NCBI GenBank assembly: GCA_036172665.1
Contig: CM069872.1
Span: 23,105,001-23,169,000, forward strand
DNA from: Prosopocoilus inquinatus
Taxonomy: Eukaryota; Arthropoda; Insecta; Coleoptera; Lucanidae
Direction of reading: 5' to 3'
Length of the DNA: 64,000 bases
Position numbers and translations under genes: made by a program. The notes below the pieces were generated by a model. That model saw only the letters and a program-made list of their open reading frames with translations. It made no database searches and was not told where the DNA came from. This document shows, piece by piece, positions 1 through 64,000 of the stretch (position 1 is the first letter of the stretch; every line of letters starts with the position of its first letter).

Positions 1-1281
1 AAGGTCGTTTCCGATCATCAGAGGGACTGGGACACGTACATCCCCCTGTTTCTAATGGCATACCGCTCATCTGTTCATGAGACAACAGGGGAGACTCCCG
101 CGAAAGTGGTATTCGGGCGAGAGCCGAGACTGCCCTGCGACCTGAAGTTTGGTGTGAAGCCTGGCGAAGTCTCTGCCGACGAAGATTACGTGAGCAAATT
201 ACGCAGGAAAATGGATGATATCCACAACCAAGTGCGTCACAATATACAGACGGCCAGCGATCGGATGAAGGAGCACTATGACATCAACGCTCAACACGGG
301 GGATACCAACCTGGAGCACTGGTCTGGCTTTATAACCCCCAAAGACGTCGAGGCCTCTCCCCAAAATTACAGACCTCTTGGGAAGGTCCATACAAAGTGA
401 TGAAACGGATCAACGACGTCGTTTACCGCATCAAGAAGGTCCCCCATGGCAAACCCAAAGTAATCCACTTCAACCGGATAGCCCCTTACCATGGAGAAGC
501 AGATGAAGGGACAGTACAAAGGGCGCAAGTTTCCGAAGTGAACTTCGAAACCTTCATGTCTCATCACGCCGAAGGAAGCAAGGCACGGTTTGGAGTGACC
601 ACGGAGAAGCAACAAGATCTCTTTAAAGTGCCACTGGAGTACAGTCTGGCCCACTGCGTAGCAGAAGACCTGAAAATGTCCAAAGGAATCGCTCAGGTGT
701 TTAGGAAGAAATTTGGCCAAATCGAGGAGCTACGAAGACAGCATCCCATGGTAGGCAAGAGCTTGCAGATCATTGATTCGACGGCAGATCGGAGGCGCCA
801 CGTGCATTATTTAGTCACTAAGAAGACATCAAGCGGTAAACCTGACTATCAAAGTATGTGGAGAGCCCTGTATAGCCTGAGGAGAGAGCTAATAGAGAAC
901 CATCAGATGAAGTTGGCCATCCCCAAATTGGGCTGCGGATTGGACGGACTAGACTGGAGAGTAATACGAAGCATGCTGGAAGTCATCTTCCACAGAACGG
1001 GAATTGAAGTCCTAGTCTGCAGCCACCACCCACAGGCAACAGTCAGCAACAGCAAAACCGTAGACTGTTACTTCTTCCAGACGGGAAGTTGCAAGAATGG
1101 GCCAGCATGTAGATTCCGACACCCTCCTTCAAGACTATCACCAGGAACATTTCGAGACGAAACGTTTTTAAGAAGGGGGCAGTGTGGCGCACCAACCGGC
1201 TTAGCGCAAGGCGCCAAGAAGTCGGCCGCTTCGATGTATCATCGGCCGTCACGCGTTCGGGGCCCATATCGAGCAAACTAG
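1..1281 (+). CDS. gypsy pol C-terminus: integrase end, GPY/F module, TARG1-like macrodomain, CCCH zinc finger
   Basis: This is the open 3' end of a retrotransposon polyprotein; its true start lies upstream of the window. Residue numbers below count from the Met at position 55. Residues 1-108 end the integrase core and linker. Residues 109-145 are the GPY/F module (WEGPY... to HFNRIAPY), typical of gypsy integrases. Residues about 185-323 match the TARG1/OARD1 class of macrodomain: an AHCVAEDLKMSKGIA stretch, then YLVTKK with the family's catalytic Lys (K256, bases 820-822), then LGCGLDGLDW with its catalytic Asp (D297, bases 943-945). Residues 338-356 form a CCCH zinc finger spaced C-x7-C-x5-C-x3-H. 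The frame then runs 99 bases into the LTR before TAG. The domain order is seen directly; ADP-ribosyl hydrolase activity is inferred from family residues. A role in countering host ADP-ribosylation is speculation. Confidence 0.9.
   Translation, partial: KVVSDHQRDWDTYIPLFLMAYRSSVHETTGETPAKVVFGREPRLPCDLKFGVKPGEVSADEDYVSKLRRKMDDIHNQVRHNIQTASDRMKEHYDINAQHGGYQPGALVWLYNPQRRRGLSPKLQTSWEGPYKVMKRINDVVYRIKKVPHGKPKVIHFNRIAPYHGEADEGTVQRAQVSEVNFETFMSHHAEGSKARFGVTTEKQQDLFKVPLEYSLAHCVAEDLKMSKGIAQVFRKKFGQIEELRRQHPMVGKSLQIIDSTADRRRHVHYLVTKKTSSGKPDYQSMWRALYSLRRELIENHQMKLAIPKLGCGLDGLDWRVIRSMLEVIFHRTGIEVLVCSHHPQATVSNSKTVDCYFFQTGSCKNGPACRFRHPPSRLSPGTFRDETFLRRGQCGAPTGLAQGAKKSAASMYHRPSRVRGPYRAN
607..1023 (+). other. 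TARG1/OARD1-like macrodomain within gypsy pol
   Basis: Domain-level annotation inside the open frame. The order of conserved blocks matches TARG1: a start resembling DSLAHC-SED-RMGAGIA, a KKFG block, a Y-L-TKK block with the nucleophilic Lys, a KP-Y block, and an IPKLGCGLD-L-W block with the catalytic Asp. In the human protein these catalytic residues are K84 and D125; both are present here at bases 820-822 and 943-945. TARG1 enzymes remove ADP-ribose from glutamate and aspartate and cleave ADP-ribose chain ends. I know of no gypsy element for which such a domain is standard. Confidence 0.85.
1066..1122 (+). other. CCCH zinc finger at the end of gypsy pol
   Basis: Four ligands are spaced C-x7-C-x5-C-x3-H (residues 338, 346, 352 and 356 of the frame starting at base 55), with aromatic residues after the first Cys and RFRH at the end. 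This is the usual spacing of RNA-binding CCCH fingers. In the second copy a one-base insertion destroys the finger after its second Cys. Confidence 0.85.
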
Positions 1282-1507
1282 AATCTTCCAGCATCGAGAC
1301 TTCCAGACGCCAACAGTAGATATAAAATCGCCCGGAGTTGACTCACGAGTCAGTCGAATTCGAGCAGCGATAGTCGAAGTTAGATTTTAGTGTGAAAATA
1401 AATTGTTAGAAATAAATTAGTTTTTAAGCTTCATTAAATTACGGTTAAGTTTTTATCGAGTGTTTTATTCGTTTAAATAAATAAACTCAAACCCTAGAAA
1501 CGTAACA
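1183..1507 (+). repeat. 3' LTR of gypsy copy 1
   Basis: The LTR begins TGTGGCG just after the purine tract AGAAGGGGGCAG and ends CGTAACA, giving TG...CA termini. It aligns along most of its length with the LTRs at 14465-14776 and 20838-21187. Boundaries were set by where the three copies stop matching. Confidence 0.85.
1321..1355 (+). promoter_or_regulatory. LTR core promoter (TATA plus initiator)
   Basis: TATAAAAT at 1321 is followed 31 bases later by the initiator TCAGTC (A at 1352), the arthropod consensus. The same TATA-to-initiator spacing of 31 holds in the other two LTRs (14588/14619 and 21001/21032), where the initiator reads CCAGTC and GCAGTC. This marks the probable start of R in the transcript. 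Confidence 0.7.
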
Positions 1508-2638
1508 GTAACAATATGTTGTATGTTCCTTTGAAAATATTAAATCTTAAATTTTATATTATCCAAAATTCTTAGATGTGTTTATTTCACTTCTATTCGC
1601 GATTACATTTATTAGTATACAGAAGTTCTTGAAAGCATTATTAAACTTAAGAAATATCCGACATTTCAATAATTCCTTAAAGAAATACATTAGTTTATAC
1701 AATTTAAAATTTATAGAAATCTCTTAACTATTCACATTAATAATTAAAGAAATGTTCAAATAGAGTTAATTCATTTTTACATATTTGTGGTTTTATGTCA
1801 GTCCCTGATAGATCTAGGAAGCTATTTATTTATTGAAATAAATTAGCTGTTTTATTTAACAATAATTGATTTTTGGGGAAAATAATTGAACTATTTGTTT
1901 TGTTTTTGGTGTCACGCATGGCTTGTTAGCTTACCGGAAAACAAAAAATAATTAGTATCTTTATTATTTCAAAAAATAATTATATCAAACTTTACATTTT
2001 TGAAAACCTCATTAAACAAGCAATTTATTTGTGTCATAGCCAACTGCGGTTTCCATTTAAAATTAGAAAGTTACAGTCTGTTTCGCAGAACTGGTGCAAT
2101 TTCTACAAAAGATAATACTGTCAGTAAAATCAGTGTTAATTTCTGAATAAAACCGCTTTTCAATTTTCAAAATATCTTGTCAAACAACTGAGATGCTGTG
2201 AAAAATAATTTTTCGGAAAAATTCGTTTTCGGCCGATATTTCCCGAACGAATCGAGATAGCTAACTTTTGTTTCCTGCACTAAGTTTTTCTCGAAAAAGT
2301 AGCATTGGTTCGCGAAAACGGTTTTCTTCTATTCCTATAAATAACTGAGAAACCCTGTAAAACCATCAATAATGGACCACACTGTACAGAGACGTCGTGT
2401 CGTGAAATCTAGTAGATCGTGCATTATATATATAATGAAGTGAAGCTATAAAAGTCTTCGGACCCGTGGTGTATAATTACTATTTTCTTTTATTGGAAAA
2501 CAATGTGGATGTTTTGGATAAGAAAAGATATCCAATTCAGGAAACCTTCAATTTTCATTTTCTTTTTCAAAGGAACTCTTATTACTGCCGTTTACGATTC
2601 AATTCAATATAATTAATTTATGCACTTGTAATTTTCAG
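1508..2638. other. AT-rich gap upstream of phosphate carrier gene 1
   Basis: No coding region is recognisable. The 5' untranslated exon and promoter of the downstream carrier gene should lie here, because a splice acceptor (ATTTTCAG, ending 2638) precedes the start-codon exon. A TATA-like CTATAAATA occurs near 2334, but I cannot place the first exon with confidence. Confidence 0.4.
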
Positions 2639-2662
2639 TAAGCTTAAAATTCAACGCAGAAA

Positions 2663-5600
2663 ATGCTGCCCCCTCTCTTAACAAAGGCACTCTGCCAAGA
2701 ACAATGCAAAATCGAGAAAGAACAACGACAGAACCCCGGCTTAGTCAGTTCACTGGTCACCCCGAGAAGGATCGCAGCGGCGGCTGTCAACCCTGGTGAA
2801 TCATGCGAGTTTGGCTCGCTGCAGTACTTCGCACTCTGCGGAGTGGGGGGCATCTTGTCTTGCGGCATCACCCACACCATGGTCGTCCCTCTCGACCTTG
2901 TCAAATGTCGAATCCAAGTCGACCCGGCCAAATACAAGAGTGTCTTCAACGGCTTTAAAGTGACACTGGCCGAGGAGGGCTTGCGCGGTCTTGCTAAAGG
3001 ATGGGCCCCCACGTTTATTGGTTACTCTGCCCAAGGTCTTTGCAAATTTGGTTTTTACGAGATCTTCAAAGTGAGTCTCAACTGAATTTCGCTCGCAATT
3101 TATTTATTTATTCATTTCATTTAAGGTACTGTACTCTGATATGCTGGGGGAAGAAAATGCTTATCTCTACCGTACTTGGTTGTATTTGGGGGCCAGTGCG
3201 TCAGCCGAATTTATTGCTGATATCGCCCTGTCCCCCATGGAATCGGCGAAGGTGAAGATTCAGACGACTCCGGGCTTTGCCAATACCATGCGGGTCGCTG
3301 TGCCCAAGATTTACTCGCAGGAAGGATGGAACGGCTTCTACAAAAGTCAGTATCTCAGAATAATTGATGCAAATAACAAAGGAATAATATACATGTACAG
3401 GGCGCCTAACTTTTTAAGGAAGCTCCTATGCACACATGTTCATAGGAACTTTTGTTCCATACAACACGTTGGTAAAGTTTGTCTAAGAAATTGAGATACA
3501 CCCTGCATACTCAGTGATCAAAATTACAGATGCACAATTGCTAACTTCGTTATTATTGGAACTAACTATTCTATTTTTCTATTAATTCTTTAATCCTGCA
3601 TTTTATGTTGGCAAATGAAACTATGCTGCCATCTTCAGTAGTTGCGACTTCTATTTTACTAAATCACAGGAGAAGTGACGGTGTCATACCTATCGCTACC
3701 TTATATACGCACTTAGTATATATTATATACTAAGTGCATATATAAGGTAGATAGATGTGGCCATAGTTTTAATTTGGCGCTTTCGAATTTATCTCAGCAC
3801 CGTTGACATTCATAACACCACGACAAAAGTAAGCAGAAGATGCCATTGAAAAAAAAAAATCTTTAATTCTTGCAGTTGCTATCATACCCTTACCTTGACA
3901 TCTTACCTTTCGAAGAAATGTCGACAATAACCAGAGGTTGTTAGCGTAGGCGGTAAGTGGCTGACTCGCCTTCTGCAATCACATCTGGCCTTGGCTGCAC
4001 ATGTTTTTCAACAACCGCGTCCGATTTTTTATTTTTAGCAGCTGCAAGAACTAAAGATTTTTTTTCTTCAACGGCCTCCTCTGTCCTTGTCCACTCACTG
4101 CACATTTCTACGCCTAAAAGAACGAAACGAATTACTTCTTTATTTACCTCTTAAACCATCACTAACTTACGGGATCACCTTCAGCGATGGTTACTTCGGA
4201 TGGACACATGCCAAACAAAATTTTCCAAGGTCAAAGAGTCCCAGAACCCCAGTAGCTATACTACTCAATCGCATCCGATATCAGAAAAAGTTGAAAGTAG
4301 TTTAACTTTTTAACTTTTTCCGACGTCGCGTCGGACGGCTATCGGTTTTATCAATTTTTTTAAAAAAAGCGCTAAAATATTTTTGAAAAAACTGACCAAT
4401 TAGAACGCGTTTTGACTGTCGAACATGGGATATCGGAAGTAATGAGAACTAGACTTAGGCGCTTGATGTGATCAGTAATGTTCTTTCGCTAAAAGTTATT
4501 CTGTCGAAACGGAGCATGATCCTTAATCTACTTGCTTGATTCATAATCCCCTCGCCCCTTCGGATCATTGAATTTTCGTAATTCATAAACAGATCTTGAT
4601 ATATTTTGCTTATTGTTCTTTTAGCTTAGTTAACTGTTTGAATTTGAACTGACAAGAACTAAGAATAATAATATTTTTTCAATCAGCATCAACAAATCCT
4701 TACAGTTTATGAACTTTATAAAATAATAGTTTTGATTAAATCCAGCATATTTTGTTGTCTTCTTGATTGCCATTTGGATCGTAAGTACATGTATCATAAT
4801 TGAAGGAACATGATCTTAAGTTATTAGCGAACGAATGCATCTATTATTGTTAAAAAGTTTATACCTTTATGTTAGATAGACGAGAAAAAGCAGTTGTTTA
4901 CATTGTCTACGTAATAAAGTATAATGTAAATGACGTCATTGTCTACATATAAACATTTACGTTCAGTTCTCTACGCGCACTTCACTGCTTAAAACCGAAT
5001 GAAAAAAAAAATACGACCGTGCAAATATTTTGACAAGTAGCAGTGCAATTGTTCTTTTGATTGCAAATTTAAATTCAGCATGGAAATTAGAGACTCTTAG
5101 CTAATTTAACCGAGTTTCTATCTTAAAAAATCAAAAGTTAGTAATGGTAACCGTTTCAAATTGAATACCCTATCTACAGGGTCACAACTAATTAAAGGAT
5201 CTCGTTAACTATCAGAGGTGTAAAGACGATTGTATTACAAAAAATAGTACCGGTGATTTGGGGTCTATGAAAATATGCAAAAAAAATCTTCTCTGTCTAC
5301 ATTCGTTTCAAAAATGCCATCAAAAAATGAAAATTCTCATTTTCGAAAATTCATTTATTAAAGCAGAATTATAAAATTGGATATTATTATATTAAATTCG
5401 ATGAACAATCTAAATCTAAGACAGTCTGAAGAAATACGTTAGGATTGACAGTTTCGCAATATACAACTGTCCACTGTCTTTATGTGAAGCAAGAATAAAA
5501 TCTGAATGCGACCATTCTACGCTTATGCTTTTATTTTAAAATAAAATATTAAGGGCCGGTTTCATAATCGAATTAAAGGAGGCTTTAAAATTAAAGGCGC

Positions 5601-8010
5601 ATTCTAACCTATAAATAAATACGTTTTCACTCGTTTTCAGTTATTTTAAATTTAAAGTCTGCTTTATTTTAGTTCGATTATGAAAGTTATTAAAAGATAT
5701 TTTAAAATAATCTTTCAATATTGCTAGTCGCGCGAAGCCGGCAAATACGTAGAGCCGCCTAGATGTTGTATTTATAATATCTCGCCGCTTCGTTGCAATA
5801 ATAATCCGAACCACTTTTTTTTTCAATCCCTGTAGTGCTTATTAAAGCTAATAGGCATAAAACCCTACAACTTTTGCATTTAAAGTTATTCTCTCGCTCC
5901 TAAAATAAAACCTATAGATAGGATGAAAAATATAAAAGACCCTGTACATAGCACCAATGGAATACGTCGAAAAAAGCAAAAGAGTACTAACAAAATGGAA
6001 ATAAGCTAGAATACGGGAACGATAAACAAAATAAGGTCAACCATTCTATAAAAAATAAAATAAAAACACTAACGCAAAACGAAAAAAACTTGCGGAAAGA
6101 ACAAATGAAGGAATAAAAATTACAACGAGAAAGGTGAACGAAAAAACAAAAAAATAACGATTACGTGGGGCGCTGTTTAAAAGTTGTAAAAAACGAAAAC
6201 GATCGAGAAATAAAATTGCAAACAGCGTCAATGGAACATCGTAAAACAAACTTGACAAAGGAAAAAAAAAACAAAAGCGAATAAACAAACAAAATGAAGG
6301 GAAAACGGTGGTAAGGCAAACGACAAACAAAAGATAATCAGCGATTATTCGGCTAAACAAAATGAATAGGAAAGAAAACTAACGAAAAATTAAGAATGAC
6401 TACAAGAACAAATACAGTTAAAATATATAACTGCATACGAAAGAAAGAAGAAGAAGAAGAAATCCCAAGAAAAAGACATAATGACATAACGTCATTAGAA
6501 TAGATGCTTTCTTTTGCTTAAAAATTCGAATCTGGTTTCAAGTAGTTTGAATCTGGATTCCGTAGTTGTTGCAACAAAACACCTCAAATTTGAATTATTG
6601 ATAGACAGTTCACCTGAAAATAACTACAATTCAGTCCAAACGAGATTTCAAGGAGAGTGGGGGTTTAATCCGTTTGCAAAAGAACGTCCGTTTTTGCATC
6701 TATACGCGTTTGGATCACGTTTTTGTGAGCGAAAGAAATCACATATAAACTCGTGTTTTATTTTAATTTGACGTCCAGAGTGCTGTCTGATGTGTATATT
6801 GCAGAATTAAAAGTTAAAAGCCATGTTATAAAACAGTACTTGGACAAAAGGAAACAAAAAAGAACACAGAAGTGAACACACTGTGAACTAGAAACGAAAG
6901 ATGATCGACAATTTTCTGGCGGTAAAACAAAAAAACAAAAAAGGACAAATAAACAAAATTGAAACATGAAGCGTATGGTGAACAAAAAACAAAAGAAAAT
7001 CGACAATTTTCTGGCATGGCATTTCAACCATGGCCGCCTTGCATGGGATGACTTATTACGTAGCAAATCCGCTTCAATTTTTTCAATCTGTTTATAAAAA
7101 TACCGAATTTTATGACTCCACTTCAACAAATCAAGAAGATATTCGAGATTTTCGAAAATAGTCAGTTTTTTGAAGATTTTTCAGAAACGACTGAGGATAG
7201 AAAAGATGTTTTTTTATATTTTTACAGACCTATAAATAGCACTATTTGTTTGTAATTTAATCATATTTGCATCTTTTATACTTTATCAGATCCCCATAGT
7301 GACCCTTTAATTAGTTGTAACCCTGTATTATACATATACAGGGTATTTCTAATTTCCGTGGACATGACTTAACAACAGATTTCTGAGCTCAAAATAGAAC
7401 AATTTTACCAAATTTATCTGTATCAGAAACTGCTTTCCTAGGAAACCATTATCGACACAATGGTGTCCAAGGATATTTATTCTCTCCCAGATAAATTTTC
7501 CAGGAGGTGGAGAGACCGAGCCTGATTTCTTTAAAAAAAAATAATGGTTTGCTTCCATCTCTTTTAGGTTTGGTTCCATTATGGATGAGACAAATCCCGT
7601 ACACAATGATGAAATTCGCTTGCTTCGAAAGGACCGTCGAACTTCTCTACAAGTATGTAGTTCCGAAACCGAGGGCGCAATGTTCCAAAGGTGAACAGTT
7701 AGTGGTGACGTTCGCCGCCGGTTATATAGCCGGCGTTTTCTGCGCCATTGTGAGCCACCCGGCTGACACCGTCGTCTCTAAACTGAACCAAGAAAAGGGA
7801 ATGACAGCGCTGGATGCTGCCAAACGTCTAGGTTTCGCTGGCATGTGGAAAGGACTCATGCCCAGGATCGTTATGATTGGTACATTAACGGCTGCGCAGT
7901 GGTTTATCTACGACGCCTTCAAGGTGGCGACGCGCATGCCACGCCCTCCACCACCAGAGATGCCCGAATCCCTCAAAAAGAAACTTGAAGCCCAGGGTCA
8001 AAAGCAGTAG
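2663..8010 (+). CDS. SLC25A3: mitochondrial phosphate carrier protein, copy 1
   Basis: This gene imports inorganic phosphate with a proton across the inner mitochondrial membrane to supply ATP synthase. Coding exons are 2663-3070, 3126-3345 and 7568-8010, joined by GT-AG introns of 55 and 4222 bases (phases 0 and 1), giving 356 residues. The three mitochondrial carrier repeats are visible, with signatures PLDLVK (residues 76-81), PMESAK (173-178) and HPADTVVSK (from 273). The third lacks the basic residue of the general motif, as is usual for phosphate carriers. The block PLWMRQIPYTMMKFACFER is diagnostic of the family. Residues 1-50 are a variable N-terminal extension that probably includes a presequence. 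The start is the first ATG after the acceptor at 2637-2638, so an untranslated first exon is likely. A paralogue with identical splice positions lies at 24174-25555. Confidence 0.95.
3697..3749. repeat. hairpin in intron 2 of carrier gene 1
   Basis: Two arms of about 25 bases, TACCTTATATACGCACTTAG and its near-perfect reverse complement ending CTAAGTGC.TATATAAGGTA, face each other with almost no loop. It may be a small MITE remnant. Confidence 0.6.
5177..7325. mobile_element. TA-flanked inverted-repeat element in carrier intron
   Basis: The left end CAGGGTCACAACTAATTAAA is mirrored by the right end TTTAATTAGTTGTAACCCTG, with TA on both outer sides, as for Tc1/mariner-type insertions. Similarity between the arms continues for about 200 bases. 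No transposase is recognisable between them; low-complexity open frames at 6046-6360 and 6758-7129 are AT-rich noise. A second member of the family sits at 44473-45369. Confidence 0.65.
7408..7530. repeat. MITE relative just upstream of exon 3
   Basis: The core CTAGGAAACCATTATCG and CCAAGGATATT, flanked by AAATTTATCTG... and ...CAGATAAATTTTCCAGGAGGTG, matches the TTA-flanked MITE at 60887-61013. The outer ends are eroded. It ends about 40 bases before the splice acceptor at 7567. Confidence 0.55.
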
Positions 8011-8277
8011 ATAATTTAGACTTCTGTTATTATATCGTGTCGTCATCTCTTTCCAGTATTTAAAAAGCTAGCGTATTCTAAGTATACAGAAAGAAGCGTT
8101 TCTTTGGTTACGTGCAAAATTGATGCTGTTATGTTTACACCAATCAAATGTAATTGATTCGCCCCTTCCAAAATTTATACCATAGATGATAATTTATTAT
8201 TAATTTGTATTATAGTCATTTTAACATTATTTTTATCATGTCGTTTGAACAGTATGCGTTGTTGAAGTTTAAAAAAA

Positions 8278-8283
8278 AATAAA
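8278..8283 (+). terminator. poly(A) signal of carrier gene 1
   Basis: AATAAA lies 268 bases after the stop codon at 8008-8010 and is the first canonical signal in the 3' region. Confidence 0.45.
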
Positions 8284-9165
8284 CTAGATAAACACTGAGC
8301 TAAGATTTCTTTTGCTTGGTTTATACAATCACTAAAACAGCTGTGAAAATTCCGTGGAGGGAATATTAACTAGAGAGAAAGTACAGTCAAATTTACGGTC
8401 ATCCCGCCTTTTCCACTAAGAATTGAAATAAACGAATTCTTAATTTTTAGTGAAATTGTATAAACCGCTTCGTATCAGTACGGCCTTTTAATTTCTTAGT
8501 TGATAGTTATTAATGTTTAGTTATTAGTTTTAATGACTGTATAAACCACACTTTTCTTTGAATAACACTGCAAAATCCAGCCGTTTTTGTAGAGATGCGT
8601 TTGATGGAAATTAGCGCAAGCGGAAAGCGTTTGTAGGTGTTTCTGTTTTGAAAATTGGAGGTGTATTCAGTGGACGTTTATTAACTACCGTTGCGTTGTT
8701 TGTATTAGATGCACCTTCAATTTTCAAAACATAAACACATTCTAAACGAGGCCGTGTTACGAGATGACACGTTGGGCGTTAATTGTTGTGGCCAAAAAAA
8801 AATATTCTTAGTCGGGGCGATAAAGGTTACACACCTAACTGAAGTACAGTCGTACGTACCTTAAATGCACTTCCCGCACGCAAACCACAACCTTAAGACT
8901 CTGCGCTACAAGGCTCACCATTGCTGTTCATATTAATATAGAAACTAAATCCAATTTCTAAAAATATCGTTGCATGATCGTCGTCGTTAAATTTGTCCAT
9001 TTTATTTTTGAACATCTGTCAGGCGATGACAGCGAAAATTTTTTAAAACTTGTTGCGATGTTTGTTTTGAATTAAAAATTCCTTTTTTCCTTATATTTTA
9101 AGTTCACTTATTACACATAAGAATATACTTATCTGTTATAATTGAAAGAGTTGCTATTATTTTGT
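8284..9165. other. intergenic, nothing recognised
   Basis: AT-rich sequence with no convincing gene. Short imperfect inverted stretches (for example TTTTCAAAAT pieces around 8650-8735) suggest old repeats, but no element with clear ends could be delimited. Confidence 0.4.
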
Positions 9166-9175
9166 AGTACAACTG

Positions 9176-9598
9176 CAGAGTTGGGCAAAATTTATTCGAA
9201 TAAAGAATAAAGATAAAAAAAATTTATTCGTTATCCATGAATGACGAATAATTTATTTATCTGTTAGATTTATTCTTCGCACGAATAAATTGGCGATTCA
9301 AATTAACTTTATCCGGCCTCGGTATCCTAGGAAACGAGCGTCGTTTTATGAAGGAAGCATGAGGTGAACAATAGTACGGTGACTTTTGCTTGTGTTTTCA
9401 TTGTTTTTCTATCTATCTAAAATAAAATTATTTGTCATCCGTGAGTGATGAATAATTGGTTATATATTAACTACTTATTCGCGGATAATTAAATTATAAA
9501 ATTATATTATTAAATATTTCCCGAATAAAAGTTAGGAATAATTTTTTTATTCAGATAATTATCTAGATAAAATTTTATTCGAATAATGCCCAACTCTG
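9176..9598. mobile_element. hAT-like MITE
   Basis: Terminal inverted repeats CAGAGTTGGGCA and TGCCCAACTCTG are typical of hAT ends. AGTACAAC (9166-9173) and AGTACAAG (9599-9606) resemble an 8-base target duplication with one mismatch, although two extra bases (TG) separate the left copy from the element. The interior is AT-rich with repeated TTATTCG and has no coding capacity. Confidence 0.7.
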
Positions 9599-9606
9599 AG
9601 TACAAG

Positions 9607-10169
9607 TACATATATGGAAAACATTAATAACAGAACAGATTCTTGACAGCTGTCATGTCCTATTTTAAAAAGGACAGTTTCATTTACAAATTGTAAACGT
9701 TACTATGGATTTTCAGATTCGTACGTAACAGCAATGTTTTAACTTAAAATAAATTCTATCATAATAAATCCAACCAAAAATTATATAGTTTTAAAAAATG
9801 GCGGATATATCCAAGACAATAACTCAATGCATGAAATAAAATTATCTTAAATGTTTCAAAATTACAAACTGGTAAACACGTTCGGAAATTAAATTTAAAT
9901 TGAATTAGATTGCCTGATACAAAAGTGGAATGCGAATTATGCAACCAAAGTTGCACAGACGTGTACTGAATAGAATATTATCCCGTGGGATAACTATTTC
10001 GGGTTGTTCGTTGCGTAACGGTCATCCAATGCGGCAGGAATAAATAAGAAAATGGTTACCTCGTGCGCGGTGTGGCGTACAGTATGACATGTCGAGCGAA
10101 TCACAAAACTGATTCGAGAGTCTTCTTTCAGAGTCAACAACGGCCTTCGGAGTAAGCACCCTGGTGTTC
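9607..10169. other. intergenic, nothing recognised
   Basis: No gene is seen. 9960-10170 is less AT-rich than its surroundings and could be an old LTR or an untranslated exon, but nothing decides it. Confidence 0.3.
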
Positions 10170-10304
10170 TATTCTCAAGTCACTCGACTAAAGTCGTATG
10201 CGAAAATACCGCAATTCTCGAACGATCTGTAAAGTTTTGTATGAGAATCTATTCCATTTTAACGTAATTTTCGCATACGACTTTAGTTGAGTGACTTGAG
10301 AATA
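10170..10304. repeat. hairpin MITE
   Basis: Arms of 38 bases, TATTCTCAAGTCACTCGACT... at 10170-10207 and the reverse complement ...GTTGAGTGACTTGAGAATA at 10267-10304, differ at one position and enclose a 59-base loop. Its compact form suggests a non-autonomous DNA element. Confidence 0.7.
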
Positions 10305-10935
10305 GGGCCGTAACTCTGAGTCCGAAAATTCAACTTCGATTAACGAACTCTCGGCGGATCAACTCCTTGAAACCAGCTCCAATTCTCGGAACAGCATGTA
10401 TAACAACTCTGACTGCAAACGACGGCGGAATAATACTTGGCAAAACAGTTCAAAGAAAAACCAACAAATCAGTAGCAGTAAGTGACCTTGACACATAAAA
10501 GAAATATTTGTCACTAGCGACGAAATAATTTCGCTTTGGGGAGGGGGAAGGGGGTTCGCTCAATCAAAATAGGTTCCTAACAGCGAGCTTGAATCAAACA
10601 CAGAATAAAACAATTCACTATTATCGACGTTACCGGGGTGGATTTTAAACTAGATGTAACTGTGAGTAAATAAACTGGAAGTGTTAAAGCAGAATTTATT
10701 AAAACTCTCATTGGTCACAGAATGGATCTTGGAAGATTGACTTTGTCAAAAATGGAAAGCGAAGAAGTTGTTGCTAAAACAAGTCAAAAAATTCCTTTCG
10801 ATGAAATGCAAATGGGTGTAAGGGGAGGGGATTACTTGGTAATCCCTCTGAACTCCGCCTTTTTTCTCATCCATATAAAAATCAAAGTATCTAAATATAT
10901 TTTTTTGTAAAATGTGGCTAATGTGGAAAATAAAG

Positions 10936-10969
<34 letters not shown>

Positions 10970-11212
10970 AAAAATTCAACCGTAAGACTACAAAGGACAG
11001 GGAGAACAACATCCTGATTTTCCAGACTTAAAAGCACAAGTTTTTTTTAAAACAAAGTTAAAACGTTTTATTCTGTCATTTGTTGCATGTTTTAACTTCG
11101 TTTTAACTTTCTTTTAAATTGTTTTACTCAACATATTAATTGTTTATTATGCCGATTTGTCATAAAAAAGATTAACTAAAATAGTAAAGGAGATTGTGGT
11201 TTAAGAGATAAT
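10305..11212. repeat. intergenic with (ATT)n microsatellite
   Basis: ATT repeats run from about 10938 to 10967. Otherwise there is AT-rich sequence. The 62-codon frame at 10722-10910 has no family features and is not called as a gene. Confidence 0.5.
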
Positions 11213-11955
11213 TGAAATTAACCTCCGCCCACAATAATTTTTATTAGAAAAATTTTGTGCAAATCGTTTTTGATTGCAGTGAAAACCTCGAGCAGCCTCT
11301 GGACAGCTGTTTCAGCCCAGCTTGGGGCTTCTTCAGCAGAGACGTAGCTCGACATTTCCACTGCAGACCAAAAACGACTTGCCCAATTTATTCGCAAATG
11401 CGATGTAAGAATGATGAACAGATAAAATAGCAACATCTTACTATCGCTTTTTGACCTGACATTGCAGTAGGATAGACAAATTGAAGCGGGATTTGCTCCT
11501 AATAAGTCCCCCATGCAAGGCGGCCATGCTTGCTGTCAAAGCATAATGAAAGTTTTTAGAAGAAGAAGCCCCAAGCAGGGCTGAAACAGCTGTCCAGAGG
11601 CTGCTCGAAGTTTTCACTGCAATCAAAAACGATTTGCACAAAATTTTTCTAAAAACTTTCATTACGGTTTGACAGCAAGCATGGCCGCCTTGCATGGGGG
11701 ACTTATTAGGAGCAAATCCCGCTTCAATTTGTCTTCCTACAGCAATGTCAGGTCAAAAAGCGATAGTAAGATGTCGCTATTTTATCTGTTCAATAATTTT
11801 TATATCCGTAGATACGTATTTCGACAGCTAAGCTGCCATCTTCAGTACGCTATCATCTTAAAAGCACTAAAAAGATCTAAAAGCAACCTAATCATCCTAA
11901 TAAAATCATAAAAATGTTAAAACGAACAACAATCTAATCGTCCTAAAAGATATAC
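11213..11955 (-). repeat. ribozyme-like interspersed repeat, copy split by nested inverted repeats
   Basis: The repeat starts AATTGAAATTAACCTCCGCC at 11213, is interrupted near 11245, and resumes at about 11791 with TTTTTATATCCGTAGATACG, running to about 11955. On the minus strand it carries the CTGAAGA - stem - GAAA core shared by the copies at 22797, 59822, 59996 and 63324. In this copy stem II is GGCAGC/GCTGTC, with one G-U pair. The 545-base interruption (11246-11790) is described separately. Confidence 0.6.
11246..11790. mobile_element. foldback insertion with interleaved inverted repeats
   Basis: Block A (about 11246-11332, GCAAATCGTTTTTGATTGCA...) has its reverse complement at about 11562-11650. 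Block B (about 11408-11540, containing CATGCAAGGCGGCCATGCTT) has its reverse complement at about 11658-11790. The order is therefore A-B-A'-B' rather than the nested A-B-B'-A' of a simple hairpin. A weaker relative of block B occurs at about 7010-7075. Confidence 0.6.
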
Positions 11956-14032
11956 AGTGTGCCCGGATTCGTAGGGGTAACTTCTGTATTTGAAGAGAGA
12001 TGATTAAATTAGCAAAAAGGTGCAAGTTCGAGAGCTCATTAAGAATCCATTTTCAAATTTTACTTGTCATGGCCAACTTGGCTAAAATTTTACAAAAACC
12101 AAAATCTCCTAATTTCTTTTATTTGCCGTAACTTTTTTCTTACTTATGATATTGAGATGAGGTTTGAACTAATTTACATGATAATTTAAGTACTTTTATG
12201 GGCGTGTAATAAAACTAATCTACTAATCTCATTTTTACAAATTTTCAATTATCTAACCTAATCTTAAAATTTTAAATTATTACCCCCTAATTTTTTTGGT
12301 CCTTTTAAGAGAGATTTTTTTCTTAATGGAATGATGTATCACATGATATGGAGACTTCCTCAAAATTTTGAACTTATTCTTTTTGCGAACAGAAATCGCT
12401 AGTGCCATGATCACAGAAACTTTGCTTTTTGTTTATCAAGTTAGGCTGCAGTGGTGCTGACCGATTGCAGCCAATGATGTGCGAGCGATTAAAATTTTAA
12501 ACCAATATCACTTAAGCTAGGTGTATGATATGCCAAAAAGATAAGAAATTTATTGGTGAAAATTTTAATCGCTTACACACGATTGTCCACGAACGATCAG
12601 TGGGAGTGCAGCTTCATCTGTGTAGCCTTTTCTGGATACTGAGCCTGATACTGAGCTTCGTATATTTCACGAGTATGTTTAGGTAATTTTAACTTGACAA
12701 ATTAACGTTATTGTTTAACTAAGCCTTTCACTGGAAGTAGGTGCTATACTACTATAGAGTGGTTTAAGGTCCAGTTTTACAAATGCGGCTTAACTTTGAG
12801 CTGAGGCTTAAACCCTTAGCAACGATTATTTCAACAATTGTTGTGAAGGATTTAAGCTTCGGCTCAAAGTTAAACCGCCATTGTAAAACTGGCCCTTAGA
12901 GACCATGAGTATGTTCTACGTTCTTGTAGCACTTGGTATACGTATAGTCGCGATCAGGTGAATCGAGACCTATTTACAGTTCTGCAATCCTTAAGGGGCG
13001 CTTACATTACATACACGTCTTCAATAAATTCAAAAACAAATCTTTACAAAACTGTCGACTTGTCGCATACAAATCCTGATGATCTTTAGCACAAGTCTTC
13101 GACAAATACTAGCACAGGACATCGTTTATACTGTGTGACTTGTTCGCTACGTATCTAGTATTTAATAATAAAAAGAAGTGTCGCTCATGAATGATGACGA
13201 TCAATTTTTGTTTTTGGGCGCAGCCGCATGTTATTACTATGTTCTTTTTGGATCACTCCATTGTCACAAACCATCAGCTCGCTTAATAATTTAAAACAGC
13301 TAAATATTCTGCACATGCGTAAGTACCTGTGTTTTCCATTAATTTGGAATACAAATCTGTCCTGTGAAACATGTCGGATACATGTCAAATACATGAAAAA
13401 TGTAATACTAGTATGAAACAAAATTTCAGATTCGTTCCAGACTTGTCAAACAACATGTAGGATACATGTATAATACAAATATGTATGTAATTGAAACGCC
13501 CTTTTACTACCAACGTTAACAAGGGCGGGGTTAGCTTGCGACAATCTCGATAACAAAATTTTGTGATCATGGCACTAGCGATTTCTATTCGTAAAAAGAA
13601 TAAGTTCGGTTTTCCCAAATTTTGAAAAAGTTTCCATATCATGTGATACATTATTGCACTCAGAAAAAAATTCTCTCTTAAAAGGGCCAAAAAAATTAGG
13701 GAGTTCCAATTTAAAATTTTAAGGTTAGGTTAGATTATTGAAAATTTGTAAAAATGAGATTAGTTTTATTAAGTGCCCGTAAAAGTACTTAAATTATCAT
13801 GTAAATTAGTTCAATATCTTAAGTAACAAAAAAGTAAATAAAAGGCAAATAAAAGAAGGGGAGATTTTGGTTTTTGTAAAATTTTTAACAAGTTGGCCAT
13901 GACAAGTAGTATTTGAAAATGGATTTTTAATGAGCTCTGGAACCTACACCTTTTTGCTAATTTAATAATATCTCTATCTCTTCAAATACAGAAGTTACCC
14001 ACGCTGTCCCTACGAAATTCGAGCACACTGTA
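11953..14032. mobile_element. 2.1 kb TA-flanked element with ~465-base terminal inverted repeats
   Basis: The left arm (11953-12415) begins TACAGTGTGCCCGGATTCGT and the right arm (13562-14032) ends with its diverged reverse complement ...CGAATTTCGTAGG inverted to GAGCACACTGTA. TA borders both ends, as for Tc1/mariner-type elements. The inner ends match well (AGAAATCGCTAGTGCCATGA against TCATGGCACTAGCGATTTCT). No transposase is seen in the 1146-base centre, which contains the MITE at 12767-12896. Confidence 0.75.
12767..12896. mobile_element. 130-base palindromic MITE, copy 1
   Basis: It starts AGGTCCAGTTTTACAAATGC and ends ...CATTGTAAAACTGGCCCT, with TTA before it and TAG after it. A copy differing at only a handful of positions is at 50548-50677. 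The centre ATTTCAACAATTGTTGTGAA is itself palindromic. Confidence 0.75.
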
Positions 14033-14464
14033 CAGGGTGTTCTTTTACTGTGTGCAAATAAAAAAACCTCCGTATAAGTATATGAAATGCTACTTACTGT
14101 GCGTATTTTCCGGTGGTTACCGTAGTATAGCCAAAAAATTTTGGAGGTTCCACTTGTTTGGAACCGTTGATATATGCGAGAGAGAGAAATACTTGCAAGG
14201 TCGCAACGTCTTCCTACACACCGACCCGCGTAGTTCCGCAGTCAAACCCATTTCGTAGCGTTTCGTAACAATAATCACGATATCGTTTATTAATTATGTT
14301 ATTTAAAATTTTCATTCACTGCGTTTTACAACGTCAACTATGGACGAATAAGATTAAAATTTATGTACCAATTAGGCAAGCGCGTTAAAAGTGTTCTTCC
14401 TTCACCCTTTTATGTAAATAAACTTTTACTATAATCTCTCTGCTAGCTATGAAAATATTACTAT
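14033..14464. other. spacer before the full gypsy element
   Basis: It begins CAGGGTGTTCTTTTACTGTG, a start typical of mariner-like ends, but no matching right end was found. The 73-codon frame at 14037-14258 shows no family features. Confidence 0.3.
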
Positions 14465-14776
14465 TGTGGCGCGCCACTTAGCTCACTACGTCACACTGAA
14501 GGCGTCAAGAAGTCGGTCGCCGGGCTGTCTATAACTCGACTTTTCTAGCGTCTTCGAAGAAGGAACAAACGAGAAGGCAGCGTAGAATATAAAATCGGCC
14601 GGGGATGACTCAGGGGCCAGTCGAGTTCTAATTAGCGATCGTCAAAGTTAGATTTAGTGTATAAAATAAATTGTTGCAACTAAATTAGATTGTAATTATT
14701 ATTAAATTACGGTTAAGTTTGTTACCGAGTGTTTTATTCGATTAAATTAATCAATTTAAACCCTAGAAACTTAACA
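14465..14776 (+). repeat. 5' LTR of gypsy copy 2
   Basis: It begins TGTGGCGCGCCACTTAGC and ends CTTAACA. TATAAAAT at 14588 and a CCAGTC initiator (A at 14619) are 31 bases apart, as in the other LTRs. It lacks about 38 bases present in the 3' LTR. Confidence 0.85.
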
Positions 14777-14777
14777 G

Positions 14778-14795
14778 TGGTGTCAGGTGTTGGGG
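14778..14795 (+). promoter_or_regulatory. primer binding site
   Basis: TGGTGTCAGGTGTTGGGG begins one base after the LTR. The TGGTGTCAG start fits the 3' end of a tRNA-Leu type primer, but the later bases do not decide the isoacceptor. Confidence 0.5.
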
Positions 14796-14873
14796 TTTGT
14801 GTAAATAAATAAACAATTTAAAGTAAATTAAATTTAATCAGATTATTAAATAAGTACAGTATCGAAAAAAACA

Positions 14874-15350
14874 ACGGCTACGAGAAAAGTGTTGTTGAAA
14901 AACTTAAAAGTGGCCGAATTAAAAACCGAATTGGAAGAACGAGAGTTAGAAACCTGTGGTTTGAAAGGCGCACTTCAACAGCGTCTCCGATGCGATTTGT
15001 TGACATCTGGTGAAGATCCAGAGACGTTCCTTTTCGAAATTTCGTGTGGTCCCGCCGATTTTAATAAAATCTTGAAGGATGAATTTCGAGAACAATCCAG
15101 AAATTTAGAGGAAAAGCTTCTAGAACAACCTGAAAATTTAGAGGAAAAGCTTCTAGAACAATCTGGAAATTTCAAGGACGAACTTCGAGAACAATCCGTA
15201 AACTTCAAAGATGAGTTGCAAACTAAATTGATGGAACAATCCAGAAATTTGGACGAGAAGTTTCAAGAACAGTCTGGAAATTTCAAGGACGAGCTTCGAG
15301 AACAATCCAGAAATTTAGAGGAGAAGCTTCTAACAATCTGGAAATTTTGA
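14874..15350 (+). pseudogene. gypsy gag, N-terminal part: SAP-like motif plus 11-residue repeats
   Basis: The first 40 residues (LLKNLKVAELKTELEERELE... with a following GLKGALQQRL) match the SAP motif, a two-helix DNA-binding fold seen at the start of some gypsy Gag proteins. From about 15090 the frame is built of 33-base units that encode 11-residue repeats of the type EQSRNLEEKLL, EQSGNFKDELR and EQSRNLDEKFQ. These are acidic-basic, leucine-spaced and likely coiled coil (hendecads). An in-frame ACG at 14874 stands where an ATG would be expected, so the initiator may have been lost. The frame stops at 15348-15350 after a small deletion within the last repeat, and repeats continue in other frames to about 15480. 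Confidence 0.75.
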
Positions 15351-15458
15351 CAAATTACAAAATAAATTGTTGGAACAATCTAGATCAATCACTTAAACGA
15401 GAAATTTCGAGAGCAGCCCAGAAATTTCGACGAGAAACTTCTAGAACAGTCCGGAAAT

Positions 15459-16166
15459 TTGAAGGGTGAATTTCTAGAACAGACGAAAGGACTCGAAAAT
15501 AAACTAGTGGTAAAAATATCGGAAGAAACAAGAAACCTGCAAGGTAATGTGGAGGAAATAATATTCCAGCAGGATAACAAAATCAAAAGTCTGGAACAAA
15601 TCATGGCGGGACCAGTAGAAACACTAGAAAATAATGAAACCCGAATTGTGAAAGGACCAGCAGAAAATTAGAAATTGAAAATAAAACCACCAACGTTCGA
15701 TGGAAAGTCTTCGTGGCCCAACTACTTCAAACAGTTCGAAGCAGCAGCAAATGCGAACAGATGGACGGCCAGCGAAAAAGCCACTTCGTTAATTGTGGCC
15801 TTGAGAGGGGACGCTATCGATGTGCTACAGACGATGCCGCCAGAGGAACAAGAAGACTTCGACAAGCCGGTGAATAGGATGGAAATACGTTACGGCCCAT
15901 CTGACTGAGGTACACCGTGCGCAGTTGAGGAATCGCTGTCAGAAATGCAGAGAAAGTCTTCAGGAATTCGAAGCGGACGTAACGCGTCTGGCCCAGTTAG
16001 CATATCCCACAGCTCCTGTTGAATTCCTCAAATGTTTGACGGTGCAGACCTTAAATAGTGAGAAAACCCCTCGACCCTGTGGTCGAGGGGTTTTCTCACT
16101 ATTTATTTGGATTACAGCCACAGGTTTTGTGTTGCTTTGTGATTAATGGTGCAGACCTTCATAGAT
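15459..16166 (+). pseudogene. gypsy gag, coiled coil to capsid region, frame-broken
   Basis: A 70-codon frame (15459-15671) continues the coiled coil (FLEQTKGLENKL..., QQDNKIKSLEQ). A TAG separates it from 15675-15908, which holds a retrotransposon Gag capsid motif (PPTFDGKSSWPNYFKQFEA, then WTASEKATSLIVALRGDA, then a YGPS block). Another frame (15925 on) carries the LQEFEADVTRLAQLAYP part before the hairpin insertion at 16053. At least three frame breaks make it non-functional. Confidence 0.8.
16041..16159. mobile_element. 95-base hairpin insertion with 12-base target duplication inside gag
   Basis: GGTGCAGACCTT occurs at 16041-16052 and again at 16148-16159. Between them is a 95-base insert that starts with a perfect inverted repeat: 24-base arms at 16053-16076 and 16081-16104 (AAATAGTGAGAAAACCCC... 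and its complement) around the 4-base loop CTGT. A 43-base tail follows (16105-16147). Removing the insert and one duplicate restores continuity of the gag sequence, which supports a discrete insertion event. Confidence 0.85.
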
Positions 16167-17557
16167 GAATCCGTGACCCAGACAACCAGCAGGCATTGAG
16201 AATGCCCCATCCGAAGACGTCCAAGAACGCATTGGCTTGTGCCTTGGAATTTGAAGCGACGAGACGAGTTTCAAGAGGGCACGTCAATGTGCGAGCGGCT
16301 ACGGGCTTCCAAGAGGAAGAAGAGGAAGAATCCGCTAACGCCAAGGTGGGATCTGCTATAAAGGAGCGACCCAGGCAATATGCCACCGCCGAAGATGTTC
16401 ACCGCATTGTGGAACAGGTCTTCAAGCAGAAGAAGCCGCTGGTGTGTTGGAATTGCCAGGAGGAAGGACATGTTCGCAGGCGATGTCCAAAGTCCAGACA
16501 GGATCCAAGGAAGCCCCAAGTTAAACTAAGCCGGGTCGGTGCAGAGGGTCAAACGTCGACCTGTGTTCAAAGGCCCCCAAAGACGAAAGCCAACCAAGTA
16601 ATATCCCTACGGCAGTTAACCAGCAGTGTCTTCGTGGATGTGACCATTGATGACATTTCTCACACCATGTTGTTGGATACGGGTGCGACGAAGACCATTC
16701 TAAGACCCGACATCATTAAGTCATCTGGACGCACCGAGCCGACCAAGTGGAGACTGAAAACTGCAACAGGAACATCAGCAACTGTCCACGGTGAAGTAGA
16801 AGTTATCATCACCATTGGTTCAACTCCAATAAAACACCGTGCCCTGGTAGCAGACATAGAGGACGAGGCAATTTTGAGCATGGACGTCATGTGTGCGCAA
16901 GGGTTTCAATTGGATTTAAAGCGTGGCGTGATGGCGGTCAATAATGAGGAGTTGGTTCTACATCAACGAGGAGACGTGGCCCCTCGAGTGGTCCTCGCTG
17001 AAGACGTATTACCCAGCAGGAATGAGGTTATCGTCGACGCAAAACTGGACGGTGTTTTTCAAGATGGGCAAGTCATTATGGTTGAACCTAATACTGATGA
17101 TCAGAAGATTGGAAGAGGAGTCCTCGTTGGGAAAATGTTGTTGACGGCGAAGAAGGAAGTACCTGTCCGCCTGATGAACGTCAATTGTTTCTCCATCAAT
17201 ATCAAGAAAGGAACCATCTTGGGAAGCTGCACCATGGTGTCCTCCATCTCCCGCCAACTTGAAGCAAACGTGTCAGACGCAAAAGTCCCAACGAAATTAT
17301 GGGAAGTGGTTATGTCAACAGCCCAGGAATTGACTCCAGACCAGAAGACAAAAGCAAAGAATCTGATCGGCCGCTATCAAGATATATTCGAGGTAGAAAA
17401 TGGATCCAAGGGAAGAACTGATGTCGTGAAACACAAAATAGAGACTGGAGAAGAGAGACCTATCCGTCAAGCTCCAAGGCGATTACCGTTGGCAAAGCGT
17501 GAGGAAGCAGAACGCATTATTCGCGAGATGGAAAAGAATAATGTAATAGAACCATGA
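16166..17557 (+). pseudogene. gypsy gag end (CCHC knuckle), protease and start of reverse transcriptase
   Basis: One frame fuses gag and pol without a frameshift. Counting from the Met at 16196, residues 84-97 are a zinc knuckle (C-x2-C-x4-H-x4-C). Residue 161 starts the aspartic protease motif DTGA within VFVDVTIDDISHTMLLDTGA. The reverse transcriptase leader (RPIRQAPRRLPLAKREEAE) begins before the stop. Homologous sequence in the same frame extends upstream of the Met to about 16166. The TGA at 17555-17557 interrupts the usual [11 protein letters not shown] motif of gypsy reverse transcriptases, and the frame continues directly into the next entry, so this is a single nonsense change. Confidence 0.9.
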
Positions 17558-18790
17558 AGCAGCCCGTGGGCGTCACCAGTAGTGCTTGTGAAGAAGAAGG
17601 ATGGGTCCACCAGGTTCTGTGTAGACTACCGGTTACTCAACAATGTCACCAAGAAGGACAGCTATCCCCTGCCACGCATTGATGATACCCTGGACACCCT
17701 GGCCGGCTCAAAGATCTTCTCAACTTTGGACTTGAGTGGATATTGGCAAGTAGAGCTGACGCCTGAAGATCGAGGAAAGACGGTGTTTTCCATTGGTATG
17801 GGTCTGTGGCAATTCACAGTGATGCCATTCGGGTTATGTAATGCCCCAGCGACATTCGAGAGGTTAATGGAGACGGTTCTGAAAGGTCTGTCCTGGACAA
17901 CGTGCATGGTGTACCTTGACGACATAATTATCGTGGGAAAGACATTCGACGACCACCTGGGAAACCTGGAAGGAGTGTTCCAGTGGCTTCGCGGAGCTGG
18001 TCTAAAGCTTAGCCTCAAGAAGTGTCACCTGTTCCAAAAGGAAGTGAATTACCTGGGGCACATTGTTAATGGAAATGGAATCGCCGTGGACCCTGTGAAG
18101 ATTCAGGTGGTGAAAGACTGGCCAACTCCCAGAAATAAACACCAAATAAGGAGTTTCCTTGGCCTGTGCACTTACTATCGGCGCTACGTTCCTGGATTTG
18201 CAGACATTGCTAAGCCGTTGACAAAACTCACTGAAGAAGGTCGTCCATTTGAATGGGACCAACAGTGCCAAACTGGTTTTAAACAACTAAAGCAGTACTT
18301 GATTAGTGCTCCTATTCTGAGTTATCCTCTCCCGGAAGGAAAATTCGTCGTGGACACAGATGCTAGCAACGTTGGGACTGGTGGCGTACTCTCCCAGATA
18401 CAAGAGGGGCAAGAGAAGGTGATCGGCTACTTCAGTCAAGTCCTATCAAAGCCAGAACGAAACTATTGCGTCACCAGAAGGGAATTACTAGCCGTCGTAA
18501 AAAGGGTAGAACATTTCTACAAGTACTTGTATAGTAGACGCTTCCTCCTGAGGACCGACCATGCCGCTCTAAAATGGGTTCTCCGTTTCAAGAACCCAGA
18601 AGGGCAAGTTGAACGATGGATCGAACGACTTCAGGAGTACGATTTTGAAATTCAGCATCGGGCAGGAACTAGCCATCGAAATGCCGATGCTTTGTCGAGA
18701 AGACCCTGTGCCGAAGACTATAAGCCCTGTAGTCGTTTGGACGAGAAAGTAGCCACGACTGCGAGGACAGCCATTGTTGACGACAAATGA
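17558..18790 (+). pseudogene. gypsy reverse transcriptase and RNase H
   Basis: This continues in frame from the stop at 17555. Counting from 17582, the active-site motif YLDD is at residues 111-114, preceded by [17 protein letters not shown]. The RNase H domain begins near residue 255 with [14 protein letters not shown], followed by [16 protein letters not shown] and a terminal [12 protein letters not shown]. The TGA at 18788-18790 ends this frame through a local frameshift. The next pol segment resumes in another frame as DQENDPDLKL..., with a further TAG near 18930 inside the YWVQ-DS motif. Confidence 0.9.
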
Positions 18791-18940
18791 CAAGGCGAAG
18801 AACTGCGAAGAGACCAGGAGAACGACCCGGATTTAAAATTAGTGCTAGAATGGAAAAGCAGGGACGCGACGCCTACCTGGGAAGAGGTAGCACCATGTGC
18901 ACCGTCCGTAAAATCATACTGGGTGCAGTAGGACTCCATA

Positions 18941-19963
18941 GTGTTGGATCGTGGTCTTCTGAGACGAAGCATAGAGAATCAGGAAGGCATGGAACAGAAG
19001 ACACAGTTACTAATCCCCAAGAATAGGGTACCAGAAGTTCTGAGGGAACTTCACGATGGAACTTCGGGAGGGCATCTGGGAATTAAGAAGACTATGGAGA
19101 AAGTGCGCAAAAGATTTTACTGGGTGAACTGCAAGGAAGACGTGAAGGATTGGTGCCGGAAGTGTGCAATCTGCGCAGCCAGTAACGGTCCCCACAGGCG
19201 AGGCAAGGCTCCCATGAGACAGTACAACGTTGGAAGTCCTTTTGAGAGAGTTGCCATCGATGTAGCCGGCCCATTCCCAGAATCGAATGGTAGAAACAAG
19301 TACATCGTCGTGGTAATGGACTACTTTAGCAAGTGGGTTGAAGCTTACGTCCTACCTAACCAACAGGCAGTCACTATTGCGGAAGTCCTTGTCAGGGAAT
19401 GGATCAGTCGATATGGTGCACCTATGAAACTGCATTCAGACCAAGGAAGGAGCTTTGAATCGGCCTTGTTCAAGAACGTGTGTACTCTGCTCGGCGTACG
19501 AAAAACTAGAACAACTGCACTCCACCCACAGTCGGACGGAATGGTGGAAAGGTTCAACAGAACCATCAACCGATATCTGCCCAAGGTCGTTTCCGATCAT
19601 CAGAGGGACTGGGACACGTACATTCCTCTGTTTCTAATGGCATACCGCTCGTCCGTCCATGAGACAACAGGGGAGACTTCGGCGAAAGTGGTATTCGGGC
19701 GAGAGCCGAGACTGCCGTGCGACCTGAAGTTTGGTGTGAAGCCTGGCGAAGTTTGTACCGACGAAGATTACGTGAGCAAATTATGCAGGAAAATGGATGA
19801 CATCCACAACCAAGTGCGTCACAATATACAGACGGCCAGCGATCGGATGAAGGACCACTATGACATCAACGCTCAACACGGGGGATACCAACCTGGAGCA
19901 CTGGTCTGGCTTTATAACCCCCAGAGACGCCGAGGCCTATCCCCAAAACTGCAGACCTCTTAG
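18941..19963 (+). pseudogene. gypsy integrase
   Basis: Counting from 18941, the HHCC zinc site is H38, H45, C72 and C75. The catalytic triad is D107, D167 and E203, with exactly 35 residues between the last two, as expected for retroviral-type integrases. The frame ends at TAG 19961-19963. The corresponding codon in copy 1 is TGG (the W of WEGPY), so one base change truncates the protein ahead of the GPY/F module and macrodomain. Confidence 0.92.
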
Positions 19964-20767
19964 GAAAGTCCTTACAAAGTGATGAAACGGATCAACGACG
20001 TCGTTTACCGCATCAAGGAGGTCCCCTATGGCAAACCCAAAGTAATCCACTTCAACCGGATAGCCCCTTACCATGTAGAAGCAGATGATGGGACAGTACA
20101 AAGGGCGCAAGTTTCCGAAGTGAACTTCGAAACCTTCATGTCTCATCACGCTGAAGGAAGTAAGGCACGGTTTGGAGTGACCACGGAGAAGCAACAAGAT
20201 CTCTTTAAAGTGCCACTGAAGTACAGTCTGGTCCACTGCGTACCAGAAGACCTGAAAATGTCCAAAGGAATTGCTCAGGTGTTTAGGAAGAAATTCTGTC
20301 TGGTCCACTGCGTAGCAGAAGACCTGAAAATGTCCAAAGGAATTGCTCAGGTGTTTAGGAAGAAATTTGGCCAAATCGAGGAGCTACGAAGACAGCATCC
20401 CGTGGTAGGCAAGAGCTTGCAGATCATTGATTCGACGGCAGATCGGAGGCGCCACGTGCATTATTTAGTCACTAAGAAGACATCAAGCGGTAAACCTGAT
20501 TATCAAAGTATGTGGAGAGCCCTATATAGCCTGAGGAGACAGCTAATAGAGAACCACCAGATGAAGTTAGCCATCCCCAAATTGGGCTGCGGATTGGACG
20601 GACTAGACTGGAAAGTAATTCGAAGCATGCTGGAAGTCGTCTTCCACAGAACGCGAATTGAAGTCCTAGTCTGCAGCCACCACCCACAGGCAACACTCAG
20701 CAACAGCAAAACCGTGGATTGCTACTTCTTCCAGACGGGAAATTGCCAAGAATGGGCCAGCTTGTAG
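19964..20767 (+). pseudogene. gypsy pol C-terminus, copy 2: GPY/F, duplicated macrodomain segment, broken CCCH
   Basis: The same frame continues after the TAG. The macrodomain keeps both TARG1-type catalytic positions (Lys at 20474-20476 and Asp at 20597-20599). A perfect-length 72-base tandem duplication (20226-20297 and 20298-20369) repeats 24 residues of the ADP-ribose loop region (HCVAEDLKMSKGIAQVFRKKF). One extra C in the zinc finger (TTGCCAAG against TTGCAAG in copy 1) shifts the frame, giving a stop at 20765-20767. The copy is therefore dead, but it confirms that the macrodomain belongs to the family and is not a one-off fusion. Confidence 0.9.
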
Positions 20768-20837
20768 ATTCCGACATCCCCCTTCAAGACTATCCCCAGG
20801 AACATTTCGAGACGAAACGTTTTTAAGAAGGGGGCAG

Positions 20838-21187
20838 TGTGGCGTGCCACCCAGCTCACTACGTCAAGGCGTCAAGAAGTCGGTTCGTTATTGTGCGTCA
20901 TCGACACGCCACGCCGCCGCGCCGCCAGGCTGTCTATACCGAACAAACTCGACTTTTTTAGCATCTACGAAGATGGAACAAACGAGAAGGCAACGTAGAA
21001 TATAAAATCGGCCGGATTTAACTCAAGAGGCAGTCGAGTTCTAATTAGCGATCGTCGAAGTTGGATTTAGTGTGTAAATAAATTGTTACAAATAAAATAG
21101 ATTGTAAGCAATATTAAATTACGGTTAAGTTTTTACCGAGTGTTTTATTCAATTAAATAAATTAATTTAAACCCTAGAAGCGTAACA
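20838..21187 (+). repeat. 3' LTR of gypsy copy 2
   Basis: It follows the purine tract AAGAAGGGGGCAG (20825-20837), starts TGTGGCGTGCC and ends GCGTAACA. It contains a GC-rich stretch (about 20885-20930, CACGCCACGCCGCCGCGCC) missing from the 5' LTR. TATAAAAT at 21001 lies 31 bases before the initiator A at 21032. Confidence 0.85.
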
Positions 21188-22796
21188 ATATTATTAGTTT
21201 GAACGATTCAAAATATTCGTTCTTAAAAAAAAAAACGAACGAACGAATCTTTGAATCGGTGAACGATATAAACGAAATGAGCGAGATTTACGAAATGAAC
21301 GAGGCGAACGAAATGAACAAAATGAATGAAAGAACGGATCGGGTCGTTCGCCGTACATATTATACCGATTCCCGCCGTACTCACTTCGTTCAAACAATAA
21401 TTACATTTTCTTTTATTTACATCAGAAACACTAAAGTATTTCCAACCAACACTTCTTTTACGCTCAGATATAATTTGCAAATAATCTTAGATTTAACAGA
21501 AAATTAAAATTGCTTAAAAATCTTCACTCACAGCCTACCTGAACATAGTAAGTGTTATTGAAAACCGTATATCTCACAATCTTTTTGATTAATATACTCT
21601 GCTATATTATTGATATAGTAATTTTATTCTTTCTTCAAAAATGTAAAAATATATATTTATACCGGCTGTTTCAAATTGAGTGTGCACTGAAGGAATCTCC
21701 TAAACCGTAAGAGACAAATTCGGTTAAATGGAAGAAAAGTTGCATGAATCAATGCCTAATTCGTATTCATTAACAAAATGATCATTTTATTTTTTCCTCT
21801 GTATCTCTCTTATTATAAATAATTTTTAAATTCGGATTTAACTTTCTACAGGCACTTTTTGATTCTGCTTCGAATGGGTGTGACAAAATTGAACTTAAAC
21901 GTTTCGTCTTTCCCCGACCATCATCAGTTTCGATTTTTTAAATACGATGTATATCTTTTTATTATTCTATTCGATAGCATTTTTTTCTCCTGATTGTAAT
22001 GGATTGTAATAATTTACTTATTAAGTAAATCATAAAGAAACTGTATCACTTTCTTTTGTCATGTTTTAACTTTCCATGAAGAAAAGGTATTAAGTATTAG
22101 ACATCGCTGAAATCACCAGAAAAAATGCTGTCGAACAGAATGATAAAAAGATAAAAAAATGAACCAGAAATTTGAAATTATGTATTAAATAAAATTTTCA
22201 TATAAAAATCTGAATTATTTAGGCTTTAAATTAATATTGACTATTAAGTGTGATATACCATCAGGAGAGAAAATGCTATCGAACTGAACAATAAAAAGAT
22301 ATAAGTAGTATTTAAAAAATCGAAACTTCCGTTCGTTCGAAACAACTTAATCGTTCGTGAACGACACAACTCTACTTGGAATTCAAATGACCCAACTTTC
22401 TAGGTCACTCATGCAGTTCTAAATATCTCCACCAGGTGTCGTCTCGCTTAGCTAGATTCGCCAATTCGATAGCATTTTTTCTCCTGATTGTAATGACGTA
22501 TCACCAATGCGCGGACGAAAATTTACCTTAGGTTGCCGCTCACCTGTAGTGTCGTGTCGTTCACGCTGTGAGTCGTTGACTATTGAAGCGGTCGACTTGA
22601 CGAGCTTCTGACAACATCAAATCGGGAGATTGTAAGCTGCTTTCGTTTTTTCAACTCTGTTCACTCCGTCTGCTCCTTTCGTACTCACTTTCACTTGTAT
22701 CAAGAAATGAGACAAAAGCACGAAAAAAGTAAATAGAGTGAATGGAGTTGAAGAAACAAATGCAGCTGTGTAGTGGCGGGTGGTAAGATGTTTGAT
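21188..22796. repeat. intergenic with GAACGA-rich tract
   Basis: 21230-21345 is rich in AACGAA/AATGAA units, a degenerate short tandem repeat; TTCGTTCGAAAC near 22333 is a related piece in reverse. The rest is AT-rich with no gene. 22490-22640 is less AT-rich and might include promoter or untranslated-exon sequence of the second carrier gene, which I cannot confirm. Confidence 0.45.
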
Positions 22797-23060
22797 GCGT
22801 AATTGAAATTAATCTCCGCCGACGATAATTTTATATCCGTAGGAACGTATTTCGGCAACTAAGCTGCCATCTTCAGTACGCTACCAACTTAAAAGCACTA
22901 AAAAGATCTAAAAACAACCTACTCATCCTAATAAAAAGTTAAGAATGTAAAAACTAACAACAATCTAATCATCCTAAAATATATATATGTTTAAATGTAA
23001 GTAAATATAAATTAATACGTATATATCTAAAATTAACCGTCAGAAAAACCTTACAAATAA
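22797..23060 (-). repeat. ribozyme-like interspersed repeat, copy 2
   Basis: It starts TAATTGAAATTAATCTCCGC and runs through TATATCCGTAGGAACGTATT to CTAAAATTAACCGTCAGAAA. On the minus strand the CTGAAGA - GGCAGC/GTTGCC - GAAA core is intact, with one G-U pair in stem II. Confidence 0.65.
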
Positions 23061-23096
23061 GAGCTAATCAAACAACACGGAAATACGGAAAAAGAA

Positions 23097-23238
23097 CGAG
23101 CCGCGAGTTTGTGTTGTACAGAATGTTGAGATTCATTAATTATAAACCGGGTTGTATTTGTATCTTTACGATAAATGTCGATTTCTAATTCATTTTTGCT
23201 CTTTCTAATTACAACACAACAACACAAACTCGCGGCTC
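23097..23238. repeat. short inverted repeat
   Basis: GAGCCGCGAGTTTGTGTTGT at 23097 and its reverse complement ending 23238 flank about 100 bases. It probably belongs to a small non-autonomous element. Confidence 0.5.
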
Positions 23239-23937
23239 TAAATTTTTTAGTAAACTCTCTTTTCCACTTACTAAATCCCGATACGATAAAGAACTTAAAT
23301 ATATTAAAAATGTTGCGGTTCATAACGGTTATACTCCCCAAATATATGCATATATGTTTGGATATTCAGTTCCGTGCACTCTATTCACTCCTTTTGCACA
23401 GTTGCATTTTTCCTTTAAGTGAGAGTGAGGCAAAAATACGAAAGAAACCTTTAGAGATATCCCACGCCGTCTCCACTGAGTGGGTACCGTTACGCAACTC
23501 TGATTTTCCATCTCGCTTGGATAACCGACTTGACTTCTGGACGGAGGTAAGATGCGGAATTGGCGGAAGCCCTCTCATTTCCTCCTGCTGATTGGGTTAA
23601 ATGCATCGCACTCTCGTTCCTGGTTACCGCACGAGAGAGAGGTGATATTGTTTGTTGATCAAACAAATTTAAACCTCATAAAAAAAGAATACCTAGCCGC
23701 GTGAGAATCAAAAACTGTGGATATCTAGATCTGATTAAGACCAGCCAGAAGCTGTCAAAGTGAAAGTTTTTGTACCTCTCAAAAGGACTGTCACTGACTT
23801 TTTTTCAGTGAAGCAAGCAACGTTTCAGTTCACTTTACCAACGAGACATACAGTCAGTGATTATTTTAAAAAGCTACAACAACGAAGAACAATGTTAACG
23901 TCAGGTAACTAAAAGATATGAATATTCAGTTAATTCT
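23239..23937. other. upstream region of carrier gene 2
   Basis: No gene is recognised. The untranslated first exon of the second carrier gene may lie here, since an acceptor precedes its start-codon exon. Confidence 0.3.
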
Positions 23938-24028
23938 GGTTGAATTCTTGGCTTCCGGTCGGAACCGTGTGTGTCGGATTTCCTCTACTAGAGTCACGCG
24001 GTTCCAACCGGAAGCCAAGAATTCAACC
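23938..24028. repeat. 30-base inverted repeat
   Basis: GGTTGAATTCTTGGCTTCCG... (23938-23967) is mirrored at 23999-24028 with one mismatch. A single arm of the same family (GGTTGAATTCCTGGCTTCCG) occurs at about 31559-31588. Confidence 0.65.
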
Positions 24029-24173
24029 ATAGATGACGTCCGCGGAAGCCTTCAAGTTAAAATTCAATTAAGTACTTCATCAGAAAGAAGAAAGTTCTGT
24101 ACAGTATGCAGTTCGCATTGCCCGTCCCCTCCATTTATTTTCTGTTTTTCAGATTTTTAAATTTCACAAAATA

Positions 24174-25555
24174 ATGTTACCTGCATCCTCAACCGAAGCA
24201 AAGTGCCCCCTACAACATAAAGAACGTTGTTCCAAAAGCCTAGTGACAGGCAGACAAATTGCTGCGGCTTCATCCTCAGGGGAGTCCTGTGAGTTTGGTT
24301 CGCTACAGTATTTCCTGTTGTGTGCTTGCGGGGGCATCCTTTCTTGCGGCACCACCCACACAATGGTCGTGCCGCTCGACCTAATCAAGTGCCGCATTCA
24401 GGCCAACCCTGAAAAGTATAGGAATATCAGGCACGGGTTCAAACTGACGCTGCAAGACGAAGGTGTCCGAGGACTCGGAAGGGGGTGGGCCCCGACGTTC
24501 ATCGGTTACTCGTTTCAAGGCATGTGCAAATTCGGATTTTACGAATACTTTAAAGTAAGTACGCACTTCAATAAGGTAAAGACGTATTTTCTTTTAATGA
24601 ATAAGCTCTGCTGCAGGTGCTTTACCATGACTTAGCGGGGGAAGAATTCGCATATTTACACCGCACTTACATCTACTTGGCTGCCAGCGCAAGCGCAGAA
24701 TTCATTGCAGACATTGGGCTGTGCCCCTGGGAATCGGTTAAAGTGAAAATACAAACAGCCGAAGGCTTTGCGCGGACAATGCGCGAAGCCATGCCGAAAA
24801 TGTACACCGAGGAAGGCACGTCGGCATTTTTTAAAAGTGAGCTTTTCACCTTATAACCAGGGAAAAGAATTCAGGCCTCTTAGTGTTGGACGCTTTTTTA
24901 CGCCGAATGTACTATTTGCTCCCGCTACCTTTCATCGATGCATCGAATTGTTATCGAGTGGGGGTGGAAGTAGTACAATATGAGCGTTCGCACTTCATAG
25001 AAAGTATTGTGGGCGAGCCTATTACAGTCCCAGTATTATTTTCGTATCGTTCGCGGAACAATTGGCCCGGATTCTTTGCCCTGCTTATAACAAGTAAAAC
25101 AGAATTATTGTCAATCAAATTTGTGTATAGGTATAACACCCTTGTGGATGCGACAAATTCCGTACACCATGATGAAATTTACTTGCTTCGAACGAACACT
25201 GGAAGCACTGTATAAATATGTGGTCCCAAAACCAAGAGCCGATTGTACCAAAGCTGAGCAGTTGATAGTAACATTCAGCGCGGGGTACATAGCAGGTGTC
25301 TTCTGCGCGATCGTCAGTCACCCCGCAGATACAGTCGTTTCGAAGTTGAACCAACAAAAAGGACTGAGTGCACTCCAGGTTGTCAAAAAATTGGGCTTCC
25401 TTGGTATATGGAAGGGGTTGTTTGCGAGGATTATTATGATCGGCACCCTCACTGCGGCTCAGTGGTTTATCTACGATGGGTTTAAAGTGGCCATGCAAAT
25501 GCCTCGTCCGCCTCCTCCGGAGATGCCGGAGTCCCTGAAGAGGAAAATGCACTAG
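24174..25555 (+). CDS. SLC25A3: mitochondrial phosphate carrier protein, copy 2
   Basis: This paralogue of the gene at 2663-8010 has coding exons 24174-24554, 24617-24836 and 25131-25555 (introns of 62 and 294 bases, phases 0 and 1). Exon 2 has exactly the same length (220 bases) as in copy 1, and the splice positions are identical. The product is 341 residues with carrier signatures PLDLIK, PWESVK and HPADTVVSK, and the PLWMRQIPYTMMKF block. The N-terminal 45 residues differ most between the paralogues; the carrier domains are highly similar. Start: the first ATG after the acceptor TGTTTTTCAG (ends 24152), implying an untranslated first exon. The C-terminus is shorter than in copy 1 (ends KRKMH). 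Two phosphate carrier genes are also known in Drosophila, but orthology of these two is not established here. Confidence 0.95.
24851..25090. mobile_element. MITE filling intron 2 of carrier gene 2
   Basis: The left end TTATAACCAGGGAAAAGAAT and right end ATTCTTTGCCCTGCTTATAA form a terminal inverted repeat of about 27 bases. The element occupies 240 of the 294 intron bases. A second family member, split by two later insertions, spans 60855-62971. Confidence 0.75.
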
Positions 25556-26339
25556 GCAATGTCGTGAAATGAGCTCGTCTGTGTTTGGACATTTTAAATT
25601 ACCCAGTTTTTGATCTGTGAAAAACTGGCTGAAATATCCACGGGTGCTTAGTATAATACAAACTTACCGATTTTCGTGTGGTTTCATTACGGAAAAGTAG
25701 GGCATAAAGAAATCTTTCAAACTTTTGAATAACAACGACAGTCACTGCTGACAATCTGTTTCAATGTTGCCAATAGTTATAGAACAAATTCTACGACTCA
25801 TCATTGACTACTTATATCATTTTTTTCCTGCCTAAACGGCTCAAGACTTGATGCATGCTGTGACAACTTAATATAAAAATTCTGTTTGAAACTTGGGTTA
25901 CTTCTTCTTCCAAACTCTAAAGGCGCCACTGTCCTAAAAGAGCTGTAATATGGTGGCAACTCTGTTAAGTAAACAGTTTCATACAAGTTTTATTGGCAGT
26001 ACTGATGAGTATTCGACCAGATTCGTCCCACAGTATACACATCAATCAGTAGGGACAGCTTCGGCTTTTTGCTTATACAGTTTCTGAGGGCGCATGTCTG
26101 AAAGCGAACAGTCAATGGTTGATTTTTCAATGGTCACGTCCAGGTAACCACAGGAGCTGAGTTACTACTTCAACATAGCTATTGAACAGACATGCTTTTA
26201 GAATGCCAAGCTTCAGCAGCTAGTATGCTCACATTAACCCTTTAAGAACACGAGTTGTTAAATTTCAATGTGCTGAGTTTGCATCAGGGTCTGCATTCAG
26301 GCTCGGTGATCGCCTGAACATCGCCAAAAAACGGACGTT
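25556..26339. other. 3' region of carrier gene 2 and spacer
   Basis: No further gene is seen. No AATAAA signal is obvious soon after the stop. GGGACAGCTTCGGCT near 26050 and a mirrored AAGCTGTCCCTACT near 26633 suggest old repeat pieces. Confidence 0.35.
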
Positions 26340-26910
26340 CCGCCAGAATTCCGGCACACATTCAATATGGCCGTCAATTACCGATCAGCTGTTTTGGTGG
26401 ATAAGTAACCATTAGATTATCTTATTGAATTTCATCGTGTTTCGACTATTTTGAGCTCACTTGTAATTTTTCTACAAAACATGCTTTTGTTTTTTAAAAT
26501 AAATATATTATAATATTAATATCTTACGAAATAAATAAGTTTTTCAAGTAGCGACATCTGGTAGCATTAGAATGACTGCCCGCAAACATAGGTTCGGAAA
26601 ATTGTAGTATGAACTTCAAAGGTGCCGACAGAAGCTGTCCCTACTAATTAGTACCTATTTCCGAACATATGTTAGCGGGCAGTCATTCTAATGCTATCAG
26701 ATGTCGCTACTTGAAAAACTTATTTATTTCGTAAGATATACTTCTTATTTTAAAAAACAAAAGCTTGTTTTATTAGAAAAATTACAAGTGAGCTCAAAAT
26801 AGTCGAAACACGATGAAATTCGATAAGATAATCTAATAGTTACTTATCCCCCAAAATAGCATATCGCTAATTGACGGCCATATTGAGTGTGTGCCGGAAT
26901 CAGAGTCGCC
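26340..26910. mobile_element. 570-base foldback element
   Basis: Arms of about 255 bases (26340-26600 and 26657-26910) are near-complementary, for example GAATTCCGGCACACATTCAA against TTGAGTGTGTGCCGGAATCA and CTGCCCGCAAACATAGGTTC against GAACATATGTTAGCGGGCAG. There is no coding capacity. Confidence 0.75.
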
Positions 26911-27156
26911 AACATTTTCGTAACATAAACCGCAAATTATCCTAACTATACCGCCAAAACCCACTAAATTTAAGTACCTATCTTGAAAATTCGATAAGAT
27001 AATCTAATAGTTACTTATCCCCCAAAATAGCATATCGCTAATTGACGGCCATATTGAGTGTGTGCCGGAATCAGAGTCGCCAACATTTTCGTAACATAAA
27101 CCGCAAATTATCCTAACTATACCGCCAAAACCCACTAAATTTAAGTACCTATCTTA
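26815..27156. repeat. 171-base tandem duplication
   Basis: Two adjacent units (26815-26985 and 26986-27156), essentially identical, start AAATTCGATAAGATAATC and end AAGTACCTATCTT. The first unit overlaps the right arm of the foldback at 26340-26910, so the duplication happened after the foldback arose. Confidence 0.85.
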
Positions 27157-27585
27157 CAAGTTGAAGCTAAAGCATATTACAAGTATTTAGAAACTAAACG
27201 CATTAGTTATTAAGCAACTTTTGAAACGAATGGTAATTAAGCCCTTCCAGTGTCATGAATGCTATACCAGAGCCACACAGAGTAATTTTTTTTAGTACAA
27301 ATTTCATAACAATTACTTTTTAAGCAGTTACATATATCTTCACAGTTTTTATATTAGTTCTTCTTTGTCAGATACCTTGATAAATAAATAATTCCTGCAT
27401 TGTGTATTACATTTCCAAAAAAAAAAACTTGTTTAAAAATGAGTGCAGATTAGCCAATCGTTTAAGATGTGACCGACACATATGTAGCTCAGGCGGCTTT
27501 GATTTTCATATGTTCACTAAGCAGGTTTTGGCAGTAAGTTGCCTTTGTTTTCACGCCGACTGCGAAACCGCCTAAAATGCGGTTA

Positions 27586-27763
27586 CCTCGCAAGATCTGC
27601 AAAAGAAGCTTTAAATGTGTAGTTATTGGATGCAATTCATGTTCCAATCAGACTAAATTTCCTGCAATTTGGAATTGGGGCTGCTAATTTAGGTAACGAA
27701 GCCCTGTGAGAATTTCGATGCAAGAAGGTGTGTATGTGTGACACTGATGAAAGGTTAGCATTA
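27586..27763. repeat. 180-base repeat, inverted partner at 32468-32647
   Basis: CTCGCAAGATCTG... through ...CCAATTTGGAATTGGGGCTG-like sequence to GAAAGGTTAGCATTA reappears inverted at 32468-32647, 4.7 kb away. The pair could be ends of one large element or two independent copies. Confidence 0.65.
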
Positions 27764-28624
27764 CGACACTGAAGTTCGCAGAGTTTCCCCTCTAGTTGGT
27801 TTTTTTATTGCTCTCCCACCAAGAAACGGCGGGAAAGTGCAGAAAGGGGTGGGGGTGAGGAAACGCGTCTCGTTTTCTTTACATTTTCACTTGTATTTAA
27901 TGAAATAATGCACCCACGAGGTATAAAATCATCGTAAGGACATCAGAGAGTCTATACAGTAACACAGAAACATCGAAAACGACAAAAATATCGAATTGCA
28001 TTCACGACCGAGAACGCCTACGTCGACGGCAGATGTCATAAAACCTGCCAACTCGTAAACAAATTTTACTTTTTTATTCCGCAACGCAAACTTTTGCAAT
28101 TGCACAGGTGCTTAGATCAATACAAGTGCATTGGCGATATGGAGCCAGAAAAGTTGTTCTGCCTAGAATTTCTTTTTATTTCGCAAAATCGAAAACTCCC
28201 GTAAGCCGCACGTGTTAACATAAACACGCATAACTTTCTTAATAAAAAACGCGGAAACGTAAATTTTTACAGATAGATAGGGTGAACCTTGCTCTTTAAG
28301 GATATGGAGTCCAAAAAGTTGTTCTCCCCTAGAATTTTCAGTAATTCTACGGAATGTCGAACGATGCACGGACTCATTCCGCGCCAAAAATGAAATTGAG
28401 CGCGCAGAAATTGATAATAAACTGCGGTCGTTGTTCTATCTCATACAACTAGATATAATTCAACCCAGATGCACTGCAGACGTAATTAATCTCGCCGTTT
28501 TCCTCGTGAAAGTACGTTTTTTCGCAATTTCCCGTAAAACATAAAACCGCGTAAGGCGAATACGTCACACGTAACGCCGGTTGCCTAACTCTGCGACATC
28601 ACATGTCGAATTACGACGCGTGCC

Positions 28625-29777
28625 GCACAGTGGGCGAAATCAAGGAATTAGCTAGCCAAAAATGTAAAATGGCCCTTTATCTCAACATTTTTTTTGGGTT
28701 TATATTGATGAAAATCAATGGACAGTATGTTCAGTTATATAATTCACTCAAAGTAGTAGTATAGTTCATCTGTTAAAGCGGTAATGGCCGAACGCGGGAA
28801 TTTAAACAGCGCGACAATATAGGTAGCTAAAACTTCTCCTTTTTCACTTAATAAGTAATTTTAACATAGGAAAAGTACATGTGCTATAAAATTATGATTT
28901 TGGGTTCACATTTTTCATTATAAATAGTTAATATTTGATTTAAACTGTTACAAAATCTTTAAAAAAATGGTAAAAAATGATATTCCTCAAACTTTTTCTA
29001 CTTATTTAGGAAGTAACAGAGTTTTGATTTTTTGCAGAAACATTTGTCTTTTTGTGCCATTTTTTAAATTATAGCCATCTGGATTTAACAATATTTTTTC
29101 TGGTTTCAAACAGAATAATACACTTCTGTTTGGATGTCTTTGTTTTTTTTGTGTCATTTTAAAATTATATCCGTTTAGATTTCACAATATTTTTTCTGAT
29201 TTGAAACAGACAGAACATTACTGTTAGAAACAAGAAAATATGTTGCGAAATCTAGACGGCTATAATTTTCAAAATGGCGCAAAAAGGCAAATATTTCTGC
29301 AAAAAATCGAAACCTTATTACTTCCTGAATAAGTGGATAAAGTTTCAAGAGTACCATTTTTTTACCATTTTTTTAGAGACACTTTCAAACATAAGAAAGT
29401 TCTTTTGATTCGTTCAAAGTCCGACAAAAAAACAATTTTATAATAGTCTAAATAAAATATTAACTGTTTATAACGAAAAATGTTATCTCAAAATCATAAT
29501 TTTATAGCACATGTACTTTTCCTGTGTTAAAATTACATATTAAGTGAGGAAGGAGAAGTTTTAGCTACGTGTATTAATGCGCTGTTTAAATTCCCGCGTT
29601 CGACCAGCATCGCTTTAACAGATGAACTACGTTGATTTCATGGCATACTTTGAGTGAATTATATAACTGAATATACTGTCCATTGATTTTCATCAATTTG
29701 AACCCCAAAAAAAAATATTGCGATAAAGGCCGTTTTACATTTTTGTCCAGCTAATTCCTAGATTTCGCCCACTGTGC
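28625..29777. mobile_element. 1.15 kb long hairpin element
   Basis: Arms of roughly 550 bases, left from GCACAGTGGGCGAAATC and right to GATTTCGCCCACTGTGC, pair almost along their whole length around a centre near 29140-29200. Included are GAACGCGGGAATTTAAACAG (left) and CTGTTTAAATTCCCGCGTTC-like sequence (right). No transposase frame is present. Transcription across it would give long double-stranded RNA. Confidence 0.75.
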
Positions 29778-30274
29778 GCCGGTATCTTTCGCTGGAAAAA
29801 GTACAAGTATGCGGTGGTGTGTACAATCACGGGATAGAAATTTCGCTCGGTGTCACGCACTTTTACGTTTCTACAACATCACCGGTTTAAGTTTTATAGC
29901 ATTTATTTCTGTACTGGTGCATCGATAATATGAAATCGAAAATGCTGTAACCTCCATATTTTTTTATTATTTCGCGACTTGGAACTTTATAAAGAAATAA
30001 TAATGAATGTGAATGTTTGGCAGTTGGATGAACGGAAACTGGCGCTTTAAGGAAACGTTACTCCCTAGATATTTGAGTTATTCCACGAAATATGGAACGG
30101 TGCAGGGACAAATATTAATAATTGAAGATTGTAGCTTTTAAAATGGTCCCCCAAAAGTCCCAATTTTATTTTAAAGTAGAAACATACGTATAACAGGGAA
30201 AATGAGAAAAGCAAATTTAATAATATATGTAGATTTTATTTAAGTACAAAGACAAAAACAAAACACTTTAACAC
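29778..30274. other. spacer, nothing recognised
   Basis: AT-rich; no gene or clear repeat boundary. Confidence 0.3.
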
Positions 30275-30450
30275 TCAAGGACGGCGGCTTTGTTGGCGAC
30301 GGAAATGTACCTTATTACGAAACACGTTGGTAGTTTGCGCACTCATACGCTTCAAGCGCTTACGCTTCTTTGCGTTATAAGCAAAAGTGTTTCTTTTGGC
30401 TGCTGTGTGCACAATAAATTCATAACCTTCACAACTTGTGCGGTGCTGCA
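30275..30450 (-). CDS. possible C-terminal exon, unknown product
   Basis: On the minus strand an open stretch of about 55 codons ends at 30275-30277 with a Lys/Arg-rich tail (KKRKRLKRMSAQTTNVFRNK then RRQQSRRP). A possible acceptor, TAGTACTGCAG, precedes it near 30450. I do not recognise the protein. Part of the same DNA (about 30330-30375) matches, inverted, repeat sequence at about 31164-31205 (AGCGCTTGAAGCGTATGAG type), so the basic stretch may be repeat-derived and not coding. Confidence 0.2.
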
Positions 30451-31733
30451 GTACTACAATTAATTATCTTCCTAAAGACCAACGCCATTTAAATTATACA
30501 TAGTTAAATTTCACAAACAAATGAATAACAACAATATTTCAAAAGTAAATTTTGCAAACCTTTTCCCAGTTTAAGTTTTATAGCATTTGATCAATAATAA
30601 TAAAAATTATTTTCTATTATAACCATGAAAATTAACTTCATTAGTGAAATTAAGCCAAACATAAATAGCTGCAACGCAACATTTATAACATACCGCTACC
30701 TATTTGACGATGATCAGCTGATTCCCTCATACGTTCCATTTGTGGCATAAGAGCCATTAAGCGCTCACGCTTTTGCTATCCTACTTCGATGGAATAAGCG
30801 ATCATGAGCACAAGCTATGACGCCACAATGACGTTTCCATATCGTCACCTAGCGCTTTGTGAGCGTTTGCAAAGCTAAAAGGAACAGGTTAAGCAATGGT
30901 CGCGTACAGGTAGCCGCAGCGCTGGAGCGTTTTTCTAAAGCGTAAGCCTGAACGAGGTGCATATGACGTCATTACTTGCAGCGCTTTCTTGAAGCGGCCG
31001 CCATTAGTCAAGCGTAGTATTTTTATGCTACATTACAGCGCTGCATTAAACACAATGAGTGCATCACCTCAATAGCAGAATCTTGGTTCAGGTAATTTAA
31101 AGTGCTACAGCTTTGCGCTGTGCTGTAGCGCTGCAAATAATTTTTTACCTGAACGCAACCAATGCTTACAAGCGCTGAAAGCGTATGAGCGCGCAAATGA
31201 AACGCACCCTTAGTAGTATATTTTTATTGTGAAAGTTCCCGCGACCTTTGAGTAAATCAAGAAGCATTAATTTTCCGCAGTTTTTATTAGCATTTATTCC
31301 GAATCTGATAATTACAGTTTTGCACTCATTCAATTTTGTTATTTTACATACATAATAAGTTTGTTTTCTATTTCAACACAACTAATTACGTTGCTTAATG
31401 TAAAATCTTATTTCGTTTATCTTTAAACACATTTATATATAAAATAAGGATAAACTTAAGTAGAAATAAGGTATTTAAACCCAAAGCTATTTATTTGATT
31501 CAATAAGCTGGTTTTAATAATTGCTAAAAAGGAATTTTCTATAAAAAAAATATTTACTTGGTTGAATTCCTGGCTTCCGGTCGGAACCCCGTTTCAGGAG
31601 AGAGCCAATTCCCATGTAAATTTTTTGTCCACATAATATGACGTAGTAGTACTTAGTAATGTATTTATCTGTTGCGATGGCGCCACTATTCTACGCGCGC
31701 TTTTTTACGCGCCTTTTTAAATTAAATAATTCT
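30451..31733. repeat. AGCGCT-rich repeat region
   Basis: 30740-31210 is dense in AGCGCT/GAGCG motifs. It contains an internal hairpin (GGTTCAGGTAATTT near 31085 against AATTATTTTTTACCTGAAC-type sequence ending near 31155). No transposase was recognised. Confidence 0.45.
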
Positions 31734-31872
31734 TTAGGTTTCCTTTTCCATACATAGATTTAAGTAATACGTTATATTCTGCAAAGACTCTAATATGCTG
31801 TAATATACATTACAAGTCTTTACAGAATATAACGTATTACCTAAATGAATGTGTGGAGAAGAAAACCTAAAG
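31734..31872. repeat. hairpin MITE
   Basis: TTAGGTTTCCTTTTCC... on the left and ...AAGAAAACCTAAAG on the right pair together with the inner arms AAGTAATACGTTATATTCTG and CAGAATATAACGTATTACCT. Total length is about 139 bases. Confidence 0.65.
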
Positions 31873-32467
31873 AAACGGAAAATCATGCCTAAATTATGAT
31901 ATTTACTAGATTTTAAGCAAATAAAACAAACCACATATTATTCTCAAATTACTATATTTAATTGCAAAAGTAACTGCAAGTAATAACACATTATTTGTAC
32001 ATTGTCATTCATGAAGTTCATAATTTATGGAAATGCTTTCAAAATTACAATTCAATAGATTCTTTCTTTATCCGTACACATTATTTTTGACTTTAAGCGT
32101 GAATATCTTCAAAATTACTGCAAATTAAACTTTTTTTTAACAATTTTTATTCAAAATATTTTACTTTGACCACCTTTAAATTTTATAAATCAGCTAATCA
32201 CTAATCATAATAATACTTGTTACACTTTAATAAAATTATTTATTTAATTATTAGTTGTAGCTCCTACCTTCTGCACTTTCATTTCTATTAAAATGATGAA
32301 TTGTCTTGGTAGATAATACGATGTAGGATACAGATTAAGTCTCCGTATTAATTTAATCTTCCTGCATTCATGTCCTGGATACACATATCTGTAACAATTT
32401 ATATTTTACTGCCATTGTTAACTTGATAAAATAAAAACCTTATTATGGATTGTTATGATGCTAACGG
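31873..32467. other. AT-rich spacer, nothing recognised
   Basis: No gene or delimited repeat. Confidence 0.3.
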
Positions 32468-32647
32468 TAATGCTAACCTTTCATCAGTGTGATGCATACA
32501 CGTCTTTTTGCATCGAAATTGTCACAGGGCTTCGTTGCCTAAATTAGCAGCCCCAATTCCAGATTCAAGGAAATTTGGTCTCTGATTGGAACATGAATTG
32601 CATCCAATATCTACACATTTAAATATTCTTTTACAGATCTTGCGAGG
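32468..32647. repeat. inverted partner of repeat at 27586-27763
   Basis: TAATGCTAACCTTTCATCAG through CAGATCTTGCGAGG is the reverse complement of the earlier repeat with scattered changes. Confidence 0.65.
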
Positions 32648-32929
32648 TCCATTTTTCTCAAACTCTATTTATATTAGAGACTATTCTCTGGTCACACAAA
32701 AATAATTTAATCATCAACAATGTTTATTTAACGGACAATTTGATTTAACCCATTATATTTGTGCTAGTTCTTTAATTTACTTAAACGATCACTGTGTAAT
32801 CTGTGCTTAATATGATTGGCAGTACTGGAACGCAGCTTTAGTTAGTTGTTCTGTGGTTGGCAACTGTAACCTCTTACAATAGACGTGCAGTGCACTTGAG
32901 GTTACGTTTCTTCAGGTTATTTTCACAAT

Positions 32930-33409
32930 ATGACAAATTCAAAGGGTTATCGCCGTGGTACAAGAGATTTATTCTCCCGTAAATTCCGCAAGCGCGGAGT
33001 CATCCCGCTTTCCACATACATGCGAACGTACAAAGTGGGCGACATCGTCGACGTAAAAGGTAACGGAGCAGTCCAAAAAGGTATGCCATACAAGGCTTAT
33101 CAAGGCAAGACGGGTCGTGTTTTCAACGTAACAGCACACGCTCTGGGAGTGAACGTGAACAAACGTGTTCGAGGTAGAATTATTCCTAAACGGATCAATG
33201 TTCGCATAGAACACGTGAAGCACTCCAAATGTCGTGAAGATTTTCTGCAACGAGTGAAGCAGAATGAGAAGTTACGCAAGGAAGCGAAGGAGAAGAAGTT
33301 AAGAGTGTGCTTGAAGAGACAACCCGCACATCCCAGGCTAGCTCATATTGTTAATGGAAAAGATGAGCCAATTGTTTTAGCTCCTGTCTCATATGAATTT
33401 ATTGCTTAA
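32930..33409 (+). CDS. RpL21: 60S ribosomal protein L21 (eL21)
   Basis: A large-subunit cytosolic ribosomal protein of 159 residues, the normal length. The diagnostic N-terminus [17 protein letters not shown] is present, followed by the KGV/KOW-like fold block ([20 protein letters not shown], then [12 protein letters not shown]). The family-typical [19 protein letters not shown] segment (here INVRIEHV) and the ending SYEFIA are also present. The whole protein is in one exon, and the frame is intact. Either the gene is intronless here or it is a functional retrocopy. I see no poly(A) tract or target duplication around it, so a retrocopy is not supported. Any intron in the 5' untranslated region cannot be excluded. 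Confidence 0.96.
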
Positions 33410-33773
33410 ATTGTGATTCCAAATATAAAAATACATTAGCATGATGTTCTTTTCCTAGTTTCTTTTTCGGCCTGTTTTACCCACTGTTGCCCTTTCCACC
33501 ATAGATAAAAGATGTAGAAGCCAACGTTGTATATGTGAAGCAACAAAATGCGCTCCTCACCAGTGTTGCCAACCAAAGTTGGGAAGATTCCCTTACGCAG
33601 AATTAGAAACTTTCTTCAAATTTCCTCAGATGAAGGACTAAAATTGGGTATTAAACAAAATAACCACTGATTACTCCGAGTGAAATATCGAAAATGCTCA
33701 TTGTCTAAATATTTCATGCAAATGCTTCTACTTAAGCCCTCACTGCCACACAAAATCACACATTTACTTCTTA
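33410..33773. other. 3' flank of RpL21
   Basis: There is no canonical AATAAA immediately after the stop; AATATAAAAATAC near 33421 could serve. No other feature is seen. Confidence 0.35.
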
Positions 33774-35144
33774 GGCCCGGTCTTTCCACCTTCGAATAAA
33801 TTTATTCGACGAATAATTCTACGAATCACCATGTTACCGTTGAATTTCTGTCCGACCCCGAATCACCCTGTATATTGCTCCCCGTGAAATATTTTCGCAG
33901 ACCGCCCGGCGAACTCTTTGCGTTCCGCCGTTTTGCTTTCAAAGTATTTCCCCAGTGCTATTAGTTTTCCTGTAAAAATTAGGATAAGGAAAATTTGGGT
34001 TCTGAAAGTTAATTTTTCGGTCGCATAGATTCTTTATTTAGCCTTTTTGATTTACGCATTATTGCAACATATTGTGAAATCAGCGATTTCTTTCACACGA
34101 AAGCTATACAGAAATTGAACCCTGGTATTTAAGCCCATTGGTCCTCGTTGACGTAAGATTCTGTCGCGGTTGGCGGAGGCACCCTATCTCTTCTTGTTTT
34201 AACCCTATCTCTTTCCGTTCGCCTGCGCGAAGCAATCTTGTCAGAACAGAATTGTCCTCGTTCTTCTCGGTGCAAAAACACGTCTCGCGTTGGTGTGTTT
34301 TCGCCCAAAAATTAATGTTGGGGGATTCATCAACAGCTTTTTTTTGCTGGATTAACCTGTTGCACAAGAGAATTATAATACATTCGTATTGTCTACGCCT
34401 GTTCCCTTCCAAGTAGTTCCGCGGACAGGTGAGCCGTTGTTTGTTCTGTTTCGGTTCGACACTTTCTATCGCGTATCTTCCTTCCTTACAGGCTTTAGTT
34501 CAGGGGTACCCTTACCTCTGTGCCGCATTCGGCAAGAGTTCACGATATTGGTGGCCGTTCACCGCATCTGCACGGTCCCGTGAGTCCCGGCGAACCCCCT
34601 TGGAGCTGCTTAACACTCCGATCCTCGTGCGACACGCACAGGGATAAGGTTGGCTTGACTTTTGTTAATCTTGTTTTATTTTACGAGCATTCCTACCGGA
34701 TAACGGCGTGTATTTACGCATTGCGCGTTGATTTGATTTGGGTTCGCTGTTTGACATTTTTGCGTACCGTTGCGGTTATTTTTTTTTTAAAGACACCGAT
34801 TTATTGTATAATTGTTTTGCATTTAATAAAACTGAATTTGAATCGTATCTTGGATGAGTCGTGGTTTTCTTGAATTTTCCCCGCGGTTCCCCATAGCCCA
34901 AAAGAAATTAAGTGGCGCCTTTATTTTGTTTTGTTGGTTACTGTATGTTAGTTCAGATTTAGTTTATTTTTTTTTACCCACCCTATTCCACTGGGGCTGG
35001 CCGGCGACGCCGAAACGTCTGTCACGGCGATCACTTGTGATACCTGTACAGGTAGGTAGCAACCATGACAACCATTCATAAAATTCAACTTATTTGCCAG
35101 ATAACGTTATCGAGAACTTTATTCGAAGGTGGAAAGACCCGGCC
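33774..35144. mobile_element. Harbinger-like element, TTA-flanked
   Basis: The left end GGCCCGGTCTTTCCACCTTC and right end GAAGGTGGAAAGACCCGGCC form a terminal inverted repeat of about 26 bases. TTA stands on both outer sides (33771-33773 and 35145-35147), the 3-base target duplication of PIF/Harbinger transposons. The 1.3 kb interior (especially 34130-34660) is richer in GC than its surroundings, but I recognise no transposase or host exon in its open frames. Confidence 0.75.
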
Positions 35145-35363
35145 TTAGAATGGTAATTTCGACAGACAAAACAGCAGGCAGAAAATCATTGATTTAGTAG
35201 ATAAGTTTTATAATAAAAAACAATAAAGATGCTTATAATTAAAGTTTTATTTGACCTTTATTATTACATACATCTAACAAAAATACAAGAAAAGCATTTG
35301 TTATATACAAAAATAATTATAGTTTAGAGTTTGAATACATTTGTAATTTATGTTCTTTCAACA

Positions 35364-37305
35364 TTACATCAGGAATCTCCACATCATAACAGTTGTTTTT
35401 ACCAATAAAACTTTTTGTATGCAAAATAGAGAACAGAGTACTTCCGTGGAGAGTCTGTTTCTTACTTTATTTTTATTTAAATTTATCGCAGAGAACAATC
35501 TTTCCACTGAAGCACTGGAGTGTGGTAAAATTAATAGCGAAAACACAAAATTTATTAAATGATTGTAAAACAATGTACCATCAGCTTTTCTCTTTTCTCG
35601 TAATTTCATCCAAAAGTCTACAATATGAGTATCATAATAATCTTTTAAAATGTTATTTCGTAACATTCTGAATTGTAAATCTAGTACATCTAAATCTTCA
35701 ACCAAATGAGAAAAATGTTTCATTAAAGGTACAAGCGAAACGGGTTTTTTTCCAAAATAAATTTCGGCTCTATAAGTCGTAATTCTTTTAATGCTTCTAA
35801 ATATTTTAAAGGAAATCTTTTATATAACTGGAACGCGGCTTCAATGTAAACGTTGAGAAGATTAAGTTTAATATTATGTTTTTCTTCATTAGATATGCGA
35901 CCATCATTCAAAAACAGGGCAACTTTTAGTCCAAAATAAATGGCTTCAATTGTAGAAAAATGATTAGGATTTCTGAATTGAATATTCTCCAAAGGAGTAG
36001 TATTCAAATAATCCGGTTTTAAATAAAAATCTAAGATAGTTTTGTAAGCAGTTGTTATTTTATTATAGACTAATTTTTGGAGATTCAGACTGAAATTCTT
36101 TGTTAAGTTCAGTGAAAATGGGTAAAACAAAAGATAAAAACGTAATATATATTTTATTTGAAAAGTTATTAAACTCGTACAAATTTTCAACTGTTTTATC
36201 TTTTTTGTCAACGTATTCAGATGTCAAATATAAACTTAATGCATCCCATTGTTCCAATATTCGTTCGACTGCTGCTTTTAGTGACAGCCAACGAATATCA
36301 AAAACATACAGGAGTTTATGTAATTTTGTTTCTGTAAAAACTTGAATTCTTTATATTCATTTAATCGTTTAAAACTGTGATTCATGTGACCATATAAGGA
36401 CTTGATAAGTATCTCAACATTATCAGGTATTTGCTTGCAAGCATTAGAAGCACATAATGCTACTGAGTGACATATACACCGTAAAATAACAATATTGGGA
36501 ATATCACGTTTCAGAAGGGCAGAAACAGAATTATTTTTCCCCATCATGGTACTCGCACCATCTGCAGCAAACGCGATCAAGTTATTTTTATATGGGACAT
36601 TATTGCTGTTAAAAAAATTAACTATTAAAGAATATAAGTTTTGTGCATTTGCTTCTGCAACTTGAATTAGAGTTAAAAAAATGTCACATATTGCACCATT
36701 CTCAAAATACCTCACTATTACAGCTAAATGTTTTACAGCGGACCGATCAGTGGACTCATCTATTATAAGAGAGAATTTATTCTCAGAAATAATATCAATA
36801 ATCTTTTTCTGGTTGTAGCCACCTGTTACATTAGTAACAATTGCAGTGCACTTTGTCCGATTGCAAGACATTTTTTTTACAACATCAGGTTCGAATTGTA
36901 AACTTTTAATAAGTAAGACCAAGTGGTCAACACTATTGAAGGATAAATTATCTTCTACAATAAAGTTAGCAATTTTAATTTCGTTACTTTTAACCTTTTT
37001 TCAATCGGTGTGAATTCATTCATCTGGAGCTTTCTATTCGCCTTAATTGTTGCTGCTTTATTTGTATGTTTTTTGGTTTTTTGATGTTTGAGAAGCTCTG
37101 ATTTTCCACAGACATAATCATTACCACATAACTTACAAAAAAAATAGCCGTCTCCAAGTTTGCTTGGTTTGACCCATAACTTGAAATCTTGTTTTTCCCA
37201 GATTGTCTGGTATTTGTGATAATACTTCTTCGTCTTTTTCTGTTTTTGTGCGACTTCTTGTGCACGTGCATCGACCTCTTCAACAAAGTCACCGTCGCCG
37301 TCCAT
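35364..37305 (-). pseudogene. hAT-family transposase, frame-broken
   Basis: The protein reads from 37305 leftwards in several frames. 37305-36955 has a BED-type zinc finger (CKLCGNDYVCGKS... with LLKHQKTKKH). 36922-36278 has the hAT catalytic core (LIIDESTDRSAVKHLAV, FAADGASTMMG, RCICHSVAL). 36257-35723 continues the core, with an NPHF-like block. 35723-35364 has the C-terminal hAT dimerisation domain (LPHSSASVERLFSAINLNKN). At least four frame changes show that it is dead. hAT transposases cut and paste DNA with 8-base target duplications; I could not find the element's terminal repeats. Confidence 0.88.
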
Positions 37306-37941
37306 TTAAGGTTTTGCCTTGCACTAAAACTCAGCTTCTATAACAAAATCACAATAAAATGAATAAAAGTGTTCCTTACATTGTATAATCGCAAAACGTA
37401 CCTTAAAGAGTTGGAAATGGTAAATACAAGCAAATGTAACCAAATGACTGCAATGGCGTGTGATTTAGGCACGGTGGTATCACTTAAATGAAGAGAACTG
37501 AATAAGATGTGTTTCTGAGCTAAAAGTCTTCGATCTTATTGTAGATGGCACCATCAGTCAAGTTCGTAGACACTTTAAGTTTGTAGGGTTCTTTAAAGCA
37601 GAAATTACTGACTGTTTACTACAGCTGCTACAGCAGGCATAATTTATTTATTGATGGTTTATTTTTTGTACGTGTCACGTGTTGTGTGTGTGTAGTGTGA
37701 TTATTTTAATTTTTTTTTGAAGTAGTGTTTGTTTTATTTTTGGTATTAACAACGATTGTTTATTAGTTCTGGAGTTCTTGTGTTTTATATTTGTGTTTGT
37801 TAAGTGTGATTTGTTATTTGTGTCTTTTAATTTTTAATCAGTGGACTGTAAATAAGGTATACATTTTTTTTGTAAATATTGCTTTTGAAATAATATTTTC
37901 TACTTTTAGGTTAGAACTGTTATCCTTTTTTTAAAAAAATA
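37306..37941. other. spacer between hAT and P-element fragments
   Basis: Contains the 5' side of the hAT pseudogene and T-rich sequence. No terminal repeat was identified. Confidence 0.3.
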
Positions 37942-38154
37942 ATGGAAAATCCAAGAAAATTGACACGATGCGCTGTTAATGAATGTGATGATTTTATTTT
38001 ATCAAGAAGAAGATTCCCCAACCCTATCAAAGATTTGACAAAGTTTAAGGCGCTTGACTTGCTCCTCCGTGCGCATCTGAAATACGCTTCACGAAATTAC
38101 GTTTTAAATGTATTAAGAAACATTAAAATAATCCATATTTCATACTATTTATAG
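37942..38154 (+). pseudogene. THAP-like N-terminal fragment, possible P-element transposase start
   Basis: A 70-codon frame opens with a Cys pair (C-x4-C) and an RFPNP block followed by a KFKAL segment, reminiscent of the start of a THAP zinc finger. The rest of the finger (C-x2-H) is not evident. Its position, 2.5 kb upstream of the P-element core on the same strand, suggests that the two were one gene, but the match is short. Confidence 0.4.
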
Positions 38155-38770
38155 TACATATAGCACCCTACACGGGACCGTATTAAAAAGTTCAAAATTG
38201 TTGTTAAAAACTGAGTAATTTATAATGAAAACTGTGGATTTCAAGTAAAATAGAGGGAGATTAATTATTTTTTTCTAAATAAATGCGACCTTTTTATGTA
38301 AATATGAATACGCACCCGTGTGGTGCAATTCTTTTACAGTAGTCCTCTATGGTCTACGAACGAAATATTTCAAATAAAACGTAACATTGGATGGTACCGT
38401 TTTCAACACATATAGTTCTAAAGCCTGAAAACAGATGTCTCTTCAAACTGTAAATCTGTGGCAACTCCGTCACAGCAGCCACGATTATCGAGCACTAGAA
38501 GGCGCACGGACGAACCAATGCGTGAGCACCGCCGACGACGAAAACAGGAACTAACACCCCGCACGCTCTACTAGAGAGAAGATCCCTTTTAGATCCTCGG
38601 CGGCGGGGACAACGGAAGATGCACGCAGAGAACGACGCGCGCGAATCTATCTTGGTAGACGCTTGGCAATGACTGTATATAGTGTAGATTAAGCTGTTGG
38701 GACAATATATTACCTTTAAGTAAACGCGCTGTTTAAATGTTAATTGTGGTGTGGAGACTTTCACTATAAT

Positions 38771-38788
38771 TGGTGACCCCGACGTGAT
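38771..38788 (+). promoter_or_regulatory. tRNA-Trp primer binding site
   Basis: TGGTGACCCCGACGTGAT is the perfect complement of the conserved 3' end of animal tRNA-Trp (...ATCACGTCGGGGTCACCA). It sits directly after the LTR-like end ...TTTCACTATAAT. Confidence 0.85.
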
Positions 38789-38953
38789 TGGAGTGGATTA
38801 CTGTGCGGACCACCTCGCGTAACTCGATGACCACGTGCTAGTGAACCACGACGCGAGGCGCAAATATTACTGCACCGAGGAACCAAGGATTAACGCCACG
38901 CTTCCCTGCATACTGTAAACCCCAAGTACACGGAATTAAGGGCACTCCAAGTC

Positions 38954-39856
38954 ATGCAGCAAGAACCAGCCTCCAAATGTCCCGGTAAGGAAACCGTCGA
39001 CACAACACCTGTCCACGTCGAGGCCGTGCAAAACTGCAAAATGCCACCGTTTTGGAAGAGCAATCCAGAGCTTTGGTTTTTCCAAATAGAGTCAGTATTC
39101 CAGACGAACCGCATTCGATCAGAGGAATGCAAGTACCACCTAGTCGTCAGTGCCCTGGACCCCGACTCACTCCAAGAGGTGGTGGACGTACTGAAGAGCC
39201 CACCAGCTATAGATAAGTATGAGAACCTCAAAACGCGTCTCATGAGTCGGTTTTCGGATTCCTCCGACAAGCAGCTTCACAAGGTTCTGAGCGAGCTTCA
39301 GCTTGAGGACAGGAAGCCTTCGCAACTCCTGCGCCAGATGAGAAACCTCGCTGGCAACCCCATCTCGGAAGACGTACTCCGCATTAGATGGCTTGCACTT
39401 CTGCCGCAGCATGTGCAGCGCTTCCTCAAGATTTTCCGTACCTCATCGATAGAGGAGCTTGAGACTGCAGCCGATGAGCTTATGGAGATTCAACCGAGCT
39501 CGCAGACAGTCATGGCCGCAGGGCACAAAGCCAACCGCTCTCCGTCACCTGCTCGCTCGTTCAAGCAGTCCACGACCTCCCAGCACAGCCAGGAGCTTGC
39601 AGCCATCAGACATTCGCTGGCAGAACTTATATCACTAAATCGAGACCTCTGTGCCAGGATGACTTCTCTCTCGTCCAGTCTGGAGAGACCACGCTCTCGT
39701 AGCAGAGGCAGGCCCCAGCATACCTTCACAAGAGCCAGTTCACCTTCTCCGTCACGAGCCTGCTTCTACCATCGTAGATTTGGCATTGAAGCCAGGCACT
39801 GCATATCGCCCTGCACGTACGGACAATCAAAACCCTCAACGCAGTCGGAAAACTAG
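38954..39856 (+). CDS. CsRn1-type Gag
   Basis: An intact 300-codon frame. Residues about 28-200 form a capsid-like domain (PPFWKSNPELWFFQIESVF, then YENLKTRLMSRF, then PSQLLRQMRNLA, then WLALLPQHVQRFL), which packages the element's RNA. A Ser/Arg-rich linker follows, and near the end an unusual CHCC box (C-x2-H-x9-C-x3-C: CFYHRRFG... then CISPC) stands in place of the normal CCHC knuckle. That box is known from CsRn1-clade elements. The ORF ends in TAG 39854-39856, just before the protease frame. It is well preserved although the element is truncated. Confidence 0.88.
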   Translation: MQQEPASKCPGKETVDTTPVHVEAVQNCKMPPFWKSNPELWFFQIESVFQTNRIRSEECKYHLVVSALDPDSLQEVVDVLKSPPAIDKYENLKTRLMSRFSDSSDKQLHKVLSELQLEDRKPSQLLRQMRNLAGNPISEDVLRIRWLALLPQHVQRFLKIFRTSSIEELETAADELMEIQPSSQTVMAAGHKANRSPSPARSFKQSTTSQHSQELAAIRHSLAELISLNRDLCARMTSLSSSLERPRSRSRGRPQHTFTRASSPSPSRACFYHRRFGIEARHCISPCTYGQSKPSTQSEN

Positions 39857-39864
39857 AATCGCTG

Positions 39865-40233
39865 TTGACCATCCAGGCGGCCGACAACAGCGAATATGCC
39901 AGCTCACGCCCAACAAGGGAGTATCGCCTACACCAGTACGATTGCTCTACGAACATGAAGTTCCTCATTGACTCAGGTTCGGTGATATCGCTGGTACCCA
40001 AAGCCGCCATTTCTAAGAAATTACAAACTGATGAACTCCAACTATACGCCGCCAACGGAACGGTCATACATACGTTTGGCCAAAAGGTATTTACAGTCAA
40101 TCTTAATTTACGTCGTGCCTTCAGGTGGTCTTTCATCATCGCCGACGTAAAGTCAGCCATTATCGGTGCAGACTTCCAGGTGCATCATGCATTGATCTTG
40201 GACCTCCGGGGACGGCGCCTCATCGACCCCTGA
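39865..40233 (+). pseudogene. CsRn1-type aspartic protease, start of truncated pol
   Basis: The motif KFLIDSGSVISLVP holds the D-S-G active site, followed by LYAANGTVIHTFG and an IIGADFQVHHALILDL block typical of gypsy proteases. It lies in a different frame from Gag, consistent with gag-pol frameshifting in this clade. The frame ends at 40231-40233, where element homology also seems to end. Confidence 0.8.
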
Positions 40234-40649
40234 CGTCCAGTACATATTGAATAATTTTTTAATCATTCGTTGAATTTGAAATATATTGCTCCTTTTAATG
40301 TCAATACTTTACTTGAATCTGCTAATATTAAAGTTTGTAATTGTATTTATATGTTTTTGTTAGATTCAAATTATAATTTATAAATTTATTACGCAAATAC
40401 GTTGATGTATTTGTGGTGGTATAGTTATCAAGTAAGGGTATCTAGTTGAAATGGCTCTTTAGTCGTAAACCAATAAATACAAAACTATATAGACAGATGA
40501 CTGAACTGACAACAGGCGCATATTTTTTTAAAAGAAACGTTATATGACAGAACCTGATGCCAAATTAATGAAAAAAATCATGGCCTGCTGTGTGTTGAAA
40601 ACAATCGTGAACGATGTTTAGAAAGATTGGACCTAAATGAAATATTTAA

Positions 40650-41360
40650 TTGTTCTTTGTAGGCTCTACACTACTTTCTTCACTTTCTGTTACACAAGCT
40701 ATTGATTTAACACCCAGAAAAAGAAAATTATACCATGGCATTACACAATTCCGAAAATCGCTGAAATGTGCTAGGAAGAAATCTGCAACCTTCAAACGAT
40801 TGTTTTTGGCAAAAAAATCTGCTGTTTCAATTTCTTTAGAAGCAATTAGAGGAAGAGGACATCCACTGATGGCAAAATTTTTTGAATGTCAGCTGAGAAA
40901 CATTAAAAGACAAAAACATGGTCAAAGATATACAGTTGACGAGAAAATACTTGCCCTATCACTTTGCAAACAAAGTGCTCGAGCGTACCGATATTGGTTC
41001 ATATTGTTTATTCTTCCCAGCAGGTCAAGTATTATGAAATTATTAAATAAAATAATTATTCAGCCAGGGTACAATGAACGGTTATTTTCCAATTTAAAAA
41101 AAGTGTGCTGAAGGAATGACAGACAAGCTAAATATTGTATATTAATATTTGATGAAATGGCAATTAAGCCCCATTTGCAGTATAATTCGCATAAAGATAT
41201 AATAGAAGGATTTTGTGATACAGGTTCTGAAAGACAACAAAAAATTGCAGATCATGTTTTAGTTTTCATGATCAGAGGAATTGTGCAAAAATACAAACAG
41301 GCCATTTGGTATTCGTTCTGTGAGGGTACTACAAAAACAGCAACAAACTGTAACAATTAA
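40650..41360 (+). pseudogene. P-element / THAP9-like transposase fragment
   Basis: The block GQRYTVDEKILALSLCKQSARAYRYW, followed by LPSRSSIMKLLNKI and PGYNERLF, is characteristic of P-element transposases. In the same frame, after one TGA (41109-41111), comes LIFDEMAIKPHLQYN then KDIIEGFCD, which contains the catalytic Asp region (FDEM). A possible splice acceptor TTCTTTGTAG precedes the segment at 40659. It stops at 41360, without the GTP-binding and C-terminal parts. It is a dead fragment. Confidence 0.82.
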
Positions 41361-41435
41361 AGAAATCATACTTCATTTGAAGTTATATACAGTTATTCAA
41401 TTGAATTAAAGAGCTAAAATGTAGAGGTATTTTTT

Positions 41436-42550
41436 TCATAATCGGCGGCCAAAAAAATATCTTTAGTGTACCTAACTAATTATAAATATCGTGTAGAATA
41501 ATCCCTATAAATAAGAGAAATATTTTTTACATGTTAAACCTCAATTATTCCAAAACGATTGAGTTTATCGAAATGCCACAAGAGAACCTTTTTTATGCCA
41601 AATCATCCAAAGAATATTTCTTCCACAAATTTTTGACGAAATATGCAAAAAATAAAAACTTAGGAATAAAATACTGAAATGTACCCCTACAAAACTACCC
41701 TTTAAAAAGGATGAGGGATCTGATAAATACGTTGTTAACGCGCAATTAGGTGCCTTATATCCGTGTTTAAAATATTAGTTTGATAAATTAAAGGATTCAG
41801 AAGATATTGCCAAAAAACAAAATTTTTCACCCCTTTTTCAGCGTTATAACTCCCCTATTATTCAGTTTTGGAAAAAAATATTATATAAAAAGGTGACCTT
41901 ATTTTTTGATGTTCTACTCATTCTGAAAATATCGGGAGACATTTCCGAATCACGGTGTCTTATTGACCCATAATATCACCCATCGAATTTCACACAGATA
42001 CCTCAAACAGTTTTCGAAATATAAAGCCAGTTCCGTACTTTTGCCCTTCCCTGCATAATATATTATGGGAAAATCGACGGGAATTTTTCAGCGCCTGATA
42101 CCTGACATCCGGCTCCTCCTTGTGTTTACGTGATCCTGGTAACAAGATTAAAAAAATCGCAGAAAATTTGGTCGGCAGTGGCAGTCAAACTTGGCGGGAA
42201 TTTTGCATCCATCTTATCTGACACCTCCTCGCGTATACAGGTGGGTCATTGGTATCGATTTCTTTAATAGCGAGTTAACTATTAATTATAAAAGAAAATT
42301 TCTTATACAAAAGTTATTAATGAGTGCTATTTCAACAAATTATTTGCACATATGCAATATGTTCCGTAAGTGAGTTAGCTACCGGACTTATACTTTTTTT
42401 TTAATGGAATGTACCAGTCTTTATTGCAGATTTAGATAGATCTCTTAAAAATACGCATTTTTGTTGATATTATTCATAGGGGTTATTCTACACGATATTT
42501 ATAATTAGTTAGATACACTAAAGATATTGTTTTTAGTCGGTGATTATGAA
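41436..42550. mobile_element. 1.1 kb inverted-repeat element
   Basis: The left end TTCATAATCGGCGGCC... then TATCTTTAGTGTACCTAAC and the right end GTTAGATACACTAAAGATAT... then GGTGATTATGAA pair over about 75 bases. There is no recognisable transposase. Confidence 0.7.
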
Positions 42551-44472
42551 TAGAAATAGTTGCTGAATAAAAAATGCTTATTTTTAAGAAATAATTAATA
42601 ATAACAATTAAATTAAATAAATTTACCATTTAACCATTGTATCGATAATAGTTTCCGAGCTGGCAGATAGATTTATAAGGAGGTGAAAAAAATCACTCGA
42701 ACGCACTACTCAAGGAAATAATAAAGGCGTGAAGATCTGAGTCTAAAGACCGGTTTTAACCGAAAGTTGACAAATATGTGGGCAGTACCGCGCCGTGATT
42801 TTAAATTGCCCAAGGGCGCGAGTGCTAAGTTAACATTCACGGATAAGAGCGGAAAGTCAACGGAACACAGATTGTCACCAGGACAACCGCTGTGTGAAAC
42901 TGGATGGAACCGGAAAAACTTTATAGGCCCTCTCTCTGATTATAGCACAGCCCGTACTTTTCAATTTCTTTAAGAGTCATATAACAATAATTTTTGTAAA
43001 ATTTGCTGCAAAAAATTGTTAAGAGAGTCATACGGGACCTTACAAATGAAAAAAAAAACTATCGTTAACAATTTACAAGCTCATTTATTACTGGAAATGG
43101 CACCTTCATCAATATTATACATAATTCAATATTATTACTATTACATCGTATAGGGAAATATTTGATAGACTTTTTTGCTGAACATACATACAGTCTTTGC
43201 GCGATCCGGCGAGGCGCGGCATCTACGAATTCAGACACATAAATATGAAATTCATTAAAAATAATGGAATTCTTTAATAATATCAGACTAGTACGCTAGT
43301 AATAACAACGCTAAAAACAGTGTTCCGAAAAAACAATAACAACAACGAAATCTCCCTTTCCACACACTTTCTCTCTCCCTCATCTTTGGTTCGGTATAAT
43401 AAGTAGATAGATACATCATTAGACGATCGGCGAACAAAAAAATAAAATAAATAGTTTAACAAAAGACGAGAGCACCGCCGACTTTCTTCTTTCATTTTAT
43501 TTATTTATTTATTTACTATATTGCTCAAATACGCACAAGTCGACGTGGCTTACACTAGAAAAAATTTCATCATTTCATAGGCACCTTTGTTTCTTTTGTT
43601 TACGCTAATAAAAAACTAGCAAATGATAGTGTAATGAGACCTCAGAGAAAACAAAACAGCACAGGTATCACCTATTCATCATATTCTTATTGTTACATAA
43701 TGTTTCATATCTCGTACATCATTAATATTATTATTATTATTACTATATTATTAATATAAGTTACGCAGAACGTTGAGATGACGCCTATAGCTAAAGAATG
43801 TACAATATAAAAAGCTAAATGTACAAAATATACAAAAATACTGGCAAATAATTAACGAACTTCCACTGCGCGCGCCATCTGGCCGTGCGTGAAAAACAGA
43901 ACGTTACGCCTAATAAGTCGTCCGGAATCTGCGGGCAGCGTTGCGTCCCTCGGCATCATCATCATCATCATCATAAACAAATTACCCCAAAAAACATTTT
44001 TAACGGCCAATCAAAACCTACATAATTTGGAACAATCAGTGGCGGCTTGCAGGCTCTTTCGTCAAGCGCCATGCGTGAGAAGAAAAAAAACCAAACACAT
44101 GCACTGGGGGCGTCCCGACTAAATTAATATGAGTGACATGCAACAGATGGCGACAAATCCATTAAGCTCGATAAATCTAGGCGCTTTTGTTGTTGTCATG
44201 GAGGGGGTGTTTTCCTTTGTACAGCCTGTTAAAAAAAACCTGCGAGTTGAGACATCACAAAACGCGTTCCAGCTATTTAGTGGTCACCGTAAGTATTGGA
44301 TGATCAAGTAAAACTGTTTAACTATTTGCAACACTGCTATCGGACATGTCTTGTTGATTAATTTAAGTTAAGCGTTTACTTTGAATCTTTGCCCTTTCAT
44401 GGACGCTAAGCCACAGGTCGTTGTGATTTTAGATGGTTTAAAATGGAACATCAAATATCCATCCAAAATTTA
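42551..44472. repeat. intergenic with microsatellites
   Basis: Contains (TTTA)n near 43495-43514, (ATT)n near 43725-43742 and (CAT)n near 43957-43973. A 68-codon frame at 42767-42973 lies in less AT-rich sequence and has no recognisable family. No gene is called. Confidence 0.45.
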
Positions 44473-45369
44473 CAAGGTAATAACTAATTCAAGGACCACT
44501 ATAGGGATCTTGTAAACTATAAGAGATACAAAGACGATTAAAGTACAAAAAAGTTGCGCTGTTTTGAAGTCTATAGAAATATTCAAAAAAATCTTTTCTA
44601 TCTTCATTCGTTTTTAAAATATCTTCAAGAAACTGAAAATTCTCATTTACGAACTTCTCGAATATCTTCTTTATTTCTTAACATAAAATCATAAAATTCG
44701 GTGTTTTTATATTAAATTCGATGGACAACCTAATGTAGTCCGAAGAAATGGGTTAGATTTAACAGTGTCGCAAATACGAATATCAACTGTTTTTTTTTAT
44801 GGACGCTACTTTAGATATTCATAGCACGTGATGCAGATATCAAATCTGAAAACGACATGTGCGATTATGCTTTTGTTTTAAAACAAAATATCGAGTTACT
44901 ACAAAAGATTTTGAAAAAAAAACTATCTAGTAGGCGGATGCGTGTAAACATTCAGAACTAAAATTTATACGAAATTAACAAATCTTATTCAATTATGGTA
45001 CTTATTTATATATGTATTTATATGTAAAACAAAAATTCTCAGTAACATATTTTGTTTTAAAATAAAACCGTACGGTGGTAGTCACATTTTATTTCTGCAT
45101 CCCGTGCTCTGAATATCTAAGGTAGTGCAGATAAGAAAAAAAAAACGGTCGACAGTCGTATCTGAGAAACTGTCAGACCCAACCTATTTTTTCAAACTGC
45201 ATTAGGTTTTTTTGAAAATATTTCAGAAACGAATGAAAACAGAAAAGATTTTTTTTGCAAATTTTTTTAAACCTCAAGGTAGCGCAATAATTTTTCTATA
45301 ATTGTACTATGCTTGTATATGTCTCTTATAGTTTACGTGTTAGTGGCGCTTTAATTAGTTGTAACCCTG
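44473..45369. mobile_element. TA-flanked inverted-repeat element, second family member
   Basis: The right end TTTAATTAGTTGTAACCCTG matches the element at 5177-7325, and the left end CAAGGTAATAACTAATTCAA is its eroded mirror. TA flanks both sides. The arms share AAGACGATTAAAGTAC-type sequence with the first member. No coding capacity. Confidence 0.65.
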
Positions 45370-46325
45370 TATAAGCTGGTTAAAAGAAAACCGTAAATAA
45401 TACTTTTATAACCTCATAAACCTAGAGTTTAGACTTCCATCATCTTACACTTGATTAACTCGTAATTTTTAATCGAAAAAGAAAAAAATAATTTATTGTA
45501 CCGAAAAGTACGACATGTAATACCTACCCTCACATTTGAAATTCAGGCGTGAAGCCGAAGCTGTAAAGCATGTCCTCAAGGGGCAAGAGGAAAGATAATT
45601 TGAACGTCCTAAGGCTTGATGCCAAAAGTGAAAGGAACAACTGGATTTGAAGACTTGGGCAGTGGTTAACGTTAACGAAAGGAAAGGCTGACTGCGTCAA
45701 GGCATCAACAAACAGGAAGTTACTCCAGACGTATCAATTTCAAAATAAAATTCAGCATTGCCAACTCAAACTGTTTTAATTGACCACTTTGTATAAGCTA
45801 GGGTTCCTAGATTTAATTGACCTTTTTCTTACATGATACGGTTCAAAAACCAACTTTTATCTTTGTTGGTAATTTCATATTTTATGGTTGGCTGACCTAA
45901 TTTGATATTATTGTTCACAGTAATTTCTCACTAAGTTACTACAGTATAACATTTAATCCGAACTAATAATTGCACTGGTTGATCCGGATTATCAAAATAA
46001 ATTAGTTGGTTACGATCAAGGTCAACTTTGAAATTTGTGGTCCCCTGTCATTAAAAAATAGATTACGGATTAGAAATAATAAAACGTAGTATTGCTATTT
46101 GGTAAACGATACGAAGCTCGAAAAACTGACGAATCTGAGAGATTGTTTCCGAATCCTATCAAACGTCAAATCTAGTGACACCTTAATATAAGTTATTCTT
46201 TATTTGTTATCGCAGCAGGCCGTGATTTGTTTACGTTAATACTGGTGCTATTCAGAAATATTTGAATTTAAGGATTTAAAAATTTAAGAATTTAAGCTAA
46301 AGAAAACTTTAAGAGAAAGAGTTAA
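45370..46325. other. spacer, nothing recognised
   Basis: No gene or delimited repeat. GGTGCTATTCAGAAAT at 46246 is an outer partial copy of the terminal repeat that starts at 46326. Confidence 0.3.
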
Positions 46326-46796
46326 ATGGTGCTATTCAGAAAGCACATTTAAGTAATTGTAACTCTTTAATACTTTAAACTCAAAGTTTAAAACATTACA
46401 GAGTGGTCGAAATGCATAATCTAGCTGTCCAAAAGTATAAAAGTAAGCAGTACCAATTTAAAAAAGTCAATGTTATTTTTGTGTAATATACTTCGGTGGT
46501 TACTAAGACGATATCATAACATTTCTGGTTATTTAAACTAAGAGCAGGGCTTTCAAACTCAAATACACAACACAGTAAACGAAACAACCATGTTCGTCTT
46601 TTCTTAAGTCTGAAAGTGTGCGCCTTGTTTTTAATATTCTGTTACGACTTGTGTTTTTCAAAACTATGGATAATTCTCATACAGGTAATATGAACATTGA
46701 ATAGGCACCATTTTAAATTTGAATGATTCTTTTATGTCAACTGACACGCTGTTGAAACTTAAGATCACTGAAAGGATTAAAAAAAAAGTGGCTCTA

Positions 46797-46960
46797 CGTA
46801 TTTGCCGGTTTCGCGCGACTGGCAATATTGAACAATCGGCGAGTCAGAGAAGTATTGCATTCATGAAAGAAGCGGCGTTAGTCACAGTATTGTACTGGTT
46901 AAATGGATGTCAGCCCAGAGATGCGTGCGAGAAACCTCTCTATCAGTAGCGGTCGGGCGC
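46797..46960. repeat. diverged direct repeat, partner at 48466-48600
   Basis: Both stretches share ATTTGCCGG...CGCG, GAACAATCGG, AAGAAATAATGCATTC-like and GATGCG...GAGA blocks in the same order. The open frames over both are not conserved, so this is likely an old transposable element. Confidence 0.5.
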
Positions 46961-47223
46961 CGTGCGATTTTAAATATATATTTGTATAATAATTTATTAT
47001 ATTTTACCTATTCAAAAGCAGCGAAGAGTTATTGTTATCTATTGGAAGTTGCAATTGTGAATATTCTGAGGATATCTAACTGCGCGAAAGCCCGAGTGAT
47101 CATGAGATATCAGCACGGGTAACAACCTACCGCAGGTTCCGTGTTGGGCTGCCGCTTTCTAAAACCGGTTGATTCCAGAGCACTTTCTTAGATCCTCCGT
47201 TTGCTTATGATGTAGTAATCACT

Positions 47224-47741
47224 AGTGTTGTGAGTCTGTAATGTTTCCACGTAACCTTACGGTAAATTTCCAATGTTACTGGTAAGGTAAAATTCATTTG
47301 TTACCGTCTGTTACCAACATAAGGTTGTCAACATAAGGTAATTTCGAGGTGCACACTTGCAAAACGCAAGTAAATCGATGAAACAAATGGTCAAGGAATA
47401 TTTTTGATTACTTAAGAAAAACGTAAATACTGGAAAAAAGTAAATAAATATTTCATAACCTAAAATGATTTTCGTTGATACGTGAATTTATTTATTTATT
47501 ATTTTATAATATTAAATATTGGAAACCAGATTATTAACAAAAGACAAAAATATAATGTGTATCCGATATCAAATTAATCAGAAAAATGAGTTAATATCAC
47601 ATTTATAGTTAAAAGTGTAATTGGTAACTCCAGCACGAGATGTCGCCACGTGAGCTGTAATTGGTAATATTACGGTAAAATTACCGGTAAGGTAACTTTA
47701 AAAATAAATTACCGGTAATGTAATTTAACAACACTCACAAC
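47224..47741. mobile_element. TTACCGGTAA-rich foldback element
   Basis: AGTGTTGTGAGTC... on the left and ...AACACTCACAACT on the right are inverted, and both arms contain TTACCGGTAA/TTACTGGTAAGG motifs. A truncated second copy begins at 63188. Confidence 0.65.
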
Positions 47742-48974
47742 TCGTATCCGCTGATATTCGAGTTGAAATGTGTTTGTGTACAACCACAAAGAATGTTTGT
47801 ATTTAATTAAAAAAAAAAAAAAGTATGTGCAAGAAATTGCAAACAAATACATGGAGTGAATTAAAAGGAAGGTTGATGCGATGATAGATAGTAATGGGAA
47901 AAACGGTTATGTCGTTGGAACGTTACTCTCGCTACAGCGACGCACAAATACCGCGACAAAGTAACGTTATTTTGTCGCGGTCATCAGTACTCCATATAGG
48001 CAATTTCTACGCGAAAAAGCGACGGAAACGGAACAGAACGAAAGACTGCTTGTACTGTACGCGCCCAGTCGCCTTTGCTTTTTTGCCTTCTTTTGTAAAC
48101 AATAAGAATCTGTAACGAATTTCAAAGACATCTGTTGTTTATTATATTATATTTATGTACATGTGATAGATAGAAGTTTAAAATTGTGCGATGCTAACAA
48201 ACTTGCAAGCATTGTAAGTATCCCCAATTTTTAAAATATGAACACATACGATTGCTTCTCCTTTGCACGCGTCCTCACCTAACGTATCTTTATAAAACAA
48301 CTAAATTCTTTGCGTTTTAGTAACGAACATTTATGTAGTGTAGCGAATAATTTAGTAACCAACAGGGCTGATGATGCTTAGCAGATGGTGGATAGAAAAA
48401 AGTGTAACAGTTTACTATTGCAACGAAGCGGTGCGATGTTATAAATAGATTATGTACACACCTCAACATATTTGCCGGCGCAGCGCGTCTATCCGATAGT
48501 GAACAATCGGTAAGCCAAAGAAATAATGCATTCGTTAGGACGGCATGATTCACAATAATGTCGCGGTTGAGTGCGATGCCCGACCACGATGCGCACAAGA
48601 GAGTGTGCTGAAGAGACGTGTCGTACTCCTATTTAATTTATATCAACTAAATTGTTGTTTCTAAATTCAAGAAAGAGCTGTTATTAGCTTCTGGAATTAT
48701 ATTCGCGTTTTTACCGTGACGACATTAGAAATTTATTAAAAATCACGTATAAGCGAGCGGAACATTTAACGCTTCAATTTAGACCCCCACGTCGAGTCGG
48801 ACTGCCGCTGTCTCTGGTTTCAGGCAGTTCACTTTCTTGATTCCGCTGTTTGATGCTTAGTTATAAACCGATTAAAGGAGTTCGCCCATTAGACCGTAAT
48901 AGGACCGTATCCGGACCGACACAGTCAAAAAAACATTCTTTCAATATATTTAAATGGGGTAACGCCCACTACCC

Positions 48975-50062
48975 CGTATCGGCTCCGACAGGCTTCAGGC
49001 CGTGCCGAGCCCGGCCAGACAAATTTACCGGAGACGAAATTCTCCGAACCGGTGTTTAGCAACGACAGCCATTTGATTACATGCGGCATCGGCAGCCCAA
49101 ATCACTGTCAAATTTATTTTAGAAAAGGCGAACAGATTTTTCAACAAATAAATGCATTACGCGAACATGCACATTGAAGGGTACAATAGAATATGAGCTC
49201 TAGTTAGTAGTTATTTAGAAACTTAAGAAAATAACGACAGTATTGTATCTATCCTAATTTTTCTTAATACATGCCAAAAAGCTTCTAAAGAGTTTGTTCA
49301 TTCACAAGAACTTTTTCATTATCTTTTAAATAGTTGTAGAAAGCTGCGCCACATGTAATTTTTCTTAATACATAAGGTAAGATACAGCAATAAATTGTTT
49401 CTGACTTCTTGAATATAGAATAATACTGAACAGCAACGTTTTGCCGAATGCTGGATAACTGCTGGTCAAACATGTTTGTGGGTTCATTGCTTACATTGCC
49501 GGACGATTCAGCAGATGTATAGCCATTCTAGTTTTAGCCGAGAAACAGCTTTTGGTTTATACTAATGTTGTAAAATAAAGCATTTTATTTTTAAAACTTG
49601 TTTACTAATATATACATAATACATAGCAACGGTTTGACATAATTTTACGAAGTTTATACGAACTGTGGATGACGAAAAGTTAATAGAATGTGTTCGTAAA
49701 TATATATTTATGTGATCGAATTGGTTAAATAGTTATTATATTTTATCTTTTGAAACGTTTTGGCATTTATTAAGAAAAATTAGGATAGATAAAACACTGT
49801 CGTTATTTTCTTAAGTTTCTAAATAACTACTAACTAGAAAACTCACATTCTATTTCACCCTTCAATGTGCATGTTCACGTAATGCATTTATTTGTTGAAA
49901 AATCGGTCGCTCTTTCTAAAATAAATTTGACAGTGATTTGGGCTGCCGATCCCGAATGTAATCAAATGGCATGTCGTTGCTAAGCACCGGTTCGGACAAT
50001 TTCGTCGCTGGCAAATTTGTCTGGCCGGGCCGGAACGGTCTGAAGCCTGTCGGAGCCGATAA
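48975..50062. mobile_element. 1.1 kb foldback element with ~300-base arms
   Basis: The left arm 48975-49275 (ATCGGCTCCGACAGGCTTCA...) and right arm 49760-50062 (...TGAAGCCTGTCGGAGCCGAT) pair well, including ACCGGTGTTTAGCAACGACA against TGTCGTTGCTAAGCACCGGT. The intervening 480 bases are AT-rich. No transposase. Confidence 0.75.
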
Positions 50063-50547
50063 TTTTTTCTACCCAGATTGATAATATATTTTTTCTATCT
50101 TTACGGCCATATAAAATCATAGAATTTTATAAGAAAAATTTTGAAAAGTTTACAGACTCGCAAAATAGAGTTGTTACCCGAAATTTTTGTTATCTCTTTA
50201 ATATTTTATAAAAGCGTGAAGAGAAAAAATTGAAGAAAATATAGATTTTGAAGATAATTATTGATGATGTTACGGTTCAAAATTATGACGTTATGCGTCA
50301 CAAGAAAAAAATTAAAAACGTCAGTTCGTGGCAAATAATTAGCCATTTAACTTTTATTTAAAACATTTTTTGGAAAATCTGTAATAGCGACCGCCCATTC
50401 CTTTTTTTTATTCACATTGTATATTTATTTGCAATTTCTTGTATACATTAATTAAATAATGATTTTACACAAACATATCTGAACTCGAAAATTGACGGAT
50501 ATGAGTGGTTACTATGCAATAGACTTCAACAGCGTGCGAGTTGATTA

Positions 50548-50677
50548 AGGTCCAATTTTACAAGTGCGGCTCAACTTTGACCTGAGGCTTAAACCCTTAG
50601 CAACGATTATTTCAACAATTGTTGTGAAGGATTTAAGCTTCGGCTCAAAGTTAAACCGTCATTGTAAAACTGGGCCT
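50548..50677. mobile_element. 130-base palindromic MITE, copy 2
   Basis: It is about 95% identical to 12767-12896. TTA precedes and TAA follows. The near-identity suggests that the family moved relatively recently. Confidence 0.75.
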
Positions 50678-51366
50678 TAAACGAAGAATTCAATGTTCAA
50701 TTACCTGTGGAGGAAAGTTTTGGAAAACCGAAATTGAAACAAAATCTTTAAAATAACTAATTTTCGGGCTTAAGAGGAATATGAGAAATTCGTTTACTGC
50801 TTTTTATATCTGCATTTAAAAGCCCTCTCCTTAGTTACTCAAATAAGTACAATTTTTTTTCTTCGAGTCCATCTGGAATTAGGAAACCCGAATCTCAGAG
50901 TGAAAATGGATAAATTTTATTTAAAAACTACTTTTCAAATCGTTAAAATTAATAAACTTTTATTCTTTAAATTTTGCACAGCTAGATTAGGCGTTTCGAC
51001 GAAGGGCGTTAAGGCGAAAATGCGATTCTGGAGGATTCTTTAATTTTAAAGTTTAAAGCGTTAAAGAGTTAAAGTTACTTAAATTTACTTTCTGAATAGC
51101 ACCATATGTCGCGGCTAGTATTTTTAATTAGACATGTTTGGACATTTAACGAACGTCAGATTGTGACAATTCAAATCCGATTAATTACGCGGTGTTGAGT
51201 GAATACGCCTCCTGATGAAAAGAAAATGTTGGACAAAATCCCAAATGAAATGACATTCATTGTCAAAATTTACTTGTACTCATGTGTGCTATTTTCTCAA
51301 TAGACTCACGGCATACTACGATTAAAAATAAATAAAGAATAGCTTATACTCATTTATCGTGATAAA

Positions 51367-51523
51367 ACAGGGTGTTCACTGAGGTAACCGACAAACTTAC
51401 ACCATGTGTTCTAGGGTTGATTCTCAATAAAAAAAAAAAAAACTCCCTATACACTTTAAATCGATTCCTTTCCGTTCTTGACATATCAACAAAAAATGTG
51501 TTACCCTAGGGAACACCCTATAT
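51367..51523. mobile_element. short mariner-like MITE
   Basis: It starts CAGGGTGTTCACTGAGGTAA and ends ...TTACCCTAGGGAACACCCT. Its inner sequence (ACACCATGTGTTCTAGG...) reappears at 52468-53022, so they are one family. Confidence 0.6.
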
Positions 51524-51873
51524 AATTTTTAGTGAATGCTGGTAAGTACTTTTCCTGTAATTCATAACAGCTCCTGCAGACTGTTACTGGAACGCAAAAC
51601 GTGATGAGTCAATAGGTTTATCATATTTTGAAGGTGACTGACAATACGTGATGACTAACTAATCTTTCTCCCTCACCTCTGATCAAGCGATTATGATTAC
51701 AGTTTTGACAACCTGCAATCACATGTTTGATTTGAACACCAAAACATAACCTCGAAACATTTTTGGCTTGACTTGTACTGATCAGTGATGATTATGATCG
51801 CATAATTATTGGTTCTGTAATTGGTTTGAACGAAAGCACAGCTGCGAATTCTTTTTAGAAGTGAGATTAAATT

Positions 51874-52030
51874 AGCTTTGTTCCAACTGCTCGAAAAACC
51901 ATTCATTATACGATCACGAGCATGCGCAGTTAGCAAATCATGTTTTGTTTATTGTCCATGTACTTTTGTGTAATGCGCATGCTCGTGATCGTACAGTGTA
52001 CGGTTTCTCGAGCAGTTGAAATAAAGCTAT
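51874..52030. repeat. hairpin MITE
   Basis: CAACTGCTCGAAAAACC... with CGATCACGAGCATGCGCA is mirrored by TGCGCATGCTCGTGATCG and ...GGTTTCTCGAGCAGTTG. The loop is about 40 bases. Confidence 0.7.
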
Positions 52031-52179
52031 TGTGAAAACCTGAATGTTGAACGTCTCGATTTAAAAGGAGTAGTTCATTTGTTTTAAGCTAACGCCGTTG
52101 CCGGTGATAGGTAACGTCATATAATTTGGAGGAAGTTGTTTGGAGTTCTTTGCAAATCTGAGTCACTCAAACAATTGTT

Positions 52180-53022
52180 GTACTGTACAGGGTATTCTGA
52201 CGACGTGTATTTCTTCTGTAAGGTCCGTGGGAATAACGTGAAACGCATTTTTTTAAAGAATTTTCAAACAAAAAAAAATACGAAAATAATCGAATAAAAC
52301 CAACGTACAGGATGTTCCCTGAGGTAACATTTTTTTTTGTTGTACAGGGTGTTCTAATGATGTGTATTTCGTCTGCAGGGTCCACGGGAGTAAAAAGAAA
52401 CGGATTTTTAAAGAATTTTCTAAGATTTTTTTTACGAAAATAATCGAGTAAAACTAATGTTCAAACTGTTCTCTGAGGTAACTGATAAAGTTACACCACG
52501 TGTTCTAGAGGTGATTCTGAACAAAAAAACTTCCTATACACATTAGGGCAATTCCTTTCCATTCTTGGGATATCGACAAAAGAAAAAAATTAAAAGAATA
52601 AAAGAAAGAAATGTTAATTCATTCATTTCAGAAATAATAATAATTTTATTGGCAAAAAGGAAAGGAAATCGGGCGTAACCCATAGAGTTGTCTGTTCCTC
52701 CTTGTATCCCTTCACAAAAGAGAAACAAAAGAGACAAAATTTTTAAAAAAATCCTATAAATGTATTTCATTCGCTCCTGAGGTCCTGACAAGTCTATTAC
52801 TTATGATCCCATTTGGCAAACACCAAAGATAAAAAAATTTCTGATACATATTTGTAAAAAATAACATTTCATGATTAAATGCATTACTGATTCACTATTT
52901 TTTTTTCTTTTGTCGATATCTCAAGAACAGATGAGAATTGACCTGAAGTGAATATGAATTTTTTTTGTTCACAATTATCTCTAGAACACATGGTGTAAGT
53001 TTATTGGTTACCTCAGGGAATG
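52180..53022. mobile_element. cluster of mariner-like MITE pieces
   Basis: TACAGGGTATTCTGACGACG (52188) and TACAGGGTGTTCTAATGATG (52343) are starts of two related copies. From 52468 (CTGTTCTCTGAGGTAACTGA) to 53022 an inverted pair faces each other (AGTTACACCACGTGTTCTAG against CTAGAACACATGGTGTAAGT). No coding capacity. Confidence 0.55.
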
Positions 53023-53502
53023 CCACGTATAATTATATTGATATAATCAGCTCTCCACGGGACATTTAAATTTGCAAAAATATACAGGCTGCTCTATTAA
53101 AAAAAAATCAGTCCCTATACACCCTCAATTCTGAAACACCCTGATTAGGTGAAAATAATTTTAGAATATGCCACCTGAAGACTACTGTAACTTTGTGCAG
53201 CTGCTTCCACAGCTTCACAGAAGAAATACGGATCGTTGGGACAGGAACATCTGTACAAGTAATTCTAGCTACAATTTTTAAATTAAATAAAAACATAGTA
53301 GGCTTGTTCGAGTTTCCAGAAGGAGAAAAACGTCAGGAGCACGCGCATAATAAAAGTTTTGATATTTTTCTAATGCGCATGTTCCTGACTCTTCTAAAAC
53401 AGTGTCCTCGCAAGGCCTAGCGTAAAACAAGCGAACAGCACAAAATTCGATTTTCACGTTCCTTTAGTCGGGTCGCCCTGTATACAAAAAACCAATAAGG
53501 AC

Positions 53503-54195
53503 TTACTGCAGAACGCACAACTGTTTTCTCAACTCGGACTCTTTCTCCTCGAGTTCGACCTCCGGCACGGCTTGGCCGTTCGAAGCGACATCTGGCAAGT
53601 ACGGCTTGTAATCTAACCCGGAGCGTTCGTAAAACAGAATATAGGCGGAACTGGTGTCGATTTTCGGCGTCTTAACGTCACTGTATGCGCACCGGAAGGT
53701 GTCCAATGAGCCGGTGGAGTCGTACAGGCTCTTGCTGGTCGACGCCCGTTTTTGCACCACCGGGGAATTCCTCGCCGAATCCACCAGGTTGTGCGTCTCG
53801 GACGCGTCGCAATCGCCAGTGCCTCCGCCGCCGCCGCCCGTCATGAGTAACAACGAACTATTACTATTGCGCGTGATACTATTGTTATTGTTATTATTGC
53901 CTACGTCACTGTTATTGCACAAGGTATCCGTATCCGTCGAATCACGGGATAAATTAGAGTTGCTGTCAGACTTGATCAGGGCTTTTCGTCGCATGAGCGG
54001 CGTGGTCAACGGGGAGTTTACGCAGCGGACGTTGGCCAACTTGCAGTCGTTGTTGTTGCTCTCCGTTTGATTGGTTATTGCCGCATCGTCTGTCACTACT
54101 TCACGACACGAACTGTCATTGTAACAGTACCAATGGCCGTTCGGGTTGCAAGCGTACGAAATGTAATGGCCGCCATTCAATAAACCAGAATGGCT
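53503..54195 (-). CDS. Usp32: ubiquitin carboxyl-terminal hydrolase, Usp32-like, last exon
   Basis: This exon encodes the C-terminal part of a USP deubiquitinase, which removes ubiquitin from substrates. On the minus strand it starts at 54195 after the acceptor TTTGGTTCCAG, with HSGLLNGGHYISYACNPNGH containing the catalytic-His box (GGHY), then WYCYNDSSCREV. About 130 low-complexity residues (Asn/Ser/Gly-rich) are followed by SAYILFYERSGLDY, the last strand of the USP fold. It ends ...KQLCVLQ with TAA at 53503-53505. CVLQ is a CAAX-type prenylation signal, as in vertebrate USP32, implying membrane attachment. The catalytic Cys box and N-terminal domains would be on upstream exons beyond 54196; none is visible up to 64000, so the preceding intron is probably over 9.8 kb. 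Confidence 0.88.
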   Translation of the reverse strand, partial: SHSGLLNGGHYISYACNPNGHWYCYNDSSCREVVTDDAAITNQTESNNNDCKLANVRCVNSPLTTPLMRRKALIKSDSNSNLSRDSTDTDTLCNNSDVGNNNNNNSITRNSNSSLLLMTGGGGGGTGDCDASETHNLVDSARNSPVVQKRASTSKSLYDSTGSLDTFRCAYSDVKTPKIDTSSAYILFYERSGLDYKPYLPDVASNGQAVPEVELEEKESELRKQLCVLQ

Positions 54196-54586
54196 CTGGA
54201 ACCAAATTCATTTCTCCAATTACTTCTATCATACGATCAGAAAGTTTTCATGTGTTGGCAGTGCAATATATTATTGTGCTTTATTTTGTCAATCACGTCA
54301 TCTAACACACCTAAATATCAATTCACTTCTGTAATTCAGTGTTGTCAGATTGTGCGAAATTTCGCCGTTTGTAGGACTTTTGGCATAAGAAAAATTGATT
54401 TGGTGATTGGCGTAAAAGTTTGAGCTACTTTTTTAGAAACGTTTTAAAAGAAAAATCAGAAAAAGCTTAATCCAGTAAAATAAATTTAAAAAAGGCGGTA
54501 GCTTCCGAAAAAAATCCAACATAGCTGAATTTTTGTATACACCTTTATGTAGCCATTATAAATAACATACCAAAAGTTCCCATCTA
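54196..54586. other. Usp32 intron start, nothing recognised
   Basis: Intronic sequence (minus-strand gene) with no delimited repeat. Confidence 0.4.
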
Positions 54587-55344
54587 CAGGATGTCCCACG
54601 TAAGGCGGACTCTTTCATACCTCTTTAGTTATTAATTTTATGAAAAAAATGTTTCAAATGAAAGTTTCACAGGATCATATGCAGCTTATTTTAAAATTAG
54701 TTTGACGTGTACAGAGAGTTCCGTTTACTCTGGGCGTTAGGTCACTTCGTTATAAATGAAACAACCTATATACTTTACATTTTTTGGGTTCTGAATTGAA
54801 TTTTAATGTAACCTTGTGTACCATACGTACAGTCTAATCTAAACCGTTTTCGCGTTATTGATCTTTTTAAAAAAATTATTGCTCTTGCAGTATCTCAAAC
54901 AAATGCAAATATCTTCCGAAAAATGACGTTAGGGACTTTTGGTTTTTTGCAAAAAATTTGTCTTGAAACGCTTTTTCAGTTACAGTGTAGAGAAAAAATT
55001 CTAGCAACACAAGTTCTTAAAAATAATTAATAAACTTGAGAATATTCAAACTACGATAACTATTTTTTAATGGAATGCCATATAACTTTTTATCATTATT
55101 ATATGCGCTATTTAATTCTCTTTTCGATGATATAGGGTTGTCGTTAATAGTTTTTTCCGTATTAAAATTTTTCTTACGATTTTTAAAAATACACGAAATA
55201 TTGAGACCTTTATATTAGTTGCAATGATTACACAGCAAACAAATTGTTCGTTTATTTTTCCCTAAGATTATTAAGTATCACGCGACATTCAAAATGTTCA
55301 AATTAATCTTTAAGAAGGTCTCTTGCTTAAGAAAATATGATAGG

Positions 55345-57916
55345 TGAGTCATTCCACGTGAAATCGCACAAAATTTGACTTTATGTCTCCGATTTTAATA
55401 AAATTAAATTTTTATATTTTAGAAACGAAAACATTAAACCCGTATTTTTTTGGTAGTCTTTATTTGAATTATTTTGGCAAATATTGAGCAATCAAATTTA
55501 TGAAACATTGCATGCATCATTGTAAGAATATTTCTGGTATTAGACATAGGAGACAAACGATCTTTGGCTTGGATATTTTTTTAAATTTTAATAATTTTTA
55601 TAAGGCACCAAAATGTATAAGTGACAATTTCAATGCCAGCGACTTCATCACAATTTCTTAAAAAAATCTCAAATATACCTTTAAGATACCCAAGCAATCC
55701 CAGAAAAAATCAGGACGGAATTCCTAAGAGTTATTGAGAAATTAAATAATTTACAAGGTCATGAGTTGTGAATCAGTCGACTGAGCACTGAGTTGTTTCA
55801 CGTCGAATCGAACATCTACGGAACATGACATCTTTGTATTTGCTCCAATTTCTTTAATACGTTTCCATATTAAAATAATTATCCCATATTTTTTTTGTTT
55901 TAGTGGGAGACATTATTTGGTCCTGTATAAAATATTGCTTTATTCGTACAGAGTTCACTAAGAAAAGTAAATTATAAATCATAAATCCCAAGCATCTCGT
56001 GCTTAATATTTTTAATGTTCAATTAAAGTTTAAAATGCACCCCTTTTAGGGAAAAAAATCATTATTTCTTTAAACTTATTTACATTTAAATATATTGTTT
56101 TCAAAATGGGAATTCGAATAAGAAATAACTTCTCTAGAATCTAGAATTGATACTCTTGCCTGAATAGCTATTTCACACAACTTAGTAACTTTGACTGACA
56201 ATACCGACTAACATGATTTTACTTGAATATTTATTCCATATTTTATGAAAGTCGAAACAGAATTTTCCATTTTTCTCACCTATCGAAAGGAATTTATCGT
56301 TTCCGATAACACTTTTGGGGGTTTTGGAACAAGCAAAAACTTTTTTAACGAATGACTTTTTTTTGAAAACTCTAAAATGAAGAAGTTTTTCCTTTTGTCA
56401 ACCCAATTCGTGGACACAGTGTACATATTTAAATATAAATAAGTTTAAAGAATTAATTTATTTTTCGATTTTGTAAACTAAGTCGCTAAGAAGTAAAGTT
56501 ACATCTTATTCGAATTCCAAATTTGAAACCAATATATTTAAACAAATAAGTTTAAAGAAATAAAGATAAATTTTTTTAGAGTTTGTAAAGTAAGTCTCTG
56601 ATACATAAATTCGTAGTTTTAAAATAAAATCCCCTAAAAGGGGTGTATTTTAAACTTTAATTGAACATTAAAAAATATTAAGCATGAGATACTTGCGATT
56701 ATGAAACCTTCGGAATAACATTTTTCTTATTAGACTCTATGCGAATATCCGGATAAAGCAATATTTTATACATGACCAAGTAATTGTCTTCCACTAAAAC
56801 TAAAAAAATACGCGTTAATTATTTTAATATGGGGAACATATTAAAGAAACTGGAGCAGATACAAAGTTGTCATGTTCCGTAATGTTCGATTCGACGTGGA
56901 ACGACTCAGTGCTACGGCAAGTCGACTGATTCACAACCCATGACCTTGTAAATTATTTAATTTCTCAATAACTCTTAGGAATTCCTGATTTTTTCTAGGA
57001 TTGCTTGGGTTTCTTAAAGGTATATTTGAGATTTTTTTTAGAAATTTTGATCAAGTCGCTGGCATTGAAATTGTCACTTATATATTTTGGTGCCTTATAA
57101 AAATTATTAAAATTTAAAAAATTATTTTTTATTTTAAATGTAATTGAAGTACATATTACAACTTTCAAAATGAGCCAAAGATCGTTTTTCTCCTATGTCT
57201 AATACCAGAAATTTTCAGACTTAGTTACAATGATGCAGGCAATGTTTCATAAATTTGATTGCTCCTTATTTGCCAAAATAATACAAATAAAGATTAACAA
57301 AAAAATACGGGTTTAATGTTTTCGTTTCTAAAATATATAAATTTAATTTTATTGAAATCGGAGACATGAAGGTCAAATTTAAAAATTAACCGTCAGAAAA
57401 ACCTTACAAATAATTTCTAATAAAAGCAAAGATCCGAAAAAACTTCTCATTCTAATGAATAAATAAATATATAATTCCCTGTTATTTGATACCTAAAAAC
57501 CCTGAAAATAAAATGAAATATATACCGGGTGGAAAGTTTCAAACCCGAACATTGCATTGAGAACTAAGTTTCTGTAAATTACTGCTCGCCACTTAAAGAT
57601 ACAGAAATGGTAATGGTCTGAAAGGAAAGAGAAAATTAAGGCCGTGTTAAAATTATTTATATTGCAGTAAAACTTTTGGAATGTAAATTAAATTTTCAAA
57701 TTTCAAATGAAAAATGTAGTCTCCTTAGTATGTCAGACTTGAAGTTTGCAACTCAATAACCAAAATTTTCTACAATAGGCTTCTGATATAAAACAATTCA
57801 AAATAAAAGTTCATTCATCCGTAAAACATACTGATGATGAAAAACTTATGATTTATTTACTTGCTCTCGGAGACATGAAGGTCAAATTTTGTGCGATTTC
57901 ACATGGAATGACTCAG
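55345..57916. mobile_element. inner foldback element, GAGTCATTCCACGTGAA family
   Basis: The left end GTGAGTCATTCCACGTGAAA and right end TTTCACATGGAATGACTCAG pair. The arms (about 55345-56150 and 56600-57380) contain mirrored blocks such as AATCAGTCGACTGAGCACTG and AAGTCGACTGATTCACAACC. The right end is displaced by the 487-base insertion at 57381-57867. Confidence 0.7.
57381..57867. mobile_element. 487-base insertion with 22-base target duplication
   Basis: The target sequence CGGAGACATGAAGGTCAAAT (plus TT) occurs at 57359-57380 and 57868-57889. The insert (AAAAATTAACCGTCAGAAAA... to ...TTTACTTGCTCT) nearly matches 63550-64000, where it continues from the ribozyme-like repeat, so it is a truncated copy of that longer repeat. 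Long variable target duplications point to target-primed reverse transcription. Confidence 0.8.
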
Positions 57917-58726
57917 CTACGGATTTTACTCTTGCCATCGATATCCAAGCTAATAAACCCTAAAAAGAAACTTCTATTGCTGTGGATAGATACATGTGGA
58001 GACAACGACACGTATTTCAGCAGCTGAAACATTTTTTAACGAATAAGTGGAGGAGGACCAGTGAATTGACCTGCTCAGTCTCTTTATTTGACCGCATTTT
58101 AAAGTTTCATAAAACAGCGAATTCGTTTAAAAATATTCCAACTGCTGGAGCACGTTTTGCTGTGTCCACATGCATCTTTCCACAGCAATACAAGTTTCTT
58201 CTTAGGGTTTATTAGCTTGGATATCTATAGCAAGAGTAAAATCCGTATCTATCATGTTTTCTTATGCAAGAAACCTTCTTAAAGTAATAATAATAGTAGA
58301 TTTATAGCGAAACATTGAGTGTTTTCCCTTCATATTTCTGTCCGGTTTGAGATTAAAAAAACTTTGTACTTACAATTTTCATCGGACAAGAACAAACTTC
58401 AATTAATAATCTTAGGTAAAGTTAAACAAATAATTTGTTTGCTGTATAACCATAGCAACTAACATAAATGTCTCAATATTTCGTGTATTTCTAAAAATTG
58501 CAAAAAAAATTTAATACTGAAAAAAGTATTAACGACAGATATCGACAACCCTACACCATTGAAAAAAGAATTAAACAGCGCATCTAATAATAACAAAAGT
58601 TATATGGCATTTATTAATTTTTTTAAAGAACTTATGTTGCTAGAATTTTTTCTTTACAGTGTAACCGAAAAAGCATTTCAAGACAAAATTTTTGCAAAAG
58701 TCCCTAACGTCAGTTTTCGAAAGATA

Positions 58727-59500
58727 ATGGGTGTATCAGAAATACGTGTGTTAATTTTAACACGGAGTACAGTTAGCTAAATGAAATATTTTTTCTATAT
58801 GACTTTTTTATTTAAAGCTTTGTAAACTTATTTAAAAATTGAAACTTATTACTTATTAAAATGCATATCCGCCTCTGGTTAAGACAGGAAAGTTTTGTTG
58901 TCATAGAAACGAAAAAAGTCACATAAAAAGTCAATGATTGTAATATCACATTTACTAAATTTGCACTTTTAAAATTTGTGTCAAACTGTCAAATGCGACA
59001 CTCCTTGTTGAAGTGCGTGTCTTTGGGTAACTGTACTAGCAACCGTTACAGCATCCAAAATGTGTTTTTCAACATTCAGAACGAGGTCTGCCACCTCGGG
59101 CTTGAAGTTGAAATGAGTCATGATTCTGGAGAATTTGTACAGTTGATTGAAATGTATGCCTGTTGGGTAAAATACGATTAGGAAACGAACTCCAGTCTTC
59201 GTGCTTCCATTCAGCATTTCCACAATCTCTACGATACACCATGAGAGTATCAGTTAATACTTGATTAGAAAAGTTGTGTGCGTTTCTAAAAATGACAACT
59301 GTCTTGACACATTATACATAATTTTATCCGTCATGGTTGCCATGGTTTTTCGAAAGAAGATTCAGTTCAACGACTCAGAAATAGGGGTAAAAAAATTACG
59401 AAAGAATTCACGATATTTTCAGAATGCCACAAAATAAAATTGTTCAGTTTGGCGAAATCTCCTATGGTTTAAAATTAACACACGTATTTTTGATACACCC
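58727..59500. mobile_element. TA-flanked element inside the right arm
   Basis: TGGGTGTATCAGAAATACGT and ACGTATTTTTGATACACCCA are inverted ends of about 33 bases, with TA at the outer borders. The arms of the enclosing element resume on either side. The 67-80 codon frames inside show no transposase motifs. Confidence 0.7.
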
Positions 59501-59916
59501 AGTATATGCATTTGTTTGAGGTACTGCAAGAGCGATAATTTTTTTTTAAAGTTGAATAACGCGAAAACGGTTTAGATTAGACCCTATACACAAGACCACA
59601 TTAAAATTCAATCCAGAACCCGAAAATGTAAAAATATATAGGGTGTTCCATTTAAAATAACGAAGTGACCTAACGCCCAGGTTAAACTGAACATTCTGTA
59701 CACGTCAAAATATGCTCCACATGATCCTGTGAAACTTTCATTTGAAACATTTTTTCATAAAATTAATAACTAGAGAGCTACGAAAGAATCCGCCTTAAGT
59801 GGGACACCTGTATATCTTTTAGAATGATTAGATTGTTGTTAGTTTTAACATTTTTATGATTTTATCAGGTTGATTAGGTTGTTTATATATCTTTTTAAGT
59901 ACTTTTAAGTTGATAG

Positions 59917-59960
59917 CGTACTGAAGATGGCAGCTTAGCTGCTGAAACACGTATCTACGG
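59917..59960 (+). ncRNA. hammerhead-like ribozyme motif, copy 3
   Basis: Stem I GCGTA/TACGG, CTGAAGA, stem II GGCAGC-TTA-GCTGCT, GAAA, then CACGTATC. The same arrangement as at 60089-60133, with one G-U pair in stem II; stem III is weaker here (C in place of T after GAAA). Confidence 0.35.
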
Positions 59961-60088
59961 ATATAAAAATTATTGTGGGCGGAGGTTAATTTCAATTAAA
60001 TCCCAATAATTGTTAGTTTTAACATTTTTATGATTTTATTAGGATGATTAGGTTGTTTCTAGATCTTTTTAGTGCTTTTAAGTTGGTA

Positions 60089-60133
60089 GTGTACTGAAGA
60101 TGGCAGCTTAGCTGCCGAAATACGTATCTACGG
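60089..60133 (+). ncRNA. candidate hammerhead-like ribozyme, best copy
   Basis: GTGTA (stem I, 5' strand), CTGAAGA at 60094-60100 (fits the CUGANGA core), one extra T, stem II GGCAGC/GCTGCC with loop TTA (60102-60116), GAAA at 60117-60120, a minimal stem III in TACGTATC, the presumed cleavage site after C at 60128, then TACGG closing stem I. Catalysis is unproven. The extra T before stem II and the very short stem III are departures from the textbook fold. Confidence 0.4.
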
Positions 60134-60175
60134 ATATAAAATTATTGTGGGCGGAGATTAATTAATTTCAATTAT

Positions 60176-60854
60176 CTAAGACTATAGGTACTTTGTTATA
60201 AAGTAGCTAAAGGGTAGTATTTGCAAAAGTAATAGTTTTCAGTTTTCCAAAAAAAATTAAATGGAATGGTGTTTCTTTTGCGACAGTTACAAAACATTAG
60301 GGTGAAAAGCTGAAATTATGACCATTGCAGTTAAAACATTTTAAAAAAAACAAAGGCAACAGAAAAAAATTCTACAGTCTTCGTTTTTGATTATTTTTGT
60401 TCTTTAACTGCACTTGTTTTTTGACTGTTATTTATTTATTTTTTAATTGTATTGGATTTTTTTATTTTTTTTATTGCATTCATTTTTGTTTTTTTAACTA
60501 CAATACAATTAAGAAAAAGGACAAGCGAAAACCATCGCAGTTAAAAGTAATTCGTAAACAACTGACGTTACACTCAAAAAACAAAACTTTGTTAAATTTT
60601 GAAAACTCTAACCAAATGTTTCAGTTTCTTTCTCTTATTTTTATTATTATCAAGCGCCATTTCGGAATAATACGATTTTCAATCTTCAACCTTAAAATAC
60701 AATTTTTTCTCAAAAAAAAAGGTACGAACTGCGAAATTCGACGAGTTGGCAACACGACTTCAGATTGCTAGTGCCAAGGTTAGGTGGTTTTAATTTAATT
60801 TTTCATTCGTTTGTTTTAACAGTCAATTGCAATCTTTTTTTATAAATTTGTAAG
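60176..60854. other. spacer, nothing recognised
   Basis: AT-rich; T-tract frames such as 60397-60771 are low complexity and not coding. Confidence 0.35.
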
Positions 60855-60886
60855 TTATAAGCAGGGAAACGAATTCGGCCCACTTA

Positions 60887-61013
60887 GGCCCTATCTTACC
60901 ACCTCCTGATAAATTTAACGTCGGTTAATATTCTAGGAAACCATTATCAGCACAAAGGTTTCCAAGGATATTAACCGACGGTTAAATTTATCAGGAGGTG
61001 GTAAGATCGGGCC
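60887..61013. mobile_element. Harbinger-like MITE, TTA-flanked
   Basis: GGCCCTATCTTACCACCTCC and GGAGGTGGTAAGATCGGGCC are the terminal repeats, with TTA at 60884-60886 and 61014-61016. Its core matches the relict at 7408-7530. Confidence 0.82.
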
Positions 61014-61042
61014 TTAGTGTTGGACACTTTTTACACTACTTA

Positions 61043-62807
61043 TGGCCGGTTTCACAAAGCTTTGTTAAAGCGTTGATTAACTAATCAACCGTTAAGTTTA
61101 ATCATTGTTAAAAATTTGATGCTGTTTCACAAAACAAAAAACTATTATGTTAATCTCTGATTAACTAATTGGACTTTACGTTTGGCAACATCGAAAAATT
61201 GCCACTTTGACACCGCTTTAAAGTAATCTGCCGTTATGGCGTCAGGCCTGCAATCAGGTAGTGCGAGGTTAGAAACTCAAAATAAATACATACATCTTAA
61301 ATTCTTCGCATTAGTGCAGTTAATGATTTTTAAAAATGAAAAAGGAAAAGAGAAAGGGAGGAAGGAAACTTTAGTGCAGTTGAATTACTTAAACATATGT
61401 GTATGGCAGACACATTTTCTGTTGTGGTACAGCTCAACGGAATTACCATCAGGTGAAATAATTTTAACATGGGGTACAATATGTAGTGCCAATGACATGA
61501 GAAAAGCATAATGTTAACTTGTAGAGCTTCTTCTATTGGCAAAAATAATATCTTCATCAGAAGATTAAAATGCAGCAATCGCATCTCGCATGTTTTATTT
61601 ACTATTAAATCGGTCACTTAAGATCAGTTCACTTTGGGTTAAACTGAACTGACCTGAACTAATCTGCGTTGCAAATAAAATACAACTTTTGACGTCGCTT
61701 TAAAGTAATCTGTCGTCATGGCGTCAGGTCTGTGGTCAGGAAAAGCTCAAAATAAATAAATACATCTTGAAATTCTTCGGATTAGTGCAGTTAATGATTT
61801 TTAAAAATGAAAAAGGAAAAAAGAAAGGGAGGAAGGAAACTTTAGTGCAGTTTAATTACTTGAACATATATTGCAAAGACACGTTTTCTGTTGTGGCACA
61901 GCTCAGCGGGATTACCATCAGGTGAAATAATTTTAACATGGTGTACAATCTGTGGTGCCAATGACATGAGAAAATCCTAATGTTAACTATTTAATTAACT
62001 ATTTGCTTTGCTTTGCAATAAAATGAATGACACGAATTATTCTAAGTATCAATGGTTTCTGAAAGTATAGGGAATCAGCTGTTGAAATATTTCAGTGGAT
62101 AATAAGGTAAGTTTATCAGCAATTGATTTGTACCACAAAATAAATTTATTTTTGCTTGTTGCAGGTTCTAGTGTGGGACCAAAGAGTTCCATAACTCCTT
62201 TGGAAAAGCGATACGTTAAATTCATTATCATCCAAATCATTAAAAGGATTATTTCTGTCTCTTATAAAATGAATTCTACCTTAAGGAGGCATTTCTTTAT
62301 CGTCAGAGAAGAAAGTGAGGTTGCAGACATTTTGAAATAATTTCGAATTGTTTGTTCTTGAAAATAATTTCCGAAATAGTGTCGTAAAAATTAATCAATA
62401 AACCAAATGAGTAAAAAGTACAGAAATGTCATTATTTTTAATATTTAAGGTACGTTACATTTTTAAATAAAATTATAATTATTTTTTAGATATATGTGAG
62501 GAATTTTTATATCAAAAAAGCTTGATAATAACTATGGAAAATTCACTCGTTACTTTTTATTCGCTGGAATTCTATCGATTAATCTAACGCCTGATTAGAC
62601 AGAAGTAAACGAAGCATTATCTCTTAATCGAGCTTTGTGAAACACTTAACGGAGCATTAAGACTATTTGACGACCGATTAGAGAGCGAGCCGTTTAGTAA
62701 TCATCGTTAAGTTAATCATCGTTAAATGCGGTTGTTTTCCTATTTAATCATTCGTTACAGAGTTAATCGGAACTTAAATATTTGACGAAGCTTTGTGAAA
62801 CCGGCCA
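61043..62807. mobile_element. 1.8 kb Harbinger-like element with internal direct repeat
   Basis: The ends TGGCCGGTTTCACAAAGCTT and AAGCTTTGTGAAACCGGCCA are inverted, with TTA on the left and TAA on the right. Inside, about 300 bases are repeated in direct orientation (around 61205-61510 and 61690-61985; both start near ATGGCGTCAGG and include AAAATGAAAAAGGAAAA). The reading frames are broken and no transposase is recognised. A fragment with the related end GGCCGGTTTCATAATCG occurs at 5555. Confidence 0.75.
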
Positions 62808-62971
62808 TAAGTCTTCCGCGGTTCGGATGCATTTAAATTACTATTGAGGATTACAGTGCGAGCGTTCGCACGTCGCAAAAGTTACTCTGCGCGGGGACTA
62901 ATACAATCCAAATAGTAAATTTTTGTACCGCTCGCGGAACAAGTGGGCCGATTTCTTATCCCTGGTTATAA

Positions 62972-63187
62972 GTTCTAATGTAATCGTGTTTTTAACCTTC
63001 TATTTAAATTTCCTTGATTAATTTGGGGAATTCTAACGAAATACTCAATGACGTAAGAGATTTTTTATGGTAGAATTGAATAGCAACACCGTTGTTGGCA
63101 CAAAATGATAACCAACATAACCTAAAAATAAAAGTCCAATTTACAAGGTACGTTCACTAAAGTCAGATTTAAACGGTAAAAGTTACT
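62972..63187. other. short spacer
   Basis: No feature is recognised between the split MITE and the next repeat. Confidence 0.3.
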
Positions 63188-63323
63188 AGTGTTGTGAGTC
63201 GCTAAAATTACCACGTTACCTTACAGTAAATTTCCAATGTTACCGGTAAGGTAACATTCTTTTATTACCGCTTCTTACCGTTTGTTACCTCTGTCGTCAA
63301 GATAACGTAATTTCGAATTACAC
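63188..63323. repeat. partial TTACCGGTAA-type repeat
   Basis: AGTGTTGTGAGTCGCTAAAA, then TTACCGGTAAGGTAACATTC, matches the left arm of the foldback at 47224-47741. The right arm is missing. Confidence 0.6.
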
Positions 63324-64000
63324 ATAATTGAAATTAACCTCCGCTCTTAATAATTTTTATATCCGTAGATACGTATTTCAGCAGCTAAGCTGCCATCTTC
63401 AGTACACTACCAACTTAAAAGCACTAAAAAATCTAAAAACAACCTAATTATCCTAATAAAATCATAAAAATGTTAAAACTAACAACAATCTAATCATCCT
63501 AAAAGATACATATGTCTAAATGTAAGTAAATATAAATTAATATGTAAAGATCTAAAATTAACCGTCAGAAAAACCTTACAAATAATTTCTAACAAAAGCA
63601 AAGATCCGAAAAAACTTCTCATTAAGTATATAATTCCCTGTTATTTGATACCTAAAAACCCTGAAAATAAAATGAAATATATACCGGTTGGAAAGTTTCA
63701 AACCCGAACATAGCAAACTTGCATTGAGAACTAAGTTTCTGTAAATTACTGCTCGCCACTTAAAGATACAGAAATGGTAATGGTCTGAAAGGAAAGAGAA
63801 AATTAAGGCCAATAATATCGTGTTAAAATTATTTATATTGCAGTAAAACTTTTGGAATGTAAATTAAATTTTCAAATTTCAAATGAAAAATGTAGTCTCC
63901 TTAGTATGTCAGACTTGAAGTTTGCAATTCAATAACCAGAATTTTCTACAATAGGCTTCTGATATAAAACAATTCAAAATAAAAGTTCATTCATCCGTAA
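63324..64000 (-). repeat. ribozyme-like interspersed repeat, copy 5, running off the window
   Basis: It begins AATTGAAATTAACCTCCGCT and continues through the ribozyme-like core (minus strand, 63365-63410; stem II GGCAGC/GCTGCT, one G-U pair) and AATTAACCGTCAGAAAAACC to the window end. The last 440 bases match the insertion at 57381-57867, joining the two repeat parts into one longer element of at least 680 bases. Confidence 0.65.

Follow-up and report, generated by a model that had tools for sequence, protein, structure and literature searches.

A retrotransposon family of beetles whose Pol ends in a TARG1-like macrodomain and a CCCH zinc finger

The window analysed here, a 64-kb stretch of the Prosopocoilus inquinatus assembly (650 Mb in 173 contigs), opens inside the pol frame of an LTR retrotransposon and holds the remains of a second copy of the same family. 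The features assigned to the two copies are as follows.

1..1281, + strand: 3' part of a pol open frame (integrase C-terminal part, macrodomain, CCCH finger and tail), truncated by the window start
385..486, + strand: integrase p58 C-terminal (GPY/F-type) module (PF22938, E 2.2e-11)
610..1017, + strand: TARG1/OARD1-type macrodomain
820..822, + strand: lysine matching catalytic K84 of human TARG1 (alignment)
943..945, + strand: aspartate matching catalytic D125 of human TARG1 (alignment)
1066..1122, + strand: CCCH zinc finger, C-x7-C-x5-C-x3-H (PF00642, E 4.3e-6)
1171..1182, + strand: polypurine tract AGAAGGGGGCAG, within the open frame and directly 5' of the LTR (sequence)
1183..1509, + strand: 3' LTR, beginning TGTGGCGC (blastn)
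14582..21187, + strand: second, older copy of the same family (blastn, tblastn, ORFs)

In the genome the pol frame begins upstream of the window, as an open frame of 1193 aa, and the locus (L072) has a SAP-gag frame and a pol frame with reverse transcriptase (RT), RNase H, integrase, macrodomain and finger; this copy gave no match to the gag C-terminal part or to a protease, and Pfam found no chromodomain in the window frame. The 3' LTR is identical to the 5' LTR, which lies beyond the window (L072:1657-1983), at 327/327 bases by blastn, and the window copy is therefore young. The conserved C-terminal peptide LRRGQC is the translated polypurine tract, which places the macrodomain and finger module at the extreme 3' end of the coding region. 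The frame running from a GPY/F integrase module into a macrodomain and then a CCCH finger is as the original prediction described it, with coordinates and sequence blocks correct. LTRs, a polypurine tract and the order PR-RT-RNaseH-IN, by which Ty3/gypsy elements are recognised, are all present, the protease ahead of RT being taken from the related proteins P0123, P0124 and P0222. As judged from these sequence features, the element is a Ty3/gypsy LTR retrotransposon family of beetles, with a Pol that ends in a predicted TARG1-type module and a CCCH finger.

An older related LTR (L072:1360-1656; 80.7% over 305 columns) directly adjoins the 5' LTR of the window copy, an arrangement that insertion at the margin of the older LTR would give. 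The older copy at 14582-21187 keeps LTR remains at 14582-14778 and 20985-21187, with gag, CCHC, PR, RT, IN and macrodomain in broken frames between them; its LTR stretch is 88.5% alike over 244 columns. The macrodomain of this copy has a short internal duplication, in which an HCV/A-EDLKMSKGIAQVFRKKF stretch occurs twice, and its frame ends inside the finger. Two neighbouring clusters of open frames, at 2648-8010 and 24072-25663, read like putative mitochondrial phosphate carrier genes.

Compared with solved macrodomains, that of the window is closest to TARG1 (phmmer E 2.7e-29; best other 6.6e-5), and the predicted structure has the TARG1 fold over the whole domain at about 37% identity, so that TARG1 is the top match both by sequence and by modelled fold. 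A fold lacking the ADP-ribose pocket, the structural finding proposed as grounds for discarding the assignment, did not occur. The failure of profile searches to find a macrodomain, proposed as another such ground, did not occur either: the TARG1 match is strong, but with Pfam Macro (PF01661) the window scores 17.8 bits, below the curated cut-off of 22, a cut-off that is passed by two further macrodomain lineages of the same genome described below (A, 38.4 bits; B, 27.5 bits). Alignment to TARG1 confirms that equivalents of the catalytic lysine (820-822) and aspartate (943-945) are both present in the window copy, as had been proposed, and from the likeness to TARG1 together with these two residues we predict that the domain is an ADP-ribosyl hydrolase.

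The finger has the spaced C, C, C and H of zf-CCCH (26.9 bits; cut-off 20.5) and is a putative RNA binder; its best solved match is CPSF4, and it has no fold match in the VIA list, the rows of which mostly span model residues 17-166. The proposed echo of antiviral PARPs in the pairing of macrodomain and CCCH finger proves to be a resemblance and nothing closer: membership in the antiviral CCCH-PARPs (PARP7/12/13) was considered and rejected, as Pfam to E 1 finds no PARP catalytic domain and no WWE domain in the 426-aa frame. When the structure model (ma76810ee2005) was compared with BFVD using Foldseek, the best viral match was VP8 of Kadipiro virus (40% identity). Proteins of iridescent, thrips and cressdna viruses follow it, and similar domains thus recur in arthropod viruses.

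With the module as query, all 150 scored places in the genome match over its full length at 97–100%, 145 of them free of stops; the initial screen let through 1422 candidates, and 150 is therefore a lower bound on copies. The integrase end as query likewise matches at 150/150 scored places (99–100%; 2492 candidates), and 67 distinct 3' flanks are found among 70 fetched copies, the window's own included. The module is thus a family feature, with at least 150 places here and proteins from other beetle genomes, and its joint to integrase is not unique to this locus. Chance similarity or a local assembly artefact was rejected on these grounds (150/150 places, 67/70 distinct flanks, the other beetle proteins). 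A domain misread from noise, or a joint made by misassembly of the window locus, has the weak Pfam Macro score in its favour and nothing else; set against the same places, flanks (67 among 70 loci) and proteins, we regard it as refuted, with next to no probability left to it.

Selection was examined in 60 of the 150 listed places, ranked by similarity of the integrase with the module then read downstream, a sample that favours recent copies. The module is present in 59 of the 60: 52 have an intact frame, six an indel, and one a stop only. Lysine is kept in 58/59 (the other has a gap) and aspartate in 59/59. Variants found in a single copy comprise 67 nonsynonymous and 31 synonymous changes (omega-like 0.76; p 0.13 against neutrality), near neutral as expected after insertion. 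Shared variants, which have passed through replication, comprise 13 nonsynonymous and 22 synonymous changes (omega-like 0.21; p 5e-6 against neutrality), these 35 not all being independent. The macrodomain alone gives 10 to 16 shared variants (omega-like 0.23; p 1.8e-4), and linker plus finger an omega-like value of 0.16 (p 0.008). Shared and single classes differ by Fisher test (p 0.002; macrodomain alone 0.009), and the shared class of the module does not differ from that of the integrase sequence (p 1.0, with integrase counts from an earlier copy set). Among the first 40 integrase-chosen copies, shared variants in the macrodomain alone stood at 8 to 5 and were not significant (p 0.14); the run with 60 copies also weighted transitions, so its neutral expectation differs. 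An initial selection test (pN/pS 0.00 to 0.08 across cargo classes) was discarded and replaced by the integrase-chosen copies, because its copies had been ranked by similarity of the cargo protein itself and it was biased.

Selection has maintained the module through the multiplication of the element. That it is a passenger, a captured host sequence carried along without function, is consistent with the known capture of host sequences by retroelements and with the broken modules (indel or stop) in 7/59 copies, but we consider it very improbable given the omega-like value of 0.21 on shared variants, an active site conserved across beetle lineages, retention in 59/60 copies, and a TARG1 fold maintained at about 37% identity.

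Two protein searches extend the family beyond this genome. Residues 181-426 of the frame as query gave 207 proteins, of which 120 were listed, and residues 1-400 with a longer length range gave 342, of which 120 were again listed. All 240 listed proteins contain the macrodomain; both queries contained it too, and this figure therefore says nothing of the share of related integrases that have none. Proteins were called element-like if the integrase-end motif lay upstream or the finger and tail downstream, which by motif holds for 148 of 241 (the 240 plus the window); K is present in 144 of these, D in 146 and the CCCH finger in 134. A single 75% cluster, mostly from Aromia moschata, accounts for 113 of the 235 proteins clustered, and 30 element representatives were used in place of the full set for that reason. 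Among these lineage representatives K is conserved in 27/30, D in 27/30, His in 27/28 and the finger in 23/30, with a mean column conservation of 66%. K or D is lost in P0018, P0187, P0232, P0032 and P0036, which may be dead copies.

Named records at the top of the first search and in the second give the beetle genera Aromia, Molorchus, Exocentrus, Callosobruchus, Leptinotarsa, Gonioctena, Diabrotica, Brassicogethes, Pyrocoelia and Holotrichia. The 148 proteins assigned by the motif rule include Cerambycidae, Chrysomelidae and Lampyridae (the family assignments of four genera come from a look-up). The motifs are missing from the proteins of Brassicogethes (Nitidulidae; P0010) and Holotrichia (Scarabaeidae; P0036), yet both fall inside the element clade in the first of the two trees described below. 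In the longer polyproteins P0123, P0124 and P0222 the module comes after protease, RT, RNase H and integrase. P0206 shows the same domains apart from the protease, P0132 gives SAP, gag, a protease and the integrase end with no RT match, and the Aromia polyproteins begin with SAP and gag. Pfam Macro at E<=0.05 is found in P0123, P0124 and P0132 and not in P0206 or P0222, in both of which a custom profile finds the macrodomain.

Several records stand apart. Element proteins P0128 (in a record named Klebsiella pneumoniae) and P0221 (Erysiphe pulchra) lie on contigs of 5–6 kb and are most likely insect DNA in bacterial and mildew assemblies. Rhamnusium bicolor has three gene models for macrodomain proteins (P0044, P0048 and P0060, two of them in one 75% cluster), possibly the cargo of another type of transposon. 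Of the viral contig scans, one gave no match and another a single distant locus.

The origin of the domain was approached by searching the genome with the Photinus OARD1-like protein, 113 of 1315 candidates being scored. The host OARD1-like gene lies at C5:3752646-3753242, is 59–60% identical to the query, and has a GT-AG intron inside its macrodomain at a point where the element reads straight through. Three further element-like lineages are among the scored candidates, at five (A), two (B) and two (C) places:

C1:29178085, C1:39145453, C3:38271856, C8:44396676 and C7:13856939: lineage A (L114-L117, L123)
C6:42116932, C6:36690604, C6:23380143 and C3:58265844: lineages B and C (L118-L121)

Lineage A has a 1916-aa open frame at four of its five places, and a stop-free frame leads from its macrodomain to a putative gypsy-type RT start some 230–280 residues further on, which puts the macrodomain before the RT. 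We base this RT start on the motif SSSPWSAPVIMVRKK...RVCIDYRALNSI; the 600-base L145 piece gave no RT match in Pfam. The stretch of lineage A that was read has no CCCH finger. Lineages B and C, known from the domain stretch alone, end in similar linker-like sequence and look like pol linkers. Outside the beetles, the macrodomains of P0087, P0056, P0241 and P0242 lie close to those of bdelloid OARD1s in the tree, and all of these proteins but P0056 have a retropepsin-like domain (DTGAD motif) after the macrodomain; these protease-fused proteins possibly record a separate capture in LTR elements of rotifers.

In a first tree, from which the further lineages of the window's genome were left out and P0232 and P0032 dropped, the 28 element rows form one clade (98/92), and a grouping of element rows with the beetle host-like proteins P0038, P0039, P0044 and P0048 is not rejected (p-AU 0.507). 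In a second tree, with lineages A, B and C and the host gene added and P0018, P0236, P0036 and the aphid rows P0249 and P0254 also dropped, lineage C falls inside the post-integrase group and host OARD1 outside it. Several clades are compatible with the AU test: all beetle element macrodomains together (p-AU 0.465), or the post-integrase macrodomains alone (0.443), with A (0.135), with A and B (0.178), with beetle host sequences (0.196), or all these with the host (0.387). A clade of post-integrase macrodomains with the protease-fused proteins is rejected (0.0003; 0.035 in the first tree). The original prediction of a captured host TARG1-like gene finds a candidate donor in the host OARD1 gene (C5:3752646-3753242); the tree places the element macrodomains apart from beetle OARD1, while a clade uniting the two is not rejected (p-AU 0.196).

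A broader proposition, which we hold tentatively and at rather less than even odds, is that erasers of ADP-ribosylation are a group trait of the gypsy-type elements of beetles, acquired or relocated on more than one occasion and placed at two points of Pol (with a CCCH finger downstream of integrase, and with no finger upstream of RT), and that LTR elements of another, rotifer-like animal group made a separate uptake beside the protease. If this is true, host ADP-ribosylation of retroelement proteins, of cDNA ends or of silencers on them would be a real and old invertebrate defence.

The explanation that we favour, with a probability of roughly 0.6, is that the module acts as an eraser that keeps the element's proteins, its cDNA ends or nearby silencers free of ADP-ribose. 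Predicted fold, active site and selection are the part of this explanation with direct support, and we infer every later step. As part of Gag-Pol, the module would be packed in the particle and travel with integrase (and RT), whether or not freed by the protease, and the CCCH finger would hold it on nucleic acid. Its substrates there could be single ADP-ribose units on acidic residues, either of Gag/Pol or of host proteins close by, and on the terminal phosphates of element cDNA or insertion breaks. Host ADP-ribosyl transferases would place such marks, whether in the nucleus, with DNA ends and chromatin as targets, or in the cytoplasm, with RNA and protein as targets, and by removing them the element would shield its complex against tagging, blocking or silencing.

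According to PMC8053099, TARG1-type enzymes take single ADP-ribose units off acidic residues, as well as off the 5' or 3' phosphates of dsDNA and ssRNA; they also bind RNA and collect at DNA damage. The host genome has PARP catalytic domains at four places (five matches over the cut-off, one with two internal stops), here counted and not classed. In fly parp-1 mutants gypsy-superfamily elements tend upward, a derepression that may be indirect, as a passage of the same source states (PMC7712786); a rise in expression on loss of PARP-1 is no demonstration that ADP-ribose marks sit on element complexes. Mammalian L1 is silenced through mono-ADP-ribosylation of KAP1 by SIRT6, according to an excerpt of PMC4695847. 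Further support for an eraser comes from the second position for a macrodomain, before RT, in the same genome. Against it count the Pfam Macro score under the cut-off, the loss of K or D in some proteins, the missing protease and incomplete gag of the window copy, and the limits of the selection test given above.

Other gypsy elements have a chromodomain at the same C-terminal place, where it chooses the insertion site. The main alternative, which we consider unlikely, gives the module a comparable part, as a reader in place of an eraser: bound to integrase, it would anchor the integration complex on chromatin that carries ADP-ribose (damaged or open) and in this way select the site of insertion. 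Its position C-terminal to the GPY/F module fits such a reader, as does the PAR-dependent arrival of TARG1 at DNA damage (PMC8053099, in part); the SAP domain in gag may bind DNA too, and the chromodomain is named among accessory domains of LTR elements in part of PMC6338049. Binding alone should not need the catalytic K and D, each of which is kept in 27/30 representatives, and another lineage has its macrodomain before RT, away from integrase.

A second alternative, to which we assign a low probability, overlaps with the eraser reading and differs from it in place and target: the module would counter mono-ADP-ribosylating PARPs of the cytoplasm whose targets are foreign RNA or virus-like particles, as alphavirus and coronavirus macrodomains do, and the finger would bring it to RNA. 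A few Tribolium proteins group with the ancestor of the PARP7/11/12/13 branch (a passage of PMC4245714), TARG1 clears ADP-ribose from ssRNA ends (a passage of PMC8053099), Foldseek finds matching structures in insect viruses (VP8 of Kadipiro virus at 40% identity, iridescent and thrips viruses), and the CCCH finger resembles CPSF4. Against it counts that insect PARPs would have to mark retroelement RNA, a hypothetical step, the host PARP places having only been counted.

A very abundant beetle family with, in its Pol, a well-preserved relative of an enzyme that clears ADP-ribose tags off proteins and DNA suggests either that hosts use such tags against elements or that elements must remove them to insert. 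Macrodomains of RNA viruses are of interest as drug targets because they are able to undo host ADP-ribosylation (PMC7729036, in part). An enzyme fused to Pol, under selection and at high copy number, points to ADP-ribosylation as something that retroelements must undo. The family offers a natural and testable case for how PARPs act on reverse-transcribing elements and integration intermediates, and how they bear on the control of such elements in insects.

Chromoviruses are gypsy elements with a chromodomain after integrase. The beetle element shares with them a domain of chromatin-mark type after integrase, but has a macrodomain and finger in that place, Pfam finding no chromodomain in its frame. 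With human TARG1/OARD1 (C6orf130) and insect OARD1 it shares the fold, as predicted here, and the catalytic K and D; its macrodomain differs in lying, without an intron, within a retrotransposon Pol and ahead of a CCCH finger, whereas the host OARD1-like gene has an intron. Viral macrodomains (alphavirus nsP3, coronavirus replicase, rubella p150, Kadipiro, iridescent) are likewise encoded by a parasite, several of them within polyproteins, but their carriers are not LTR retroelements; most have MacroD1/D2 residues, according to a passage of PMC4245714, whereas the domain of the beetle element is TARG1-like and linked to integrase. An enzyme domain has also been added to the LTR elements Juno and Vesta of bdelloids (DEDDy exonuclease and GDSL esterase; PMC5408684, in part) and to an orchid gypsy element (AlkB m6A demethylase; PMC9289625, in part), in these cases a different enzyme in an extra ORF, as against in-frame fusion to Pol in the beetle element; none of the terms 'macro domain', 'ADP-ribos' and 'CCCH' occurs in PMC5408684. 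The original prediction knew of no gypsy lineage with such cargo, and the open-licence PMC literature searched, in the parts covered (subscription papers, preprints and Repbase being outside its scope), describes no macrodomain in an LTR retrotransposon. Captured enzymes in LTR elements and viral macrodomains are both known already; what we rate as new, within that literature, is a macrodomain in an LTR retrotransposon, which adds an enzyme class to those captured by LTR elements.
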